A DNA stretch of 61,414 nt from Chthoniobacterales bacterium (GTDB taxonomy: Bacteria > Verrucomicrobiota > Verrucomicrobiia > Chthoniobacterales > UBA10450): assembly GCA_013815325.1 (NCBI GenBank), contig JACDGM010000007.1, positions 1 to 61,414 of the forward strand. The letters are read 5' to 3'. The position numbers and the translations under genes were made by a program. How positions within the stretch are numbered: position 1 is the stretch's first letter; each line of letters begins with the position of its first letter. Below are positions 1-61,414 of the stretch, piece by piece. The notes below the pieces were generated by a model. It did not search any database. It was not told where the DNA came from and worked only from the letters and a program-made list of their open reading frames with translations.

Positions 1-348
1 GGGAAGACGTTGGGTCGCACCAAATCGCGAGCTTATCGCGGGGTGGCGATCAGACGGGCGCACGGGTTGGAGCGGGCCGAGCAGTGGCTGCGAGAGGGAT
101 TGGCGGCAGCGGGATTAAACGAGCCAGAACTCGGGGCCACTCCCGGGAGCAATCCGAGGAAGGTCGCTTTGGCCCGGCTATTGTGGCGGGGCACGACGGT
201 TTCGCAAGTAAGGTTGGCGGAACATCTGGCAATGCGCAGTGCGGCCTACGTTAGTCAGCAACTGAGGCGCGTTGGGACGGAACCAATCAAAGGGAGAGTG
301 CCCAAGAGATTGGCGTCTTTCGTGGAGCAAGCGATGAATCGAGGCTAG
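1..348 (+). pseudogene. C-terminal part of a REP-associated Y1-type transposase (enters from left edge)
   Basis: The frame is open to the first base, so the start lies outside the window. The visible 115 or so residues lack the HUH/Tyr catalytic core. They match in style the helical tail of REP-associated transposases of Verrucomicrobiota and relatives: a K-V-A-L-A-R-L-L-W-R-G-T-T segment, then a helix-turn-helix-like stretch ending in S-Q-Q-L-R-R. The gene ends at TAG 346-348, and short GC-rich repeats containing CTGACCCC follow immediately, as expected for the recognition repeats of such elements. The family is assigned from pattern memory, not a search. Whether the full gene is intact cannot be judged from here. 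Confidence 0.5.
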
Positions 349-376
349 AGGCAGTCAAGATTTGCACACTGACCCC
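225..376 (+). repeat. Direct repeat copy 1: 3' end of transposase gene plus flank
   Basis: About 152 bp covering the last 41 codons of the transposase and the segment TTTGCACACTGACCCC. It recurs at 1251-1402 with roughly ten substitutions. The shared right edge at the CTGACCCC motif suggests that the element end, not random duplication, defined the copied segment. Confidence 0.85.
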
Positions 377-791
377 CAATCCCTGACCCCTTTGCGAAGG
401 CGGGGCCCGCTTGTAGCAGATTATTGCGAAGGGATTGATACCAGTCGTTATCTAGATCAGAAGAATGTTCGCAAGGGAGAAGAACGGCTGCAATTAAATG
501 ACGGGCGATGACGTCGAAATTCTGCCCGCGACTTTGCACGAATGCGTCAGCGGATGGGAACTGCGACAGAAGGAATTCTTTTTGGAAGCGCGTTAACTCC
601 GCGTCGCCGTGGCGTGCGAGAGCGAATTTGCGAACTTCAGGCCAAAGATTTCGCTCGATGCGCATTCGCGTCGCCGCGGCGTGGACCTTCTCCTTATTGT
701 GCTGGACGATTATCTCGCGGAGTTCTCCGGCGGTCGGAAAGCCGTACGGACAGCTTGCGCCCGCTCCGAGGATTAACACAGTCCTGCGCAT
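345..791 (-). pseudogene. SIR2-like fold protein, 3' truncated
   Basis: Starting at ATG 791 the product begins MRRTVLILGAGASCPYGFP, the glycine-rich nucleotide-binding opening of SIR2_2-type proteins, many of which belong to anti-phage systems as NAD-depleting or uncharacterised effectors. Only about 125 residues look genuine, up to the motif D-N-D-W-Y-Q-S-L. After that, near position 410, the frame runs into the repeat DNA behind the transposase tail and stops at 345. A full-length family member is usually more than 250 residues, so the gene was probably cut by the transposase-associated segment. A start 14 codons upstream (833) is possible but lacks family-like sequence. Confidence 0.6.
361..380. 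repeat. 20-bp inverted repeat, left arm (TTTGCACACTGACCCCCAAT)
   Basis: The reverse complement of this exact 20-mer is at 1161-1180, so the two arms bracket about 780 bp of otherwise geneless DNA and the broken end of the SIR2-like gene. It sits directly after the transposase tail and is a candidate REP-like end for that transposase. Confidence 0.8.
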
Positions 792-1160
792 TGTCTCAAT
801 CCTAGCGGCACGAGGTTCGCGGTCTACCACCAACTACCGTCACCGCGCACAATCTCCGTGGCGACGGATGGTTGCCCAAGATGACGACGACGATTTAATT
901 TGTGCTGTGTCGGCCTATTTGGTGTCGAACCGCCAACTGTTCAAAAATGGCACGCGTGCAGAGGCAATTCCGCATGCAACCGCACTTTATTCTGCACATG
1001 TGTCCCGCGCGGCATTCTCGCGAAAAGCTCGATGAGCCGGTTTCCGGGATTCAAGCGATGCCAAAACGCGCTCATGTGAAAAGCATGCCCGTCTGGCGAT
1101 ACCATCAGGGGTGCAAGTAGGGTTCCGGCTGATGCGAAATCGAGCTCGGGGAAGAAGGGA

Positions 1161-1180
1161 ATTGGGGGTCAGTGTGCAAA
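1161..1180. repeat. 20-bp inverted repeat, right arm
   Basis: ATTGGGGGTCAGTGTGCAAA is the exact reverse complement of 361-380. Confidence 0.85.
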
Positions 1181-1250
1181 TGTGGACAGAAAATGGACGG
1201 CGGAAGTAGTGCTGAAGGATGGCGCGGAGTGTACGGATCGAATATGAACC

Positions 1251-1402
1251 TCTGGCAATGCGCAGTGCGGCCAACGTTAGTCAGCAACTGAGGCGCGTTG
1301 GGACCGGACCAATCAAAGGGACAGTGTCCAAGAGATTGGCGTCTTTCGTGGAGCAAGCGATGAATCGGGGCTAGAGGCAGTCGAGATTTGCACACTGACC
1401 CC
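1251..1402 (+). repeat. Direct repeat copy 2: orphan transposase 3' end
   Basis: This segment is nearly identical to 225-376. It encodes the last 41 codons of the transposase including its TAG stop and flank, but has no upstream gene. It is a transposase relic left by duplication or excision. Confidence 0.85.
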
Positions 1403-1436
1403 AAGTGCACCACACCTGACCCCAAGTGCACCACAC
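1396..1436. repeat. Tandem repeat, two units of about 20 bp
   Basis: Two consecutive units read CTGACCCCAAGTGCACCACA. They continue the CTGACCCC theme of the transposase flanks and lie just beyond the stop codon of the EcsC-like gene on the other strand. Confidence 0.75.
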
Positions 1437-2552
1437 TCATTTGCGCAGCCAATCAATTCTCTGCTGCAAATTTTGCCGTGAGTAATCCATCTGCAAGGTA
1501 TTGCCGAGCCTTGATAGGCAGGCATGCTGCGCCGGATGGAATTCGAGAGAGGAGGCTGCTGCCGCAGTAATGGCGAGATCAAACAGGTCGCGCTTCGTTG
1601 TGGAAGATTCAATCTTCTTCAAGTGTCCGGTTAGGGTGCGTTCTAAACTTTCACTGTTTGCGATGTCTTCGATCTCTTGAATTTCAGCCGGGGAGAGGCA
1701 AAGCCGATTTCGCGCTTGCGCGTAAAGTGAAATAAGATTGTCGGTCACCTGACGATTAGCTGTTCCGGCAAGAAAGATAGTTGGCAGAATCAGCAGTGTC
1801 CCTTCAAACCCATTTGCTGTAATCCTGGTGATAATCTGAAAGGTCGAAGCCCGAATCTTGGCCTTTACCTTCGCCCATTTCCCCACATCCCGGGTCACGC
1901 GCAGATTGAAATAGGCCCCAAAAGCCATGTTAAAGCCCCAGATTGCTTTCAAAACAGTGCTCTCTGAAAGCAATTTCGCGACCTCCTTGCCAGCAACTCG
2001 CCTTATCGTTTCCTGAGCGGCTCGCCTGCGGCCCTCATTTCGCAAGAACCTTCGAAATTGCTTCTCCGCAGCCTCAGTGAAGATGTAGCGCGCATAAGCT
2101 CCCGCCTTCTCCGTCCCTTTTATTCCCAAGGCGGCTTTAAAGATCAGCCATACGTCGTCTTCATCATCTTTATTGAAGGGACAATCGTATACATTCCCAA
2201 TCTCCAAGAGCAACTGCATCTGGACACGCGTTGTGTAGGCTACGTCAACTGTCAACGACGCGGCGATACCTGCAATCGCGCCCACCCGCTGACCAGGTTC
2301 AGGTGCAGGCACGGCAACGATTGTTTCTGCCGCGGTGACAGCCCCTCCACTAGCTGCGCCTTCGATCATCGTTTTCCTAGCAGCCCGCTTGATCAACAAG
2401 TCGGCGAGCGCGTCTTTTGGGAGCCCTTGGTATTTTCGCTGAACTGAGGATGCCTGCTCAGCTGCTTTCTCTTCATTAAGACACGATCGTACTGCCGTAA
2501 GAAATGCTTCTTGGATTTTCCCCTTAAGCCAACCTTTGTCGTCGTCTCTCAT
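1437..2552 (-). CDS. EcsC family protein with a possible TerB-like tail
   Basis: The 371-residue product carries an EcsC-like core at about residues 80-260: a small-residue helical stretch (G-A-I-A-G-I-A-A-S-L), the segment Y-T-T-R-V-Q-M-Q-L-L-L-E-I-G, then a D-D-E-D-D-V-W-L-I-F-K-A-A-L-G helix and a hydrophobic segment (T-L-L-I-L-P-T-I-F-L-A-G). The last 50 residues (D-L-F-D-L-A-I-T-A-A-A, E-F-H-P-A-Q-H) resemble a TerB-type helical domain. EcsC proteins are poorly understood; in Bacillus EcsC sits with an ABC exporter. The gene follows a hypothetical gene on the same strand with 47 bp between them, so they may be co-transcribed. No function is assigned beyond family. Confidence 0.65.
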   Translation of the reverse strand: MRDDDKGWLKGKIQEAFLTAVRSCLNEEKAAEQASSVQRKYQGLPKDALADLLIKRAARKTMIEGAASGGAVTAAETIVAVPAPEPGQRVGAIAGIAASLTVDVAYTTRVQMQLLLEIGNVYDCPFNKDDEDDVWLIFKAALGIKGTEKAGAYARYIFTEAAEKQFRRFLRNEGRRRAAQETIRRVAGKEVAKLLSESTVLKAIWGFNMAFGAYFNLRVTRDVGKWAKVKAKIRASTFQIITRITANGFEGTLLILPTIFLAGTANRQVTDNLISLYAQARNRLCLSPAEIQEIEDIANSESLERTLTGHLKKIESSTTKRDLFDLAITAAAASSLEFHPAQHACLSRLGNTLQMDYSRQNLQQRIDWLRK

Positions 2553-2599
2553 CGACTTATTGCGCGACCAATACTCACCCCGGGCTTAGCTTACTAGAA

Positions 2600-3073
2600 T
2601 CACGATTCCGTCAGGCCGGGTCTAGGTAGGGAGTCGAATTCGCTCAGCATCTCCGCAATCGCCACGGATTGCGTATTACTCAGAACGTTTATAAGCTGCT
2701 CTCCAAATTCGCCGTTGAGCTGAACGGCAATCATATCCGCCTGACTAAGCGGGCCTTTGAACTGTCCCTTCGAGACGTGGAACAGCCTTGCCGATTCGGG
2801 ATCCTTCCGCCGAAGTATCGCCTGAAACCGGCCTTGTACGACGACGAAATGCTTGCGTATCTCACTGTCGAGATCGAATGCCCGCCCGACCTCTTCGAAA
2901 TTTAAGAAATGAAGATTATCGGAAAAGATAACGTCAGTAAATATGATCCACGATTCCTGTCTCCATTTACCGCTTCGCAGACTATCTATCCCAACAATCA
3001 AAAAGCGCCCGCCCCTGATCTTCGAAGTAATCAGACAGATAGAAGGCCGCTCTCGATTCGGTGGATGTTTCAT
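2600..3073 (-). CDS. Hypothetical protein, 157 aa
   Basis: Not recognised. The product is soluble, has no signal peptide and shows alternating beta-like segments such as G-G-R-F-L-I-V-G-I-D-S-L and S-W-I-I-F-T-D-V-I-F-S-D, followed by charged stretches. It starts at ATG 3073 and lies 47 bp upstream of the EcsC-like gene on the same strand, which supports a two-gene unit. Composition and codon use look like real coding sequence, but no domain could be named. Confidence 0.5.
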   Translation of the reverse strand: MKHPPNRERPSICLITSKIRGGRFLIVGIDSLRSGKWRQESWIIFTDVIFSDNLHFLNFEEVGRAFDLDSEIRKHFVVVQGRFQAILRRKDPESARLFHVSKGQFKGPLSQADMIAVQLNGEFGEQLINVLSNTQSVAIAEMLSEFDSLPRPGLTES

Positions 3074-3412
3074 CTATCATGAGATTTAGGGCGGTGACTC
3101 AACTCTCTTTGCCGAAGTTATATATCCGGCCTGCGCCCCGCCGATGCAAATCAGCTTTTGCCTCGGGGGAAAGCAGATGGGAGTCAGAGCTGACTATCGA
3201 TAATGCTCGTGTGACACGGGATTTTGCGAGCCGCGCCCTTGATGCCAGAGCGTCGGCTGAGCGCGCTCTTACGAGAGCCGCTCGTGCAGTGTGACCGCGA
3301 TGCGCTGGCCAACTTCTTTCCCGATGGCTTCCGAATCATCGCGCTGACGGACAATTGTGTTTCCACTTACCGAGCGCCATGAACGAAGATCGAAACTCAA
3401 CGCCGTCCAGAG
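3074..3412. other. Intergenic, nothing recognised
   Basis: About 340 bp between the hypothetical gene and the DUF1801 gene. Short open frames exist on both strands but none resembles a protein family. Confidence 0.5.
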
Positions 3413-3964
3413 TCACTTCTTTGGTTTCGCCTTCTTCACCGCGGACTTCTTGGCGTCCTTCTTTGCGCTGCTCTTTGAAAGCCCGGCCGCTCCTTCACCC
3501 GCGTTACGGCCCTTGCCCATGAGCGCCCTCGCCGCCTGGTAATTGGCCATGTGCTCCTCCACGGACACGCGCGCAACGGTGCGGCCGACCACGTCGAGAG
3601 CCAGGTCCTCCAACTTCTTGAAGCGGACGCAACCTTTACCCATGTCGAGCTTCTTGCCGCTCTTCTGGTATTCGCTGGTGAACCAGGTGGAAAGAGTGGG
3701 ATGACCGTAGAAGCACAGGAAATGCAACACCATGCCCGACTTCTGCGAGGCGAGCGCAACCAATGGCAGCGGCACTTTGGGATTCTCGCCATAGCCCGCC
3801 GGATAGACGGACAGCGGGACGTACCAGCCGATCATCCCAAACTGCATGCCCTCCTCATATCCGTCCGGCAGGTTCTCATTGATCGCCTTGCGCACGGTGC
3901 TGAGCGCGGCGCGGCGATCCGCGAGGAGTGCGGCGAGGTATTGGGCCACGCTGGAAGCTGTCAT
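3413..3964 (-). CDS. DUF1801 (YdhG-like) domain protein with lysine-rich tail
   Basis: From ATG 3964 the product begins MTASSVAQYLAALLADRR and runs 183 residues. The family signature is visible: an N-terminal helix ending near L-S-T-V-R-K-A-I-N-E-N-L-P-D-G-Y-E-E-G-M, then G-M-I-G-W-Y-V-P-L and the aromatic V-L-H-F-L-C-F-Y-G. The C-terminal 35 residues are Ala/Lys-rich (K-K-D-A-K-K-S-A-V-K-K), a disordered basic tail often seen on such proteins in high-GC bacteria. DUF1801 proteins belong to the YdhG-like fold and their reaction is unknown. The start 16 codons upstream (4012) was rejected because that extension has no conservation-like features. Confidence 0.75.
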   Translation of the reverse strand: MTASSVAQYLAALLADRRAALSTVRKAINENLPDGYEEGMQFGMIGWYVPLSVYPAGYGENPKVPLPLVALASQKSGMVLHFLCFYGHPTLSTWFTSEYQKSGKKLDMGKGCVRFKKLEDLALDVVGRTVARVSVEEHMANYQAARALMGKGRNAGEGAAGLSKSSAKKDAKKSAVKKAKPKK

Positions 3965-4072
3965 GTTGGCGACGATACCCGCTGCACTGTGCGACGGACA
4001 AGCCTCATGCACCGCACCGCCGCTCTGCCTCTCTTCACGACGATGCTGGACTGCGGCCTTCGTCGGTTCTTT

Positions 4073-4319
4073 AGAAGTGCGCGCCCAGGTATTCCCACAT
4101 CTGGTGATGCCAGTAGGGCCAATCGTGCCCGCCCTTCGGGCCCCAGTCGTCTAGATGATGAGCGATCCCACGGCATGCGAGCACGGCGGACATTTGGTAG
4201 GTCGGGCCGGGCACTTCCCATGGGCCACAGCCGGTCGCGAGGTGGATGTCGCAGCTCGCTAACTGGTGGAGAAACCAGAGGTTCGTTTTGGTTGGCCATA
4301 CAGCCGACCGGGTTGTTGA
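4073..4319 (-). pseudogene. Orphan 3' end of an esterase gene
   Basis: About 247 bp encode the C-terminal segment of a putative esterase, including A-S-C-D-I-H-L-A-T-G-C-G-P-W-E-V and ending W-P-Y-W-H-H-Q-M-W-E-Y-L-G-A-H-F with a stop. It is about 85-90% identical to the 3' end of the esterase gene at 7376-8106. No esterase N-terminus precedes it: similarity stops abruptly near 4319. Here the frame is intact across the site where the full-length copy has lost one G. Confidence 0.8.
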
Positions 4320-4557
4320 CATTCCGCTTTATGTGCGATCGCGCGTGGTAGGCGCTCGCTGCGGGGAGATGCACTTGGTTGCGCGCGCGAGGCGCTACAA
4401 AGTGAATCGGCCGCCGTACGTGCACGCGCCCAAAGCTATTGGCCAGTCAGAAATTCAGCATTGAATTAAGACCAAACTCAGATCGCAGCCGCGGACGCCT
4501 GAGTCTTTACTGCGTGCCGTGATAATGCTAGTTACTCGTCTCAAGAGGAAGTAGATC

Positions 4558-6993
4558 ATGCCTGAAAAAAATCCCCCAATCGATGTTCCGTCGCGCGGGA
4601 TTCCTGGTGAGCAGCCGCTGTTTCCTCCCAATTTCCAGCGCCTGAGCTCTCATGTCGATTGGCGCCGCACGTGGACGCACATTGTCGCCGGAAAATTTTC
4701 CAAGTCTGGATTTAGCGGTCTTCTCTTCTACGAACAAAGCACTGGTTACGCGGAGTTTTACGAGACGAATGGATCCGGCCAGATCGAGTTCCTACAGGGT
4801 CACACGGGCTGGCGGACGAGTTGGACGCACATCATTTCCGGCGCTTTCTACGGGGCTGAACGGACGGGTTTGCTCTTCTATGACCAACAAGCTGGGTTCG
4901 CCGCAGTTTACGATACAGATGGTCTAGGCAACCTGGTGTTTCCGCCCCGCGAGTACTCTGGCTGGCGCCCATCTTGGACACACATCACGACCATCCGTTT
5001 ACCGGAAGCTGCGCAGAACCGCGATTTTTCAGCTATTCTCCTCTACGACCAGGCAGCAGGTCATGGTGAGATCCACCAGTGCGACGGCGAGGGAGGATTA
5101 AGTCTCATCCGAGAGGAGGATGGCTGGCGAACTAGCTGGACCCACGTAGTCGGAGACTCATTCTGCGGGACCGGAGTGTTGTTCTATGAGCAGCCGACGT
5201 CTCACGGTGAGGTCTATATGGTTACGGGAGACGACGACTCCGGCTTTGGGTTCGAACAAGGGGCGGAAAAGGAGAACCTACCGCCCGCAACCCACATCAC
5301 TCCGGGCAATTTTGGATGGATGGATTCAAGTTTTGTTTTCTACGATCGCCGGACTGGTCGAGGAACATTTGTGTTTTACAACCCTCCGCCCGATCCATCC
5401 TCTGGAGCCGGGCAAGAGGGATCCATTCTTTGCGATCCCAATGATAACACAGTGAAATGGGAGAGTTACGACGATTGGCGAAGCACTTGGGACGTCATCG
5501 TTCCTGGAAACTTCTGGGAGCCCGACCCCGAGTATGTCAAATTTCAGAACGGATTCACAGACCTGCTCTTTTACGAAGGCGCGGGTGGTTATGGAGAATT
5601 CTACTTGCACGAACCATTTGAAGCGATTCCCGCTGAAGATCTCGAGGGGTATGTTTCACCCGGAAGCGTAGCTCAAGGGGAGACTATTAGTTTTTATGTG
5701 AACAGCCGGGTCGGTCCGTACACCATTACAGTCTATCGGCAAGATAGTGAGCAAACGCCGATAACTACCGTCCAAGACATCCGTCAGTTTCCGCAACCCT
5801 TCCCGATTCAACGGTTAGATTATCGCGATGGGCCGGCCTGGCCTGTTGTGGCAGAGTTTACAATCCCGCGCAATTGGCGAAGCGGCTTGTACTTGGCCCG
5901 AGTAGAGGCAAGTGTCGCCGAAACCAGCGTCTTAGATATCCCGTTTGTGGTGCGGTGTGAAACTCCGGGGAGTCAGTCACGAATTCTTCTTTGCATCCCC
6001 GACGCTACTTGGGCGGCGTATAACTTCTGGGGAGGTAGAAGTCTGTATGGTTTCACCACCGGAGGATTCTTTTTCTGGTCATTTGGTCCTTCGTTAGATC
6101 CATACCGAGGGGACTATCAAATTCCGAGGGCCTTCCGCGTGGCCTTAGCCAGGCCCTATCGAGAAGCGAGCGGTCTTCCTAAGTGGCAGCAATGGGAGGT
6201 GCCGTTGATTCGATGGCTGGCGCGGCAGGGGATTGACGTGGAACTGTGCACATCTACTGATCTGCACAAAGATCAGGCTAATCACACGGACTTGTTGAAA
6301 AGGTATAGCCTGCTCGTGAGCGTGGGGCACGACGAATACTGGTCAAAAGGAATGCGCGACAATGTGGAAGGTTTTGCTTCCAAGGGAGGGAATGTCGTTT
6401 TCCTAAGCGCTAATGTCTCATGGTTTCAGGTTCGTTTCGATCTCAACGTGCAAAGACAAATCTGCTACAAAGACGCACGGTTTGATCCGTACAATGCGAC
6501 CGACTTCGATGCCGGGACGCCCGAACTCGTTACAGTAAACTGGTACGACAAGCCGGTCTGTAGAGCTGAAACAGCCATGACCGGTGTCAGCTACTTCGAA
6601 GAGATGAATGGTTGGCCTGAGTACATCATCCGCGATCGAGATTCGTGGGTATTCCAAAACGTGGCTTACAGCCGTTTTGGTCTCTACACTATAACGGGAG
6701 ACCCGATGCCGAGGTCAGTCGTGGGATATGAGACGGATCATCTGCAATCATCGCAAGAAGAGTGCAAACCAAACTCACCTCCGAACTTCCATACGCTGGC
6801 AGAAGTTCCTGCCGCCAGCGGTGATTTTACAGCCCCAAACCCTGAGGTCGCCGCAACCATGGGAATTTTCACCAAAGGCAAGGGGCAGGTTCTCACCGTG
6901 GGCACCATTAACTGGTCACTGGGGCTGAGTCAGGATGGTGAGTTCACCGAAATTGACCAGATCACCCTTAACATTTTCACGCAGCTAGGCTGA
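4558..6993 (+). CDS. N,N-dimethylformamidase beta-subunit-like protein with N-terminal W-rich repeats
   Basis: The product has 811 residues. Residues 30-360 hold about six repeats of roughly 46 residues, each with a W-x-x-S/T-W-T-H-I motif followed by L-L-F-Y-D/E and G-x-x-E-F/V-Y, suggesting a beta-propeller or lectin-like fold. Residues 365-470 look like a beta-sandwich. The C-terminal 340 residues match the C-terminal domain of the DMFase large subunit: I-L-L-C-I-P-D-A-T-W-A-A-Y-N, G-H-D-E-Y-W-S, G-G-N-V-V-F-L-S-A-N. Known enzymes of this kind hydrolyse dimethylformamide using iron and a small subunit; none is nearby, so the substrate is unknown. A purine-rich ribosome site (GAGGAAG) precedes ATG 4558. 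No signal peptide is evident. Confidence 0.75.
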   Translation: MPEKNPPIDVPSRGIPGEQPLFPPNFQRLSSHVDWRRTWTHIVAGKFSKSGFSGLLFYEQSTGYAEFYETNGSGQIEFLQGHTGWRTSWTHIISGAFYGAERTGLLFYDQQAGFAAVYDTDGLGNLVFPPREYSGWRPSWTHITTIRLPEAAQNRDFSAILLYDQAAGHGEIHQCDGEGGLSLIREEDGWRTSWTHVVGDSFCGTGVLFYEQPTSHGEVYMVTGDDDSGFGFEQGAEKENLPPATHITPGNFGWMDSSFVFYDRRTGRGTFVFYNPPPDPSSGAGQEGSILCDPNDNTVKWESYDDWRSTWDVIVPGNFWEPDPEYVKFQNGFTDLLFYEGAGGYGEFYLHEPFEAIPAEDLEGYVSPGSVAQGETISFYVNSRVGPYTITVYRQDSEQTPITTVQDIRQFPQPFPIQRLDYRDGPAWPVVAEFTIPRNWRSGLYLARVEASVAETSVLDIPFVVRCETPGSQSRILLCIPDATWAAYNFWGGRSLYGFTTGGFFFWSFGPSLDPYRGDYQIPRAFRVALARPYREASGLPKWQQWEVPLIRWLARQGIDVELCTSTDLHKDQANHTDLLKRYSLLVSVGHDEYWSKGMRDNVEGFASKGGNVVFLSANVSWFQVRFDLNVQRQICYKDARFDPYNATDFDAGTPELVTVNWYDKPVCRAETAMTGVSYFEEMNGWPEYIIRDRDSWVFQNVAYSRFGLYTITGDPMPRSVVGYETDHLQSSQEECKPNSPPNFHTLAEVPAASGDFTAPNPEVAATMGIFTKGKGQVLTVGTINWSLGLSQDGEFTEIDQITLNIFTQLG

Positions 6994-7121
6994 ACCACAA
7001 ACGGAGCTTTGATGGCCGGGGCTTGCCTGGTCCATCCGAGACATTTGTCCTGGGCTCCCATTCAGCATGCGCGTTACCGGAAGTGGCGTAGATGCCCTGC
7101 AGGGTCGGCGAGGAATAGTTC

Positions 7122-7322
7122 CTACCCGGTCCCGACCGCACTTCGTTCTTCCACCAGCTCGACGGGGACAATTGCTCGGTGGATGTAGGAAGCTCGCATG
7201 AGCGGGGCGATCTTTGCCCCTATCATGCAACCGGGAAATGAGGCTAGGGTGAGTGGGATGGCAATGCTCCAGTCCAGCCCATTGACCATGATATTCGATA
7301 CGGTTTTCGGAACGCCTGCCAT
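7122..7322 (-). pseudogene. Remnant of a TauE/SafE-type membrane permease
   Basis: In one minus-strand frame a stretch reads L-D-W-S-I-A-I-P-L-T-L-A-S-F-P-G-C-M-I-G-A-K. This resembles the last repeat of TauE/SafE sulfite exporter proteins, where a hydrophobic helix is followed by P-G-x-x-x-G-A. Only about 50 residues are visible, with no start and no remaining helices, so if the reading is right it is a dead fragment. It lies just beyond the 3' end of the esterase gene. Confidence 0.35.
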
Positions 7323-7375
7323 CGCCGCGCAGCCGTTGCAGTTAGGAAGCGCGGCAACCTCCTACTGTGGAATCT

Positions 7376-8106
7376 CTAAAAGTGCGCGCCCACGTACTCC
7401 CACATCTGGTGATGCCAGTACGGCCATTCGTGTCCGCCCTTTGGCCCCAGTCGTCCAGATGATGAGCAATCCCACGGCTCGCGAGCACGGCGGACATTTG
7501 GTAGGTCGGGCCGGGCACTTCCCACGGGCCGCAGCCGGTCGCGAGGTGGATGTCGCAGCTCGCTAACTGGTGGAGAAACCAAGGATCGTTCTGGTTAGCC
7601 ATATAGTCGACCGGGTTATTGAAGTAGAAGTTGTCGTCGTACATCCCGTCCATCGAGTCCCGCATGTCGTAGACGCCGGAGAGCGCGTAGCAGCGCTTTA
7701 CGCGGTCGGGATGCTTAAAGAGGGTGTTGGCGGCGTGGTAGGCACCGAGCGATGCGCCGTAGGTCGTGATCGGAATGCCAGGGGTCTGGCACTGGGAGTC
7801 GATGAAGGGGAAGACTTCGCTGGCGACATAGTCGTCGTACTGCGCCTGCATCCAGCTCCGATGGAAGGGGTGCGCTCCTTTGTTTTGGAAGGAATCGTTT
7901 TGCACGCCGTTAATGGAGAAGATGCGGAGGCGGCCCTCGTCGAGGTAGGGGCCGAGGGTGCGGATCATGCCTTGGCCTTCCTGTTCCCATTCGTCGCCGC
8001 CGCTCGTCGGGAAGGCGAGGATGGGCATCCCGTAATGGCCGTAAACAGCGACGCCCATGTCGCGATTGAGGCGGTGTGAGTACCAACGCTGATAGTCGCG
8101 GTGCAT
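7376..8106 (-). pseudogene. Putative esterase (alpha/beta hydrolase), single-base frameshift near its 3' end
   Basis: The product begins MHRDYQRWYSHRLNRDMGV and carries the nucleophile elbow G-A-S-L-G (Ser near residue 117) in the context I-T-T-Y-G-A-S-L-G-A-Y-H-A, as in esterase D/PF00756-like proteins. In the original frame it runs to 7342 with an alien tail. A one-base shift near 7444-7450 restores the family-like ending G-P-K-G-G-H-E-W-P-Y-W-H-H-Q-M-W-E-Y with a stop at 7376. The partial paralogue at 4073-4319 has one more G at this spot (GGGCCCC versus GGCCCC), which pinpoints the lesion. The catalytic His would lie in G-H-E-W. It could be a true mutation or a homopolymer error. Confidence 0.75.
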
Positions 8107-8227
8107 GGCTTGCGAGAATACCGGGGCGGACGGTCGGGCTCAAGCCCGGTGTCACGATCGCGTGCGCCCGCGCACAGCGCTCGGAACACGCGGTGCAATC
8201 GCGGTGTCATTTTCGGAATTCTTCGCC

Positions 8228-8304
8228 CCAGATAAGCGCAGATGTTTTGTGGTCGTCAGCGTTTTCCATCTGTGCAAATCTGCGAAATCTGTGGATGAAG
8301 TAAC
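8228..8304. repeat. Dispersed-repeat-like sequence with AGATAAGCGCAGAT / ATCTGTGCAAATCTGCG arms
   Basis: The segment contains a partly self-complementary pair of arms around GCGCAGAT and ATCTGTGC. Related wording (GCAAACGCAGATGACATCCACAG) recurs near 24448-24475. Sequences of this type are common interspersed palindromes in soil bacterial genomes. It lies between divergent genes, so it could also hold their promoters. Confidence 0.4.
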
Positions 8305-8349
8305 CGAATCCTGGTGCCGTCGTTCCAACCGGCCGTATCTCGAAAAGTT

Positions 8350-8859
8350 GTGAAGAAAACCCTTTCAGTCATCGAACGACTTCACGCCGATGGTGTCATC
8401 GGATTGTATGCGGTCGCGGGCGCCGTCGGAGCGACGTTCTACCTGGAGCCGATGGCGACGGTGGATGTGGACATATTCGTTCTCTTCGAGCCCGCGCCGC
8501 TCGTTCTCACTCTCACTCCGATTTACGCTGCTTGCGCGACGCTGGGTTATAAGGCGGCAGGTGAAGCGATTCAGATCGAAGGTTGGCCTGTGCAGTTCCT
8601 CGCTGCGAGCGATCCGCTCCTGGCTGAGGCGGTACGGGAAGCGGTCACGCGGGAGTCCGATGGATTGACGACGCGGGTGATGACGGCCGAACACCTCATG
8701 GTCATCGCACTGCAAACCGGGCGCGCTAAGGATCACGCTCGCTTGGTCATGTTTGTCGAAGCCCAGATTGCCAACATGGATCGGCTGCGCGAGATCCTTG
8801 GTCGTCACTCCTTGCTTGAGGCATGGGCCAAGTTCGAGCATCGTTTCCTTCAGCCGTGA
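8350..8859 (+). CDS. Nucleotidyltransferase-like protein of a probable toxin-antitoxin-type pair
   Basis: From GTG 8350 the product has about 169 residues. The motif Y-A-V-A-G-A-V-G-A followed by T-V-D-V-D-I-F-V resembles the G-[GS]-x9-D-x-D core of AbiEii-like and other minimal nucleotidyltransferases. The later D-H-A-R-L-V-M-F segment and helical C-terminus (A-W-A-K-F-E-H-R-F) are typical of the same group. Its stop overlaps the GTG start of the next gene (GTGA), so the two are translationally coupled. Such pairs are often toxin-antitoxin-like; this is inferred from architecture. A GTG at 8314 would add 12 residues. Confidence 0.6.
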   Translation: MKKTLSVIERLHADGVIGLYAVAGAVGATFYLEPMATVDVDIFVLFEPAPLVLTLTPIYAACATLGYKAAGEAIQIEGWPVQFLAASDPLLAEAVREAVTRESDGLTTRVMTAEHLMVIALQTGRAKDHARLVMFVEAQIANMDRLREILGRHSLLEAWAKFEHRFLQP

Positions 8860-9023
8860 GCGCCGCCATCCAGCAAGTCGTACAATCCAAGGAGGCCGAG
8901 CGCCGCCGCCTGCGCGCACTGCCGTGGCTGGAGAAATTGGAGATGCTCGATCGCCTGCGCGATCGACAACTGCTCCTGAGGCAGGCTCGACCACGGAGGG
9001 CGGAAATCCTTGGCCAGCAGTGA
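8856..9023 (+). CDS. Small helical partner protein of the nucleotidyltransferase
   Basis: A 55-residue, highly charged helical product (V-V-Q-S-K-E-A-E-R-R-R-L-R-A-L-P-W, then E-M-L-D-R-L-R-D-R). Proteins with the pattern K-x-x-x-R-x-x-L-A-x-L-P-x-x-x-K-L-x-M-L-x-x-L-R-x-R are common next to nucleotidyltransferase genes and may be their partner or antitoxin. The start was chosen as the GTG at 8856 because it overlaps the upstream stop by four bases; the in-frame ATG at 8823 would lie well inside the neighbouring gene. Confidence 0.55.
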   Translation: MSAAIQQVVQSKEAERRRLRALPWLEKLEMLDRLRDRQLLLRQARPRRAEILGQQ

Positions 9024-9196
9024 AAACAAAGCGCATCGAAAGCCGACGTGGAAGACGAGTTCATCGCGTCGGCTCGTCGCGCGTTCGCGCGGGTCGCTCG
9101 TCACTTCGAGCCAAGAATCGTCGGCTCGGTTTGCCTCTGATTACCGTGAAAGACGGGCGCGTTTGTTTGGTTGCTCTAAACGGATCGAAGGCCTAA
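9024..9196 (+). pseudogene. Decayed small gene (possible antitoxin-like remnant)
   Basis: Two frames each hold half of what looks like one small protein. One reads K-A-D-V-E-D-E-F-I-A-S-A-R-R-A-F, the other A-K-N-R-R-L-G-L-P-L-I-T-V-K-D-G-R-V. The second half has the G-x-P-I-x-V-x-x-D-G-K-V pattern of short proteins often found beside toxins. Joining them needs one frameshift near 9110. It is probably a broken relic of the adjacent pair's neighbourhood. Confidence 0.3.
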
Positions 9197-9297
9197 CGCC
9201 CCAGCGAATCGTCTTTCCTTATCTCCTCACCATTCCCCCCTGATCGTAAGCGTCGGGGGTAGCGGGCAGTTGCGTCGCAGGAACAACGTTGGACAAG

Positions 9298-9495
9298 ATG
9301 ATCTCTCACACACTGCAGCCGGTTGGCTTCATTCGTTAGACACCGAAGCGGCGGGAAGAGGCGCCGCGGCAGGGACCGGAAGGTGCGCCGGACGCCTGGC
9401 TCGAGATCGAACCGCAATTTGCCGAGGCGTTGTTGGGAATGGAGGTCAGTCACGAGCTGATCGTGATCACGTGGTTAGACGAGGCTAGGCGCGCC
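9298..9495 (+). pseudogene. TrmO-like (TsaA family) methyltransferase remnant with premature stop
   Basis: From ATG 9298 the frame reads M-I-S-H-T-L-Q-P-V-G-F-I-R, then an in-frame TAG at codon 14. It continues in the same frame as K-R-R-E-E-A-P-R-Q-G, then A-P-D-A-W-L-E-I and E-V-S-H-E-L-I-V-I-T-W-L. This follows the N-terminal half of TrmO/TsaA-type proteins, which methylate tRNA t6A37. The expected continuation (H-P-R-G-D, R-P-N-P-I-G-L-H) is missing: after about 9490 the sequence is unrelated. It carries two lesions, a nonsense codon and a 3' truncation. Confidence 0.6.
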
Positions 9496-9559
9496 GTGCT
9501 TACTTTTCTTCTCGCGCATCGCTACCTGCCCGTTGATCGCCCGGGGCCGAAGACTGATC

Positions 9560-9840
9560 GGGCCCGCTTCGACACGTCGGCACGCTACTGCTTGCTCTGA
9601 CGCTCGCGGGTTATGCATTCGCCATGACGATTGGGCGAGGAAATTTCGGTTCGCTCAACATAGCTCTGCTGTTGACCGCTGCTCTTCGGAGCAGCATCGC
9701 CTTTGATCCGGTTGGCGATGTTCCGCGATCCAGTGCTGAGTGCGAACTTCGCCATGAGCGCGCTCGTCTCGACAGTAATGATGGTGACGCTGGTGGTCGG
9801 GCCGTTCTATCTCTCTTGCGCTCGGGCTCGAGGATTACAA
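9560..9840 (+). pseudogene. Fragment of an MFS drug-efflux-type transporter
   Basis: One frame gives G-T-L-L-L-A-L-T-L-A-G-Y-A-F-A-M and another, starting near 9718, gives M-F-R-D-P-V-L-S-A-N-F-A-M-S-A-L followed by the hydrophobic T-L-V-V-G-P-F-Y-L-S. Both halves match consecutive parts of 14-helix MFS exporters (a mid-protein helix, the D-P-V-L-S-A loop, then the next helix) but are separated by frameshifts. Neither end of the gene is present. Confidence 0.5.
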
Positions 9841-9961
9841 GGAGAATGCGCCGTATGTCTCGACGGAGACGCTCTACCAAGGCGCAGCCCGCGCTAACGC
9901 GCCGCTTCGGCAGGACCCGGTCGGTTTCGGGTAGATCCCCGTGCGGGTCAGCACCCTTGAG

Positions 9962-10596
9962 TTATCGCTTTCTCTTCCTGACGGCCGAAGTCACATTTGC
10001 GCGAATCGCGAAATGACTATCGCCCATGCTCAAGATATTGAGGCCGAAGATCGACTGCCAGTTGGACAGCACCGGCAGAGTCTTAGGCAACACGGGAGAC
10101 GACAGCGCCGTCTGTGTAGGATCGTCGAGCTGCCAGTCAATGGTATTCATCACGAATGCGCCCGTCGCGGAAACAGCAAAGAGATTATTGTAACTGATCA
10201 CGACGTAATTATCGCTGTTTTTGTAGTTATCAGCCAGTTCGAGGAGGAAATTTACGTCCCGCGGGTTGGTGGCGAAGGTGAGGCCGTTTACGTTGAGCCG
10301 GATTCAGTTAGGCGCGGTCGTATAGCGGTAATCTCCTACTTGGTCAATCGGGTTGGAATCCTCCGCGGAGGAGCCGCAGGTATACATGCCGGTAATGGTG
10401 TCACCGGGCGCGACAGCATTGTTAAGAAGGTTATTAGGATCGTCAATGAGACTTACATTCGCCGTGATCTCGATTCTGACCTGTACACAACTTGCGCTCG
10501 CGGGATTCCACACTAGCGCGGCCACGAGAGTCATCGCCAGTAACGGCCAAGCGCCCTGAAAACTTTAATCGTTCCGGTGGGCCTGATGGTTTTCAT
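9962..10596 (-). pseudogene. Secreted protein gene with nonsense codon and probable frameshift
   Basis: A candidate start at ATG 10596 (M-K-T-I-R-P-T-G) shifts frame into a signal-like hydrophobic stretch (L-L-A-M-T-L-V-A-A-L-V-W-N-P-A-S-A-S). The mature part includes N-A-V-A-P-G-D-T-I-T-G-M-Y-T and V-G-D-Y-R-Y-T-T-A-P-N. An in-frame TGA at 10304-10306 replaces what looks like a Gly codon. The same frame then continues with V-N-G-L-T-F-A-T-N-P-R, I-S-Y-N-N-L-F-A-V-S and N-W-Q-S-I-F-G-L down to 9962. This resembles beta-rich exported proteins of Verrucomicrobiota with no known function. Confidence 0.55.
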
Positions 10597-11133
10597 TCGA
10601 TAGAGATTCTGGATGATTTGCGAGGATAGGGACGACAGGGCATTCTGGGAAGAGAAATCTTCCCGACACATCGGCATGGTATCACGCTAACCACCACCAT
10701 GACGCAACACGCAATTCGCTCCCCTGGGAGACGTGTCATGACGAAAGCCCGGCACCGCTCCGCTCATACCTGGCGAGCCGAGCGCGGGATGATCGTGCCT
10801 TCGTGATTTTGGTGTTAAACCGCTATGCCAAAGCTGCCGAGGAAGCGAGCTGCGGATGATCGGTACCGGGCAGTTCCGACGGGCGAAAGAAGCGCAAGAG
10901 CCATGACTCAGTCGCAGAGGAGTTCGTCGTCATCGCGAAGAAGCGACGCAACGACCCTGCCGATTGGATTCAAGGAATGTATGCGGATGCCTGGATCGTG
11001 CTTCCGCCGCGCTGGGGCGATGAGAGTGACGCCCTGCGGATCGAGTTATCAAACGTGCAACCGGGAAGTAGCACGAAGCCTTCCGCGCCATTCTTCGATT
11101 GCAGTCGAAAAGCAGCGCGTCGGTCCGCGCCGG
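10597..11133. other. Degenerate intergenic stretch
   Basis: No convincing gene. One plus-strand frame at about 10917-11083 (E-E-F-V-V-I-A-K-K-R-R, A-D-A-W-I-V-L-P-P-R-W-G) reads like protein but has no start and no recognised family, so it may be another remnant. Confidence 0.4.
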
Positions 11134-12855
11134 TTAGGCGGAAGACTTTGCGGCGAACATTTGCTCGACCGCCCGGTAGAGCTTTTGCGCGTCCACAGGT
11201 TTCGTTAGGTGAATTTGAAACCCGGCGATTGCACTCCGGCCGACATCGGCTTCCATTCCGTAACCGCTCAAGGCGATGCCGAACACGTGCGACTTCGAGC
11301 CCAGTGCTTCCATGACTTCGTAGCCATTCCCATCGGGTAGGCCGAGATCGCTGATGAGGATGTCGAAGTGCTGCGCCAATCCGATACTGATGGCATCAGC
11401 CTTTGTGTGCGCTACTTCGACTTCATGTCCGCGTTTCCGTAGCAGTCTCGCCATCAACGCGGCAGTCGTGGCGTGGTCTTCGACGAGCAGGATGCGGCGG
11501 CGGTCGCCGTCGCTCGAGGGAGTAGCACCCGGCTGTGACGTAAGAGCTGTGCGTTCGACGGCGGGTAGTGTGAAAATGAATGTGGCGCCGTTACCGATGC
11601 CGGCGCTTTCTGCTCGAAGCGTTCCGCCGTGCAGTTCGGCGAGGGCATTTGATATGGCCAGTCCTAGTCCAAGGCCGCCAAGAGCTTTATTAATGTCGGT
11701 ATCTCCCTGCTCGAAAGCATTGAAGATTTTCGGCAAAGTCTCCGCAGCGATGCCGATGCCTGTATCGATGACTTCTATGCGAAGTGTGTCGAGACCTGGA
11801 TTACTCGTGCGCACCGTGACGCTACCATCCAGCGGTGTGAACTTCACCGCGTTACGAATCAGATTCCAAAAGACCTGCTGGATTCGCGCTGGATCGCCAT
11901 CCACGTGGTGACGGCTCGCACTGAAGTCGACTTTGACCTCCAGGTTCAACGACGCGGAGTCGCCCCCAACGACAGCGATCGCTTGTTCGAGAATGTCGTG
12001 CGCGTCGACAATCCGGCGATGCAACTGGACTTTGCCGTTCGAGATGCGGGTCAGATCAAGCAGATCGTCGATCAACTTCGCTTCAAGCTCGACGTTGCGG
12101 CGGATCATTGAGATATCAGCGCGGATATCCGGGGGAATATTCGGATCGGTTTCCATCGCGCTCGCTGCCATCAGCACTGGATTCAACGGAGTGCGCAATT
12201 CGTGACTCAGCACGGCGAGGAACCGATCTTTCGCAGCATTCGCCCGCTGTGCTTCGCGGAGCGTGTGCCGTAATTCGTTGCGAGCTTTATCGAGCGAATC
12301 GGCCAGCAACTTCGCCTGGGTGGCGGTTTGTTTCGCGACTGCAGTCTTTCCTTCCGCGACGGTTGCGATGCGTTCGCCCTCGAAAGCAGCAGCCAGAATT
12401 GGAACGAGCAGGCTGACGTCGACGCCCTTCTCGACGGAGTGGTTGCCGCCGAGGAAGACGACTACGGATCCGTCTTCTGCCGCGAACCCGGAGGCTTGGG
12501 TCACCGCTCCAACGCGCGGGAATGAGAGATCGTCTTGATAAAAAGAGTCGGCGACGCAGTTTTCTAGAAACAAACGCCATGCTTTGGCGTCCGGGAGAGT
12601 TTGTTGAAAACCGGGCGCGGGAAGTAGAATGCCCAACTCGCGATCACGAACGAAGACGAGCAGGTCGTCCCCGCCGATATGCTTCGCTAAAGCTTTCGCA
12701 GCCGCGGCACGTGTCTCCGGCTGCGTCAGCGCTGCGACCAGCGAAAGGAGCTGGCCGCGCGGCGCTGATGTCCGTTCACGCCGGCAGGACGCAAACGACG
12801 GCTGTGCAGTTGTGGAAGCCGTTGAATTGCCCTGTCGTTCTGGCGACTTGTCCAT
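11134..12855 (-). CDS. Hybrid histidine kinase with C-terminal receiver domain
   Basis: A cytoplasmic two-component protein. The N-terminal third looks GAF-like (residues D-D-L-L-V-F-V-R-D-R-E-L-G-I-L-L), followed by a coiled-coil linker. The HisKA motif F-L-A-V-L-S-H-E-L-R-T-P-L carries the phospho-His; HATPase N, G1 and G2 boxes follow (N-L-I-R-N-A-V-K-F, D-T-G-I-G-I, G-L-G-L-G-L). A receiver domain at the end has R-I-L-L-V-E-D-H and the phospho-acceptor Asp in D-I-L-I-S-D-L-G. It overlaps or abuts the upstream FIST gene on the same strand. No canonical start follows the FIST stop (12776), so the true start probably lies inside FIST, with ATG 12855 the best candidate. The FIST protein is the likely sensory input. 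Confidence 0.85.
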   Translation of the reverse strand: MDKSPERQGNSTASTTAQPSFASCRRERTSAPRGQLLSLVAALTQPETRAAAAKALAKHIGGDDLLVFVRDRELGILLPAPGFQQTLPDAKAWRLFLENCVADSFYQDDLSFPRVGAVTQASGFAAEDGSVVVFLGGNHSVEKGVDVSLLVPILAAAFEGERIATVAEGKTAVAKQTATQAKLLADSLDKARNELRHTLREAQRANAAKDRFLAVLSHELRTPLNPVLMAASAMETDPNIPPDIRADISMIRRNVELEAKLIDDLLDLTRISNGKVQLHRRIVDAHDILEQAIAVVGGDSASLNLEVKVDFSASRHHVDGDPARIQQVFWNLIRNAVKFTPLDGSVTVRTSNPGLDTLRIEVIDTGIGIAAETLPKIFNAFEQGDTDINKALGGLGLGLAISNALAELHGGTLRAESAGIGNGATFIFTLPAVERTALTSQPGATPSSDGDRRRILLVEDHATTAALMARLLRKRGHEVEVAHTKADAISIGLAQHFDILISDLGLPDGNGYEVMEALGSKSHVFGIALSGYGMEADVGRSAIAGFQIHLTKPVDAQKLYRAVEQMFAAKSSA

Positions 12856-13972
12856 ACGTATTGCAGCCGGCAAATTGCGTCTCCCCGAGAACTTCCTTGA
12901 GCGCGTCGAGTTCGTTCCCGAACTCGCGGCCCATGCGAAGACGCGTCGCGACACAATCGAAAAAGAGAGCAACGCCGGGCTCATGTCCATTCAGTTGATC
13001 GACCGCAGCGCGCGTCGCATTCGCGGCCGCTTCTTTCGCGGAGGCTACGTCAGTGCTCATCAGACAAACGGCGGCGCCTTGCGGGATCTCCGCTGCGCAA
13101 AGAACCGAGCCGTCAGGATTCACCGCCAGCGGCACGCGCAATTTGTAGCCGTCGCCAGTTTCGATCCCGAGAACGTTATGGAGGAAAAACGGCATCGGAT
13201 CCTGTGCGTCGAATTTCTGGGCGGTGGCGTCGGCATGTTCGCGGAAAACATCGAGAACAGGAGAAGCGTTGAGACTCACAAGGACAGCGCCGCGCGATTC
13301 GGTCACGCGCATAGGCGCCGTAGCCGGGCTCCAGCCGTGCCGCACACCAATGCCGATCGGCTTTTCGGAAACGATCTCGAGCGCGACCGCTGCGTCGCTG
13401 GCAATTTCGTTCCCAACAAAAACTTGTGTTCGTCGGAAGTTAGCGTCGTCCCCAGCGCCTCCGCCGAAAAACTGGTGGCTGCCGCCGGTCTTGAGCGTCA
13501 GTTCTTCGATCAATTCGTCTGCGTGACCAGCGAGCGCATCAGTCAAAATCAAGGCCGAGCAGTACTCGTTCGATCCTTCTTGCCCGCAGCGAAAGTTGCG
13601 CACCATGTCGGCAGCCGCTTTGCGCCGATCGTTGCTAATGCCGCGGCCGATCCCGACGGCGAACTGCAATGACGGCGAACTAAGCGCCACCGCACAGGCT
13701 TTGCCTTCCCCCTGTGTGTCGTTCGTGAATTCCCCAGCGGACGAGCAGCCGACAATGATCTTCGCGCCCGTTCGTTCGGACACGCATGCCACAAGCGCAG
13801 CCGCATCATACTTCGGCGAGACAAACAGAATGACCGCATCGGGATTCCTGCCTCCGAGTTGAGTGGCGATCTGTTCGCCTAACGAGAGTCCTGCCTCCCT
13901 ACTATCCTCCGTCGCAGTGTAGACCACGACGCTCTGGGTTTTATCGGAATTCGCGGCGATCATCGGCCCCAT
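12776..13972 (-). CDS. FIST N/C-domain sensory protein
   Basis: A 398-residue protein with the FIST-N core (A-V-I-L-F-V-S-P-K-Y-D, I-I-V-G-C-S-S-A-G-E-F, F-F-G-G-G-A-G-D-D) and FIST-C features (P-F-F-L-H-N-V-L-G, G-A-A-V-C-L-M-S-T-D). The C-terminus reads G-C-N-T-Y-G-Q-V-A, G-F-H-N-C-T. FIST domains are predicted small-ligand sensors, probably for amino acids or similar solutes, and are often encoded with signalling proteins. Here the hybrid kinase directly downstream overlaps it, so the pair likely forms one signalling unit. An alternative ATG lies three codons in (13963). Confidence 0.85.
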   Translation of the reverse strand: MGPMIAANSDKTQSVVVYTATEDSREAGLSLGEQIATQLGGRNPDAVILFVSPKYDAAALVACVSERTGAKIIVGCSSAGEFTNDTQGEGKACAVALSSPSLQFAVGIGRGISNDRRKAAADMVRNFRCGQEGSNEYCSALILTDALAGHADELIEELTLKTGGSHQFFGGGAGDDANFRRTQVFVGNEIASDAAVALEIVSEKPIGIGVRHGWSPATAPMRVTESRGAVLVSLNASPVLDVFREHADATAQKFDAQDPMPFFLHNVLGIETGDGYKLRVPLAVNPDGSVLCAAEIPQGAAVCLMSTDVASAKEAAANATRAAVDQLNGHEPGVALFFDCVATRLRMGREFGNELDALKEVLGETQFAGCNTYGQVARTTGQFNGFHNCTAVVCVLPA

Positions 13973-14228
13973 TGTCGCCGGTGCGCCATCTTATGCAATC
14001 GGGCAGGGACGCTTCAGCCCTATCATTTCATCCAGCGTCTGCTTGATGCGACGCGTGGGGTTCCGGCCGTTAGATGACAAAACCGTGTTGCGCGCGACGA
14101 TCATAATCCATGTGAGATTCGTCTGAATGAATCGAGGACTGGCGTGATATCGATCTGACGAAGCGGGGTGTCGCCGGAGTCATAAAGCGATGCGGGGCAT
14201 TGGATGAATCACCGAATGATCCGCGGGC
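13973..14228 (-). pseudogene. Intergenic with remnant of a cupin gene 3' end (about 14105-14205)
   Basis: On the minus strand, after one frameshift, the sequence reads P-H-R-F then Y-D-S-G-D-T-P-L-R-Q-I-D-I. This matches the end of the intact cupin at 16575-16907 (P-H-R-F-V-N-S-G-D-R-T-L-R-Q-I-D-I). Nucleotide similarity is obvious over about 85 bp. The remnant lies on the opposite side of katE from the intact gene, suggesting an old duplication around the catalase gene. Confidence 0.55.
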
Positions 14229-16418
14229 TTAGGCCGGAATGGTTGATTGCGCGATTTTTTCGCGGTCCCAATTGCGATGCTTTGCGATCGCTTCGATGAA
14301 CTTCGCGGAGACTTTCGTTACGTCGCCTTTATCGTCGATGATGAGCGCGGGATCGACAGTGGTGTTCTTTCCCTTGCCGTCGGACGCTGTGTTAATTGAG
14401 GAGGCGCTAATCAGCTGAACGCCTTCACCTGTCGCGGCGATCGATTTGCAATGTTTGTACATTTCATTCACGAAGTGGATCGACTTCGCATTCGCTTGCA
14501 CCGCCGCCACGCTCTGGGCGCCGCCCGGAACGTAAACGGCGTCGAACAAGACCGACGCCACGTTCAGCAAGCTTAGGTCGACGGCAATGTCGCTGCCGTC
14601 AGAGCCTTTGATGAAGCCGCCGTGCGGCGCGATAATCGCGACCTTCGCGCCTTGACTCGTTAGGGCTTCTTTCATCGCAGTGACCGAGGCTTCGTCAACC
14701 CCGTCGCCGGCGAGGAACGCAATCTTGCGGCTCTTGATCGTGTCTTTGATCGTGTTCGCCATGCTGAGCGCGGGCGAGGGCGGGGCCGGCTTCTTGACCG
14801 GCTTCGTCTCGGTCTCTTTTCCCGCATCGGCGCCGACGTCCATGTTGATCCGGCCGTCGATCGATTTGGGCACGACGACACCGAGACCCGTGGCGATTTT
14901 GTCCGCCAATCCGCCATCGATTTGGGCGAGCAGGAAGAGCATTCGGTTCACGATCGCGTCACGTTTCACAAACCCCAGCTCGAAGGTCAGCGCGTCGACC
15001 ATGTGCTGCTGTTCCGCCGCGCTTTGGCTTTGGAAGAAGAGCGTCGCCTGGCTGAAGTGGTCGAAGAATTTCTCGCTCTTTCCGCGCACTTTTCCGCCAT
15101 TCAGGTTCTCGGCGTAGCTGACGAAGCCGCCCATGTTTTCCTTCGCCTGCATCGGGCAACCGCCACCGACAGTGTTCGGATGGTAGCTCGCGTCACCGGG
15201 ATTGATCATCTGCTGCATGTGACCATCGCGTTGATTATTGTGCATCGGGCAGGTCGGCCGGTTGATCGGGATCTGCGCGAAGTTCGGCCCGCCGAGGCGC
15301 GTCAGTTGCGTGTCGGTGTAAGAGAACAGGCGACCTTGGAGCAGGGGATCATTCGTGAAATCGATGCCCGGCACGAGGTGCCCCGGATGAAATGCGACCT
15401 GCTCCGTTTCGGCGAAGAAATTATCCGGGTTGCGATTGAGCGTCATCTTGCCGATGCGCTGCACCGGCACCATTTCCTCGGGGATGAGCTTCGTCGGATC
15501 GAGCAGATCGAAGTCGAACTTATGCTCGTCCTTCTCTTCCACGACCTGAACGCCGAATTCCCATTCCGCGACGCCGCCGTCGTCGATCGTGTCCCACAGA
15601 TCGCGCCGATGGAAATCGGGGTCGGCGCCGGAGATTTTCACCGCTTCGTCCCACGCGACAGAATGCACGCCGAGCAGCGGCTTCCAATGGAACTTCACGA
15701 AGCGTGATTTTCCGGCGGCGTCGATGAGACGAAACGTGTGGATACCGAAGCCTTCGATCATGCGGTAGCTACGCGGGATCGCGCGGTCCGACATCACCCA
15801 CATCAGCATGTGAAGGCTTTCCGGTGCCAGCGAAATAAAATCATAAAAGGTGTCGTGAGCAGAGGCCGCTTGCGGGATTTCATTGTGCGGCTCCGGTTTA
15901 ACCGCATGGACAAAATCGGGGAACTTGATCGCGTCCTGGATGAAGAAGACGGGGATATTGTTGCCGACGAGATCGAAGATGCCTTCGTCGGTGTAAAACT
16001 TGACGGCGAAGCCGCGGACGTCCCGCGCGAGATCGGCGGAGCCGCGTGACCCTGCGACGGTGGAGAAGCGAACGAAAACGGGCGTCTTGCGCGAAGGATC
16101 ATTCAGAAAGCCGGCCTTGGTGAGCTTCGAATTCCCCTCGTAGCATTGGAAAAAACCATGCGCCGCGGCGCCGCGTGCGTGCACTACGCGCTCGGGAATA
16201 CGCTCGTGATCAAAATGCGTAATCTTCTCGCGCAGATGGAAATCTTCGAGAAGCGACGGGCCGCGCTCGCCGCCTTTGAGCGTGTTCGTGTCGTCGTTGA
16301 TCATGAGGCCCTGGTTAGTCGTCAGGTGCGCGTCGTCGGCGACAGGTGTGACGGCGGCGAGTGCCTCTACCTTTTTATTCCGGCTGCTATTGCTCTTCTT
16401 TGGGATGTTTTGTTTCAT
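14229..16418 (-). CDS. katE: Catalase HPII-type (large subunit, monofunctional)
   Basis: About 729 residues, the length of clade 2 catalases. The distal-His region [12 protein letters not shown] is near residue 80, followed by V-R-F-S-T-V and the N-x-P-V-F-F-I-Q-D segment. The proximal heme Tyr lies in L-F-S-Y-T-D-T-Q. The C-terminal 150 residues form the DJ-1/PfpI-like domain of HPII enzymes ([20 protein letters not shown]). A linker rich in K and P separates the two. It decomposes hydrogen peroxide in the cytoplasm. ATG 16418 was preferred to a GTG two codons upstream. The basic N-terminal leader is normal for the family. Confidence 0.95.
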
Positions 16419-16574
16419 AGGCACAGATGGATAACGTATTTGCGCCCCTTCTTGCGGGTGATCAATCGCGCGAATCGGGGATAGCGGAGGCTGCTTTTGA
16501 CATGGGATTCGCTGCTCGCCGTGACGGACTGATTCAGTCCCTGAATGAGCAAACGGGGCCCGGAAGTGAAATCG

Positions 16575-16907
16575 TCAATCCAGATCCGTCTGGATAAATC
16601 GCGCGCTGGCGTGGATGTCGATCTGACGCAGTGTCCTGTCGCCGGAGTTAACGAATCGATGCGGCGTCTCCGCCGGAATGACGACGATGCCACCCGCTTT
16701 CACCTCGCGCTGTTCGTGTCCGACCGTAATAGTGGCGCAGCCTTCGATGGTGAAGGCGACCTCAACGTACGGATGCTTATGTAAGGGCGGGCCTTGCCCG
16801 GGCTTTGCCTCTACGATGTAAGCCGAGAAAGGCGTGCCTTGATTTTCGCCGACTAACTCATGCGACATTCCGACAAACGGCAACTGCTCGAGATTGATGA
16901 AGCTCAT
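16575..16907 (-). CDS. Cupin-2 domain protein
   Basis: A 110-residue single-domain cupin with motif 1 as P-L-H-K-H-P-Y-V-E-V-A-F-T-I-E-G (two His and one Glu as metal ligands) and motif 2 ending P-A-E-T-P-H-R-F-V-N-S-G. It may bind a metal and act as a small oxidase, isomerase or sensor; the substrate is unknown. It is upstream of katE on the same strand but separated by about 160 bp, so co-regulation in stress is possible but not shown. A decayed copy of its 3' end lies beyond katE. Confidence 0.8.
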   Translation of the reverse strand: MSFINLEQLPFVGMSHELVGENQGTPFSAYIVEAKPGQGPPLHKHPYVEVAFTIEGCATITVGHEQREVKAGGIVVIPAETPHRFVNSGDRTLRQIDIHASARFIQTDLD

Positions 16908-17011
16908 GAGGCGAATTTACATGCGAGGCAATGGGTCGCGTCCAAAACATTTGAGGTTTGGCGGGCACCAGTAGCGCGTGACCGCCAGAACCATTGTTTG
17001 CCATCTAACAA

Positions 17012-17710
17012 CTAGTCAGCGACCACCACCGGCGTGCCGACTTTGACGTGATTGAAAAACATCTCCGCCGCAGCCGAAGGCATGCGAATGCAACCGTGCG
17101 AGGCGGCGTAGCCCGGCAGAAACCCAACATGCATCCCCACTCCGTCACCCGTTAGGCGCATGAACCATGTCATCTCCGCGCCCACGAAATGCGTGCCGCT
17201 CGGTGCGGAATCGATCCGCATGCTCACGCCGCGCCGCACGATCCGGCCCGACGCGTCGCGGAAGTCGCCGTAAACAGTCGAGTGATGCCCTTTGTCTTTC
17301 TCGAGAACATGAAAGCTGCCGGTGGGAGTGGGGCGGGCGCGTTTGCCCGATGAAATCGGCGAGTCAATTACCACCTCGTCGCTCAAAAGTAGATAGGCGC
17401 GCTGCTTCGAGAGGGAAACGCGCACCTCCGAGTTTTGCGGGGTCACTCGCGCGAGCAGGCGTGGTGAGACGTTAATCGGCTCCTGTCGATGGATCAGGTC
17501 GCTCGCCTTGCGCAAAGCCGGGGCGGACCGCATCGTTTGCGCCTGCCCGCCCTGCGGCGCGATGGCGATGAGTGAGGCGAGGAGGATGATTTGCAGAGAG
17601 GTGACGATCACAAGAGGCAGCCGCGCAGCCCTGCGAAATGGATAGCAAGAGCAAGAGCGTGGCAAAAGGAAATTTGCACCTCGCGGAGCCGAGCCGGATT
17701 CATTTGTCAC
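17012..17710 (-). CDS. L,D-transpeptidase (YkuD domain), exported
   Basis: The 232-residue protein has an N-terminal basic stretch and a hydrophobic segment (L-P-L-V-I-V-T-S-L-Q-I-I-L-L-A-S-L-I-A) for export. The catalytic domain contains V-S-L-S-K-Q-R-A-Y-L-L, S-S-G-K, P-T-P-T-G-S-F and the active site M-H-V-G-F then S-H-G-C-I-R-M with the nucleophilic Cys. It crosslinks peptidoglycan or anchors proteins in the periplasm. The proposed start is a GTG at 17710; downstream starts would shorten the cytoplasmic tail. It is followed on the other strand by about 80 bp of gap and another exported-protein gene. Confidence 0.9.
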   Translation of the reverse strand: MTNESGSAPRGANFLLPRSCSCYPFRRAARLPLVIVTSLQIILLASLIAIAPQGGQAQTMRSAPALRKASDLIHRQEPINVSPRLLARVTPQNSEVRVSLSKQRAYLLLSDEVVIDSPISSGKRARPTPTGSFHVLEKDKGHHSTVYGDFRDASGRIVRRGVSMRIDSAPSGTHFVGAEMTWFMRLTGDGVGMHVGFLPGYAASHGCIRMPSAAAEMFFNHVKVGTPVVVAD

Positions 17711-17791
17711 TCGACCGCAACATCAGCACGTCCCGGACCGATGTCCCTTTTCACACCAGCCGGAGGGGACGTGCATTAGCCGAACAGCGCA

Positions 17792-18613
17792 TTAGCCGCT
17801 GCGATAGGTCGCCACCCGGTTCAACCAGCCGGTGAGCCAGCGCGCTTCATGCCGCTCGGCCGGCGCATTCCTGACCCGCTTGCGTAAGACAGCCTCTGCA
17901 GATTCAGCAAACTCCCGCGTCGCCGCGGCCCCTTCACCACCGCCGGACATTCCCTCGATCACCTGAAGCAAACCCCAGCCGCGATCGTGGTAGCGCTCGG
18001 TCGCGAGCACGCCTTCTCCTTTGAAATTTACATAGTCGATGAGCGCGTAACAACCTTGCGCGCTTCCCGCGACCCGATTGAAATTTCGCTCGATTGCCGC
18101 GCGTTTCGAGGCCGGCGCCGCCGAGAGCATTTTCGGCAGCGCCTCTTGCAAACGCCGAACCAAAAAGTCGGCCTGAAGATCGATCGTTCCCGCAAGAAAC
18201 TTCCGCAGCTGGATCATCTCCGGGGTCGAGGCCGCGGCGAGAAACTGCGCGCGCGAATTCCAGGGACAATCGGTGTTAGGCGGGAGGAGTGGTCCGGGTA
18301 GTTTGGCGCCTTGCTTTTTCACGTAAGCGAGCAACTTCGGGAAGCTCTCTTCGAAGGGCCCGCTCTCTCCTGCCGGGTACCAGATGAAGTGACCGATCCC
18401 GAGCGAGGCGAAATCTTCACCGGCGTTCCACGACGTTAAGCCCGCCACCGTTCCTCCGCATTCGTTCTGCCAGATCTGGCGACCGATGCGCAGAGATTCC
18501 TGATGCGAAAGCGAGAGTGCGGCTGCGGCCCTTTGCCCAACGAGGCAGCTGAGAGCGATCAGGAGACCACTCCAGCACCAGCGCCGCGCCCTTGACGCTG
18601 CACGCATCTTCAT
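17792..18613 (-). CDS. Exported conserved hypothetical protein
   Basis: From ATG 18613 the product starts MKMRAASRARRWCWSGLLIA, a clear signal peptide ending near Q-R-A-A-A-A. The mature part has the motifs I-W-Q-N-E-C-G-G-T, G-L-T-S-W-N-A-G-E, F-A-S-L-G-I-G-H-F-I-W-Y-P and D-R-G-W-G-L-L-Q-V-I. The conserved E, H and W residues and the order of helices recall lysozyme-like periplasmic proteins, but no catalytic assignment is made. Adjacent to an L,D-transpeptidase gene on the same strand, which suits a cell-wall role. Confidence 0.65.
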   Translation of the reverse strand: MKMRAASRARRWCWSGLLIALSCLVGQRAAAALSLSHQESLRIGRQIWQNECGGTVAGLTSWNAGEDFASLGIGHFIWYPAGESGPFEESFPKLLAYVKKQGAKLPGPLLPPNTDCPWNSRAQFLAAASTPEMIQLRKFLAGTIDLQADFLVRRLQEALPKMLSAAPASKRAAIERNFNRVAGSAQGCYALIDYVNFKGEGVLATERYHDRGWGLLQVIEGMSGGGEGAAATREFAESAEAVLRKRVRNAPAERHEARWLTGWLNRVATYRSG

Positions 18614-18676
18614 GGATGAATCTGTCGCGACTGGCGGATTACACGCCTGGCGCAATCAGTTTTACCGAAAATATTT

Positions 18677-19471
18677 ATGAAAAAATCGCTCATCATCATT
18701 GCCCTCTCGCTGGCGTTTTCCCCCTTCGCTCCTGCCGCCGATCCGCAGTTGAACGACCAAAAGGACAAGGTCAGCTATAGCATCGGGCTCGATATCGGGT
18801 CCACCTTGAAACGGCAGTTGATCGACGTCAACGCAGAGGTCTTGAACCGCGGTTTGCAAGATGGGCTGAGCGGCAAGAAACCGCTGATGACTGAGGAGCA
18901 AATGAAAGAGAGCATGACTACTTTCCAAAAAGACATGATAGCCAAACAAGCAGCCGCGAAAAAAGAAGCCGGGGAGAAAAATACGGCAGCGGGCAGAAAG
19001 TTTCTCGAAGAGAACAAGGCGAAGGATGGAGTGAAGACGACGGCCAGCGGACTACAGTATCAGGTCGAAAAGGAAGGTTCGGGCCCGGCGCCCAAGGCGA
19101 CCGATTCGGTGAAGGTGAATTACCGCGGGACGACGATTGACGGCACCGAGTTCGACAGTTCCTACAAGCGCGGCGAGCCGGCGACATTCCCGGTCAATCG
19201 TGTCATCAAAGGTTGGACCGAAGCGCTGCAGCTCATGAAAGTCGGCTCGAAATACAAGCTCTTCATTCCGGCTGATCTGGCCTATGGCGAGAAGGGCGCC
19301 GGAGCGGATATCGGCCCCAATTCAACGTTAGTCTTTGATGTAGAATTGCTCGGCATCGAACCGCCCGCGAGCACGACGCCGAAGCCGGCAACCTACGATT
19401 CGAAGCGTCCGACTGGGCAGCCGGGTGCGGCGATCCCGCCGAAGGCTTCTGCTTCGCCAACGGAGCCGTAG
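18677..19471 (+). CDS. FKBP-type peptidyl-prolyl cis-trans isomerase, periplasmic (Mip/FkpA-like)
   Basis: A signal peptide (MKKSLIIIALSLAFSPFAPA) is followed by an N-terminal dimerisation domain (V-S-Y-S-I-G-L-D-I-G, Q-L-I-D-V-N), a long charged helix (residues 70-120) and a C-terminal FKBP domain with V-K-V-N-Y-R-G-T, F-D-S-S-Y, V-I-K-G-W-T-E-A-L and I-P-A-D-L-A-Y-G. A Pro/Ser/Lys-rich tail of about 35 residues follows the fold. It catalyses proline isomerisation in protein folding outside the inner membrane. It is divergent from the upstream gene, leaving a short promoter gap. Confidence 0.92.
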   Translation: MKKSLIIIALSLAFSPFAPAADPQLNDQKDKVSYSIGLDIGSTLKRQLIDVNAEVLNRGLQDGLSGKKPLMTEEQMKESMTTFQKDMIAKQAAAKKEAGEKNTAAGRKFLEENKAKDGVKTTASGLQYQVEKEGSGPAPKATDSVKVNYRGTTIDGTEFDSSYKRGEPATFPVNRVIKGWTEALQLMKVGSKYKLFIPADLAYGEKGAGADIGPNSTLVFDVELLGIEPPASTTPKPATYDSKRPTGQPGAAIPPKASASPTEP

Positions 19472-19574
19472 AGAGCCGGCAAAAGCGTAGACATGCGACC
19501 GTGACGGGCTACGCCGTGGCGAGTCCGCGCGTCCAGTCCCTTGTAGCCGCGTCCAGCCGATACAATGTACTAAC

Positions 19575-19706
19575 AAGCCATCTCATAAATGCGCCGCGAA
19601 GCTTGTGATCCCGAGCGCAGCGAAGAACCTCACGGGCCATCTCGGATGACAATCCGGGAGGTTCTTCGCTGCGTTCAGAATGACAACCCGATTTATGAGA
19701 TGGCTT
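19575..19706. repeat. Structured interspersed repeat, copy 1 (terminal inverted repeat AAGCCATCTCATAAA)
   Basis: About 132 bp whose ends are inverted repeats (AAGCCATCTCATAAAT and ATTTATGAGATGGCTT). Internally it has a second long dyad: GAGCGCAGCGAAGAACCTC versus GAGGTTCTTCGCTGCGTTC. The whole unit can fold into one long hairpin. A second copy is at 21857-21987. No coding capacity, so it is MITE-like or REP-like. It ends against the rsfS stop codon and could act as its terminator. Confidence 0.88.
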
Positions 19707-20060
19707 CTAAGTAACTCCTACAATCGTTAGGCGGGGAGCGTCGCTCCAGAGATCTTCCAAAGCGTAGTAATCGCGTTTGTCGCGATGGAAGACGTGGACG
19801 ATCACCTGCAGATAATCGAGCACAATCCACTGGCTCGCCGGAAAACCATCCACCGCCGACGGTCGCACCTTGTCGCCCTCACGCAGCCGCACTTCGATCT
19901 CGCCTGCGATCGCTTTCAAATGCGGCTCGGAAGTTCCCGAGCAGATGACGAAGAAATCGGTGAAGGTGGAGATCTCGCGCAAATCGAGCACCACAATGCC
20001 TTCCGCTTTCTTGTCGGCGGCGAGGGTGGCGCAGGCTTTCGCTAGTTCTTCGGGTTCGAT
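19707..20060 (-). CDS. rsfS: Ribosome silencing factor RsfS (Iojap/DUF143)
   Basis: The family core is clear: L-A-K-A-C-A-T-L-A-A-D-K-K-A-E, I-V-V-L-D-L-R, T-D-F-F-V-I-C-S-G-T-S, D-G-F-P-A-S-Q-W-I-V-L-D-Y, V-I-V-H-V-F-H and Y-Y-A-L-E-D-L-W. RsfS binds ribosomal protein uL14 and blocks subunit joining in starvation. It overlaps the end of nadD on the same strand, a widespread neighbourhood. No ATG, GTG or TTG lies where the family normally begins; the only well-placed codon is an ATC at 20060 with AGGGG upstream, so the start is uncertain: a rare start, a frameshift or an assembly error. Confidence 0.88.
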   Translation of the reverse strand: MEPEELAKACATLAADKKAEGIVVLDLREISTFTDFFVICSGTSEPHLKAIAGEIEVRLREGDKVRPSAVDGFPASQWIVLDYLQVIVHVFHRDKRDYYALEDLWSDAPRLTIVGVT

Positions 20061-20626
20061 TCCGTTGTCCCCTGGTAGAGATTTTCGCGGCGGATGATTC
20101 GCTCCACCGCGTCCGGCACGAGATACCGAATCGACTGCCCGCTGGCAACCCGTTTTCTGATTGCCGTGGCCGAAATGTCGATTTTCCGCCGCACCGCAGG
20201 ATAGAGATAATCCACCCCTACGCCTGAGCGATCGAGCACGACGAACTGCACGAGTCGCTCCAAATCGGCGAAGCGGTGCCAAGTCTGCAACTGCGGCAGA
20301 TTGTCTTCGCCCACGAGGAAAGAGAACTGCCCATCAGACATCGTCGCGTGCAGTTGCTCGACTGTCTCGACGGAATAAGAAGGTGCCGGTCGGTCGAGCT
20401 CGAGACGCGAAGCGAAGAATGCATCTTCATTTGCGATCGCGGCGTTGAGCATCTCCCAACGCGCAGCGGCGCTTGCTGGGACCCGCCCAGGCTTGTGCGG
20501 CGACTGCGCGGCCGGGACGAAGAGAATTCTGTCGAGCCCCAGGGTTTCGAGCGCTTCCCGCGCGAGGATGAGATGCCCATGATGAATCGGATCGAAGCTC
20601 CCGCCGAAAATGCCAATCTTTTTCAA
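20042..20626 (-). CDS. nadD: Nicotinate-nucleotide adenylyltransferase
   Basis: A 194-residue enzyme with the G-I-F-G-G-S-F-D-P-I-H-H-G-H nucleotidyl-transfer motif at residues 4-17, V-P-A-A-Q-S-P-H-K for substrate binding and the C-terminal I-S-A-T-A-I-R-K-R. It transfers AMP to nicotinate mononucleotide in NAD synthesis. Its last residues after N-L-Y-Q-G overlap the rsfS coding region. ATG 20626 is the natural start (MKKIGIFGG). Confidence 0.95.
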   Translation of the reverse strand: MKKIGIFGGSFDPIHHGHLILAREALETLGLDRILFVPAAQSPHKPGRVPASAAARWEMLNAAIANEDAFFASRLELDRPAPSYSVETVEQLHATMSDGQFSFLVGEDNLPQLQTWHRFADLERLVQFVVLDRSGVGVDYLYPAVRRKIDISATAIRKRVASGQSIRYLVPDAVERIIRRENLYQGTTESNPKN

Positions 20627-20711
20627 TACGTTATGGTAGGGAGGCCGCCAGCGCCTAACGAGAGTATTTTATCTTTTCCCACGGCGCCCATTGAATCTAG
20701 CTTGCGACGGT

Positions 20712-21812
20712 ATGGAGAGCGCTTCCCCGGGTCAACTGATCCTTACCGGCATCCCCGGCACGGAACTCGATTCCGCCACGGCCGCACTTTTTCGCAGGGT
20801 GCAGCCGGGGGGCTACATCATTTTCGGCCGCAACATCGAGAGCGCAGGGCAACTGCGGAAGTTGCTCGACGACTTGCGCGATCTGAGCGCGGTCGAACCT
20901 ATCATCACGATCGACCAGGAAGGCGGGCGGGTCTCGCGGCTGCGCTTGATCGGAAACGAGCCGCCCAACGCGCAGCAGCTCCGCGAGAAGGGAGATCCGG
21001 CGCTCGTTAGGCGGCATGGCGAGATCACTGGCCGCCTCCTCCGGCTCTTTGGTTTCAATCTCGATCTCTGCCCGGTACTCGACATTTCTTTTGACGACGC
21101 CGCTGATAACTCTCTCCGGGGCCGCTGCTACGGCGCAGATGTTGAGCAGGTCGTTAGGCTGGCCGGCGCCTTCAACGACGCAATGCGCGGGCAGGGGATC
21201 GCGAGCTGCGGGAAGCATTTTCCCGGCTACTCCGCCGCGACGGTCGATGCGCATCATGACTTGCCGGTGATTCGTCGCTCGCGCGCGGAGCTCGACGCCG
21301 GCGAGCTGGCAGTCTTCCGCGCGCTCGCGCCGCGTGTCGACAGCATGATGATCTGCCACGGCTGGTATCCCTCTCTCGAAGGCGACAAAGTCGCGGCGTC
21401 TCTTTCGCGCCGTATCGTGACGGACCTGTTGCGCGGCGAGTTAGGCTTCGAGGGTCTCATCATGACCGACGATCTCGACATGGGCGCGATTTTGAACGAA
21501 TACGGCTTGGAAGAAACGATCGGTCGCGCGATCGGCGCGGGTAATGATCTAGCCATGATTTGCCACCGCGTCCCGATGATTGAAGACGCCCACGGCTACC
21601 TCGCAAATCTTCCGGCTCAGCAGTTGGATCAGGCTCTTGCTAGCATCGCGCGCTGCAAAGCCCACCTCACCCCGCCGACTGATTTTTCAGAAGCCGCCTT
21701 CATAACTCTCAATGAAGAGATCTGGGACCTGCGCGTGGCTGTTCTGGGCGCGGAGCGCGCCGCCGAGCGCAGCCCGGAAGATGGCAAACGCTCACCGGTC
21801 GAGACCTATTAG
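20712..21812 (+). CDS. nagZ: Beta-N-acetylhexosaminidase-type glycoside hydrolase family 3
   Basis: About 366 residues from ATG 20712; a TTG at 20691 would add seven. NagZ features are present: I-T-I-D-Q-E-G-G-R-V-S-R-L, G-K-H-F-P-G-Y, the catalytic D-x-H-H-D loop (T-V-D-A-H-H-D-L-P) and the nucleophile region I-M-T-D-D-L-D-M-G-A-I. It removes GlcNAc from muropeptides during cell-wall recycling, in the cytoplasm if no signal is present, as here. It is divergent from nadD and its 3' end is followed by copy 2 of the structured repeat. Confidence 0.9.
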   Translation: MESASPGQLILTGIPGTELDSATAALFRRVQPGGYIIFGRNIESAGQLRKLLDDLRDLSAVEPIITIDQEGGRVSRLRLIGNEPPNAQQLREKGDPALVRRHGEITGRLLRLFGFNLDLCPVLDISFDDAADNSLRGRCYGADVEQVVRLAGAFNDAMRGQGIASCGKHFPGYSAATVDAHHDLPVIRRSRAELDAGELAVFRALAPRVDSMMICHGWYPSLEGDKVAASLSRRIVTDLLRGELGFEGLIMTDDLDMGAILNEYGLEETIGRAIGAGNDLAMICHRVPMIEDAHGYLANLPAQQLDQALASIARCKAHLTPPTDFSEAAFITLNEEIWDLRVAVLGAERAAERSPEDGKRSPVETY

Positions 21813-21856
21813 TGGCGCGAACGTCCTTTGGTCCGCTGCATCCAGGAGAAGTCATT

Positions 21857-21987
21857 AAGTCATCTCATGAACGTGCCGCGAAGCGTGTCATTCCGAGCGC
21901 AGCGAGGGACCTCACGGGCCATCCCGGGGTTATCCGGGAGGTTCTTCGCTGCGCTCAGAATGACAATCTTTATTTATGAGATGGCTT
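21857..21987. repeat. Structured interspersed repeat, copy 2
   Basis: About 131 bp homologous to 19575-19706 in the same orientation. The left terminal arm has diverged (AAGTCATCTCATGA) while the right arm is intact (TTTATGAGATGGCTT), and the internal dyad GTCATTCCGAGCGCAGCG / CGCTGCGCTCAGAATGAC is strong. It sits between the convergent 3' ends of nagZ and metF, so it may act as a bidirectional terminator. Confidence 0.88.
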
Positions 21988-22009
21988 GATGGCTTTTAGT
22001 CAATGACTG

Positions 22010-22930
22010 TTACAACGCCGCGCTAGCACCACGCAGGCGCGGAATGCCGAGGCTGTCGAAGATGACGCGGGTGGCGTCGGAGCGATTAAGGGTATAAAAA
22101 TGGATGCCGGCGACGTCGTTATCCAATAAGTCGTGACACTGCTCCAGAGCGAAATGAACGCCGACGCGGCTGACCATCTTGCGATCGCCTTCGCAGCGCT
22201 GTAGAGCGCGCAGAAGCCTGGCCGGAAAGCGTGCGCCGCCGGCGAGTTCGGCGATGCGTTTAAATCCGCTCATGGAAGTGATCGGCATGATGCCTGCGAT
22301 GATAGGGAGATGAATGCCAGCGAGTGCGCAACGTTCGCGATAATCGAGGAAATCACGGTTGTCGAAAAAGAGCTGGGTAACGATGTAGTCAGCCCCTGCA
22401 TCAACTTTTGCCTTGAGATGTTCCATTTCAACTAAACGATTCGGGGTCGCGGGATGGCCTTCAGGGAAACCGGCTACCCCGATTCCAAACCCGCGGGGAT
22501 CCGGATGCGCGCCGGACTCGTTAAAGCGGCGAATAAACTTTACCAGATCGACCGCGTGTTGAAACGAATCGCGCGCCTTGTCGTAGGGGAGCCCGCGCGG
22601 CGGATCGCCCCCGAGCGCGAGAATATTCGAGATGGCCGACTGCGCGTAGCGAAGCAGGATCGCCTCGATCTCATCCTCCCTATGACAGACGCAGGTGAGG
22701 TGCGGGATCGGATTCAGTTTGGTCGTGGTCTTGATGCGCTCGACGAGATCGTGGGTGAGCGCGCGCGTGGAGCCGCCCGCGCCATAAGTCACGCTGACAA
22801 AATCCGGCATATACGATTCCAATTCGCGAATCGTCTGGTAAAGCGTCTCGGCCGCCTCCGGCGTTTGCGGCGGGAAGAATTCGAAGGAAAAGGTCGGCGA
22901 ATCCTTCCGCATGATGTCGGTGATGTGCAT
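22010..22930 (-). CDS. metF: Methylenetetrahydrofolate reductase
   Basis: A 306-residue TIM-barrel flavoenzyme with F-S-F-E-F-F-P-P-Q-T at residues 13-22 (catalytic Glu), V-S-V-T-Y-G-A-G-G-S-T, H-L-T-C-V, L-A-L-G-G-D-P-P and D-Y-I-V-T-Q-L-F-F-D. It reduces 5,10-methylene-THF to 5-methyl-THF for methionine synthesis. The ATG at 22930 is followed by a short leader (M-H-I-T-D-I-M). Upstream there is a hairpin (CCGAAA / TTTCGG arms) just before the start codon, which might influence translation. Confidence 0.95.
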   Translation of the reverse strand: MHITDIMRKDSPTFSFEFFPPQTPEAAETLYQTIRELESYMPDFVSVTYGAGGSTRALTHDLVERIKTTTKLNPIPHLTCVCHREDEIEAILLRYAQSAISNILALGGDPPRGLPYDKARDSFQHAVDLVKFIRRFNESGAHPDPRGFGIGVAGFPEGHPATPNRLVEMEHLKAKVDAGADYIVTQLFFDNRDFLDYRERCALAGIHLPIIAGIMPITSMSGFKRIAELAGGARFPARLLRALQRCEGDRKMVSRVGVHFALEQCHDLLDNDVAGIHFYTLNRSDATRVIFDSLGIPRLRGASAAL

Positions 22931-23033
22931 TACCCGAAATGTTGGTGGTGGGTGTCACTTTCGGTCAAGTTCCCGATCAGGCAACCCGATCGAGTTACTC
23001 TCACTCCCTTGTTGAACATTGTCCGCGTCTCAC

Positions 23034-23089
23034 GCAAAGGCGCTAAGGTTTCTCAATTTCTTCCCCTGTTTGCGCCTTAGCGGCTTTGC
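23034..23089. repeat. Inverted repeat GCAAAGGCGCTAAGG / CCTTAGCGGCTTTGC
   Basis: Two 15-bp arms with one mismatch, separated by 26 bp. This wording (CGCCTTAGCGGCTTTGCG) is a frequent interspersed palindrome in many bacterial genomes. It lies in the intergenic region upstream of metF and of the VOC-like gene. Confidence 0.7.
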
Positions 23090-23141
23090 GCGAACTTCTC
23101 TCATGGCTTGCGCTACGGACCGGACGCCAGCACGGTAAACG

Positions 23142-23381
23142 ATGCGAAAGATAACTCCATTTTTGTGGTTCGACGATCAGGCGGAGGAAGCGGTGAATTT
23201 CTATCTCTCCGTCTTCGAGAACGCGAAGCGTACAGCCATAACCCACTACGGGGACGAGGGTCCGGGTGCGAAGGGTTCGGTGATGACGGTGGCGTTCGAA
23301 CTGGACGGGAGCGAGTTCGTGGCCTTAAACGGCGGGCCACAATTCAAGTTCACGCGAGAAGTAAGGCTCGTTCCTTCATGA
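23142..23381 (+). pseudogene. Truncated VOC/PhnB-like glyoxalase-fold protein
   Basis: The product starts M-R-K-I-T-P-F-L-W-F-D-D-Q-A-E-E-A-V-N-F-Y and keeps the first half of the 3-demethylubiquinone-methyltransferase-like VOC fold up to N-G-G-P-Q-F-K-F-T. Complete family members are about 155 residues and continue E-A-I-S-F; here the next residues are R-E-V-R-L-V-P-S and a stop. The second beta-alpha-beta module is missing, so it is a 3' deletion rather than a short protein. Confidence 0.7.
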
Positions 23382-23695
23382 CGCCACAGTTAGCGCCAGA
23401 GGCAGGGTGCCGGGTGAATCAAGTCACAGGCCTGTTCCGGTTCAAAATGAATGTCCGCGATGAGGAGCGGCCCGCGATCGTGGAGATTACCGGACCTGGA
23501 ATAAAATCGGAAGACGTTGTGCGAATCGTTAGGCAGGAGTGGGCCAACCTCGCCGTGCCGGGCGTTTCCCAAAATCGCATTGAGTGTCTCGGCTGGGATC
23601 GAATTGAGGCGCGGCCCGATGGTTTGCAGCCGACCAAAGCCATCGGTCCAAACCCGCTGATCTTCTGGCGTCTTGAAGGAGAACCATTTGCATGA
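23378..23695 (+). CDS. Hypothetical protein, 105 aa, uncertain
   Basis: Not recognised. From ATG 23378 it includes F-K-M-N-V-R-D-E-E-R-P-A-I-V-E-I-T-G-P-G-I and N-P-L-I-F-W-R-L-E-G-E-P-F. It starts four bases inside the end of the truncated VOC gene. A minus-strand frame over the same bases also looks protein-like, so the strand is not secure. Confidence 0.35.
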   Translation: MTPQLAPEAGCRVNQVTGLFRFKMNVRDEERPAIVEITGPGIKSEDVVRIVRQEWANLAVPGVSQNRIECLGWDRIEARPDGLQPTKAIGPNPLIFWRLEGEPFA

Positions 23696-23765
23696 AAATT
23701 TCCCGACCGCTGACCGCGAAGCACGGGCAATTGCCACCGCGTGTCGCGACCTAACGAATATAAGA

Positions 23766-24412
23766 CTATTTTTTTTGGCGCACAAGGTCAGGCAAGCGGC
23801 GAGCGAAAGTGCTAATAAGCAACACGGTCGCGACGAACATCCCGATGATGTAGCCATCAAGATCGCGCAAACCAGATCGGAAGGCGCCGCCGTGGCGCTG
23901 GAGAGCCAGCAACATCCCGGCCAGGAGGAGCGCGAAAGCAAATTGGATGAGCGAGTGCCGCCATGCGCGCGGGCGATCGGCGAGGTCGGGATCATGGCGT
24001 CGTTGCCGCAGGCTGCGCACCCGCAGGATGGAAAGACTGAGAAGGATCAAAGAAAAGTCGCTCGCATAGAGCCCGAAGGAAGAGATGGACAAGGTGAAGC
24101 GAAGGAACGTCTGCACCGCATAAGGCAGGACGGCGATCGCAAAAAGTGAAACAAAATATACAATCGCGTCGAACATCTGCGCGACGAAGCGATGGCGGAA
24201 TATGCAGTAGTGTTCCAACCAGAACCGGCAGAGAGGCCGAAGGTCCCGATGATCGTTAACCAGCGGGTCGAGTCGAAAATATCATCCACTCGTGCCGGCA
24301 CATCGAGCCGCGTGGCGAGAAGGGATAAGCTAAAGCCGAAGACGAGGTCACTGAAAGCCTCCAGACGCGCCCTGAACCGTTCATGACTTCTTTCGCTTAA
24401 CCCTTCTGACAC
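23766..24412 (-). pseudogene. TMEM175/DUF1211 family potassium-channel-like protein, frameshifted
   Basis: The N-terminal half (MSEGLSERSHERFRARLEAF) leads into the F-S-D signature of bacterial TMEM175 channels (R-L-E-A-F-S-D-L-V-F-G-F-S-L) up to I-I-G-T-F-G-L. The rest is in another frame: F-W-L-E-H-Y-C-I-F, A-I-V-Y-F-V-S-L-F, then further hydrophobic helices to the stop at 23766. The break is one base near 24228-24232 (GCCGGTTCTGG). Both halves together give about 215 residues, normal for the bacterial family. Real inactivation and a sequence error cannot be told apart here. Confidence 0.75.
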
Positions 24413-24573
24413 GGCTGCACCGTGGCGTCGGGAGCGGCTTCATCTCAAGCAAACGCAGATGACATCCACAGGTGTCCGCCTCTACATCTCGCCTGCTGGC
24501 GAGGTTCTTCCTCGTCGCGTGCGCCGGAGTTTCGGTTTGTTATTCCGGCGTCGGCTTCCTAGTTTCTGTGCCA

Positions 24574-25791
24574 ATGCGTCATTCGTCGCCGACCCTCGTT
24601 TTAGTAATCGTCCTCCTCGGCGTCCTGATCTTACGCGAGCCACGATTGCAACAGCTGGACGACGTTTTTCTCAGCTGGTTCATGCAGAACGCCGCGCCGC
24701 ACTTTCCGCCCGCTCAAGTGACGCTGGTGGAGATCGGGCGCGATGACTTTCAAGAAATAACGCCGCCCGAGGGGAAGAAGCCGCTACGTCAAGGCGCGGC
24801 CGCCCGCCGTTCTCTCTCCCCGCTCGAGTACGCGCTCTTCATCCAGGCGGTGCTGGACTTCGAGCCGGCCGTAATCGGCTTCGAACCGATCGTCATTTGG
24901 CGGGATCGCGATAAGGGCCAGGAGCAGGTCTTCCTAGATCAGGCGATGCGGGTGCCGAAGCTCCTCGTCGCCGTCGAGCTGGGCGAAAAAGGTCCGGACG
25001 ATCTCGCGGCGGAAGACCTTCCCTCGTTCTCACAAGTCACGGGATCTCGCGGGGGTCTCGCCCAATATTCGGGGATAAGTCATCGGCCGGACGACGACAT
25101 CCGCTTCATCTCCACGCCAGGATTCATCAACCTCCCGACGGACAGCAGCACTGGCATTCACGTGCCGATGCTCTTCGAATACCGCGGGGAAATTGTGCCA
25201 TCGTTTACGCTCCAGGCGGTTATTCTCTGGCTGCGCGCGACGCCCTCGGACGTGAAGATTGAGCTTGGCGCGAGGATTCTCCTGCCTAACGGATGGAGGA
25301 TTCCGATCCACCCAGACGGCAGCACGACGATCAACCCGCTGGCTGCGTTCAGCGTGCGCCGCCTGACCTTGAATCAGCTTCTGCTCGCGGCGCAGGAGCG
25401 CGAGTCGCATCGGCCGGCGACGATCGATCTCAGCGATCTCAAGGATCAGATCGTCTTGCTTCGTTTAACCGAGGATCCGTTGCAGCCGCCGAACATTATC
25501 TCCGCCGCCATCGCGACCATTCAAAGCAACGCCTATGTGCGGCGGGCGCCTTGGATTTACGACTGGATCGTGATTCTGGCCGCCGCCGGCCTCAGTTTGT
25601 TTCTCTGGCGGATTGGTAAAGGAGATCTGTTTTTGAGCGCGATTGCATTAAGCGCGGGTTACAGTCTGCTGGAGCTGGCGCTTCTATCCAACAACCGGCT
25701 CTGGCTGCCGATGTTTTTGCCCCTGGTGCTGCTTTGGATTCTTGTTTTCGTTAGGCTGTTGATCCGCGATTCAGCAAAGCCCCTTTCCTAG
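24574..25791 (+). CDS. CHASE2 domain membrane protein
   Basis: From ATG 24574 the product has an N-terminal membrane anchor (S-P-T-L-V-L-V-I-V-L-L-G-V-L-I), then a large extracytoplasmic CHASE2 domain: Q-Q-L-D-D-V-F-L-S-W, V-T-L-V-E-I-G-R-D-D-F, the ending A-T-I-Q-S-N-A-Y-V-R-R-A-P. Three C-terminal membrane segments follow. CHASE2 is an extracellular sensory domain usually joined to a kinase or cyclase; here no output domain follows, so it may signal through a partner. An upstream start at 24472 would add 34 residues with a second hydrophobic stretch. Confidence 0.8.
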   Translation: MRHSSPTLVLVIVLLGVLILREPRLQQLDDVFLSWFMQNAAPHFPPAQVTLVEIGRDDFQEITPPEGKKPLRQGAAARRSLSPLEYALFIQAVLDFEPAVIGFEPIVIWRDRDKGQEQVFLDQAMRVPKLLVAVELGEKGPDDLAAEDLPSFSQVTGSRGGLAQYSGISHRPDDDIRFISTPGFINLPTDSSTGIHVPMLFEYRGEIVPSFTLQAVILWLRATPSDVKIELGARILLPNGWRIPIHPDGSTTINPLAAFSVRRLTLNQLLLAAQERESHRPATIDLSDLKDQIVLLRLTEDPLQPPNIISAAIATIQSNAYVRRAPWIYDWIVILAAAGLSLFLWRIGKGDLFLSAIALSAGYSLLELALLSNNRLWLPMFLPLVLLWILVFVRLLIRDSAKPLS

Positions 25792-25823
25792 CCGCGGCAG
25801 CGTTTCCGTCCGTAATCCTGCTC

Positions 25824-25863
25824 CTGCTCGTGCTCTTACTCGATTTGGATCGAGCACGAGCAG
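25824..25863. terminator. 12-bp perfect inverted repeat, likely bidirectional terminator
   Basis: CTGCTCGTGCTC and GAGCACGAGCAG are separated by 16 bp. The dyad lies between the 3' end of the CHASE2 gene and the 3' end of the convergent tRNA gene. No U-tract is present, so termination is an inference from location. Confidence 0.5.
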
Positions 25864-25867
25864 GGGG

Positions 25868-25948
25868 TGCTCGGGGGGGGACTTGAACCCCCATGCCTTG
25901 CGGCATACGCCCCTCAAACGTACGTGTCTGCCATTTCACCACCCGAGC
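25868..25948 (-). tRNA. tRNA-Leu (GAG)
   Basis: On the minus strand an acceptor stem GCTCGGG/CCCGAGC, a D-arm G-T-G-A-A-A-T-G-G-C-A-G-A-C-A-C, an anticodon stem TACGT/GCGTA with loop TTGAGGG (anticodon GAG), a long variable arm TGCC-GCAA-GGCA and a T-arm GGGGG-TTCAAGT-CCCCC are all present. The extra variable arm and G-A-G identify tRNA-Leu reading CUC/CUU. CCA is not encoded. Confidence 0.95.
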
Positions 25949-26124
25949 GGGAAGTGGAGAAAGTTGAATGAGGAACTGCGGAAAGCAAGTTCCCACACTC
26001 CTACACGAATCTTCGAGGCTGATGGATGTTCGTGGCGGCATGGAGGTCGCCGCAGTCTCGGCGACGGTGGGATCCTCAACGAGGCACGGCAGAAATAAAC
26101 GTGACTCACATCCGGCGATTGTAT

Positions 26125-26463
26125 ATGTCGTCTCGTATGAACGGCGTGTTTGTTATCGTGGCTTACCGGCCGAAGCCGGGAAAGGATCGGGAGATGCTAG
26201 AACTGGTGCGCGAACGCGTCCCGACGCTGCTCAAAGAAGGGCTGGTGACCGAGCGCTCTCCAACAATCATGCGCGCGGGCGACGGCACAATTCTCGAAGT
26301 CTCGGAGTGGAAATCACGCGCGGCGATTGAAACCGCGTACAGGAACCCGAACGTCCTCGCGATGTGGGAGAAGTTTTTCGCGCTCTGCGACTGCGTGCCG
26401 CTCAACACGCTCCCGGAAGCCAGCGAGATGTTCGCCAGTTTCGAGCCCGTCGCGGCTAACTGA
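26125..26463 (+). CDS. Antibiotic-biosynthesis-monooxygenase-like (dimeric alpha-beta barrel) protein
   Basis: From ATG 26125 or 26137 (M-N-G-V-F-V-I-V-A-Y-R-P-K-P-G-K) the product has about 112 residues in the ABM-like ferredoxin fold pattern: beta strand, K-P-G-K-x-x-E helix, then R-S-P-T-I-M-R-A and I-L-E-V-S-E-W-K-S. A helix with A-I-E-T-A-Y-R-N-P-N-V follows. It is typical of small stress or oxygenase proteins with no defined substrate. It stands alone between the tRNA and a convergent SDR gene. Confidence 0.6.
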   Translation: MSSRMNGVFVIVAYRPKPGKDREMLELVRERVPTLLKEGLVTERSPTIMRAGDGTILEVSEWKSRAAIETAYRNPNVLAMWEKFFALCDCVPLNTLPEASEMFASFEPVAAN

Positions 26464-26549
26464 GAAGGCAGGAACACCAAGGTCTTTGGCATGGACCTCG
26501 AAAGGAGCGAAGCGCTGGCGCTATCCAAACGATCCCGGCCGCAACTCAC

Positions 26550-27338
26550 CTACCTTTGCGCGCCGCCTGGCTCCGCCATTTTGCGATGCTGCTCAGCGAG
26601 CAGGCCCGCTGGAGTGACATTCGCCATCGCCGATTGAATCTTGTTCTTCAACCCGCTCACCACGTCGCCTTCGCCTTTCATCATCGCTTCGAATCCGATC
26701 TTTGCCACGTCAGCCGGATCATCTTTCTTGCCGGCGCCGACTTTGGTGTCGAGCATGTCCGCTCGTTCGAAGAACTCCGTGTCGGTCGCGCCGGGCATCA
26801 GGCACGTCACCGTCACTCCCGAGTCCTTGAGTTCGGCGCGGAGCGCGAAGGAGAAGGAATCCATGAAAGCCTTCGTGCCGTTATAGACTGCCTGATAGGT
26901 GCCAGGGATGAAGCCGGCGATCGAGCCGGTGATAAGAATACGACCCTTTCCACGAGCCCGTAGATCCCGACCTACTTTGTGGAGAAGATAGATCGTGCCG
27001 GTAATGTTCGTGTCCACCACGTGGCGCGCTTCCTCAAAGTTCTGGTCGAGAAAGCCCTTGCCCAAGCCGTGGCCGGCATTGGCCAGCAGGGCCTCGACGG
27101 GCCGGCCTCCAGCCGCGGCGTAGAGCCGATCGACACCTTCGATGGTCGCGAGATCGACCTCGACCGACTCGACCGACACACCCAAAGCGCGCAAATCTTC
27201 CGCCGCCTTGTCAATCGCGGGTTCGTCCGCTGCGATGAGGAGGTCAAATCCATTTTCGGCGCATTGTTTCGCTAGTTCATAGCCAATGCCGCTGGAAGCT
27301 CCGGTGACAATGGCGAAAGGACGTTCGTTAGTGCTCAT
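26550..27338 (-). CDS. Short-chain dehydrogenase/reductase
   Basis: A 262-residue classical SDR. The cofactor loop is V-T-G-A-S-S-G-I-G (residues 12-20), then N-A-G-H-G. The catalytic triad is Ser in I-T-G-S-I-A-G and Tyr/Lys in Y-N-G-T-K-A-F. D-L-L-I-A-A-D-E at the end of strand 2 carries an acidic residue that may favour NAD. The C-terminal quarter (V-V-S-G-L-K-N-K-I-Q, A-E-Q-H-R-K-M-A) resembles the DltE/YqjQ-like subgroup. The substrate is unknown. ATG 27338 is the natural start. Confidence 0.92.
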   Translation of the reverse strand: MSTNERPFAIVTGASSGIGYELAKQCAENGFDLLIAADEPAIDKAAEDLRALGVSVESVEVDLATIEGVDRLYAAAGGRPVEALLANAGHGLGKGFLDQNFEEARHVVDTNITGTIYLLHKVGRDLRARGKGRILITGSIAGFIPGTYQAVYNGTKAFMDSFSFALRAELKDSGVTVTCLMPGATDTEFFERADMLDTKVGAGKKDDPADVAKIGFEAMMKGEGDVVSGLKNKIQSAMANVTPAGLLAEQHRKMAEPGGAQR

Positions 27339-27546
27339 TTTGTTGGATTAGCGGTATCGTAACTTGTGACTTTAGAGGCTCTCCCAATCATCCTTGCTGA
27401 GACGATCCGGGTTCCTCGACAAATCGGGCTCCCCGCATCGGCTGGCCGCACCTATTTCTTCAGCACACAGAGTTCGTCGCACACGCGCGATTGCCTCGCA
27501 CCAAGCGAAGCAAGTAACGTGAGCGGTTTTCCTTTCGCCTTGTTCG

Positions 27547-28164
27547 ATGCCCGCTAAGAACCAGGATCTGCACGGGAGTGCGCCAGATAAGTGCGAGAGC
27601 GCTCTCTTGCTCGTGGATGTGATCAATCCCCTCGGTTTTCCCGAGGCCGGACAACTGCTGCGTTTCGTGCCGAAGATGACGCGGTCGATCCTTCGTCTGC
27701 AGGAGCGGGCGCGAAAGGCGGGCGTGCCGGTGATTTATGTGAACGACAATTTCGGGCGCTGGCGTTCGGACTGGCGGCAACAGGTGGAATTCTGCCTGAA
27801 GAAAGAGTGTCGCGGCCGGGAGATGGTCGTCCAGTTACAACCGCTGGAAAGGGATTACTTTATCCTAAAACCAAAGCACTCTGGATTCTACGCGACCACT
27901 CTGGAGACTTTGTTGCGGTATCTGGGGACGCGCACTCTTATCATCACTGGGATAGCCGGCAACTTCTGCGTCCTCTTCACCGCGAACGATGCCTATATGC
28001 GCGACTATGAGTTGCTCGTCCCGGCAGATTGTGTCGTCTCCAACACCGCGGCCGAAAACCAGCAGGCGCTCCAACTGATGAAAAAATTCCTCAAAGCGGA
28101 CATCAAGCCCTCGCCAAAGATAAAGTTGAAAGGAGCGGCGACTAAGAGTCGGCGCCACTCCTAA
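27547..28164 (+). CDS. Isochorismatase-family cysteine hydrolase
   Basis: A 205-residue protein with the three expected catalytic residues: Asp in L-L-L-V-D-V-I-N, Lys in K-P-K-H-S-G-F and Cys in G-N-F-C-V-L-F-T-A. The cis-peptide-like segment I-T-G-I-A-G-N precedes the Cys. Family members hydrolyse isochorismate, nicotinamide or ureido compounds. The G-F-Y-x-T-x-L and N-D-A-Y motifs fit the broader YcaC/PncA-like group, so the substrate stays open. A basic tail of about 20 residues (K-P-S-P-K-I-K-L-K-G) is unusual. Confidence 0.85.
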   Translation: MPAKNQDLHGSAPDKCESALLLVDVINPLGFPEAGQLLRFVPKMTRSILRLQERARKAGVPVIYVNDNFGRWRSDWRQQVEFCLKKECRGREMVVQLQPLERDYFILKPKHSGFYATTLETLLRYLGTRTLIITGIAGNFCVLFTANDAYMRDYELLVPADCVVSNTAAENQQALQLMKKFLKADIKPSPKIKLKGAATKSRRHS

Positions 28165-28290
28165 CACCTGCCTCCTCAAGCGAAAGAACTGCACCGGATC
28201 ACTCAGAGAACAAATATTTTATATAAGGCCATCCAGCAGCTCCGGTAGACTCGTTTCCTTGGATGGAAATTTTAACCCAAGGAGAATCAA

Positions 28291-29472
28291 ATGAGAGCAC
28301 TGGTATGGCACGGCAAGGGAGACATTCGCTGCGACACGGTTCCGGATCCGCAGATCGAGAACCCAGGCGATATGATAGTAAAGATAACGACTACCGCTAT
28401 CTGCGGATCGGACCTTCACCTTTTCGACGGCTACATGCCGATGATGGAGGACGGCGACATACTCGGCCACGAACCAATGGGCGAAGTGGTGGAGGTGGGC
28501 GGGGATGTGAAGAACTTGCAAGTGGGCGACCGCGTGGTGGTCCCATTCACGATCGCCTGCGGCACCTGCTTCTTCTGCCAGAAGGAACTCTACTCCTGTT
28601 GCGATACGACGAATCGTGACGCTAAAAAGGCAGCCGAGATGATGGGGCACGCTCCGGCTGGTCTCTTCGGTTACTCGCACCTGACGGGTCATTATCCGGG
28701 CGGACAGGCCGAGTATCTACGCGTGCCGCACGCCGATGTCAGCCCTCTAAAAATTGAAAACGATTCCCTCAGCGATGAGCAAGTGCTCTTTCTCTCCGAT
28801 ATCTTCCCGACCGGATACATGGCGGCAGAGAATGCCGATATCGAGCCGGGTGACACCGTGGCGGTGTGGGGCTGCGGGCCGGTCGGGCAGTTTGCCATCC
28901 AAAGCGCCTGGATGTTTGGCGCGGGCCGGGTGATCGCAATCGATCGTGTGCCCGAGCGCCTGGAAATGGCCGCCAAACAAGGTAGGGCGGAAGTTATTAA
29001 CTTCGAGAAGATAGAGGGCGGCGTTTACGACCGCCTGCAAGAGATGACCAATGGCCGCGGCCCCGATCGCTGTATCGACGCGGTCGGTGCGGAGGCGCAC
29101 AGCAGTGGAGCGTTCGACGCCGTCCTGGATAAGGCTAAGGCCGCAGTTATGCTAGCGACTGACCGTGCGCATGTCTTGCGGGAAGCAATTATGTGTTGCC
29201 GCAAAGGTGGCACGGTTTCAATCCCCGGAGTCTATATTGGGTTTGTCGATAAGATGCCGATGGGCGCGGCCATGAACAAAGGTCTTACTCTAAAGATGGG
29301 GCAGACCCACATGAAGCGTTACACCCAGCCGCTCCTCGATCGTATCAATGCGGGGGAGATCGATCCTTCATTCGTCATCACTCATAACCGACCGCTCGAG
29401 GAGGGCCCGGAGTTATACAAAACTTTCCGGGATAAAGAGGATGGCTGCATCAAGGTTGTCTTGAAGCCGTAA
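28291..29472 (+). CDS. Zinc-dependent alcohol/formaldehyde dehydrogenase-like
   Basis: A 393-residue MDR enzyme. Catalytic zinc ligands are Cys in T-A-I-C-G-S-D-L-H, the His-Glu pair in L-G-H-E-P-M-G-E-V and D-I-F-P-T-G. A structural-zinc-like Cys cluster is seen in A-C-G-T-C-F-F-C-Q, with C-C-D-T after it. The Rossmann loop is V-W-G-C-G-P-V-G. The layout is that of glutathione-independent formaldehyde or related aldehyde/alcohol dehydrogenases. AAGGAG 5-10 bases upstream of ATG 28291 is a strong ribosome site, and an AT-rich tract near 28215 may be the promoter. Confidence 0.9.
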
Positions 29473-29542
29473 GTGCTAACCCTGTAGGGCGCGCCATGAC
29501 TGGGTGGCGCGGCTGGTGCAACGAGCACGCGACTCATTGGCG

Positions 29543-31561
29543 TCAAACCGTTTCGCGGCTCCTCTCGACTAACTGGCCTTGGCGGCTGAGGAGTAGCTCT
29601 GCGATGTCGAGGACCTTCACCGCTTCGCCACCTGCCGTGTTTGCCATCCCGTCGGTCATCATGTTCAAGCAGAAAGGGCAACCAGTCGCGAGGGTCTCTG
29701 CGCCGGTGGCAATCGCCTCCTCTGCGCGCAGGTTCGAGACGCGCTGCGCAGGCGGCTCTTCGAACCACATCCGGCCGCCGCCCGCGCCGCAGCAGAACGT
29801 CTTCTTCCCGTGACGCGGCATTTCGCGATAGTTATCATTGTTAGGCGCGCCGATCACCGCGCGCGTGGCCTCGACTTCATTGTTTACGCGCGCGAGATAA
29901 CAGGGATCATGCAAGGTGATGGGTTCGCCGCCCGTGGTGCCGTCCTTTAGCCGGCCCTCCCCGAGTAACTCTGCCAATAGCGTGGAGTGATGTTGCACCT
30001 CGTACTCGCCACCGAATTGCGGGTATTCGTTTTTCAGAGTGTTGTGACAGTGGGGGCATGGCGTCACAATCTTCTTTACTTTGCGGCGGCTTAACGTCTC
30101 GACATTAGTCTGCGCGCGCTCCTGGAAAAGGAACTCATCGCCGATGCGCCGCGCGGGATCGCCGCTACAAGTCTCCTCTTTACCTAAGACGGCGAAATTC
30201 ACTCCCGCTTCCTTAAGCAACTGTGCGGTCGCGCGCGCAACTTTCTGGGCGCGCGGATCGAAGGAAGCGGCGCATCCGACCCAGAAGAGATACTCAAAGT
30301 CAGGGTTCGTCTCGACCGTCGGCACCTCCAGTCCTTCCGCCCAAGCCAGCCGTTCTGAGTTGGGACGGCCGTAGGGATTGGACTGATTACCAATCTGCTG
30401 AAGGGCGCGCGCCGGCGGACCGGAGAGCTGGCCTTCCCCGACCAGGTGCCTCCGCATGTCGCTGATCAGATCGACGTGGCCTATCAAGACAGGACATTCC
30501 TGCACGCAAGCCTGGCACATGGTGCAGGACCAGAGCGTTTCGGCCTTGATGGTTTCGCCATGTAAGTGGCCGCCGCCCCGCGCCATCAAAGCGCGCACGT
30601 CGGTCACGACTGCTTTGGGCGAAAGCGGCTTTCCCGCGGCTGTGGCGGGGCAGGCATCTTCACAGCGGCCGCACTCCATGCAGGCATCGAGGCTGAGTAA
30701 CTGTTGTTGAGTGAATTGGTTGATCTCACTCACTCCGATAAGGCCTGTCTGCTCGACCGTTTCCATCGACAACGGGACGAGCGCACCCATCGGTCGCTCG
30801 GGGCGAAGCGCGATGTTGAGCGGTCCGGTGATAATGTGAAGAAAGCGATTTACCGGCAGAGTGGCGAAAAGGAGCGCGACAAGAATCGTGTGCAGCCACC
30901 AAGACCAGAGATGGAAGGTGCGCGCCGTCCCAATGTTGAGGCCGCGAAAAATCGTGACATCCATCAACCAGCCGACGACCGACCAATGGGCCAGCTCCGG
31001 TTGCACCTGGGTGTATTGCATGCGCAACGCTTCAACCACGAAACCGGTTACACCCAGGGCCAGAAGTAATCCCAGGAGATACCAGTCACTCCAGTTATGA
31101 CCCAAGCTCGGTTTTCGTCGAAAAGCGCGCCGGTACATCGCCATAAGACAACCGATGCAGAAGGCCACGCCGAAGACATCCATCGTTAGCTCATAGAAAA
31201 GATAGTACCAGCCATGATGGAAGTTATACGGTCCATCGTGCGCGATCCCCAGGAGCGTGGTGCCGATGGTAAGGACGAGAAAGCCGCTGAAAAGAAGGAG
31301 GTGGAGAAGCGCACCGAGCGACTTCTTATGCACGCGTTTCTGCGCGAGTCCGTAAACAGTGAGCCGTTGAATCCAAACGCGCGGGCTCCGCTCATATCCG
31401 CCGCCCTGACCTCTGCGCCAACTGCGCAAATGAGCGAAGAGCTGCCACCCGAGCACACCGAAGCTGGCCGCGATCATGATAAAGAACACCCACTGCATCC
31501 ACGGCGCGATGTTGCCGAACACCTCGCGCGTGGCGTTGTTCATGGCGGATGGCGATGGCAT
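29543..31561 (-). CDS. Membrane Fe-S oxidoreductase (ETF:quinone reductase-type, CCG domains)
   Basis: A 672-residue protein. The N-terminal 250 residues have about six membrane helices with His residues, as in NarI-like cytochrome subunits. Two 4Fe-4S motifs follow: C-M-E-C-G-R-C-E-D-A-C-P and C-T-M-C-Q-A-C-V-Q-E-C-P. The C-terminal half has two CCG-type domains, including W-V-G-C-A-A-S-F and the ending F-C-C-G-A-G-G-G-R-M-W. It is encoded 6 bp after etfA, so it most likely passes electrons from ETF to the quinone pool, as in the EMR-type reductases reported in other bacteria. This is inferred from context. Confidence 0.88.
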   Translation of the reverse strand: MPSPSAMNNATREVFGNIAPWMQWVFFIMIAASFGVLGWQLFAHLRSWRRGQGGGYERSPRVWIQRLTVYGLAQKRVHKKSLGALLHLLLFSGFLVLTIGTTLLGIAHDGPYNFHHGWYYLFYELTMDVFGVAFCIGCLMAMYRRAFRRKPSLGHNWSDWYLLGLLLALGVTGFVVEALRMQYTQVQPELAHWSVVGWLMDVTIFRGLNIGTARTFHLWSWWLHTILVALLFATLPVNRFLHIITGPLNIALRPERPMGALVPLSMETVEQTGLIGVSEINQFTQQQLLSLDACMECGRCEDACPATAAGKPLSPKAVVTDVRALMARGGGHLHGETIKAETLWSCTMCQACVQECPVLIGHVDLISDMRRHLVGEGQLSGPPARALQQIGNQSNPYGRPNSERLAWAEGLEVPTVETNPDFEYLFWVGCAASFDPRAQKVARATAQLLKEAGVNFAVLGKEETCSGDPARRIGDEFLFQERAQTNVETLSRRKVKKIVTPCPHCHNTLKNEYPQFGGEYEVQHHSTLLAELLGEGRLKDGTTGGEPITLHDPCYLARVNNEVEATRAVIGAPNNDNYREMPRHGKKTFCCGAGGGRMWFEEPPAQRVSNLRAEEAIATGAETLATGCPFCLNMMTDGMANTAGGEAVKVLDIAELLLSRQGQLVERSRETV

Positions 31562-31566
31562 CTGGT

Positions 31567-32529
31567 CTACGTTTTTTGAATCGCGGCGATCAGCTGCGGG
31601 ACGATCTGATGCAGGTCGCCGACGAGGCCGTAGGTCGCCATCTGGAAGATCGGCGCATCGGCGTCTTTGTTGATCGCAACTATGATGCGCGAATCTTTGA
31701 TGCCGGCCAGGTGCTGGATCGCGCCGGAAATGCCGAGCGCGATGTAGAGCTCGGGCGCGACGACTTTGCCGGTCTGGCCGACCTGGTAATCGTTAGGCGC
31801 CATGCCGGCGTCAACGGCCGCGCGAGTCGCACCGACGGCGCCACCGAGCGCATCAGCCAGTCCGCCGACGAGACGCTCGAACGTTTCCGAATCTTTGAGC
31901 GGGCGGCCGCCGCTCACAACGACGCGGGCTTCGGCCAAATCAGGGCGGTCGGAGGCGCGCAGCTCACGCGAGACGAATTGCATCTCGTTAGGCAAAGACG
32001 CCGCGTCGAATGCAAACGTCGCAATCAGGCAGGGCGCGCCGTTGGCGGACGGCATCGCGAAAGCCGTGGCACGCGCGGTGAGAACGCAGAGTTCGCCATC
32101 CACTTTAACGGTGGCGAGCTTGCTGCCGGCGTTCATCGGTCGTTGGTAGGCGATGGCGCCGTCCACTTTCGCGAGCGCGAGCACGTCGGTCACCATCGGC
32201 GCATCGAGGAGCGCCGCGGCTCGGGGTAAAACGTCTTTGCTGAAAGTCGAAGAGGAGGCGAGCAGTCTCTTCGCGCCCTGCTGCCGCGTCGCCTGTGCGA
32301 TGACGCTGGCATAACGATCCGCCAGTGGTTCCGCCAGGGCTGGATCATCGGCGACAAGCACAGCCGCCGCGCCGTAGCTGATGATTGAGTTAGCGGCTTC
32401 GGCGACGCCGCTGCCGAGAATCAGCAACGCGTAGTCGCCGCCGAGTTGCTGCGCGAGCGTGATCGCGTGCAAGGACGGGCGCTTAACCCGTTGGCGATCG
32501 AGTTCTATCAGGACAAGAGTCTCGGCCAT
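31567..32529 (-). CDS. etfA: Electron transfer flavoprotein alpha subunit
   Basis: A 320-residue protein with the C-terminal FAD-binding signature: [32 protein letters not shown] and [11 protein letters not shown]. It carries electrons from acyl-CoA dehydrogenase together with the beta subunit. Two bases separate it from etfB and six from the Fe-S protein, an obvious operon. Confidence 0.95.
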
Positions 32530-32530
32530 C

Positions 32531-33256
32531 TTAGAGCACCTTCGCCTCTTGCTTCAGCCTGGTCACCAATTCTTCGACCGACTCAAGCCGCGTTCCAGCC
32601 GTGCGCCGGGGCGGACTCGCAACTGAAAGGGTCGTCGTTAGGGGATGCACGTTCACTCCCAGTTGCTCGCAATTTATGACCTCGATTGGTTTCTTGCGCG
32701 CCTTCATCAAACCGGGGAGCGAAACGTAGCGCGGCTCGTTTAAGCGCAGATCAGTCGTGATGATGGCAGGCAGAGAAATAGCAATCACCTCGATGCCGCC
32801 ATCGGTTTCGCGCGAACATTGGGCGCGCGTTTTGTTGTCGAGAAATTCAATCTTCGAAACGAACGTCGCTTGTGGCCAGCCGAGCAATCCCGCAAGCATT
32901 TGCCCGACCTGGTTCGAATCGTCGTCCACGGCTTGTTTGCCCATGAGGACGACCTGCGGCGCTTCCCTCTCGACGAGCGTCCGAAGAATGCGCGAGATCG
33001 CATACGGATCGAGCGCACGAGAATCATCGATTCGGATCGCACGATCCACGCCCATCGCCAGGGCGGAGCGGATTTGCTCGTCGACGGCAGGCGCACCAAT
33101 CGTCACACCCACGATTTCGGTTGCTTCGCCGCGCTCGCGGATACGGAGAGCTTCCTCGATCGCAATTTCGTCGAACGGATTGATGACCGACTTGGCCGCC
33201 GCCCCCGCGCCCGCGTAAGGATCGGGCACGCTCTTGAACGGAACGAGAATTTTCAT
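32531..33256 (-). CDS. etfB: Electron transfer flavoprotein beta subunit
   Basis: A 241-residue protein beginning MKILVPFKSVPDPYAG with the AMP-binding features G-V-D-R-A-I-R-I, L-M-G-K-Q-A-V-D-D-D and L-A-G-L-L-G-W-P-Q-A-T. The beta signature L-P-A-I-I-T-T-D-L-R-L-N-E-P-R is present. It pairs with EtfA in fatty-acid or amino-acid oxidation. It lies 52 bp downstream of the acyl-CoA dehydrogenase gene. Confidence 0.95.
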   Translation of the reverse strand: MKILVPFKSVPDPYAGAGAAAKSVINPFDEIAIEEALRIRERGEATEIVGVTIGAPAVDEQIRSALAMGVDRAIRIDDSRALDPYAISRILRTLVEREAPQVVLMGKQAVDDDSNQVGQMLAGLLGWPQATFVSKIEFLDNKTRAQCSRETDGGIEVIAISLPAIITTDLRLNEPRYVSLPGLMKARKKPIEVINCEQLGVNVHPLTTTLSVASPPRRTAGTRLESVEELVTRLKQEAKVL

Positions 33257-33308
33257 ATGTCGATTGCCGGGCTGTCTCCGCTGAGAAGCACCAAGCGGCT
33301 CGACTTCC

Positions 33309-34454
33309 TCACAAGCCTAGCATCGAGGCGATGATGTTGCGTTGGACCTCGCTCGTGCCGGAGTAGAGCTTGCTCCCGATCGCGTCGCGCAGCTCGCGCT
33401 CGATCTCATACTCGGTCATATAGCCGTAGCCGCCGTGGATCTGGATCGCGTCTTCGCAGCATCTCACCCAGCTCTCGCTGATTTGCAGCTTGGCCATCGC
33501 GGCCTCCAGGTAAACAGCTTTGCGGCGCCCGGCGGCCCACGCGCAGTGGTAAAGCATGTGCCGCGAGCTTTCGACCCGCATCTTCATGTCGACGATTTTC
33601 GTAGCGACTTGCTGGAACTTCCCGATCGATTGGCCGTTCTGCTTGCGTTCGTTTGCATAACGAATGCAGGTCTCCAGTAAACGCTGCATCGTTCCGACCG
33701 AAGCCGCGAGAATGCAGCCGCGCTCCCATGTCATCGAGCGAGTGAACATCCAGCTGCCCGCGCCTTCTTTGCCAAGCCGGTTTTCTTCCGGCACTTCGCA
33801 GTCTTCGAAAAAAACTTCGCCCATCGGTGAAGTGCGGACGCCCATCTTTTCTATCTTGTGCGACAGGTCGAGTCCCGGTGAACCCTTCTCGACAAGGAAG
33901 GCGCTGATGCCGGCTGCGCCCTTCGCTTTGTCAGTCGAGGCGAAGACGAGTAGCACGTCAGCGATCGGGCCGTTGGTCACGAAAATTTTGCTGCCGTTGA
34001 GAATGTATTTCGCGCCCTTCCTGACCGCGGTCGTGGCGAGGCTGAAGGCGTCCGAGCCGCTGTTCGGTTCACTCATCGCATTGCCGCCGATCAGCGACCC
34101 GTCGCAAAGGCCGGGCAGATATTTTTTCTTCTGCGCCTCGCTGCCGTTGTAAACCAGGGGGATAATCGCCGTCCACATGTGGGCATTGATCGAGAAATTG
34201 AGCCCATTGTCCTTGCAGCCGTAGCCGAGCCGCTCAAGCGCGGCGACGGTCGTAATCGGATCCTGCGCGAGGCCGCCATATTCTTCCGAGACAGGCAGCC
34301 CCTGAATGCCGAAGCCGCCGCACTTTTTCCAGGCATCATGATTGAAAACGGCGTTGCGGTCGTTCTCGATCATGTCGTAGCGCAGTTGCTCGCTGGCGAA
34401 GCGATCGACCGCGTCCAGTAGTTCTCGTTGTTGATCCGACCAGGCAAAATCCAT
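33309..34454 (-). CDS. Acyl-CoA dehydrogenase family protein
   Basis: From ATG 34454 the product (MDFAWSDQQREL) has 381 residues. ACAD motifs include A-M-S-E-P-N-S-G-S-D-A (substrate and FAD region), G-S-K-I-F-V-T-N-G, Q-I-H-G-G-Y-G-Y-M-T-E-Y-E-I-E-R and the C-terminal R-D-A-I-G-S-K-L-Y-S-G-T-S-E-V-Q-R. The catalytic base is probably Glu near the G-x-G-Y-M region; the exact acyl chain cannot be told. First gene of the ETF operon. A 16-residue upstream extension (34502) was rejected. Confidence 0.93.
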   Translation of the reverse strand: MDFAWSDQQRELLDAVDRFASEQLRYDMIENDRNAVFNHDAWKKCGGFGIQGLPVSEEYGGLAQDPITTVAALERLGYGCKDNGLNFSINAHMWTAIIPLVYNGSEAQKKKYLPGLCDGSLIGGNAMSEPNSGSDAFSLATTAVRKGAKYILNGSKIFVTNGPIADVLLVFASTDKAKGAAGISAFLVEKGSPGLDLSHKIEKMGVRTSPMGEVFFEDCEVPEENRLGKEGAGSWMFTRSMTWERGCILAASVGTMQRLLETCIRYANERKQNGQSIGKFQQVATKIVDMKMRVESSRHMLYHCAWAAGRRKAVYLEAAMAKLQISESWVRCCEDAIQIHGGYGYMTEYEIERELRDAIGSKLYSGTSEVQRNIIASMLGL

Positions 34455-34624
34455 AGTTATCCTTCTCGGCCTTTGCGCCGCTCTTTCCGTCCGGCCGAGC
34501 ACCAGCAGGCCGAAGCATTCTCGGGGACACGGTAAAGTGGCGACTCTACTAGGGCGCGTCAGAGCGTCAAGAAAGCCATGGCCGTGCCGGGCCTCGATTC
34601 GGGAGCCTCTTAGGCCCGACGATC

Positions 34625-35176
34625 TTATCCGGCTGGCTCCAGGAACCCGAGAAAATCTTTCAGGAAGTCCATCCGTGAGAGCCGTTCGAGCCTCTCGAGG
34701 TTAAAGGTCTTACTAATTCTTTTTTCTAGCAGCGAGAAGACGTCGGGAACAAAGAGATCCTGCCGCTCGACCCCAACCCTCAACACGAAGGTTGACATCA
34801 GGGCGCTCCCGGAGGGATCGCTGGCCAGATTGCCATAGGCCATCACGGCATTGAAGAGGTTCAGTTCGGTCCATTGTTCACTCACTTCGTAGGTATCGTG
34901 CTTTTTGGAGTGTCGGAAAAAAGAGACTGGGTCGCCGGACTGCTCGGTGTCATTTTTCTCAGGGCACGGCGCAATGTATGCGGAGGTGATCGGCCAGGCG
35001 CTGGCTTCCGAGAGGACCGCGAGTTCGCGAAGGATGCGGTGCGCCGCGGCGGCCAACGTTTGCACCGAGACAATGTCGCCGCTTACAAACCAGAGCCAGA
35101 TGGCAGACTCAATGTGAAGCTTCGCGGCCTCAATTTTGGTCAGTTTAACTAGTCGGGCGTTTATGCATCGATCCAT
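34625..35176 (-). CDS. Hypothetical protein, helical, about 183 aa
   Basis: From ATG 35176 it begins M-D-R-C-I-N-A-R-L-V-K-L-T-K-I-E-A-A-K. Features are A-I-W-L-W-F, T-L-A-A-A-A-H-R-I-L-R-E-L, F-F-R-H-S-K-K-H-D and N-A-V-M-A-Y-G-N-L. A family of uncharacterised helical proteins shares the H-T-L-A-x-A-A-x-x-I-L-R-D-L and H-x-K-K-H-D pattern, but I cannot name a function. It stands alone, convergent with nothing and about 100 bp from the ACAD operon. Confidence 0.6.
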   Translation of the reverse strand: MDRCINARLVKLTKIEAAKLHIESAIWLWFVSGDIVSVQTLAAAAHRILRELAVLSEASAWPITSAYIAPCPEKNDTEQSGDPVSFFRHSKKHDTYEVSEQWTELNLFNAVMAYGNLASDPSGSALMSTFVLRVGVERQDLFVPDVFSLLEKRISKTFNLERLERLSRMDFLKDFLGFLEPAG

Positions 35177-35759
35177 TCCTTGCTCCTGGCGTAAGCCCAA
35201 GCTGGTCGGTCCGGCGGGCGGTTGCCTGCGATCTTAGCAACTTTAGCGTCGCGTTGTCAATCGCAACGTCACGCTCCAACCTGCGCGAGTGCGCTGGCCC
35301 GCGAACTGCTAATTCCTTTTCAATGGCCGCGGCAATGAATCCGAGCGAGGGAAACCCGAAACCGAACTCGGCAGCCTCATCAACAAAGCAGAATGGCGGC
35401 CGGCCTCGCATCCAGCCCCCGGCAAAGAAAGCGAAGGAGCCGTCGCGTGGGGCGCCTGGCTCGATGGAACGGACCCGGCGCCTGCTCCTGGCGGCGTTGC
35501 GAGTCTGGGAATTGAAGAGGCGCCGGCTCGATTAGTTCCCGCCCGCAAGAGGATGACCGCATCTCCGGCTTGTGTCGCGGCAGTCTCGTTTCCTAAGATA
35601 CGCTGCACTGCTAAGAGCTACGTTGGGTAGTTTTTGCAAGAGGTCGACGCAAAAGACTCTTATGCTCGTTAGGCCAGGCAGTGACGGGAAGCGAAAAAGC
35701 TTCTCATAAATGGGCCGAGGAATAGCCGCCGCTTTGGGCCCTCTTCAAGCCCTTGACGC
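35177..35759. other. Intergenic, no gene recognised
   Basis: A plus-strand frame at 35254-35535 and a minus-strand frame at 35309-35608 are open but low in sequence complexity and family-like features. One copy of the octamer CGTTAGGC lies at 35668. Confidence 0.5.
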
Positions 35760-35786
35760 GTGCGCGGCGGACGATACACCTTGGGC

Positions 35787-36732
35787 GTGCAGAAGGCTCC
35801 GGCATCGAGTAGCCCTGGTTATGGGCCATGGCTCGTGGCTCTCGGCGCGGCGCTTTGGGGAACCGAGAGCGCCTGGCGCATCCCTCTCAACGAGCTCTTC
35901 GACGCCGAGGTCATCGTTTTTTGGGAGCATGTGCTTATCCTCCTTTTCTTCCTGTCGCTCCTCGTGACGCGGCTCGATGAAATCCCCAAGATCGATCGGC
36001 GCGCCTGGGGCTATTTGCTTTTCTCCGGGTTTCGCCGGATCGGCGGTCGGAACGATTTTCTTCACGCTCGCGTTGAAAATCGGCAACCCGACGGTCGTGA
36101 ACGTGATCTTGAACATCCAGCCGGTGTTTTCGACCGTTGGCGCCTGCCTGCTTTTTCGCGATCGGCTGGCGCGGCGATTTTTCTTCTATGCTGACATCGC
36201 AGTGCTGGCGGGCCTTTTTCTTTCCGTCGAACGTCCATTGCTCATCGGCACTTCCTTTGAGCAGGCGGGGTTAAATCGCGGGACCGGTTATGCGCTGATT
36301 TGCGCGCTCTTCTGGGGACTTTCCACCGTCGCGGGTCGCGGCGTGATGCTCGGGATGTCTATCCGGCTGGCCGCCAGTCTGCGCGTGGCGGTAGGGTTGG
36401 TTTGCATGACCTTGATTCTGCTTGCGAACGGCAAGCTCCATGGCGCTACTCTCTGGCCAGCTGCGGCCCAGGCCCATCCAATCATTGCGATCGGCGCGCT
36501 TGTGCTCCTCGCCACGATCTCCGGTGCAATTCCGCTCCTTGTCTACTTCGAGGGTTTGCGCCTGACGCGCGCCTCCACCGCCGGTTACTTCGAAATGATG
36601 CAGACGCTCGCTGCCGTCTGCATCACGTGGGGCTTTTTCCACGGCGCCTTGTATTCGCACCAAGTGATCGCGGCGCTAGTTTTGATCGGGGCAGCGGCGA
36701 TGGTGCAGCGAGTGCAGGAGCATAACGTATAG
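35787..36732 (+). pseudogene. EamA/DMT-family transporter, single-base frameshift
   Basis: Ten-helix DMT exporter in two frames. The first part (W-L-V-A-L-G-A-A-L-W-G-T-E-S, V-I-V-F-W-E-H-V-L-I-L-L-F-F) reaches G-Y-L-L-F-S-G-F. The rest continues in the next frame as A-G-S-A-V-G-T-I-F-F-T-L-A-L, G-L-N-R-G-T-G-Y-A-L-I-C-A-L-F-W-G-L and onwards to the stop at 36732. One extra T in GGGTTTCGCC (36030-36032) accounts for the break. It would export small metabolites or amino acids. The start may be GTG 35787 or the ATG-like codon at 35760. Confidence 0.8.
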
Positions 36733-37302
36733 ATAGTCTGTAGTGATCAGACTGATTCACAAACAATCCTGTCCGCGCCCGGGGGCCGGTTTTTGATTGT
36801 TTCAGCCCATTGCTAAGAGTTACAGTCGCAGGAACCAAGCCGGTCTTCACTAACTGCAGATGGCACTTCACCTATAAGCTGAGCACCAAAAAGCTCGAGC
36901 CACGCAGTAACGGCCAGGGGCCATTCACACGAACGGCGCGGGATATCGGACTGGAAACAAAACGGGCGGCGCACCGTGCGCGCGGAATAGGACAGCGAGG
37001 CGTCTTTGCAGTCCTTTTTAGCAGCTTGAAAGTCCTGCGAAGCCGCTTATCGGCCCCCCGAAGGCAGTAAAAAAGCGTGCTGAGGGACAAAAAGCGAGTT
37101 TTTGGGCATAAAAGTCCGATCCTCGAAGACCCCGGGACCGCGAAGCCACAACCGGAAGCGCGGAGGCTCCGCGACCGCATGATGCAGTGGTCGCGCGGGC
37201 CGCAGGCAGGGCAAAAAAACACGAAGACCGACCAGGCGAGGCGCCACGAAACCGCAGGCGGCCGTTGACGTCCCCGAATCGCTCAGTAGATGTTTTCAGG
37301 CG
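36733..37302. other. Intergenic, no gene recognised
   Basis: About 570 bp ahead of the metal-resistance region. Low-complexity arginine-rich frames only. It probably contains the promoter of the CzcCBA-type operon but no clear -35/-10 pair or MerR-type dyad was seen. Confidence 0.4.
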
Positions 37303-37623
37303 ATGATGAAACTCTTCCAGAATAGAATCTCGCAGACCCTTGTGGGGGTATTGGCGATTCTCGCCTTTAGCGGCGACATCCTGGATGACGTCTGGGATGT
37401 GGCAGGATGCCTGGTCGCGGGCCAGGTGTCGCATTCCTCCGATCATTCGAAGGGGAACACCGCGAAATCGGCGACTGGCAGTCACGATGACACGGCGGCG
37501 ATTGGCAGCCCTTTGGCTGCACTGAGCCCGGCTCCGCCGAGCGCGGTTAGATACTCCGATGTCGATGAGGCTGCTCCAGTCGGAGCACGGCCTTCGATCG
37601 ATCATCCGCCTCAACTGGCCTAA
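37303..37623 (+). CDS. Small leader protein of the CzcCBA-type operon (GDI-D / PPQLA family)
   Basis: A 106-residue protein with an N-terminal helix (T-L-V-G-V-L-A-I-L-A-F-S-G-D-I-L-D-D), a His/Ser-rich centre (S-H-S-S-D-H-S-K, S-H-D-D) and the end D-E-A-A-P, S-I-D-H-P-P-Q-L-A. The helix and ending are shared with the protein at 51246-51569, in front of a CDF gene. The function is unknown: perhaps an exported metal-binding or regulatory peptide of heavy-metal efflux operons. It is followed after about 120 bp by the TolC-like gene. ATG 37303 or 37306 may be used. Confidence 0.6.
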   Translation: MMKLFQNRISQTLVGVLAILAFSGDILDDVWDVAGCLVAGQVSHSSDHSKGNTAKSATGSHDDTAAIGSPLAALSPAPPSAVRYSDVDEAAPVGARPSIDHPPQLA

Positions 37624-37746
37624 CGGTGGGTCTTGTCGTGCCGCTGCCTGCGGCGTGGCTGCTCACTCTTTTCTGCCCTCTCTCGTCGGGCGATCTCTGC
37701 CCCTACGCGAGAAGCTCTCTCCGTCCTTCATTCGTTAGGTCATTTT

Positions 37747-38988
37747 ATGTTTCAGTCAATCACCATATTCCCAATGCTTGCTCTCCTCGCCGCGGCTTCG
37801 GCAGCGAAGGGAGACAGGCTGCCGGAGGTTATTGACGAGGCGCAGCGCAGCAATCCCGAATTGCGCGTGCTGGAATCAAGTGTCGGTGCGTCCAAAGGCG
37901 GTGTTATTACGGCGCGAACGCGCGCCAACCCCGAGCTCAGCTTTGCTCCGGGGGTTCGGCGCACAAGCGAATCCGGCATTGGGTCGAAGGACGATTTTCA
38001 CGGCGACTTTGCGCTGAGCCAGCTTTTTGAATGGCCGGGTAAGCGTGCGCTGAAGATCGCGCTCGCGCAGGAAGATGTGACCGTGCAGCAGCTTGCGGTA
38101 GAAGCGTTTCGTTTTGAAATCGCAGCGAAAGTGCGTCGCGCCTTTTACGAGCTGCTGGCGGCGCAGAAGATCACCACACTGCGGCAGGAGCAGGTCGAGT
38201 CCTCACAAACGTTTGTCGAATCCTCCCGGAAGCGTGCAGAGAGCGGTTACGCTTCCGATTTCGAAACGCTTAAGAGCCAGGCTGAACTGATCGCGGCCCA
38301 GCGCGAGTTGCTGGACGCCCAAGGAAAGGTTGCCGCCGCGCGCGTCACGTTAAACAGCTTGTTAGGCAGGTTACCGTCGGCGTCACTTGAGGTCGAAGGC
38401 ACGCTAGAGGGGGCTGGGGTGCGATCGGCCGCGAATGCCAGCTACGTCGCGCTGGCGATGGCGCGAAATCCGAGCTTGCGCACGCTTAATGTGCAAGCGG
38501 AGTCAGCGGGCCTAAACCTGCGTGCGACTCGCTTTGGGCGCCGGCCAGATTTTGCGGTTGGGCCGCAAGTTGAATACACCCATAACGAACAAATCTATGG
38601 CTTGGGAGTCACGGTCGCTTTGCCGTTTTGGGATCGGAAAAAAGGAGAGATTCAGACGGCGACCGCGGAGCAGCAGAAGACGCTGGCGGAGATTGAAAAG
38701 ACTCGTCGTGAAATAGAGGCCGCGGTTACGACAGCAAGCAAGAATCTGGAGCTTGCGCAGAAAGTCCGGGCGCTCTATACGCCCGAGTTTTTGAGGAAGC
38801 TAAAGGCGCTCGTTAGTCAGGCGGAGCAGAGCTACGCGCAGAACGCCACAACGCTGATCATCTACCTCGACGCGAAGCGCACCTATTTCGATGCGCTCTC
38901 CAGTTACTACGACTCGCTCGGCAACGTCGCCGGCCAACGCGCCGAGCTGGAATCGGCGATCGGCGTCCCACTCGACACTAATCCCTGA
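37747..38988 (+). CDS. TolC-family outer-membrane factor (CzcC-like)
   Basis: From ATG 37747 the product (MFQSITIFPMLALLAAAS signal) has 413 residues with two outer-membrane efflux repeats. Long amphipathic helices (A-A-K-V-R-R-A-F-Y-E-L-L-A-A-Q, then A-E-L-I-A-A-Q-R-E-L-L-D) alternate with strand regions around P-D-F-A-V-G-P-Q-V-E-Y. It forms the outer-membrane duct of a tripartite RND pump. The adaptor gene starts 11 bp downstream. An ORF extension upstream to 37633 has no signal features and was not used. Confidence 0.9.
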   Translation: MFQSITIFPMLALLAAASAAKGDRLPEVIDEAQRSNPELRVLESSVGASKGGVITARTRANPELSFAPGVRRTSESGIGSKDDFHGDFALSQLFEWPGKRALKIALAQEDVTVQQLAVEAFRFEIAAKVRRAFYELLAAQKITTLRQEQVESSQTFVESSRKRAESGYASDFETLKSQAELIAAQRELLDAQGKVAAARVTLNSLLGRLPSASLEVEGTLEGAGVRSAANASYVALAMARNPSLRTLNVQAESAGLNLRATRFGRRPDFAVGPQVEYTHNEQIYGLGVTVALPFWDRKKGEIQTATAEQQKTLAEIEKTRREIEAAVTTASKNLELAQKVRALYTPEFLRKLKALVSQAEQSYAQNATTLIIYLDAKRTYFDALSSYYDSLGNVAGQRAELESAIGVPLDTNP

Positions 38989-38999
38989 ATTCCACAGCT

Positions 39000-39947
39000 A
39001 TGACTCATTCAAAACAAAGAGTCGGATTCGCCATCTTCATCGTGCTCTTGCTGGCCGGGCTTGGTGGATGTGGCAAGAAGGATAATGACGAAACTGCCGC
39101 TACACCTGCGAAGAAACAGGAAGAGAACGTCGTCTTGCTTACGAAGGACAATCTCCAGCTCATTACGATTAAGTCGGAGCCCGTGAAGCGGGAAGATTTG
39201 GAAACAACGATTAAGGCCGCGGGCCGCGTGAGTGAGAACGCAAACAAGACTGCGAAGGTTGCGAGCACTCTCGAAGGAAGGTTGATCAAGTTAAGTTATG
39301 ACCTGCAGGACCAGGTCAAGGCGGGCGATGTCATGGGTCTCGTTCAGACGCCAGAGCTTCTTGGCAAGGCGCTCGAACTGAAGGCCCCCATCGACGGCGT
39401 GGTTGTGGAACGGAAGAGCACCGTTGGAGAGTTAGTCGGCAAAGACACTCAGATCTACACGATCAGTGATCCCACCAATCGGTGGGTCCTGGCGCAGATC
39501 AAAGAACGCGACATCGGCGCCGTGGAAGTTGGCCAGAAGGCGACCTTCGCCGTGATCGCTTACCCTAACGAGTGGTTCGTGGGTGACGTGGTTCGCGTTG
39601 GTGATCGGCTCGACGAAACGTCGCGCACTCTTGAAGTCCGGATTGAAGCGAGCAATGCCGATGGTCGACTCAAGGCCGGAATGTTCGCTGACGTGGAAAT
39701 TACCACCCAGGTAGCGAAGAACGTCCTCGTTGTTCCAGAAGGCGCGCTGCAAAGCGAGGAAGACCAGCAGATCGTTTTCGTCGCGATCGGCGACACCAGA
39801 TTTGAAAAGCGCGTCGTCAGAACCGGCGTGCGACATCGGAGCGAGGTCCAGGTGCTAGACGGTCTAAAGGAAGGCGAAAAGATTGTCTCGGAGGGCAGCT
39901 TTATCCTCAAGTCCGAGCTGCTCAAAGGCGAGCTAAAAGAGGACTGA
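39000..39947 (+). CDS. RND efflux periplasmic adaptor (CzcB-like), lipoprotein
   Basis: A 315-residue membrane fusion protein with a lipobox at residues 21-24 (L-G-G-C). It has a barrel-sandwich part (A-S-T-L-E-G-R-L-I-K, A-P-I-D-G-V-V-V-E-R) and a beta-barrel (I-S-D-P-T-N-R-W-V-L-A). It connects the inner-membrane pump to the outer-membrane duct. The hairpin is short, as in many CzcB-type adaptors. It is followed by the RND pump gene after 3 bp. Confidence 0.9.
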   Translation: MTHSKQRVGFAIFIVLLLAGLGGCGKKDNDETAATPAKKQEENVVLLTKDNLQLITIKSEPVKREDLETTIKAAGRVSENANKTAKVASTLEGRLIKLSYDLQDQVKAGDVMGLVQTPELLGKALELKAPIDGVVVERKSTVGELVGKDTQIYTISDPTNRWVLAQIKERDIGAVEVGQKATFAVIAYPNEWFVGDVVRVGDRLDETSRTLEVRIEASNADGRLKAGMFADVEITTQVAKNVLVVPEGALQSEEDQQIVFVAIGDTRFEKRVVRTGVRHRSEVQVLDGLKEGEKIVSEGSFILKSELLKGELKED

Positions 39948-39950
39948 GTA

Positions 39951-42900
39951 ATGATCAACTCGATCCTAGCCTTTTCTGTCCGCCAGCGCATGCTGGTGAT
40001 TCTGGGAGCTGTGATTCTCGCCGGTTTCGGCCTGCTCGCGCTCAAGCAAATCCCGATCGACGCATTTCCTGACGTCACCAACGTGCAGGTGCAACTGATC
40101 GCCACTGCCGGCGGAATGTCGCCGCCAGAGGTTGAGAAACTGGTCACCCGACCGATTGAAATTCAGATGTCGGGATTGCCCCGCCTGACGGAAGTCCGCT
40201 CCGTTTCCAAAATCGGCATCGCCGTTATCACCATCGTGTTCGAGGATGGGGTGAACGATTATTTCGCCCGCCAACTCGTCTCGGAACGCCTGCAGACAGC
40301 GCGTGAAAGTCTTCCTGCCGGAGTCGAGGTCTCGTTAGGCCCAATTACGACGGGTCTCGGCGAAGTGTTTCAGTACACACTCACCAGCCGCGACAAAAGA
40401 TACGACGCGACCGAACTGCGCACGATCCAGGACTATGTCGTGAAACCGATCCTGCGCACCGTTCCTGGGGTAACGGAAGTGAATTCATTTGGCGGTTTCG
40501 TGAAACAATACCAGGTCACGGTCAAACCCGACCGTCTGACGGCATTTGGCATCTCTTTAGAGCAGGTTTCCGAAGCGCTGCAAAAGAATAACGCGAACGC
40601 GAGCGGCAACTTTATCGAGAGCCGATCGGAGCAGTATGTGGTGCGGGGCATCGGGCTCATTAAGAACGTGGAGGACATCGAAAAGATCATTGTCGCCACG
40701 CACGAGCGCACGCCCATCTATGTGCGCGACGTGGCGGATGTGGCAGTCGGCGCGGAACTGCGACAAGGCGCGGCCACGATGAACGCGAACGGAGAAGTCG
40801 TTGCCGGCATCGTGCTGATGCTCAAAGGCGCGAGCGGGCGCGATGTCGTGACGGCAGTGAAAGAAAAACTTCCTGCAATTCAAAAAGCATTGCCGAAACG
40901 AGTAGAGCTCGTGCCCTACTATGACCGGACGGATCTCGTCAAGAAGGCGATCCACACGGTCACGACGGCGCTGGAAGAGGGCGCGATTTTCGTCCTGATC
41001 GTTTTGATCGTGCTCCTCGCTGATGTCCGCAGCGCGATCATCGTCACGCTGGTTCTGCCGCTCGCCGCACTCTTCACCATTATCATGATGAGGTGGTGGG
41101 GACTCACAGCTAACTTAATGTCGTTAGGCGGTCTCGCCATCGGCATCGGGATGATGGTCGATGGCGCCGTCGTCATGGTGGAAAACATTCACCGCCATCT
41201 GACCGAGAAGCCCGATCCCGGTCAACGACGTGGTCATCTGAACAAAGTCGAAACGGTTCTTTACGCCGCCAAAGAAGTCGGTCGCCCGATCGTCTTCGGC
41301 ATTTTTATTATCATCATTGTTTTCCTGCCGTTGTTCACGCTCCAGGGTTTCGAGGGCAAAATGTTCAGCCCGCTCGCCTTTACGATTTCCTTCGGCTTGC
41401 TCGGGTCGCTCCTCTTGTCACTCACGCTGGTGCCGATGCTGAGCACGTTTTTTTTGAAACAGGTGCCGCACGACCATGACCCCTTTCACATTAGCTGGCT
41501 AAAGCACATCTACCTGGTCGCGCTCAAGCCGTGCGTCCGTCACCCGTGGCGCGTGGTTGTTGCGGCGGTCATCGCTCTCATCGGCGCCTTCGCGCTCGTG
41601 CCTTTCATCGGCACTGAATTCCTGCCGTCACTCGATGAAGGCGCCGTCACAATTCAAGTCACGCGCTTACCGAGTATCTCGCTCGCGCAATCACTCGACC
41701 TCGAGACGCGTCTCGAGGAAATCGTGCGTGGATTTCCCGAAGTGATCGACGTCGTTTCTAAAACGGGTCGCGCCGATATCGCTTCGGATCCTGATAGCGT
41801 CAATGTGAGTGAAACACTCGTGACCTTAAAACCGCGGGAGGAATGGAAGAGCGCTCGCTCGAAAGAGGAACTCGTCAATCAGATGCGCGAGGCGATTGAA
41901 AAATTGCCGGGCGCGAGCGCTAGCTTCACACAGCCCATCGCGTTGCGCGTCGATGAACTCGTAAGCGGCGTGAAGTCGGCGGTCGCCGTCAAAATCTTTG
42001 GCGACAATCTTGATCTGCTCGCAAAGAATGCGGATTCCGTTGCTCACGTCCTGAGTAGCGTTGGCGGCGCGGCGGACGTGAACGTCGAGAAGGTCGGCGG
42101 ACTCGCTTATCTCGAAATCGAAATCGACCGGGATAAGATCGCTCGTTACGGCATCAACGTGGCCGACGTGCAGGATGTCATCGAGACCGCGATTGGCGGC
42201 AAAGAAGTTACAAAGATTTACGAAGGCTTGAAAGTCTTCGGTCTGGCTGTGCGTTTCCCCGAGTATGCGCGCAAGGACGTGGACTCCATCCGCCAGATCC
42301 TGATTTCGTCGCCGGGCGGCGCCCTTATCCCGATGAGTCAGGTTGCCAATGTCCACGCCGTAGAAGGTCCCGGACAGATCAGCCGGGAAAGCGGCCAGCG
42401 ACGGATTGTCATTCTTTGCAATGTTAACGGCCGAGACATTGGCAGCTTCGTCCATGAAGCACAGCGAAAGATCGATGCTGCAGTAAAACTCCCGTCAGGT
42501 TACTTCATGACTTGGGGCGGTCAGTTCGAAAATCAGCAGCGCGCGATGAAGCGCTTCGCTATCGTCGTGCCGATCACAATCGCCGCGATTTTCCTGCTGC
42601 TGTTCAGCTCATTCAATTCGGTCAAACAAGCTCTGCTCATCCTTTCGAACATCCCGTTCGCGTTGATCGGAGGAATTCTCGCGCTCGTGATCGGGGGCTT
42701 TAACTTGAGCGTCAGCGCGAGTGTTGGATTCATCGCGCTCTTCGGCGTGGCGGTGCTCAACGGCATCGTCATGGTGAGCTATTTTAACGAACTGCGACGC
42801 GAAGGAATGGACGTCGAACTGGCGGTTGTGAAAGGCGCCGTGCTGCGATTGCGACCGGTGCTGATCACGGCCGGCGTGGCCGCGCTCGGTCTTGTGCCGA

Positions 42901-43094
42901 TGCTCTTCGCCACCGGACCGGGCAGCGAAATTCAAAAGCCGCTCGCTGCCGTGGTTATCGGCGGTCTCAGTAGCTCCACGCTCCTGACGCTCTTCATTCT
43001 CCCGACGCTTTACAAAGTCTTCGAGCGCAAATCTCCGCTAACCTTGCATTCGGCCGCCGAATCTTCCGGCACGCTAAAACCCATGCGCATATGA
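39951..43094 (+). CDS. Heavy-metal RND pump, CzcA-like
   Basis: A 1047-residue inner-membrane transporter with 12 helices and two large periplasmic loops. TM4 contains I-G-I-G-M-M-V-D-G-A-V-V-M-V-E-N, where the D-G-A-V form is typical of CzcA/CnrA-type divalent cation pumps rather than the CusA D-A-A-I form at 56313-59471. Other hallmarks are F-P-D-V-T-N-V-Q-V and G-T-E-F-L-P-S-L-D-E-G. Likely substrates are Zn, Co, Cd or Ni. It overlaps the MFS gene by four bases. Confidence 0.93.
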   Translation: MINSILAFSVRQRMLVILGAVILAGFGLLALKQIPIDAFPDVTNVQVQLIATAGGMSPPEVEKLVTRPIEIQMSGLPRLTEVRSVSKIGIAVITIVFEDGVNDYFARQLVSERLQTARESLPAGVEVSLGPITTGLGEVFQYTLTSRDKRYDATELRTIQDYVVKPILRTVPGVTEVNSFGGFVKQYQVTVKPDRLTAFGISLEQVSEALQKNNANASGNFIESRSEQYVVRGIGLIKNVEDIEKIIVATHERTPIYVRDVADVAVGAELRQGAATMNANGEVVAGIVLMLKGASGRDVVTAVKEKLPAIQKALPKRVELVPYYDRTDLVKKAIHTVTTALEEGAIFVLIVLIVLLADVRSAIIVTLVLPLAALFTIIMMRWWGLTANLMSLGGLAIGIGMMVDGAVVMVENIHRHLTEKPDPGQRRGHLNKVETVLYAAKEVGRPIVFGIFIIIIVFLPLFTLQGFEGKMFSPLAFTISFGLLGSLLLSLTLVPMLSTFFLKQVPHDHDPFHISWLKHIYLVALKPCVRHPWRVVVAAVIALIGAFALVPFIGTEFLPSLDEGAVTIQVTRLPSISLAQSLDLETRLEEIVRGFPEVIDVVSKTGRADIASDPDSVNVSETLVTLKPREEWKSARSKEELVNQMREAIEKLPGASASFTQPIALRVDELVSGVKSAVAVKIFGDNLDLLAKNADSVAHVLSSVGGAADVNVEKVGGLAYLEIEIDRDKIARYGINVADVQDVIETAIGGKEVTKIYEGLKVFGLAVRFPEYARKDVDSIRQILISSPGGALIPMSQVANVHAVEGPGQISRESGQRRIVILCNVNGRDIGSFVHEAQRKIDAAVKLPSGYFMTWGGQFENQQRAMKRFAIVVPITIAAIFLLLFSSFNSVKQALLILSNIPFALIGGILALVIGGFNLSVSASVGFIALFGVAVLNGIVMVSYFNELRREGMDVELAVVKGAVLRLRPVLITAGVAALGLVPMLFATGPGSEIQKPLAAVVIGGLSSSTLLTLFILPTLYKVFERKSPLTLHSAAESSGTLKPMRI

Positions 43095-44272
43095 GTCGCC
43101 CTTGTTATTGGCACTTGGGCATTCTTGCGCTCTGCGGCTTTGTCACATCATTCGGCGCGCACATCGTTGCGACCAACTTGCCGCCCTATGCCGAGGCGAT
43201 TGGCGCCGGCGCGTTTGTTGTTGGACTTCTGATCGCGGTTTATGATTTCGCAGAGCTATTCGCGAAACCGCTCGCCGGTTTCATCGCGGACCGAAGCGGG
43301 ATGAAGCTGACTCTCAACGTGGGTCTCGGCATCTTTGTCCTCGGCTCCCTCCTTTTCCTGGTCATCAACCCGAAACTTTTATTGCTCGTGCGCTTCATTC
43401 AAGGACTCGGCGCGGCGGCCCTTTCAACCGTCTCAATCACGCTCGTCGCGAAGTATTTTGAAACCGGGCGGGGCAAGGCTTTTGGAATCTACAATGCAAT
43501 CAAAGGCGCGGGCTACGTCATTGCTCCAGCGCTCGGCGGATTTCTCATCCACGGCTACGGATTTGCCATGATCTTCATCGTTTCGGCGGGAGTCGGTCTC
43601 GTGGCATTGCTGCTTAGCCTGCTCCTGCCGCGCGACCAGAACAAAGACAACAACCTGAAAGATGATGACGACGACATGACGCTCCGGCAGTTCTTTCTCA
43701 TCTTCAAAGAACCCCGGTTGCTGCCGGTTTATGCCGTGATCGTGATCAATATGTTCATGGTTGGAATCCTCTTCGGGTTTCTGCCTGTCTATCTCCATGG
43801 CATCGGCTACACCCCGTTGCAATCTGGCACTGCGGTTAGCGCGGCGACGCTCAGTTATCTACTCGTGCAGCCACTCGCTGGTTACTTCGCGGATAGGATT
43901 TCTATCAGCGTGACAGTCATCGTCGGCCTGGCGCTCGCGGCCTTCGCGATCATCCTAACGACATTCACCACGGGGATTTTACTTCTCGCGATCATCGTTG
44001 TCGCTGGTCTCGGAGTCGGAACCGTCTGGACAAATTGTGATGCGCTGGTCGGTGCGCTCGCAGAAAAGAAGAAGCTCGGTGCAAGCATGGGTGCCGCGCA
44101 ATCATTCAAGGAATTCGGCGACATGGTTGGGCCACTGCTTGTCGGTCTGCTTACGCAGCTTTATGGCGTCCGGGTTGGTTTTGTGAGCTGCGGCGTGCTC
44201 GCGATGATTTGTCTCGTGCTCGTCGTTAAGTCCGACGCACTGCGAAGTTCGAGAGCTCATGCACGTGCTTAA
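43091..44272 (+). CDS. MFS transporter
   Basis: A 393-residue, 12-helix protein with the MFS A-like motif G-F-I-A-D-R-S-G-M-K (residues 61-70) and a second repeat copy G-Y-F-A-D-R-I-S. An acidic loop of D and N residues (D-Q-N-K-D-N-N-L-K-D-D-D-D-D) separates the two halves. Its start (ATGA) overlaps the CzcA-like stop, so it is translated with the pump genes and may export a metal, metal complex or drug. The substrate cannot be deduced. Confidence 0.85.
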   Translation: MSRPCYWHLGILALCGFVTSFGAHIVATNLPPYAEAIGAGAFVVGLLIAVYDFAELFAKPLAGFIADRSGMKLTLNVGLGIFVLGSLLFLVINPKLLLLVRFIQGLGAAALSTVSITLVAKYFETGRGKAFGIYNAIKGAGYVIAPALGGFLIHGYGFAMIFIVSAGVGLVALLLSLLLPRDQNKDNNLKDDDDDMTLRQFFLIFKEPRLLPVYAVIVINMFMVGILFGFLPVYLHGIGYTPLQSGTAVSAATLSYLLVQPLAGYFADRISISVTVIVGLALAAFAIILTTFTTGILLLAIIVVAGLGVGTVWTNCDALVGALAEKKKLGASMGAAQSFKEFGDMVGPLLVGLLTQLYGVRVGFVSCGVLAMICLVLVVKSDALRSSRAHARA

Positions 44273-44350
44273 CTGTTTCGTCGATCTCGCTTCACGCGCC
44301 GGGCATTGGGGCTACCTGGCCGTGTTCGCCGCCGTGTTGCTTGAATGCCA
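44259..44350 (+). pseudogene. DedA-family membrane protein, 5' fragment cut by methyltransferase repeat copy 1
   Basis: Overlapping the MFS stop, the frame reads MHVLNCFVDLASRAGHWGYL then A-V-F-A-A-V-L-L-E-C-Q. This is the start of DedA proteins (G-x-W-G-Y-L-x-V-F-x-x-x-x-L-E-C, next expected P-x-L-P-G-E). At 44351 it switches abruptly to the methyltransferase repeat and stops soon after. The original would have been about 200 residues. The clean junction is strong evidence that the repeat came later. Confidence 0.75.
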
Positions 44351-44578
44351 GCATTGTTCATTTCCCTGGAGCAGCCCGCGGCGGCGATGGTGAAAGACGC
44401 CGCATCAGCCGGCTTCTACGAAAGCCCGAACGGGAAAAAATATGCGCGCCTGCAGTTGCTTACGATCGAGGCTCTCCTTGACGGCACGCAACGGGCCGAG
44501 CATCCGGATTACGAGCCGGACCTGAACTTCAAGAAGGCGAAAGCGGAAGCGGCGGGCGAGCAGCAGCCCCTAATTTGA
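44351..44578 (+). pseudogene. Methyltransferase 3'-end repeat, copy 1
   Basis: It encodes the last 75 or so residues of a Mod-like DNA methyltransferase: A-L-F-I-S-L-E-Q-P, A-G-F-Y-E-S-P-N-G-K-K-Y-A, R-L-Q-L-L-T-I-E-A-L and E-Q-Q-P-L-I with TGA. It is intact in frame but has no methylase core and no start. The left edge falls inside DedA. It is followed after about 190 bp by the glycosyltransferase gene. Confidence 0.85.
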
Positions 44579-44704
44579 ACGCCCAGCGTCACGCGAGCAT
44601 TGACACTATTCGTCTGCGCACGAATGGCTGGAAGGGGCCTCGCCGGTTGCGCTGCGATGACTGGCGGCAACCGGACTGAGGAACAGAGTTTCCCGGATAC
44701 TTGG

Positions 44705-44727
44705 GTTCCCAAACGGAGTTTGGGAAC
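44705..44727. repeat. Palindrome GTTCCCAAAC-GGA-GTTTGGGAAC
   Basis: Perfect 10-bp arms with a three-base loop upstream of the glycosyltransferase gene. A worn relative (TTCTCAAACAGTGTTTGGTAAC) lies at 50979-51000, directly before repeat copy 3, so this dyad also seems to be associated with the methyltransferase repeats. Confidence 0.8.
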
Positions 44728-44771
44728 AAGGGAACGAACGAGTGAAAGGAGGATCGTTGGGAACGAAGGAA

Positions 44772-46298
44772 ATGATGCGCGCGAACGTTTTCGCGAGGTG
44801 GAAGGCTGTCATTGCGATCGTGCTCCTGACAGTTGTCACGCGCTTGCCGTCGGTGCTGCATCCCAGGGCAATTGATGACGAGGCGATCTACGCGGTGGTT
44901 GCCAACGAGATCGTGGAAGGTGGGAAACCTTATGTTGACGCAGTGGAACGCAAACCGCCGCTCTTGTTCTGGACGTATGCCGGAGTGTTTGAGGTGGCGG
45001 GAGAATACAACTGGCGTGCGCTCCACGTCGTCGCGCTCCTGTGGACTCTTGCTACGATGGGCGGCCTGTATGTTATCGGCCGCGAGTTGTTCGACCGGCC
45101 TACGGGCCTGACCGCGGCGCTGCTTGCCAGCGTCTTCGGGAGCTTCGCGACTTGGAAGAATCTCGCCTTCAACGGCGAGATTATGATGAACCTGCCTCTG
45201 GTCTGGGCGTGGGCGATCGGCTTGGGGCGGAGCCACTCAAGGTTTCGACCGGAGCTGCTCGCGGCGGGCGCGCTGCTCGGCACTGCCTTTTTGCTTAAGC
45301 AGCCTGGTGCCATCGCCGCAGTGCCATTAGCGATCTACCTGCTTCTGCCCAGCTATCGCAGGAGCCGCGGTCGAGCCAAAGGCGAATCGGTGGCACAAGC
45401 CGCGATCCTGACGGCGGGTTTTCTCGGGGCTTTGGCGTCTGTGGCGACGATTCTCGCTTATCAAGGCATCTTGCGCGAGGCATCCTATTGGACGGTGGCC
45501 GATCATACCGTGCCGCATGTGTTTTGGGAGAAGGGCATCATGCAGTCGCTGAGCTTTGCGGCGATCTGCTTGCCATTGCTCATCGGCACTGCTCTGGCGT
45601 TGCGCGGCGAAGGGGATCTTTGGGCGGACAAGACGGCGGAGAGAATCGCGCTCTTCGGGTTGCTCGGAGCATCGATGATCGGAGCGGCAGCGGGCGCGCG
45701 ATTCTACCCGCACTACTATATCCAGCTGCTCCCGCCGCTCGTGCTCCTGGCGGCTCCCGCGTATGCGGCAGTGTGGCGACAAAAGGTGCAACCGCGTTGG
45801 TGGATGCCAGGACCGTTGATCATGCAGACTTGGCTGGCCTTGACCGTCGTTGCGTTTTTCGTTCTTCACTGGCAAGGTCTGGCCGCGCGACGCCAACCAA
45901 CAGTAGCCGGACGCTACCTCGCGAAGAACTCGGCGCCCAACGACCGGATTTTCGTCTGGGGACAGTTCCCAGAAATCTATCTTGATGCGGGCCGCCGGCC
46001 CGCATCCCGCTACATCGCGACCTTTCCGTTGACCGGCTATGTTTTCGGCGGGCGAGTGCCAGGCTTGAACACGCACGACCGTATCCGACTCGGAGTCTGG
46101 GACAAGCTGGCAGTGGATTTTGCCTTGCATCCGCCCGAGTACGTTATCGACACGGAAGCCGGTCCCGAGGCGCTTTATCCGATCCGGAATTTTCCAAGAT
46201 TAGCCGGACTGCTGGAGCGAGGATATCAAGCGACTGCGTGGACGCCGGAGGGGGTGATCTTTCACAAACGCTCCGGTGATCTTGCTGTGCCGAAGTAA
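44772..46298 (+). CDS. Membrane glycosyltransferase, GT39/ArnT-like
   Basis: About 508 residues from ATG 44772 (MMRANVFARWKAVIAI). N-terminal helix, then the catalytic loop with D-D-E-A-I-Y-A (acidic pair of PMT/ArnT enzymes) and further helices such as A-A-L-L-A-S-V-F-G-S-F. K-P-P-L-L-F-W, ahead of the second helix, is also family-like. It probably transfers a sugar from a lipid-phosphate donor to a periplasmic acceptor. Its tie to the metal genes is only positional. An upstream start at 44742 overlaps the palindrome region and is less likely. Confidence 0.82.
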   Translation: MMRANVFARWKAVIAIVLLTVVTRLPSVLHPRAIDDEAIYAVVANEIVEGGKPYVDAVERKPPLLFWTYAGVFEVAGEYNWRALHVVALLWTLATMGGLYVIGRELFDRPTGLTAALLASVFGSFATWKNLAFNGEIMMNLPLVWAWAIGLGRSHSRFRPELLAAGALLGTAFLLKQPGAIAAVPLAIYLLLPSYRRSRGRAKGESVAQAAILTAGFLGALASVATILAYQGILREASYWTVADHTVPHVFWEKGIMQSLSFAAICLPLLIGTALALRGEGDLWADKTAERIALFGLLGASMIGAAAGARFYPHYYIQLLPPLVLLAAPAYAAVWRQKVQPRWWMPGPLIMQTWLALTVVAFFVLHWQGLAARRQPTVAGRYLAKNSAPNDRIFVWGQFPEIYLDAGRRPASRYIATFPLTGYVFGGRVPGLNTHDRIRLGVWDKLAVDFALHPPEYVIDTEAGPEALYPIRNFPRLAGLLERGYQATAWTPEGVIFHKRSGDLAVPK

Positions 46299-46320
46299 CG
46301 GTGCTCGGTAGTTCCTGAAG

Positions 46321-46473
46321 GTGAACCAGCCTTACTACGACGACAATTTGCAGGTGCTGCGGGAACACATGGCGGATGAGTCGGTAGACCTGATCTATCT
46401 CGATCCGCCGTTTAACTCGAATCGCGATTACAACCTGCTCTTCAAGTCACCGAAAGGAGTCACGAGCGGCTAG
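46321..46473 (+). pseudogene. DNA methyltransferase 5' fragment
   Basis: From GTG 46321 the frame reads V-N-Q-P-Y-Y-D-D-N-L-Q-V-L-R-E-H-M, then V-D-L-I-Y-L-D-P-P-F-N-S-N and L-L-F-K-S-P-K-G, ending at TAG 46471-46473. This is the N-terminus of the N4/N6 methyltransferases whose catalytic motif is D-P-P-[FY]. It is truncated after 50 residues. It is the only 5' fragment found against five 3' fragments, and probably the front part of the same gene family. Confidence 0.8.
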
Positions 46474-46585
46474 GTGCCGGCGAATCCGCTCGCCGAACTG
46501 TTCGCGATCAGATCAGCGTCTGCTGCTCCGCGTCGCTCTCGGAGGAGTTGTGAAACGATGCCTCCTCAATACCTTCACCGGGGCC

Positions 46586-46624
46586 AAAAGAAAAAGCCAG
46601 GCCGGCCATAAGCCGACCTGGCCT
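46586..46624 (-). terminator. Rho-independent terminator of the small lipoprotein gene
   Basis: On the minus strand GCCAGGTCGGC pairs with GCCGGCCTGGC (11 bp, one G-T pair) around loop TTATG and is followed by TTTTTCTTTT. It lies about 40 bp beyond the stop of the lipoprotein gene. Confidence 0.88.
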
Positions 46625-46662
46625 TTCCGGTTAGAGTTATCCGCAGACGGAGAACCGGACGG

Positions 46663-46785
46663 TTATTTCGAGTAGGCGGGTGCTTGTGTTGTCGTTGCCG
46701 CCTCTTTATGCTGCGCGCAAGCCCCCAGACTTAATGCAGTGGCCGCCGCCACGGCCACGATCATGATTGCTTTGAAGATTTTCAT
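46663..46785 (-). CDS. Small lipoprotein, 40 aa
   Basis: The product starts MKIFKAIMIVAVAAATALS and has a lipobox at L-G-A-C, then A-Q-H-K-E-A-A-T-T-T-Q-A-P-A-Y-S-K. It is an outer- or inner-membrane lipoprotein of only about 18 mature residues. AAAGGAGG lies about 11 bases ahead of ATG 46785 and a strong terminator follows, so the gene is monocistronic and probably well expressed. Resembles entericidin-size lipoproteins in form only; no function is assigned. Confidence 0.75.
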   Translation of the reverse strand: MKIFKAIMIVAVAAATALSLGACAQHKEAATTTQAPAYSK

Positions 46786-47047
46786 TTAATATCTCGCCTC
46801 CTTTCCCTGCAGTTGGAGCCGTGATTTAGGCAGCTACGATCAGGCGCGCAACGCTTTTATCGATTTTTTCTGAGGCCGCATTCGAAGTGTCGGAAATGGC
46901 CAACCTCCAAACGAAAGTCGAAAAAGTCTTTCTAGGCTTGGTAAGGCGGAAGACTCCGGTTGTGTTGCCTTCCCGCTAATATCGTAGCTTGGCACCGAAG
47001 GAAGCCGGGGGATTTGATTCTCCGCGCCCCTAGGCTATGGCAGGCAT

Positions 47048-47650
47048 ATGACCAAACTTTTTTTTGCGCGGCGTTTCCGCTCCAATCTCATCATTTTCAC
47101 TCTGGCGGCGCCATTGGCATTCGCCGCTTATCCCCCATCTGCCACGGCGCGTTCCCGCGGCGAACTCGTTCTCGCCACTTCGGCGGAAGATGCAGCCTTA
47201 AGGGCGCGACTCGTAGCGTTATCTCCGAGCGTTAATCCAGACGAAGCTCGGCGCGTTGCCTACGTCGCCTACACGACGGGATTAGAGCTAGCCCGCAAAT
47301 GGCAGATGGTCTCATCGCCAACCGTCCAGTGTTTTCTCATTAACATCGGAGTGAAGAAAGGAGGATACTGTTATCAATTTGCCACCGAGTTACTGCTGCG
47401 GTTGGATGCGCAGAAGCTAAAAACGCTCGAGCTCCACTGGGCTGAATCTGATGCGGGAACTGACACCGAGCATAATGTCATCGCAGTCACCGCCCGGGGC
47501 CGACCTTTTGCCCAGGGTATCGAGCTGGATAACTGGCGGCACTCGGGACATCTGCTGTGGGGGCCGCTTAGTGGTGACCCTTCTCACACCTGGCAGGAAA
47601 ACAAAGATGCACTCGCTCGCCGGTTAAATCCCAGGCGCGGTCGCGGCTGA
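47048..47650 (+). CDS. Exported conserved hypothetical protein
   Basis: A 200-residue product with an N-terminal hydrophobic stretch (S-N-L-I-I-F-T-L-A-A-P-L-A-F-A-A) that may be cleaved. The core G-G-Y-C-Y-Q-F-A, L-E-L-H-W-A-E-S-D, T-E-H-N-V-I-A-V-T-A and G-I-E-L-D-N-W-R-H-S-G matches a conserved hypothetical family found in several phyla. Its Cys and His pattern could be a papain/transglutaminase-like Cys-His pair, but that is speculation. The gene lies between the 5' and 3' fragments of the methyltransferase. Confidence 0.65.
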   Translation: MTKLFFARRFRSNLIIFTLAAPLAFAAYPPSATARSRGELVLATSAEDAALRARLVALSPSVNPDEARRVAYVAYTTGLELARKWQMVSSPTVQCFLINIGVKKGGYCYQFATELLLRLDAQKLKTLELHWAESDAGTDTEHNVIAVTARGRPFAQGIELDNWRHSGHLLWGPLSGDPSHTWQENKDALARRLNPRRGRG

Positions 47651-47834
47651 TCGACCCAAGCGTCCCGACAGCGGGGGATTCTTCAAAAAACGAAAGCGGA
47701 AACGGCCGTGCAACGGGCGTGACAGCGTGCCTGAGAGTTCGTCGGGTTGCTCGCTTGCGTGCGACCGCGGCAGCGTCGCGCCGCTCGCTTAAGCTTCTCC
47801 GGCTGCGCTGAGTTACCAACGCCATCGAAGTAGA

Positions 47835-48276
47835 AGTTAACTAGTTGCAGTGGCGGGCGGTGTCGCTCGTGGAAGCGCAGCCGTTCCAGCAAAGAAGAAG
47901 GCGCAAATGCCGGCATCGATGGCGTAAAGTTCTTTCGCCATCTCGACCGCAAGGAAGTGCGCAAGATCGCGGTGAGCGTGAAGGGCGGCGGGATCAAGCC
48001 CGATGACGTGCGTGCACTTAGTCATGTCCGTGAGCGAGAAGGCGGATATGGCATTGTTTATTTCCCTGGAGCAGGCGACGGCGGCGATGGTGAAGGACGC
48101 CCCATCAGTCGGCTTCTACGAAAGCCCGAACGGGAAAAATATGCGCGCCTGCGGTTGCTTACGATCGAGGCTCTCCTTGATGGCACGCAACGGGCCGAGC
48201 ATCCGGATTACGAGCCGGATCTGATTTCAAGAAGGCGAGAGCGGAAGCGGCGGGCGAGCAGCAGTCGCTGATTTAA
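47835..48276 (+). pseudogene. Methyltransferase 3'-end repeat, copy 2 (longest)
   Basis: The longest copy, covering about the last 145 residues: V-S-L-V-E-A-Q-P-F-Q, G-I-D-G-V-K-F-F, V-K-G-G-G-I-K-P-D-D-V-R-A-L-S-H-V, A-L-F-I-S-L-E-Q and the shared tail. It has at least two frameshifts (near 48140 and 48225), so it is inactive. It ends at TAA 48274-48276 and is followed by the arsenic operon on the opposite strand. Confidence 0.82.
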
Positions 48277-48305
48277 GTGCGAGCTGCGGGCGGGAGTAGC
48301 AGTGG

Positions 48306-48701
48306 CTATTTCAGATCAGCCAGTGTGGCGCGCACCTTTTGCTCGATGAGATCGCGCACCTGGTTGAATTCGGCTGGTGGAAGGTTCTTAGGGTCGGGTA
48401 TCTGCCAGCCCGCCCGGCACCTGGCTCTCACGACCGGGCACGAGTCTCCGCAACCCATTGTCGCAACGAAATCGTATTCCACCTGCGGGATGTCATCGAG
48501 CGACTTGGAGCCGTGGGTGGATAGGTCATAGCCAACCTCCCGCATCGCTGCGACTGCTTTCGGGTTTACTACACCGGATGGTTGCGATCCGGCACTGTAG
48601 GCTTCCACTGCAGCGCCGCCATGGATTCGCGCGAAGGCTTCCGCCATTTGGCTCCGGTTGGAATTCTCGACACAGACAAAAAGGAGGCGTTTCTTTGTCA
48701 T
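48306..48701 (-). CDS. arsC: Arsenate reductase, LMW-phosphatase type
   Basis: From ATG 48701 the 131-residue product carries the P-loop V-C-V-E-N-S-N-R-S-Q (nucleophilic Cys at about residue 10) and the two redox Cys in A-T-M-G-C-G-D-S-C-P. It reduces arsenate to arsenite, probably with thioredoxin. Its start overlaps the GNAT stop by four bases (ATGA). Last gene of the arsenic operon. Confidence 0.93.
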   Translation of the reverse strand: MTKKRLLFVCVENSNRSQMAEAFARIHGGAAVEAYSAGSQPSGVVNPKAVAAMREVGYDLSTHGSKSLDDIPQVEYDFVATMGCGDSCPVVRARCRAGWQIPDPKNLPPAEFNQVRDLIEQKVRATLADLK

Positions 48702-49147
48702 GCAACGTCTCTCGCCATCGGTGTTGCACCCGAAATATCTTCCCATCCGTCCCGAAGCCAAAACGCGTGCCCTCCGGGATTATCCTCGGCCACGAGGATG
48801 ATCGCCCGCACGATACCGGCCGCCCGCAGGCCTGCCATGCACTCGCCGACGAGCAATTTTGCGATGCCACACTCACGGTAAGCGGGCGCAACGGCGAGAT
48901 GATAAATGAATCCGCGACGGCCGTCGTGACCACATAGAACCGCGCCCGCGATCCTGGCACCGTCCAGGGCGACACGGCTGAGCCCGGGGTTGCGCGAGAG
49001 ATAGCGGCCGATTTCTTCCGGTGAGTCACCTTCTGCGATCTCCACCCCGTCGGCTTCCGCCCAGAGCTTCGCTATCAGCGGGTAGTCGGATACGAGCAGT
49101 TCGCGCGTTTGAATTCCAGAGGGCGCTTCGATCGGTGCGTCGTTCAT
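48698..49147 (-). CDS. GNAT acetyltransferase, ArsN-like
   Basis: A 149-residue protein (MNDAPIEAPSGIQTRELLVS) with the GNAT motif A-V-A-P-A-Y-R-E-C-G-I-A-K-L-L (acetyl-CoA loop; R/Q-x-x-G-x-A) and N-P-G-G-H-A-F-W. ArsN-type enzymes detoxify arsinothricin or related organoarsenicals; the location between aqpS and arsC makes this a natural guess, though other GNAT substrates are possible. Stop and start overlap with neighbours on both sides, so expression is tightly coupled. Confidence 0.8.
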   Translation of the reverse strand: MNDAPIEAPSGIQTRELLVSDYPLIAKLWAEADGVEIAEGDSPEEIGRYLSRNPGLSRVALDGARIAGAVLCGHDGRRGFIYHLAVAPAYRECGIAKLLVGECMAGLRAAGIVRAIILVAEDNPGGHAFWLRDGWEDISGATPMARDVA

Positions 49148-49862
49148 GTCGCCCTCTCCAATGCGGACGTATCGCAACAACCCCTCTCGCGCACGCAAAT
49201 GCAAAGGGGCACTGCCAGCAATGCCCCCGCGACCGGAGCTATAAGGTAAATCCACAAGGACGTGAAATGACCCGCGACCAGGGCCGGAGCGAGTGAGCGC
49301 GCGGGGTTCATCGAAGCGCCGCAAATCGGGCCGGCGAACATGGCTTCGAGTGCAATCACGCCGCCGATGGCAATGCCAGCGGTTATGCCTTTCTCCTTCG
49401 CGCCTAGAGAGACATTGAGAATAACGAGCATAAGAAGCGCGGTGAGTAGGAACTCCAGGCCGAACGACTGCAGCGCGCTGCCTGCGGGCAGAGTGATCCC
49501 TAACAATCGATCAGTGGGAAAAAGCAGGTGCAAAAGCGCACTTGCCGCAATCGCGCCCGCGATCTGGCTCACGATGAAACGCATACCCTCTGCTGCCGGC
49601 ATTCGGCAGCGGCGACGAAGCCAATAGTAACAGCAGGATTAATGTGGGCGCCGGAGATGTCCCCGAAGGTATAAATCATCGCCATCACGATGAGGCCGAA
49701 TGTGAGAGCAATGCCGACGTGTGAGACCGTTCCTCCCGCAATGTCGTTAATGACGATCGCGCCCGTGCCCGCGAAGACGAGGGCGAAGGTGCCGAGGAAT
49801 TCCGAAATGCATCTCTTGCTGGCGGGGCTCAGCGGGCGCTGTTGCTTAGGTCCAAATGTCAT
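49144..49862 (-). pseudogene. aqpS: Aquaglyceroporin AqpS-like, single-base frameshift
   Basis: A MIP-family channel in two frames. The first half from ATG 49862 ([20 protein letters not shown]) includes [11 protein letters not shown] and the first N-P-A box ([10 protein letters not shown]). The second half has the second box G-A-S-M-N-P-A-R-S and a last helix. The break is near 49600, where one base is missing between G-F-V-A-A and M-P-A-A-E-G. In known ars operons of this kind AqpS lets arsenite leave the cell; no ArsB/ACR3 gene is seen here. A good ribosome site (AGGAAG) supports 49862. Confidence 0.85.
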
Positions 49863-50019
49863 ATGACTTCCTAGAACGAGCAGCATCGTGACGGCAAGCG
49901 CTCCATAGCTCCAGCGGTTCGCTCCCGTTTGGAGACAGAGCCCGAACGTTACCAACGTCATCGTCATCTGAGCGCCACTGCGACACGTAAAACCCGATAG
50001 CTTGGGCGCGCTTCATTCG

Positions 50020-50373
50020 CTATGCGAGCAAGGCTCCATCCGGTGCGTCGGCCTTTGTGCGGAGCTTAGCGAGGGCGCGAAGATCACGTTTGAAGATGGA
50101 GTCTGTCTGCACGCAGTCCTGCAAGCACTTCAAGTTCGCCTGCAGCTCGGCATCGCGCTTCTTCGGCAACGAATAAATCATCCAATTTTGGTCGCGCTCC
50201 GCCACGACCATCCCCCTCTCGCGCAGGTAGGCGAGGTGCTTTGAAATCTTCACCTGCGGCTCATCGAGGATCTCCTGGAAATGACAGACACAGAGCGGCG
50301 TCTGACTTAGCAGATGGAGAATGCGCAGCCGGGTTGGATCGCAGAAGCATTGGTAGATTCGGATGAGATCCAT
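50020..50373 (-). CDS. arsR: ArsR-family metalloregulator
   Basis: From ATG 50373 the product (117 residues) has winged helix features: C-D-P-T-R-L-R-I-L-H-L-L, the metal motif L-C-V-C-H-F in the alpha-3 helix and K-I-S-K-H-L-A-Y-L-R. The C-x-C motif is the As(III)/Sb(III) sensing site of typical ArsR repressors. It probably represses this operon. It starts 7 bp after the DUF6428 gene. An upstream extension in frame to 50502 overlaps that gene and was rejected. Confidence 0.93.
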   Translation of the reverse strand: MDLIRIYQCFCDPTRLRILHLLSQTPLCVCHFQEILDEPQVKISKHLAYLRERGMVVAERDQNWMIYSLPKKRDAELQANLKCLQDCVQTDSIFKRDLRALAKLRTKADAPDGALLA

Positions 50374-50380
50374 GAGTGTG

Positions 50381-50857
50381 TTAGCAGCAGCTCGGGGCTG
50401 CTGCGGTCTCGGCAGTCTCTCCGCTTCCACAGCCTTCGCCATCGATCCCGCACTTCTCCTTCGCGAGACAATCGGTGTGCTTCTCTCCGAGCTGCAGCTC
50501 AATCTGTTCGCCCGCTACTCGCGCCGTCGTGACCGGATATTGCGCCACCACACAGCAGTCATACTCCACTTCCACATCGAGATCGTCGTGCGGGAGGACC
50601 TGCGCACCCAGATCGAGGATCTTCGCAAAAGTCCCAGCATCCAGGCGATGCTCAACGTCGTCTGCCACATAGGTCCCAAGCAGGCATGTATCGGCTTTAT
50701 CGTGCAGCGTCCCACCGCAGTCGATAAAGCGTTTTGTCACATGGCCGACTTCGGTGATGTGGAAATGCGCGGCGACCTGATCGCCATCGGGCAAAATAAA
50801 ACGCGGATAAGCCGAAGGATGTGAGCGGAGAATAGTTTTCAGTTCGTTAAGCTTCAT
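50381..50857 (-). CDS. DUF6428 protein with Cys-rich tail
   Basis: A 158-residue product from ATG 50857 (MKLNELKTILRSHPSAYPRF). The family core is P-D-G-D-Q-V-A-A-H-F-H-I-T-E-V-G and F-I-D-C-G-G-T-L-H. The tail is Cys-rich (C-L-A-K-E-K-C, E-G-C-G-S-G-E, A-P-S-C-C), a plausible arsenite or metal site not seen in the standard family members I recall. It is first in the arsenic operon, so it may be a metalloid-binding or sensory accessory protein. Function unproven. Confidence 0.7.
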   Translation of the reverse strand: MKLNELKTILRSHPSAYPRFILPDGDQVAAHFHITEVGHVTKRFIDCGGTLHDKADTCLLGTYVADDVEHRLDAGTFAKILDLGAQVLPHDDLDVEVEYDCCVVAQYPVTTARVAGEQIELQLGEKHTDCLAKEKCGIDGEGCGSGETAETAAAPSCC

Positions 50858-51003
50858 AACAGCGCGAGCATATACCGGCATCGGCATATTCGTCAAGCCG
50901 CCTGCTCGAAGTGAGCTGAGCGTTCGTTAGTCGCAGGCGCTGCGATGACCGGCGACAATGGGAGTGGGGACACGTGCGTTCTCAAACAGTGTTTGGTAAC
51001 GAG

Positions 51004-51171
51004 GGCTTCTACGAAACCCAAACGGGAAAAAATATCCGCGCCTGCAGTTGCTTACGATCGAGGCTCTCCTTGATGGCACGCAACGGGCCGAGCATCCGGA
51101 TTACGAGCCCGATCTGAACTTCAAAGAAGGCGAGAGCGGAAGCCGACTTGGAGCAGCAGTCACTGATCTGA
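51004..51171 (+). pseudogene. Methyltransferase 3'-end repeat, copy 3
   Basis: Begins at the codons for G-F-Y-E and covers only the last 55 or so residues with several small changes, ending at TGA 51169-51171. It is preceded by a worn copy of the GTTCCCAAAC/GTTTGGGAAC palindrome and followed after about 75 bp by the small leader gene of the CDF module. Confidence 0.8.
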
Positions 51172-51245
51172 AGACCAGCCAATAGGTCGTTCCGCATCGG
51201 ACCATCCCGTTGACGATCGGAAAAATTGGCCTATTCCTTACGCGG

Positions 51246-51569
51246 ATGAAGTTCCCGGTGAGCAAGCGAGCCTTACGGCTGATCGCCAGTCTGATCATGC
51301 TGCTGTTTGTCGGGGACATCATTGCCGATGCGGCGAGCGACCTTGTTCGCGGACCTTGCTCGACGCAGACATCGCAATCCAGCCCCGATCACGGAAAGGC
51401 CCCTTGCCCGCAGTGCGCCTGTGCAATTCATATGGGCGCGGTAGTAATCGCTGACTTGGAATTTCGTTTCAATCGTCCCTTCCAACCTGCCCTCGCTTTG
51501 CGAATAAGGGACGAAGCCGCGCCGCCGCGTTTGGCTGCTTCGATCGATCTCCCCCCGCAGCTGGCTTAG
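51246..51569 (+). CDS. Small leader protein of the CDF module (GDI-D / PPQLA family)
   Basis: From ATG 51246 (107 residues) it starts M-K-F-P-V-S-K-R-A-L-R-L-I-A-S and has the helix L-I-M-L-L-F-V-G-D-I-I-A-D-A, a Cys/His patch H-G-K-A-P-C-P-Q-C-A-C-A-I-H-M, and the end D-E-A-A-P-P-R, S-I-D-L-P-P-Q-L-A. Related to the protein at 37303-37623 in the helix and in the ending. C-x-x-C-x-C-x-x-H looks like a metal site. Likely an exported metal-binding factor of the module; function unknown. A start at 51210 would add 12 residues. Confidence 0.6.
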   Translation: MKFPVSKRALRLIASLIMLLFVGDIIADAASDLVRGPCSTQTSQSSPDHGKAPCPQCACAIHMGAVVIADLEFRFNRPFQPALALRIRDEAAPPRLAASIDLPPQLA

Positions 51570-51696
51570 AGCCGCCCAGCGCAGCTGCGCCTTCGCGCCG
51601 CGCTTTTTTTTGTTGAGGCGCGCCCCGTGCGCTCGTTCCCGACTTGCGTGGGTTGCGCAAAAGTTCCCTCAGGACGCTAACCAGGAAAAACCAATT

Positions 51697-52647
51697 TATG
51701 CAACACGACCACGACCACCACGACCCGACGACTACGATCACAGCCACGCCTCGCATGCTGGCCACGCGCACGCGCCGAAGTCATTCGGACTCGCCTTTGC
51801 CATTGGAGTAAGTCTCAACTTCGGCTTCGTCATCCTCGAAGTGGTCTTCGGCCTCTTCGCCCACTCATTGGCTTTGGTGGCAGACGCCGGGCACAACATG
51901 GGTGACGTGCTGGGTCTGCTGCTCGCGTGGGGAGCGGCCGCGTTGGCGCAGACGAAGGCAACCGATAAGCGGACTTACGGGCTTCGCTCTTCTTCCATTC
52001 TCGCCGCACTTTTTAACGCCATCTTTCTTCTCATCTCCGTAGGAGCTATCGCGTGGGAAGCGATACGCCGCTTCGGTGACCCGACTGAGGTGGCCGGCAA
52101 AACCGTGGTCTGGGTTTCACTGGTAGGCATTGCGATTAATACCGCGACTGCGCTTCTGTTCATGTCCGGCCGGAAGGGGGATCTAAATATCAGGGCGGCA
52201 TTCATGCACATGGCGGCCGACGCCGGAGTTTCCGCGGGAGTGGTGGTTGCCGGCATCATTATCATCATGACGGGACTGCACTGGATAGATCCGGTGATTA
52301 GCTTGATCATCGCAGTCGTAATCGTGTGGGGCACGTGGGGTTTGCTGCGCGATTCGACTAATCTCGCTCTGCAGGCCGTCCCGGAAGAAATCGATCTGCC
52401 CAAAGTAAGAGACTATCTGTGCGGGCTTCCGGAAGTGAGCACGGTGCACGACCTGCACGTCTGGCCGATGAGCACCACGGAAACCGCGCTGACGGCTCAC
52501 CTCGAGATGCCGGGTGCGCATCCCGGCGACGCTTTTCTCCACGAAGTCTGTGAGCATTTGCATGAAGAATTCACCATTCAGCATTCTACCATCCAGATCG
52601 AGCGCGATGCGCGCGCGTGCGCCCTGGCTCCCGATCAGGTAGTGTGA
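51697..52647 (+). CDS. CDF-family cation transporter, possibly frameshifted in its His-rich head
   Basis: The main frame has H-S-H-A-S-H-A-G-H-A-H, then F-G-L-A-F-A-I-G-V-S-L, the metal pair motif A-D-A-G-H-N-M-G-D and A-A-F-M-H-M-A-A-D-A-G-V, as in ZitB/CzcD proteins, and ends with the C-terminal cytoplasmic domain (V-H-D-L-H-V-W). The only good start, ATG 51697 (M-Q-H-D-H-D-H-H-D), is in another frame. Adding one base after H-H-D (near 51724) would join both. So either there is an indel or translation starts elsewhere. It exports Zn, Cd or Co. Confidence 0.85.
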   Translation, partial: YATRPRPPRPDDYDHSHASHAGHAHAPKSFGLAFAIGVSLNFGFVILEVVFGLFAHSLALVADAGHNMGDVLGLLLAWGAAALAQTKATDKRTYGLRSSSILAALFNAIFLLISVGAIAWEAIRRFGDPTEVAGKTVVWVSLVGIAINTATALLFMSGRKGDLNIRAAFMHMAADAGVSAGVVVAGIIIIMTGLHWIDPVISLIIAVVIVWGTWGLLRDSTNLALQAVPEEIDLPKVRDYLCGLPEVSTVHDLHVWPMSTTETALTAHLEMPGAHPGDAFLHEVCEHLHEEFTIQHSTIQIERDARACALAPDQVV

Positions 52648-52702
52648 ACCATGGCGAGTATCTCAGGCGTTCAAGGGGGCGAGCCATCTTTCGCGCCGGC
52701 AC

Positions 52703-52995
52703 GGGCGGCGGGATCAAGCCCGATGACGTGCGCGCACTTAGTCATGTCCGTGAACGCGAGAAGGCGGATATCGCATTGTTCATTTCCCTGGAGCAGCCGA
52801 CGGCCGCGATGGTAAAGGATGCCGCATCAGCCGGGTTCTACGAAAGCCCGAACGGGAAAAAATATGCGCGCCTGCAGTTGCTTACGATCGACGCTCCCCT
52901 TGATAACACGCGACGGGCCGAGCATCCCGATTACGAGCCGGAACTTCAAAAAGGCCAGAGCGGAAGCGGCGGGCGAGCAGCAGCCTCTGATCTGA
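52703..52995 (+). pseudogene. Methyltransferase 3'-end repeat, copy 4
   Basis: It begins at the codons for G-G-G-I-K-P-D-D-V-R-A-L-S-H-V, continues A-L-F-I-S-L-E-Q-P, F-Y-E-S-P-N-G-K and R-L-Q-L-L-T-I, and ends with P-L-I and TGA. It has a 3-base-odd loss near 52945, so the tail is frameshifted. The right edge coincides with the broken end of a small exported-protein gene on the other strand. Confidence 0.82.
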
Positions 52996-53211
52996 ACGCC
53001 GAAGTTTCGAGCCACTCTCTTGCTTCTTCGGCTTGGGGGTGGGCTTGGGGTCGTTGCTGGGCGTGTCACAGCAAGGCACCTTCTCAATCTTTCCGCTCGC
53101 CTTACACTTGTAGGTGCCATCTTTCTGTTTCACGCACATCGTCTCCTTCGGGTCCACTGCGAAAGCAGGTGCTACAAACGAACACATCATTAGGAGCGCG
53201 AGGACTTTCAT
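52882..53211 (-). CDS. Small exported Cys-containing protein with foreign C-terminus
   Basis: Signal peptide MKVLALLMMCSFVAPAFA, then V-D-P-K-E-T-M-C-V-K-Q-K-D-G-T-Y-K-C-K, V-P-C-C-D-T and a Pro/Lys stretch K-P-T-P-K-P-K-K-Q-E. From about residue 68 the sequence is the antisense of methyltransferase repeat copy 4 (R-R-S-D-Q-R-L-L-L-A-R-R), used only because the original end was replaced. The Cys pairs may bind metal or form disulfides. The family is unknown. Next to cusCBA, which suits a metal role. Confidence 0.6.
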   Translation of the reverse strand: MKVLALLMMCSFVAPAFAVDPKETMCVKQKDGTYKCKASGKIEKVPCCDTPSNDPKPTPKPKKQESGSKLRRSDQRLLLARRFRSGLFEVPARNRDARPVACYQGERRS

Positions 53212-53292
53212 CGGAGGGGAAAGTATCCTGAGCCGCGCTGGCTTTCAACCTGCGATGCGGGCGCCCGCTCGACAGCGGGCTTCCTTTCTGCT

Positions 53293-53652
53293 ATGAGTGC
53301 TGCAGTGACAAAGCACGGCACCATCGCTGCATTAGTGTTTTTGGCGCTCTTCCCGGCGTCCTTCCATGCCTCGGCGCAAACCTGCGGCATGACCATGCCG
53401 ACGCGAACGATGGACTGCTCGGCAGACTGCTGCGCGAAGACGAAATCGTGCATCCTCGCCCCACAAAATCCGGTGCAGCCCAGCGCTACGGCAACAGCGT
53501 TGCAGTCATCCTTCGTGATGATTGCGCCGGTGCTGCACGCAGTGCTTGCACCGATCTTCGACGCGCCACGTCGCTCGACTCAGTTTCTCATAGCGCAAGG
53601 GCTGGCCCATTCTCCGCCCCCGCTCGCGCTCTTCTGCACGTTGCTCATCTGA
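53293..53652 (+). CDS. Small exported Cys-rich protein ahead of cusCBA
   Basis: A 119-residue protein with an N-terminal signal (A-A-L-V-F-L-A-L-F-P-A-S-F-H-A-S-A) followed by Q-T-C-G-M-T-M-P, D-C-S-A-D-C-C-A-K-T-K-S-C. It ends L-A-H-S-P-P-P-L-A-L-F-C-T-L-L-I. Met/Cys residues suit copper or silver. Similar small proteins with a P-P-L-A-L-x-C-x-L-L-I ending occur in front of heavy-metal RND operons by memory. Followed after about 70 bp by the TolC-like gene. Confidence 0.55.
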   Translation: MSAAVTKHGTIAALVFLALFPASFHASAQTCGMTMPTRTMDCSADCCAKTKSCILAPQNPVQPSATATALQSSFVMIAPVLHAVLAPIFDAPRRSTQFLIAQGLAHSPPPLALFCTLLI

Positions 53653-53723
53653 TCCACGGACGTTGACGCCCGAGGTGTGCCCATTCACCGGCACGCCTTG
53701 CCTTCACTCGTTCGTTTGGATCA

Positions 53724-55028
53724 ATGAAAACACTCACTCTCTTATTACTTACAACTCTATCTCTTCACGCTGAGCACGCCGGCGACGACGGCGCGCGGGC
53801 GACAGCTTCGTCTTCGCCGCTTTCGCTTCGTGAGGTAACCCGAAACGTTGTCGCGCAGAATCCCGCCATCCGCGAGGCGCTGCGGAAGTGGGAAGCCGCG
53901 AAGCAGCGCGTTGCGCAGGAAGGGGCGTGGGATGACCTGAGGGTTTCGGGCACTTCGACAGTGCGGCGTTATGTCGACATCCCGCCGAATGCTTTCACGG
54001 ATCAGATGGTGTCCGTTGAGCAGGCGATTCCGATTTCAGGTAAGAATCGCGCCCGGGCTCGCGCTGCAGCCGCTGAGGCCGTCGCAGCGTTCGAGGCGGT
54101 TCGCCGACAGGAGTTCGATGCGATTGCAAAAGCGCGTTCTGCATACTTCCGGCTCGCGAACGGTTACGCGCAGATCGAACTCAACCGCCGCAACTACACT
54201 TCGCTGACGCAGATCGCCGAGATCAGTCGCTCGCGTTACGAAGTCGGAACGCAGAACGCGGCTGACGTTCTCATGTCGGAAACAGAAGCGGCGAAACTGG
54301 TCGAGATGCGCCGCGATCTGGAGCGGAACGTCGCGAGCGCGCAGTCGCAGTTGAATGTGTTGATGAATCGCGACGCGTTCGCGCCGCTCGGGATTCCGGC
54401 GGAGCCGCCAGCGCTGCATGCCGAACTCACGGCAGAGAAACTTCGGCCGCTTGTCGTGGCGAATCAGCCGGAGATTCGCACGGCGCGCGCGCGTGCCGCG
54501 GCGGAACAGGCACGCGTGCAGCTCGCCCAGCGCGCCTGGATTCCAGACCCATCGCTGAAGGTGGAAGGGCAGCGTTACAACGACGCGACGCGCGACCTGA
54601 GCGAAGTCGATGCTGGAATTTCTTTCAACATCCCATGGGGGAACGCGCGCAAATATTCGGCCGCGATTAGCGAGGCGCGCCTGAATCTCGCTGCCGCGCA
54701 GGCTGCCACGGAGCGCGCCGAGACCGAAGCGATCGGCGCGTTGCGCGATGCGCTGCAAAAAGCGGAGACGGCGCATCATCACGTCGAGCTTTTCCGCGAC
54801 AAGCTCGTCCCGCAGGCGCGCCAAACATTCGAGGCCAGTCAGATCGCGTATGAGTCGGGGAAAATGCCCTTCGGAGAGTGGATCGCGGCGCAGCGCTCGG
54901 TGCGCGATCTCGAAGCAGAAGCGCGCGAGCACCTGACCGATTACCAGATTGCGCTGGCTGAACTCGAGTCCGTCGTCGGCGCCGACCTCCACGTTTTCCC
55001 AACCGCCCAATCTCAGCCTAACAAATGA
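53724..55028 (+). CDS. TolC-family outer-membrane factor (CusC-like)
   Basis: A 434-residue protein with signal M-K-T-L-T-L-L-L-L-T-T-L-S-L-H-A. Two efflux repeats are seen with long helices (A-R-A-R-A-A-A-A-E-A-V-A-A-F-E-A-V, then A-R-A-R-A-A-A-E-Q-A-R-V) and strand motifs such as V-S-G-T-S-T-V-R-R-Y. It forms the outer-membrane channel of the Cus pump. Stop and the CusB-like start overlap (ATGA). Confidence 0.9.
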   Translation: MKTLTLLLLTTLSLHAEHAGDDGARATASSSPLSLREVTRNVVAQNPAIREALRKWEAAKQRVAQEGAWDDLRVSGTSTVRRYVDIPPNAFTDQMVSVEQAIPISGKNRARARAAAAEAVAAFEAVRRQEFDAIAKARSAYFRLANGYAQIELNRRNYTSLTQIAEISRSRYEVGTQNAADVLMSETEAAKLVEMRRDLERNVASAQSQLNVLMNRDAFAPLGIPAEPPALHAELTAEKLRPLVVANQPEIRTARARAAAEQARVQLAQRAWIPDPSLKVEGQRYNDATRDLSEVDAGISFNIPWGNARKYSAAISEARLNLAAAQAATERAETEAIGALRDALQKAETAHHHVELFRDKLVPQARQTFEASQIAYESGKMPFGEWIAAQRSVRDLEAEAREHLTDYQIALAELESVVGADLHVFPTAQSQPNK

Positions 55029-56296
55029 AACGAACCATCAACATCATCCTGGTGATCGCGCTCGCGTTTATCGCCTCCTGTTCCAAGCCGCCGCCGCCGA
55101 AGCCGGCAGGCATAGATTATTACACCTGCACGATGCATCCCTCGGTGCACGCGGAGGCGCCGGGAAAATGTCCGATCTGCGGGATGGAACTGGTGCCCGT
55201 GATGAAAACGAGCGGTGGCGAGATGCAAAGCATGAGCGGGATGCAGGGCATGCCGGGGATGCAAGACGGGGAGACAAAAGGAGCGGGGGAGAAGCCGAGG
55301 GAGTTTGTTGTGCCGGTTGAACGCCAGCAACAGATCGGCGTGACTTACGCGACCGTCGAACGCAAGCGGCTGGAGAAAGAGGTGCGCGCTGTTGGCACGG
55401 TCGAAGCCGACCTGCAGAAACACTGGGCTTTCGTGGCGCGCGTCGATGGATACGTGCAGCAGCTATTTGTCGCGTCGGCTGGAGAGGTGGTGGAAAAGGA
55501 CGAGCCGCTGCTCTCGATCTACAGCCCGGATTTGGCGACGACCGAGCGCGAGTTCGTGATGCTGTTGCGGATGCGCGATGAGGCGCGGACGCCAGAGATG
55601 CGCGCTACGCCGGAGCGTCTGATCGCGGCCGCGAGAACGCGATTGCAGCAATGGAACGTCACGCCGGAGCAGATCGCGGAGCTGGAGAAGACGCGCACGC
55701 CTAACGAGACAATCACGCTGCGTTCACCGTTTCGGGGAATTGTGCAGGAGTTGCCGGCTCATCAGGGGGTGGCGGTGAAAACCGGCGATCATCTCGTCGA
55801 TATCGCTGATCTCTCCACCGTCTGGGTCTGGGCTGATTTCTACGAGAGCGAACTCGGCGCGTTGGAAACCGGGCAGAATGTTGCCGTCACAGCCAACTCA
55901 TTTCCGGGCGATAACTTCAACGGCGCAATCGCAGTCGTGAACCCATTTCTGAACGCGACGAGTCGCATTTCCAAGGTCCGCATCGATATCAACAATCCGG
56001 ATTTCAAACTACGGCCAGGGATGTTTGCGAACATCGTCCTCGCCGTCGTGGGCGGAGAACAGCTGGCGATTCCTGTGAGCGCAATCATGCCGACCGGCCG
56101 GCGTAACATCGCGTTCGTCGACAAAGGCAACGGCAAGCTCGAGCCGCGGGAAGTGAAGCTCGGAAAACAGTTCGGCGATTTCTACGCGGTCGAATCCGGC
56201 CTGGCAGAAGGCGAGCGCATCGTAGCGAGCGCGAATTTCCTGATCGATGCCGAGGCGCAAGTGCAAGGCGCTCTCGCCGATTTCAACAAGCACTGA
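55025..56296 (+). CDS. CusB-like adaptor with N-terminal heavy-metal-binding domain
   Basis: A 423-residue membrane fusion lipoprotein (lipobox I-A-S-C). After residue 30 it has a heavy-metal-binding domain Y-Y-T-C-T-M-H-P and C-P-I-C-G-M-E-L, then a Met/Gly patch (M-Q-S-M-S-G-M-Q-G-M-P-G-M). The adaptor part includes I-Y-S-P-D-L-A-T-T-E and L-R-S-P-F-R-G-I-V. The motif is typical for Cu/Ag pumps and likely takes metal from the periplasm. Its stop is 16 bp before the CusA-like start. Confidence 0.93.
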   Translation: MKRTINIILVIALAFIASCSKPPPPKPAGIDYYTCTMHPSVHAEAPGKCPICGMELVPVMKTSGGEMQSMSGMQGMPGMQDGETKGAGEKPREFVVPVERQQQIGVTYATVERKRLEKEVRAVGTVEADLQKHWAFVARVDGYVQQLFVASAGEVVEKDEPLLSIYSPDLATTEREFVMLLRMRDEARTPEMRATPERLIAAARTRLQQWNVTPEQIAELEKTRTPNETITLRSPFRGIVQELPAHQGVAVKTGDHLVDIADLSTVWVWADFYESELGALETGQNVAVTANSFPGDNFNGAIAVVNPFLNATSRISKVRIDINNPDFKLRPGMFANIVLAVVGGEQLAIPVSAIMPTGRRNIAFVDKGNGKLEPREVKLGKQFGDFYAVESGLAEGERIVASANFLIDAEAQVQGALADFNKH

Positions 56297-56312
56297 TCGG
56301 AACGACGACCAA

Positions 56313-59300
56313 ATGATCGATCGGCTAATCGACTGGAGCGCGCGCAATCGCTTCTTCGTTTTTCTGCTGACCGCGTTCGCGATCGCGGCCGGTCTGTTCG
56401 GCATCTATCACACGCCGCTCGATGCGATCCCCGACCTGAGCGATGTGCAGGTAATCGTCTATACGGATTGGGAAGGCCGCTCGCCCGACCTGGTTGAGGA
56501 TCAGCTCACGTATCCGATTTCCTCCGCGTTCATCGCCGCGCCGGGTGTGAAGTTTGTCCGCGGTGAATCCATGTTCGGGAAGTCGTTCGTGTATGTCATT
56601 TTTCAGGACGGCACTGACATCTACTGGGCGCGTTCGCGAGTACTCGAATATCTCAATTCGATTCGCGGCAATCTGCCGGAAGGAGTCAATCCAGTGCTCG
56701 GTCCCGACGCGACAGGTGTCGGTTGGGTCTTCGAATACGCGCTCGTTGACGACAGCGGCAAACAGGATCTCGCCCAGCTTCGCTCGTTGCAGGATTGGAA
56801 TCTGCGTTATGCGCTCGAAGCGGTGAAGGGTGTTGCCGAGGTTGCGCCGATCGGCGGCTTCGTAAAGGAATATCAGATCGATCTCGATCCGAACGCGCTC
56901 GCCGCTTACGGCATTCCGCTCAGCGATGTCGTTAGGCAAATCAAAGGCAGCAACGGCGACGTGGGCGGCAAGACCTTTGAAGTAGCAACGACGGAGTATT
57001 ACGTCCGCGGACGCGGTTATTTCAAAGGTGTCGCGGACATCGAGAACGTCGTGCTGAAGGTCGACAACGGCACGCCGATTTACGTGAAGAACGTCGGCAA
57101 AGTGCATCTCGGTCCCGCGTTTCGCCGCGGCGTCGCGGAGTTGAACGGCCAAGGCGAGGTCGTCGGCGGGATCGTCGTGATGCGGTTTGGCGAGAACGCA
57201 CTGACCGTAATCGATGGCGTGAAGCGGAAGCTGGAGGAGATCAAATCGTCGCTGCCATCCGGCGTGCGCATCGTGCCGACGTACGACAGGAGCAACTTAA
57301 TTCACCGCGCGATCGCGACGTTGCGCGAAAAGCTGATCGAAGAATGCATCGTCGTCGCGCTCGTCTGCATTGTCTTTTTATGGCACGTCCGTTCGGCGCT
57401 CGTCGCGATCATTACCTTGCCGGTTGCGATTCTTCTTTCGTTCGTGCCGATGCTTTATCTGCACCTGACGAGCAACATCATGTCGTTAGGCGGGATCGCG
57501 ATCGCGATCGGCGCGATGGTCGATGCCGCGATCATCATGGTCGAAAACGCACACAAGGCGCTGGAGCATTTTCGCGACGAACACGGCCACGAGGCGCATG
57601 GGTCGGAGCGCATCGGAGTCATCATTGCTGCGGCAAAAAGCGTCGGCCGCCCGCTTTTCTTTTCGCTGCTCGTCATCACGGTCAGCTTCATTCCCGTCTT
57701 CACGCTTACGGCGCAGGAGGGGCGGATGTTTCGGCCGCTCGCGTTCACGAAAACGTTTTCGATGTTCTTTGCCTCGCTGCTCGCGGTGACGCTCGCGCCC
57801 GCGCTTATGACGCTGCTCATTCGCGGCAAGATCACGCCGGAAGCGCGGAACCCGCTGAATCGTTTCCTGATTCGCATCTACGAGCCGGCCGTCGATTTCG
57901 TCCTGCGGCATCGCTGGCTGGTGCTCGGCTGCGCGGCGATTCTGCTCGCGCTGACCGCGTTTCCTTTTTTGCGGCTCGGCAAGGAATTCATGCCGCCGCT
58001 GAACGAAGGCACGCTCCTTTTCATGCCGACTGCGGTGCCGGGAATGTCGATCGGTGAGGCGACGAAGATTCTGCAAATCCAGGACCGGCAACTCAAACAA
58101 GTGCCTGAAGTGGGAACCGTCTTCGGCAAAGCAGGACAGGCCGATACGCCGACCGATCCCGCGCCGCTTTCGATGTTCGAAACACTCGTGACGCTCAAGC
58201 CACTGTCGCAATGGAGAAGCGGAATGACGTGGGACAAGCTGGTCGCGGAGATCAATCAGAACCTCCACACGCCGGGGATGAGCAACATCTTCTGGATGCC
58301 GGTGCAAACCCGCACCGAAATGCTGACGACCGGGATGCGCAGCAATCTCGGCATCAAAATATTCGGGACTGACCTCGCCGGAATTCAAAACGTCGGAATC
58401 CAAGTCGAGCAAGCCCTGAGCGGCTTCCCAGATACGCGCAGCGTCTTCGCGGAACGCACGACTGGCGGTTACTTCCTCGATTTTACCGTCAACCGCGAAG
58501 CCGCGGCGCGATACGGACTGACCGTGAGCGACGTGAACGATGTCGTGGAAACCGCGATCGGTGGGAAGACGATCACGACCACAGTCGAACAGCGCGAGCG
58601 GTATCCGGTGCGTGCGAGATATGCACCCGACTTTCGCCAGGATCTCGCTGCGTTGAAGCGCGTGCTTGTTCCCACTCCGGCGGGAGCGCAGGTGCCAATC
58701 GAGTTGTTAGCCGACATCAATTTCAAAACCGGACCGCCGAGCATTCGAAGCGAGAACGGACAACTCGTCGGCTTTGTCTTCGTCGACGCGACGACGAGCG
58801 ATATCGATGGATTTGTCCGCCGCGCCTCGGAGCGGATCGCGCAGAGCGTGAAGTTTCCCGCTGGCTACTCGATGCAGTGGAGCGGTCAGTTCCAATACCT
58901 GAAGGACGCAGAAGCGCGGCTGAAGTTCGTCGTGCCGTTGACGCTCGCGATCATCTTCGTGCTGCTCTATCTGAACACGCGCTCCGTCGTGAAAACATTC
59001 ATCGTGCTGCTCGCGGTGCCGTTTTCGCTAATCGGAGCGTTCTGGTTGCTTTGGCTGCTCGGTTATCACATGAGCGTCGCCGTCTGGGTCGGGTTGATCG
59101 CGCTCGCGGGGCTCGATGCCGAAACCGGCGTGGTTATGCTCCTCTATCTCGATCATGCGTGGGAGAAATTCCGCAGCGCCGGCCGCATGAACTCACTCGA
59201 AGACCTGCACGCCGCGATTCGCGAAGGCGCCGCGCATCGCATTCGTCCCAAAATGATGACTGTCTGCGCAATTCTCTTCGGCCTGCTGCCGATTATGTGG

Positions 59301-59471
59301 TCGCCGGCCACGCAAGCGGGCGCAGACGTGATCAAGCGCATCGCGACGCCAATGATAGGTGGGGTTATTACATCGGCCTTGCTCGAGTTGCTGATCTACC
59401 CGGTAGTGTACGCATCATGGCGCAGGCGCGATTTGCAGCCGTCGGACCGGGCACGCCCTGTTATTGACTGA
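56313..59471 (+). CDS. cusA: Heavy-metal RND pump, CusA-like (Cu/Ag)
   Basis: From ATG 56313 the product (MIDRLIDWSARNRFFVFL) has 1052 residues. TM4 reads A-I-A-I-G-A-M-V-D-A-A-I-I-M-V-E-N, the D-A-A form of CusA/SilA. Other motifs are G-Y-S-M-Q-W-S-G-Q-F, P-D-L-S-D-V-Q-V and K-E-F-M-P-P-L-N-E-G-T-L-L. Met residues line the periplasmic region (N-I-F-W-M-P, R-T-E-M-L-T-T-G), as in Cu/Ag pumps. It follows cusB-like with 16 bp between. A start at 56247 would overlap that gene. Confidence 0.95.
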   Translation: MIDRLIDWSARNRFFVFLLTAFAIAAGLFGIYHTPLDAIPDLSDVQVIVYTDWEGRSPDLVEDQLTYPISSAFIAAPGVKFVRGESMFGKSFVYVIFQDGTDIYWARSRVLEYLNSIRGNLPEGVNPVLGPDATGVGWVFEYALVDDSGKQDLAQLRSLQDWNLRYALEAVKGVAEVAPIGGFVKEYQIDLDPNALAAYGIPLSDVVRQIKGSNGDVGGKTFEVATTEYYVRGRGYFKGVADIENVVLKVDNGTPIYVKNVGKVHLGPAFRRGVAELNGQGEVVGGIVVMRFGENALTVIDGVKRKLEEIKSSLPSGVRIVPTYDRSNLIHRAIATLREKLIEECIVVALVCIVFLWHVRSALVAIITLPVAILLSFVPMLYLHLTSNIMSLGGIAIAIGAMVDAAIIMVENAHKALEHFRDEHGHEAHGSERIGVIIAAAKSVGRPLFFSLLVITVSFIPVFTLTAQEGRMFRPLAFTKTFSMFFASLLAVTLAPALMTLLIRGKITPEARNPLNRFLIRIYEPAVDFVLRHRWLVLGCAAILLALTAFPFLRLGKEFMPPLNEGTLLFMPTAVPGMSIGEATKILQIQDRQLKQVPEVGTVFGKAGQADTPTDPAPLSMFETLVTLKPLSQWRSGMTWDKLVAEINQNLHTPGMSNIFWMPVQTRTEMLTTGMRSNLGIKIFGTDLAGIQNVGIQVEQALSGFPDTRSVFAERTTGGYFLDFTVNREAAARYGLTVSDVNDVVETAIGGKTITTTVEQRERYPVRARYAPDFRQDLAALKRVLVPTPAGAQVPIELLADINFKTGPPSIRSENGQLVGFVFVDATTSDIDGFVRRASERIAQSVKFPAGYSMQWSGQFQYLKDAEARLKFVVPLTLAIIFVLLYLNTRSVVKTFIVLLAVPFSLIGAFWLLWLLGYHMSVAVWVGLIALAGLDAETGVVMLLYLDHAWEKFRSAGRMNSLEDLHAAIREGAAHRIRPKMMTVCAILFGLLPIMWSPATQAGADVIKRIATPMIGGVITSALLELLIYPVVYASWRRRDLQPSDRARPVID

Positions 59472-59494
59472 ATCCTTCACCCTTAAGTGTAGCC

Positions 59495-60166
59495 GTGGCT
59501 GATACAGGAGAACCCACACGAACGGCGATTAGCTTTTCGCCGGAGCGTAGCGCGGATGTGCGGTTGGCGCTTTCGCTTACCTACATCACCCTTGCCTGGA
59601 TGACGATCGAAGGGGCCGCTGCGCTTCTTCTCGGGTGGGCTTCGAAAAGTCTGCTGCTGGAAGCGTTTGGTATCGATAGCATCGTCGAGCTGTTCAGTGC
59701 AGGAGTGCTCTGGTGGCGACTAAAAGTGGAAGCCGGCGGCTCAGCGGATGAAGCGCGCATCGAAGTGGTGGAACGGAAAGCGGCCTGCTGGGTCGGTTAC
59801 TCGCTTTACGCGCTCGTAGCGTATGTCGCCTTTAATTCCGCCTATGGTCTGTTCGTAGTCGAACGTGTGACCAATACGCATGAAAGCGCGTGGGGTATCG
59901 TCATAGGCTTGGTCGCCAAAGTCGGCATGCCGATTCTCGCGGGCTACAAATTGCGGGTCGCGGCGCGCCTGAACTCGCGCGCGCTGCGAGCCGACGCGAT
60001 GGAAGCGATCACGTGCGGGTATCTGTCGATCGTCCTGATGGTGGGGCTCGCCGCGACCACGTTATTCGGCTGGTGGTGGCTCGATAGCGTCGCCGCGCTC
60101 GCACTCATGCCCTTCATAATTAAGGAAGGTCGCGCGGCGATTCGTGGCGAGCGTGCATGCTGCTAG
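59495..60166 (+). CDS. Cation transporter, CDF-like, 223 aa
   Basis: From GTG 59495. About six membrane segments: Y-I-T-L-A-W-M-T-I-E-G, F-G-I-D-S-I-V-E-L-F-S-A-G-V, G-Y-S-L-Y-A-L-V-A-Y, W-G-I-V-I-G-L-V-A-K and others. The D-S-I-V-E motif replaces the usual D-x-x-x-D of CDF TM2 and A-L-R-A-D-A-M-E-A occurs in TM5, as in the CDF/TMEM163-like group. No His-rich loop and no C-terminal cytoplasmic domain. 23 bp downstream of cusA. The metal is unknown. Confidence 0.75.
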   Translation: MADTGEPTRTAISFSPERSADVRLALSLTYITLAWMTIEGAAALLLGWASKSLLLEAFGIDSIVELFSAGVLWWRLKVEAGGSADEARIEVVERKAACWVGYSLYALVAYVAFNSAYGLFVVERVTNTHESAWGIVIGLVAKVGMPILAGYKLRVAARLNSRALRADAMEAITCGYLSIVLMVGLAATTLFGWWWLDSVAALALMPFIIKEGRAAIRGERACC

Positions 60167-60343
60167 CGCATCCTCGGCTTCTACGAAAGCCCGAACGAGA
60201 AGAAGTATTCGCGCCTGCAGTTGCTTACGATCGACGGTCTCCTTGATGGCACGCAACGCGCCGAGCATCCGGATTACGAGCCGGATCTGAATTTCAAGAA
60301 GGCGAGAGCGGAAGCGGCGGGCGAGCAGCAAACGCTGATTTAG
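60167..60343 (+). pseudogene. Methyltransferase 3'-end repeat, copy 5
   Basis: Starts at the base after the stop of the cation transporter and covers the final 57 or so residues: G-F-Y-E-S-P-N-E-K-K-Y, R-L-Q-L-L-T-I, E-H-P-D-Y-E-P-D-L-N-F-K-K, ending T-L-I and TAG. It stays in one open frame. The CDF gene begins about 60 bp later. Confidence 0.82.
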
Positions 60344-60405
60344 CTGAGGCGATCGAGACGGCCCCGATTAAACTTTCGGCTGCGTAAAATTCTTCTTAGC
60401 CGATA

Positions 60406-61414
60406 ATGGGAAGCGTCATGGCGGGACACTCTCACGAAGACTCCCATTCTCACGATGACGGGCACGGCCATTCCCATGGCAAGGGCGGCCACGGTCACAC
60501 CCACGGCGCGATTGATCCGTCCATCACTACTTCGGAGCGCGGCATCTGGGCGCTCAAATGGTCGTTTGTGGGTCTGTTTATTACTGCGCTGATTCAAATC
60601 GTCGTCTTCTATTTTTCTCATAGCGTCGGATTACTTGCGGACACAATTCATAATTTCGGCGATGCCGCGACGGCCATTCCTCTCTGGGTGGCGTTCGTGC
60701 TCTCGCGCTGGAAACCGAGCCGACGTTTCACCTATGGCTACGGCCGGGTGGAGGATCTGGCGGGCGTCGCGATCGTACTTACCATTACCTTTAGTGCGAT
60801 CGTGGCGGGCTACGAAACCGTGCAGCGTTTCCTGCACCCGCAATCGCTCACTTATCTTTGGGCGGTTATGATCGCGTCGGTGGTTGGCTTCATTGGCAAC
60901 GAAGCCGTGGCTGTGTTCCGCATAAAGGTAGGGAAGGAAATCCAGAGTGCCGCGCTGGTGGCCGATGGTTATCACGCACGCGTCGACGGCTGGACGAGTC
61001 TGGCGGTGCTCTTCGGCGCTCTCGGAGTCTGGTTTGGTTACCCGCTCGCTGATCCCATCGTCGGCTTACTCATTACTCTCGCGATCGTGCAGATCATCTG
61101 GCAATCAAGCAAAGCGGTCTTCACCCGAATGCTCGATGGCGTGGAACCTGAGCTGGTCGAAGAGATTCGCGACGCGGCTGGTCATGTCGAGGGTGTCGCG
61201 CGGGTGACGGAGGTGCGGGCCCGCTGGCTGGGGCACCGATTGCAGGCGGAGCTAAATGTAGCAGTCGCGTCGAACCTACCGGTCCGCAGTGGGCACGAAA
61301 TTGCCAAGGAGGTCCGCCACGAGATGATGCACCATCTGAGTTATCTTTCCTCAGTGGTGATACACGTCGATCCGGTCGAAGAAGCGGGTGAGGAATTCCA
61401 CCACATCGCTGAGC
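60406..61414 (+). CDS. CDF-family cation transporter, His-rich, runs off right edge
   Basis: From ATG 60406 (M-G-S-V-M-A-G-H-S-H-E-D) the frame stays open to the last base, more than 335 residues. An N-terminal His/Asp/Gly-rich stretch (H-S-H-D-D-G-H-G-H-S-H-G) binds metal. Motifs are L-A-D-T-I-H-N-F-G-D-A in TM2 and V-A-D-G-Y-H-A-R-V-D-G in TM5 (the H-x-x-x-D and D-x-x-x-D pairs), then the C-terminal domain. It is a DmeF/CzcD-like exporter of Zn, Co or Cd. The true stop is outside the window. An ATG at 60418 is a good alternative start. Confidence 0.9.
   Translation, partial: MGSVMAGHSHEDSHSHDDGHGHSHGKGGHGHTHGAIDPSITTSERGIWALKWSFVGLFITALIQIVVFYFSHSVGLLADTIHNFGDAATAIPLWVAFVLSRWKPSRRFTYGYGRVEDLAGVAIVLTITFSAIVAGYETVQRFLHPQSLTYLWAVMIASVVGFIGNEAVAVFRIKVGKEIQSAALVADGYHARVDGWTSLAVLFGALGVWFGYPLADPIVGLLITLAIVQIIWQSSKAVFTRMLDGVEPELVEEIRDAAGHVEGVARVTEVRARWLGHRLQAELNVAVASNLPVRSGHEIAKEVRHEMMHHLSYLSSVVIHVDPVEEAGEEFHHIAE

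What the first reader, a model, noticed from the sequence alone, without database searches (positions are those of the whole stretch)
4558..6993. DMFase-like C-terminal domain fused to six W-rich repeats
The repeats (W-x-x-S/T-W-T-H-I ... L-L-F-Y-D ... G-x-x-E-F-Y) look like a propeller or carbohydrate-binding array and are joined to an amidohydrolase-like domain known from dimethylformamidase. No small subunit is near. The fusion may act on a polymer or cell-surface substrate rather than DMF.
Basis: partly seen in the sequence, partly recalled or inferred. Interest (0 to 1): 0.55.

Follow-up and report, generated by a model that had tools for sequence, protein, structure and literature searches.

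The report
Sugar-binding-type propeller fused to iron amidase
A single bacterial gene joins a six-bladed propeller that looks like a sugar-binding (lectin) domain to a rare iron-dependent amide-cutting enzyme domain, suggesting an enzyme that is guided to a sugar polymer, although this has not been shown experimentally.

Summary
Window 4558-6993 (+) is one 811-residue gene with a ribosome-binding site. Residues 26-352 hold six ~50-residue W-rich units. With an alignment of four natural relatives, AlphaFold2 folds them as a closed six-bladed beta-propeller (pLDDT 76, pTM 0.79). Its best PDB match, well above all others, is the propeller of UmbA4, a Streptomyces lectin that binds teichuronic acid (Z 22.7; next 17.7). 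Residues 359-811 are an Ig-like domain plus a DMFA2_C domain (Pfam E=1.4e-74). The iron ligands and catalytic residues of dimethylformamidase are all present: Y488, Y497, E593, H591 and N619. The pentraxin insert and the small subunit are absent, so this is not a DMFase proper. No other gene found has this exact fusion, but the family has gained propeller-type modules at least twice. Best reading: a lectin-guided iron amidohydrolase acting on an N-acylated glycan or similar ligand. The architecture is well supported; the substrate is inferred. A missing signal peptide argues against simple secretion. The gene sits between two direct copies of a neighbouring esterase's 3' end, is absent from four congeners and has low GC3, so it was probably acquired. 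New variant of a known kind.

The parts
4545..4551 (+). Shine-Dalgarno-like GAGGAAG, 6 nt before the ATG
   Evidence: read in the sequence
4558..6993 (+). whole gene, 811 aa (P0001): N-terminal six-bladed propeller + Ig-like domain + DMFA2_C iron amidohydrolase domain
4633..5613 (+). residues 26-352: six-bladed beta-propeller; strand 26-32 is placed to close the last blade (velcro)
   Evidence: AlphaFold2 on alignment A5, pLDDT 76.3, pTM 0.79; Foldseek/VIA-align to propellers
4654..4806 (+). repeat unit 1 (residues 33-83)
4807..4959 (+). repeat unit 2 (residues 84-134)
4960..5121 (+). repeat unit 3 (residues 135-188)
5122..5271 (+). repeat unit 4 (residues 189-238)
5272..5472 (+). repeat unit 5 (residues 239-305), degenerate, no W-x-x-x-W
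5473..5613 (+). repeat unit 6 (residues 306-352)
5632..5967 (+). residues 359-470: Ig-like domain, contiguous here (split by a pentraxin domain in DMFase); boundary approximate
   Evidence: profile A4 aligns to DMFase residues 5-41 and 336 onward; domain limits of DMFase from PMC7686228
5968..6990 (+). residues 471-811: ThuA-like alpha/beta/alpha catalytic domain with iron centre (fold inferred from homology)
6019..6021 (+). Y488, equivalent of iron ligand Y399 of DMFase
6046..6048 (+). Y497, equivalent of iron ligand Y440 of DMFase
   Evidence: Y440 located in the PDB sequence by the 6lvd mutant
6328..6330 (+). H591, equivalent of catalytic H519
6334..6336 (+). E593, equivalent of iron ligand E521
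   Evidence: E521 located by the 6lve mutant
6412..6414 (+). N619, equivalent of active-site N547
4068..4319 (-). partial copy of the 3' end of the neighbouring esterase gene (direct repeat with 7373-7622, 91.3% over 252 bp)
7342..8106 (-). neighbouring esterase gene (Pfam Esterase PF00756), whose 3' end is the other copy of the direct repeat

Best explanation
One polypeptide carries an N-terminal six-bladed, lectin-type beta-propeller (probably a divergent FG-GAP-type repeat domain without the calcium-loop acids) and a C-terminal DMFase-type mononuclear Fe(III) amidohydrolase. Shown by sequence and modelling: the fusion, the six-blade closed propeller and the conserved iron-site residues. Inferred: iron held by Y488, Y497 and E593 activates water with help from H591 to hydrolyse an amide bond; the propeller binds a glycan or similarly repetitive ligand through pockets on or between its blades and so brings the amide (most likely an N-acyl group of an amino sugar or conjugate) to the catalytic domain. 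It would take the role that the pentraxin/ConA-like domain has in DMFase and that tachylectin-type domains have in parallel fusions. The gene was probably acquired recently as a cargo between duplicated esterase ends.
For: Pfam DMFA2_C E=1.4e-74. Profile of the domain to DMFase 6lvb E=3e-35 and to N-acetyl-(R)-beta-phenylalanine acylase 8huy E=1.5e-35. Ligand columns across 27 relatives: Y399 27 of 27, Y440 26 of 27, H519 27 of 27, E521 27 of 27, N547 26 of 27, all present in P0001. Propeller model pLDDT 76.3, pTM 0.79 with five sequences; six F-Y units in each of 5 of 5 proteins (P0001 also gives two extra pattern matches, LVFP and FVFYN). VIA-align: UmbA4 9oee_A Z 22.7, rmsd 2.9, 280 aligned; next Z 17.7. 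The UmbA4 propeller is a lectin for teichuronic acid, a polymer of N-acetylated sugars (passages and section 12 of PMC13274773). FG-GAP-type GW repeats match UmbA4, PVL and Photorhabdus lectins by sequence. Parallel fusions: tachylectin + DMFA2_C in L004 (Tachylectin 3.6e-33, DMFA2_C 1.7e-69); C-terminal propeller-like repeats in L037 and L038; ConA-like domain in DMFase and L015. A stand-alone DMFA2_C gene lies among glycosyltransferase, nucleotide-sugar dehydrogenase and epimerase genes in Streptomyces microflavus.
Against: No signal peptide: highest 13-residue hydropathy in the first 45 residues is -0.16, against 2.25-2.57 in the Sec-type relatives L007 and L039, so reaching an external polymer is unexplained. 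P0001 itself has no Pfam FG-GAP match, and hhalign of its repeats against FG-GAP-type repeats was weak (p 0.072). The profile A5 finds no PDB sequence, so the UmbA4 link is by fold only, at 12% identity. Sugar-contact residues were not mapped. No carbohydrate genes flank P0001: neighbours with a Pfam match are EcsC, DUF1801 and an esterase. The catalytic domain itself was not modelled.
Confidence: 0.5

Rival explanations
1. An intracellular N-acyl amino acid or peptide amidase: the enzyme domain works like N-acetyl-(R)-beta-phenylalanine acylase and the propeller binds a protein or peptide partner or serves oligomerisation, not a glycan.
For: Acylase 8huy is as close as DMFase (E=1.5e-35 and 3e-35). 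No signal peptide. Many propellers in the PDB lists are protein-binding. The Embleya relative L038 lies next to an ORF that looks like an NRPS adenylation domain (by inspection).
Against: The best fold match stands 5 Z units above the rest and is a glycan-binding lectin; accessory domains elsewhere in the family are lectin-type (tachylectin, ConA-like).
Confidence: 0.25
2. A DMF or small-formamide hydrolase in which the propeller merely replaces the pentraxin and small subunit as a structural prop.
For: All DMFase iron and catalytic residues are kept.
Against: No small subunit homologue in the genome, which the Paracoccus DMFase needs for activity (PMC7686228); on the tree P0001 lies within a starred branch of 24 rows (99/99) that excludes DMFase (DMFase is a long branch); flanking genes show no DMF pathway.
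Confidence: 0.12
3. A decaying or inactive acquired gene: cargo left by an integration event, with a divergent catalytic domain (S696 where 25 of 27 relatives have H; an insert of about 19 residues after Y497).
For: Direct repeats flank it; lower GC3 (0.56-0.58 against 0.67-0.75 in six other ORFs); absent from 4 of 4 congeners; divergent columns.
Against: The frame is intact over 811 codons and all iron-site residues are kept; DMFase also has S at the 696 column.
Confidence: 0.08

Closest known systems
N,N-dimethylformamidase large subunit (DmfA2; PDB 6lvb; Paracoccus)
   Same: Ig-like + ThuA-like iron domain; Y399, Y440, E521, H519, N547 all have counterparts
   Different: DMFase has a pentraxin domain inserted in the Ig-like domain and needs a small subunit; here a separate N-terminal propeller and no small subunit
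N-acetyl-(R)-beta-phenylalanine acylase (PDB 8huy, 8i5a)
   Same: same catalytic domain family, as close as DMFase by profile; one kind of chain listed
   Different: no sequence match to the propeller; its matched stretches are split (9-45 and 329-747) as in DMFase, so it has an insert in the Ig-like domain
UmbA4 propeller lectin of Streptomyces umbrella particles (PDB 9oee)
   Same: six-bladed propeller, best fold match, Z 22.7 over 280 residues
   Different: 12% identity; fused to trypsin-like and bulb-lectin domains, not to an amidohydrolase; blades conserve the Ca-type loops, which P0001 lacks
Tachylectin-DMFA2_C protein L004 (genome G056, same order)
   Same: N-terminal W-rich lectin-type propeller repeats in front of DMFA2_C
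   Different: Tachylectin family (PF14517) repeats, not the P0001 type; separate branch of the tree
W-[ST]-[HQ]-I...LLFYD repeat proteins L047, L048, L050, L052
   Same: same repeats, six units, 26-42% identical to P0001 in alignment A5
   Different: followed by a HExxHxxxxxH metallopeptidase-like part (L047) or a tail without DMFA2_C match; no DMFA2_C match in these four genomes

Membership tests
DMFA2_C domain family (PF20254) | passes the curated Pfam score | tested here: met
   252.2 bits against 27
DMFA2_C domain family (PF20254) | iron ligands two Tyr + Glu, catalytic His, active-site Asn | tested here: met
   Y488, Y497, E593, H591, N619 align with Y399, Y440, E521, H519, N547; at sequence level only
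DMFA2_C domain family (PF20254) | ThuA-like alpha/beta/alpha fold | tested here: inconclusive
   only a single-sequence AlphaFold2 model of the whole protein was made, pLDDT 34.7; fold inferred from homology
N,N-dimethylformamidase (DMFase) | small subunit (DmfA1) | tested here: not met
   DmfA1 of pAMI2 against the own genome: best E 0.037 over 35 residues with 2 stops
N,N-dimethylformamidase (DMFase) | pentraxin/ConA-like domain inserted in the Ig-like domain | tested here: not met
   Ig-like part contiguous at about 359-470; no Laminin_G match in P0001 while DMFase has one
N,N-dimethylformamidase (DMFase) | hydrolysis of DMF | not testable with these tools
   needs the purified enzyme
Beta-propeller lectins (UmbA4 / PVL / PLL type) | closed propeller of W-rich ~50-residue blades | tested here: met
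   model with 6 blades, Z 22.7 to UmbA4, six units in 5 of 5 homologues
Beta-propeller lectins (UmbA4 / PVL / PLL type) | binds carbohydrate | not testable with these tools
   needs glycan binding assays
FG-GAP repeats (PF01839, PF13517) | passes the Pfam score | tested here: not met
   no FG-GAP match for P0001 up to E=1; relative L048 23.8 bits against 26.9
FG-GAP repeats (PF01839, PF13517) | calcium loop DxDxDGxxD | tested here: not met
   0 in P0001 and in the four relatives; 4 in FG-GAP-type protein L055 with a slightly looser pattern
FG-GAP repeats (PF01839, PF13517) | distant homology of the repeat | tested here: inconclusive
   A5 profile reaches proteins in 4 of 383 other genomes at E 1e-7 to 3e-5; 3 of the 4 were inspected and are FG-GAP-type; hhalign p 0.072 in the same register
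Tachylectin (PF14517) | Pfam match | tested here: not met
   no match in P0001 up to E=1, while L004 matches at 3.6e-33

The most novel reading that the evidence does not exclude
A lectin-guided iron N-deacylase: a six-bladed glycan-binding propeller targets a two-Tyr-one-Glu iron amidohydrolase to N-acylated sugars of a cell-wall or capsular polymer. This would be a glycan-modifying enzyme class with a metal site unlike that of the known polysaccharide deacetylases (recalled), possibly used against other bacteria or for recycling of wall polymers.
Probability: 0.25. Interest if true: 0.7.

Novelty: new variant of a known kind. Interest (0 to 1): 0.45.

Why it matters
Only two kinds of DMFA2_C protein turned up with solved structures (DMFase and one acylase), yet the domain is spread through many bacterial lineages (matches in 3 of 57 other related genomes; 15 of 386 other genomes of the phylum sample; 175 plasmid records), mostly with unknown substrates. 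Repeated pairing with lectin-type modules (pentraxin/ConA-like, tachylectin, W-rich propeller, C-terminal propeller-like repeats) suggests that a common natural substrate is a glycan conjugate and that DMF is a late, accidental one. That is directly testable with this protein.

Tried and rejected
Tried without result: the search for related loci of P0001 in genome contigs (0 relatives of 4 pattern matches); repeats alone by tblastn in plasmids and phages (no match); NCBIfam (0 families); repeat profile A1 against PDB sequences (only chance matches) and domain profile A5 (none); hhalign of A1 against tachylectin repeats A3 (p 0.1); DNA patterns of the repeat in viral contigs (0 each); P0002 in viral contigs (no relative); single-sequence AlphaFold2 of P0001 (pLDDT 34.7, not used); fold search in the viral library (generic propellers). 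A4 in viral contigs gave 3 loci (L040-L042) that I did not analyse. The repeat query in 387 genomes of the phylum gave one match besides the own genome, a 731-residue ORF at E=9e-4 that looks like a TonB receptor, taken as chance.

Considered and rejected: that the repeats are the normal N-terminus of the family; that they are tachylectin repeats; that the Pfam PPO1_DWL hint means something (E 0.029 for the whole protein, below its cut-off). In one search I left out rows L017 (partial), L026 (same gene as L016), L019 and L020 (no ORF among the phmmer matches). Of the four other loci I did not see the matched part of L058. PVL, PLL and integrin propellers were not singled out by the fold comparison in the way UmbA4 was; absence from that list excludes nothing.

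Text searches of the held library only: 'DMFA2_C'/'PF20254' 0 papers; dimethylformamidase with propeller 0 and with lectin 0; 'dimethylformamidase beta subunit' 0; phenylalanine acylase with dimethylformamidase 0. Papers: PMC7686228 parts 1-2 of 3 read; PMC13274773 passages and section 12; all others seen as search listings only.

Full report
Observation. The ORF at 4558-6993 (+) encodes 811 residues, with a good ribosome-binding sequence before the ATG. Pfam finds one family above its cut-off, DMFA2_C, at residues 393-792 with E=1.4e-74. The first 355 residues have no family match above a cut-off. Six repeat units are real: most pairwise scores were reached by none of 500 shuffles, and the fifth unit is the weakest. 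A second self-similarity test gave the same answer, with the C-terminal half as a negative control.

The N-terminal domain. A degenerate DNA pattern of the repeat run over the genome-contig collection found 8 stretches, of which 4 lie in true repeat ORFs: L047 (Burkholderiales MAG), L048 (Verrucomicrobia MAG), L050 and L052 (Acidobacteriaceae MAGs). P0001 is 39% identical to L047 over 305 columns and 29% to L052 over 311. Each of the five proteins has six F-Y units (in P0001 the pattern also matches LVFP at 126 and FVFYN at 271, which are not unit centres). L047 and L052 have their W-type and F-Y elements in circularly permuted order, as expected of a closed ring. AlphaFold2 with these five sequences gave pLDDT 76.3 and pTM 0.79: six blades of three to four strands each, with strand 26-32 placed to complete the last blade (the strand-to-blade assignment is my reading of the element list). 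Foldseek finds propellers. VIA-align ranks the UmbA4 propeller first with Z 22.7, rmsd 2.9 and 280 aligned residues; the next is Z 17.7, and the rest of the list sits at 15-17.7. UmbA4's propeller is a lectin that binds teichuronic acid made of N-acetylated sugars, with sites on and between blades (PMC13274773, passages and section 12). UmbA4, PVL and the Photorhabdus lectins share FG-GAP-type GW repeats by sequence. The P0001 repeats look like a divergent branch of the same type: the A5 profile reaches proteins in 4 of 383 other genomes at E 1e-7 to 3e-5, three of them inspected and FG-GAP-type. P0001 itself does not reach any Pfam FG-GAP score, and it and its four relatives lack the calcium loop, so I do not file it under FG-GAP.

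The C-terminal domain. A profile of this domain matches the DMFase large subunit (E=3e-35) and N-acetyl-(R)-beta-phenylalanine acylase (E=1.5e-35) in the PDB; the Y440A and E521A mutant entries locate the ligands in the printed alignments. Aligned with 27 relatives and DMFase, all five key residues are present: Y488=Y399 (27 of 27 relatives have it), Y497=Y440 (26 of 27), H591=H519 (27 of 27), E593=E521 (27 of 27), N619=N547 (26 of 27). In DMFase, loss of Y440, E521 or H519 abolishes activity. The Ig-like domain that DMFase splits around a pentraxin is contiguous here. The small subunit DmfA1 has no homologue in the genome.

Distribution and parallels. Matches to P0001 in 57 related genomes: 3, all in the C-terminal part, none in 4 congeners. 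In a sample of the phylum: 15 of 386 others, all C-terminal. Repeats alone: 1 of 386 others, taken as chance. The four genomes with the repeats have no DMFA2_C match. So the exact fusion was seen once. Parallel fusions exist: L004 is Tachylectin + DMFA2_C; L037 and L038 carry a C-terminal repeat extension that resembles a propeller by inspection, gave no repeat or propeller family in Pfam and in L038 exceeds shuffles (313 against a maximum of 266); L015 and DMFase have a ConA-like domain, and L070 has DUF4082 and Ig-like domains. On a tree of 29 domains, starred branches force at least two changes of the propeller label, L004 lying apart from P0001, L037 and L038 (long branches make the deep part unsure). 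The shared theme is a lectin-type accessory domain.

Context and origin. Neighbours with a Pfam match are EcsC, DUF1801 and an esterase, which give no pathway. P0001 lies between two direct copies (252 bp, 91.3%) of the 3' end of the esterase gene. Congeners G003 and G004 have the esterase but no P0001. GC3 is 0.58 and 0.56 in the two halves against 0.67-0.75 in six other ORFs; the EcsC ORF at 1437-2552 is also low at 0.54. Acquisition by integration at the esterase end is the simplest reading. P0001 has no signal peptide by hydropathy.

Mechanism. Shown: fusion, propeller model, conserved iron-site residues. Inferred: Fe(III)-activated hydrolysis of an amide, with the propeller holding a repetitive glycan-like ligand. 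The choice of an N-acyl glycan rests on the UmbA4 match, on the recurrent lectin-type partners and on one relative inside a sugar-polymer gene cluster in Streptomyces microflavus. The acylase relative shows that the fold handles N-acetyl amides larger than DMF (from the name of the molecule). The absence of a signal peptide is the main difficulty; an intracellular N-acyl substrate is the main rival.

Verdict. It is a new variant of a known kind: a lectin-tethered DMFA2_C enzyme with a propeller type not found on this enzyme elsewhere in what I searched.

Noticed in passing
window 4068-4319 and 7373-7622: Direct repeat of an esterase 3' end flanks the gene; the full esterase copy appears frameshifted near residue 224, since the expected C-terminus reads on in another frame (by inspection), while the partial copy keeps it. 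Congener G004 has a further small remnant about 12 kb from its esterase.
   Followed up: partly
window 220-391 and 1246-1417: A second direct repeat (172 nt, 91%) about 1 kb apart at the left end of the window, which suggests a second duplication scar in the same stretch.
   Followed up: no
window 345-833 (-): ORF beginning with a GAGAS motif like SIR2-type NAD-binding proteins (recalled), but no Pfam match at E 0.01; possibly a fragment.
   Followed up: no
L047 152-1588 (-): The same six-unit propeller precedes a matrixin-like HExxHxxxxxH metallopeptidase part (Peptidase_M10 E=1.3e-4, just under its cut-off), so the propeller may be a mobile targeting module for different enzymes.
   Followed up: partly
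L073 5272-10599 and L072: Very long Rhizobium/Sinorhizobium proteins combine DMFA2_C with DUF4082 and cadherin-like repeats (by annotation and inspection); in L073 a peptidase-domain ABC transporter gene lies downstream, suggesting type I secretion.
   Followed up: no
L071 3995-5383: Stand-alone DMFA2_C gene inside a sugar-polymer biosynthesis cluster on a Streptomyces microflavus plasmid.
   Followed up: no
L037: An 'Acinetobacter baumannii plasmid' of 3.97 Mb in the plasmid collection is probably a mislabelled chromosome.
   Followed up: no

Follow-up and report, generated by a model that had tools for sequence, protein, structure and literature searches.

The window analysed here, 61,414 nucleotides in length, constitutes the whole of contig C34 of a metagenome-assembled genome (4.15 Mb, 94%-complete; hereafter G000) of a soil bacterium belonging to the Chthoniobacterales. 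In the GTDB collection the named genomes nearest to it come from soil and belong to Chthoniobacterales/Verrucomicrobiota. The modules of its metal/arsenic region follow one another in the order CusCBA-MFS-dedA stub, glycosyltransferase, an unknown ORF, arsenic module, cation facilitator, a second CusCBA with a facilitator and a third facilitator, and the C-terminal ends (hereafter referred to as tails) of a DNA methyltransferase (MTase) lie in between. The left part of the window carries two more direct-repeat pairs, at 4068-4277/7373-7581 and 220-391/1246-1417 (88-96% and 91% identical, respectively).

The last intact gene of the first CusCBA-like operon encodes an MFS transporter (43091-44272, + strand; Pfam PF07690, E 1e-63), with homologues in G009 and G013 that are 76-79% identical. 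In a search of 384 genomes of the class with the MFS sequence the own genome was the sole match at E 1e-90, and a search of plasmids yielded proteins at most 37% identical and nothing closer. The ATG of a dedA-type (VTT/PAP2) gene lies at 44259 within the end of the MFS gene, the overlap with the MFS ORF being 14 bp. Only a 5' stub of this gene, about 31 of ~474 codons, is present (44259-44350, + strand); its frame reads MHVLNCFVDLASRAGHWGYLAVFAAVLLECQ, the 31st codon being completed by base 44351. Over 27 residues the stub shares 48% identity with the N-terminus of a 474-aa protein of G009 (contig C30; E 7e-4, small database), in which VTT and PAP2 domains are predicted by Pfam and whose gene lies directly 3' of the MFS homologue. 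The GHWGYL-type start of the stub matches that of the G009 protein; the VTT domain itself is missing from the stub. G009 belongs to the same family as G000 and its MFS-DedA/PAP2 pair is intact, which supports the view that dedA was longer before being cut and bears out the cut proposed in the earlier note, which had suggested this comparison. The same note had suggested a search for the DedA remainder elsewhere in the genome; with the intact G009 protein as query, no cognate remainder was found to the right of the first tail or anywhere else in this genome (94% complete). The matches, all on other contigs, were distant paralogues with 28-48% identity, none of them a close copy of the stub.

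At 44351 the DNA switches to the C-terminal end of the MTase, which runs to a stop codon at 44576-44578. This tail (copy 1; 44351-44578, + strand) comprises the last 75 codons and the stop. Homology to the other copies begins exactly at 44351 (GCATTGTTCATTTCCC), and the 20 bases to the left are part of the dedA frame and show no match to the repeat; the single precise junction at 44350 described in the earlier note is thus base-exact by the dedA frame and by the match to the other copies. No clear microhomology is seen at the joint, and a run of Ala-Leu-Phe codons common to DedA and the MTase was considered as a source of microhomology and dropped, the joint lacking one G expected for it. Neither a target duplication nor an element end was seen at the tails. 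The MTase tail is in frame with an ATG that lies within the dedA stub, and the resulting 77-aa ORF (44345-44578, + strand) might be translated together with the efflux operon. A palindromic repeat, TTCCCAAACGGAGTTTGGGAA, is present to the right of the tail at 44706-44730, with a weak relative at 50937-50999, to the left of the third tail.

The repeat itself corresponds to the 3' end of a gene for an N6/N4-MTase of phage type with an Mrr-like nuclease tail. Full-length MTase genes are intact in G024 and G048, both with PF01555 (N6_N4_Mtase) and that of G024 also with a C-terminal PF04471 (Mrr_cat). The G048 gene is located near a phage portal gene, and relatives are frequent in phages, among them sequences of 48% identity in Streptomyces phages and 45 IMG/VR contigs. 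The tails of the window and an N-terminal stub described below are homologous to a full-length PF01555 + PF04471 gene (tblastn to locus L037, and Pfam), which assigns them to the N6_N4 MTase-Mrr fusions. G000 has no full-length MTase of this family, all the copies of the window being broken; a full-length query retrieved start stub and tails only, the middle of the gene (codons ~72-396) being absent from G000.

Five tails were identified, all on the + strand at 44-60 kb and between the metal/arsenic modules, with starts at 44351, 47848, 51003, 52695 and 60173. A PMT_2-type membrane glycosyltransferase gene (44742-46298, + strand; Pfam PF13231) separates the first tail from the MTase N-terminal stub (46321-46470, + strand), which begins exactly at the start codon, covers about codons 1-50 and is 84-88% identical at the amino acid level to the G024 MTase. 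At 34 bp past this stub lies a mini-tail on the opposite strand (46504-46542, - strand), which corresponds to the terminal 35-40 bp of an MTase from a second lineage (87.5% identity over 40 bp to the G030 tail). Copy 2 (47848-48276, + strand) is the longest (codons ~397-540) and is frameshifted; it and the N-terminal stub may represent one MTase locus with its middle replaced. The arsenic-type module follows (48306-50893, - strand), with LMWPc/ArsC-like, GNAT, ArsR-like and DUF6428 genes and a broken aquaporin-like gene (49144-49967, - strand), apparently split by a frameshift near 49570-49602. Sequence comparison places the frameshifted copy 3 at 51003-51173 and copy 4, carrying small deletions and also frameshifted, at 52695-52994 (both + strand), with a cation diffusion facilitator gene (51610-52647, + strand; Pfam PF01545, PF16916) in between. 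Copy 5 (60173-60343, + strand) is open up to the stop codon and starts only a few bases 3' of the end of a cation efflux gene (59495-60166, + strand; Pfam PF01545).

All the five tails stop at the MTase stop codon, and their left ends fall at differing codons except in copies 3 and 5, which start at the same Gly-Phe-Tyr codons. The DNA past the stop codons has essentially nothing in common among the copies, and the intergenic stretches beyond the tails share almost nothing, the sole resemblance being one of 34 bp between the right of the first tail and the left of the third. The tails do not have the organisation of a mobile repeat or insertion element, with defined ends on both sides and the target resuming on the far side, as their left ends differ and the DedA remainder is absent. 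A genome-wide search at E<=0.001 turned up no further tail copies. That all five should fall within 16 kb of the 4.15 Mb by chance is very unlikely, with a probability of about 4e-9 under uniform placement, which is a crude null for such clustering.

The differences among the five tails are of the coding type, the variable columns at codon positions 1/2/3 numbering 7/10/28 (p=2e-4). The same third-position bias is the pattern between intact MTase genes, and it is present also in the frameshifted copies 3 and 4. As the differences lie mainly at third positions and the starts differ, the tails appear to derive from distinct MTase genes whose divergence took place while they still worked; on these codon statistics, most of the divergence was probably gained in working genes, and recent copying of a single dead tail is improbable. 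Persistence as selected small proteins was ruled out for the frameshifted copies 2, 3 and 4 (the last two of which nevertheless retain the third-position bias), while copies 1 and 5 are open in frame. The tails of the window are each other's closest relatives (85-96% identity, as against 68-83% to all others; bootstrap 86), a closeness that fits related alleles of one population, local paralogues or gene conversion.

Same-strand pairs of tails also flank modules in two congeners and in another genus: an arsenic module in G003 (contig C91), a CDF/Nramp module in G004 (C36) and a histidine kinase module in G030 (C335). The G003 module is homologous to the arsenic module of the window and has other outer neighbours; that of G004 has an Nramp gene alongside two facilitators. 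In neither G003 nor G004 are the two tails of a pair clearly closest to one another. No tail was found near DUF6428 homologues at ten other loci from relatives. Start stubs also occur directly behind host genes, as in another G003 contig (C81; L107:6022-6075), where an 18-codon MTase start stub overlaps the end of a large ORF. The tail-flanked modules and the clustering of the tails, small as the numbers are, support an association of MTase remnants with module borders; the tail search used the C-terminal end as query and is biased toward tails, a bias that the full-length search lessens and does not remove.

The boundary at 44350/44351 is probably a scar of the deletion or recombination type, in which the 5' end of dedA/PAP2 was fused to the 3' end of an adjoining phage-type MTase-Mrr gene, and one of five such scars, the tails of which probably served in the joining or swapping of modules. 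A joint of this kind is preferred to an insertion because the 3' part of DedA is missing. A longer MTase gene would once have stood beside dedA, which is probable because the divergence of the 5'-truncated ends bears the signature of purifying selection; the end of dedA and the start of the MTase gene would then have been lost together in a single deletion or recombination. The metal/arsenic island would thus have been built of separate modules, with MTase genes or their ends at the module borders and the 5' parts lost, the tails probably acting as homology stretches or breakable spots where modules were joined or swapped. The deletion event is not observed directly, as a scar-free orthologous locus was not found. 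The N-terminal stub and the opposite-strand mini-tail show that one simple scheme does not cover all the pieces, and the closeness of the window tails, which fits local duplication or gene conversion as well, counts against the deletion scheme.

The earlier note had placed the arrival of the repeat after the formation of the MFS-DedA pair. The part of this order concerning a once longer dedA holds, given G009, but the arrival of a repeat is not supported, there being no DedA remainder to its right and the copies being 5'-truncated MTase gene ends that diverged under purifying selection. The joint shows that dedA and the MTase are both older than the joint itself; which of the two came first is not recorded in it. 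A retrocopy or one-ended transposition was ruled out, as the target does not resume on the far side. An insertion of a truncated MTase repeat into dedA as a mobile piece, with a second deletion later removing the 3' part of DedA, would account for the presence in one region of several copies that are truncated 5' and share their 3' end, but it is quite unlikely in view of the absent remainder to the right of the first tail, the third-position-biased substitutions, by which a single dead tail was not the source of all the copies, their common strand and the lack of any visible target duplication or element end.

Local duplication, in which units of a module plus an MTase end underwent duplication or entered as circles through homologous recombination at a tail, leaving direct repeats around each cargo, would agree with the common strand, the clustering, the higher mutual identity with its modest grouping support and the tail-module-tail arrangement in three other genomes. 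It is nonetheless considered unlikely, since the third-position bias indicates that the genes diverged in a functional state, the paired tails of G003 and G004 are not clearly mutual nearest relatives and no cargo is duplicated as such. A metagenome-assembled genome with a repeat family also invites the suspicion that reads of different MTase copies were joined in assembly; this is very improbable because no two copies share an exact match longer than 63 bp, every copy, copy 1 included, has private substitutions, and similar tail-module structures recur in the three other genomes.

Restriction-modification genes are known as mobile genes tied to the rearrangement of genomes (PMC3031569, from the work of Kobayashi and colleagues, citing Nobusato 2000 and Furuta 2010). 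As in those systems, decayed MTase-type genes common in phages occur next to rearrangement joints; in the window, unlike those systems, the remnants are fragments only and recur at the borders of metal-resistance modules, and long target duplication is not seen. The pieces belong to the phage or orphan N6_N4 MTases with an Mrr-like C-terminus (PF01555 + PF04471; phrog_67), of which full-length relatives are found in G024, G048 and the IMG/VR contigs, but differ from them in that every copy of the window is broken and the genome has no full-length member. Tandem genomic islands, such as the SCC elements at rlmH, insert at a gene's 3' end, which is duplicated in the process. The repeated gene ends bounding cargo modules resemble such islands, whereas the copies of the window have differing left ends, are 170-430 bp long and have diverged as coding sequence, and no recombinase or attachment core was recognised on unsystematic inspection of their borders.

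The locus is thus a new example of the known kind of mobile, rearrangement-linked restriction-modification genes, essentially an ordinary rearrangement scar with a modest hint of a wider pattern. Codon-position statistics distinguish copies of a dead fragment from the ends of once-working genes, and with them the account of an arriving repeat becomes a readable scar. It is conceivable, as a speculative extension, that MTase gene ends in this Chthoniobacterales lineage act as portable homology, by which resistance and regulatory modules are excised and reinserted side by side through ordinary recombination, in the manner of cassettes and without a dedicated recombinase. If the tail-module-tail layout is general, it would suggest how soil Verrucomicrobiota put together resistance to metals and arsenic in the absence of the usual transposons or integrons.
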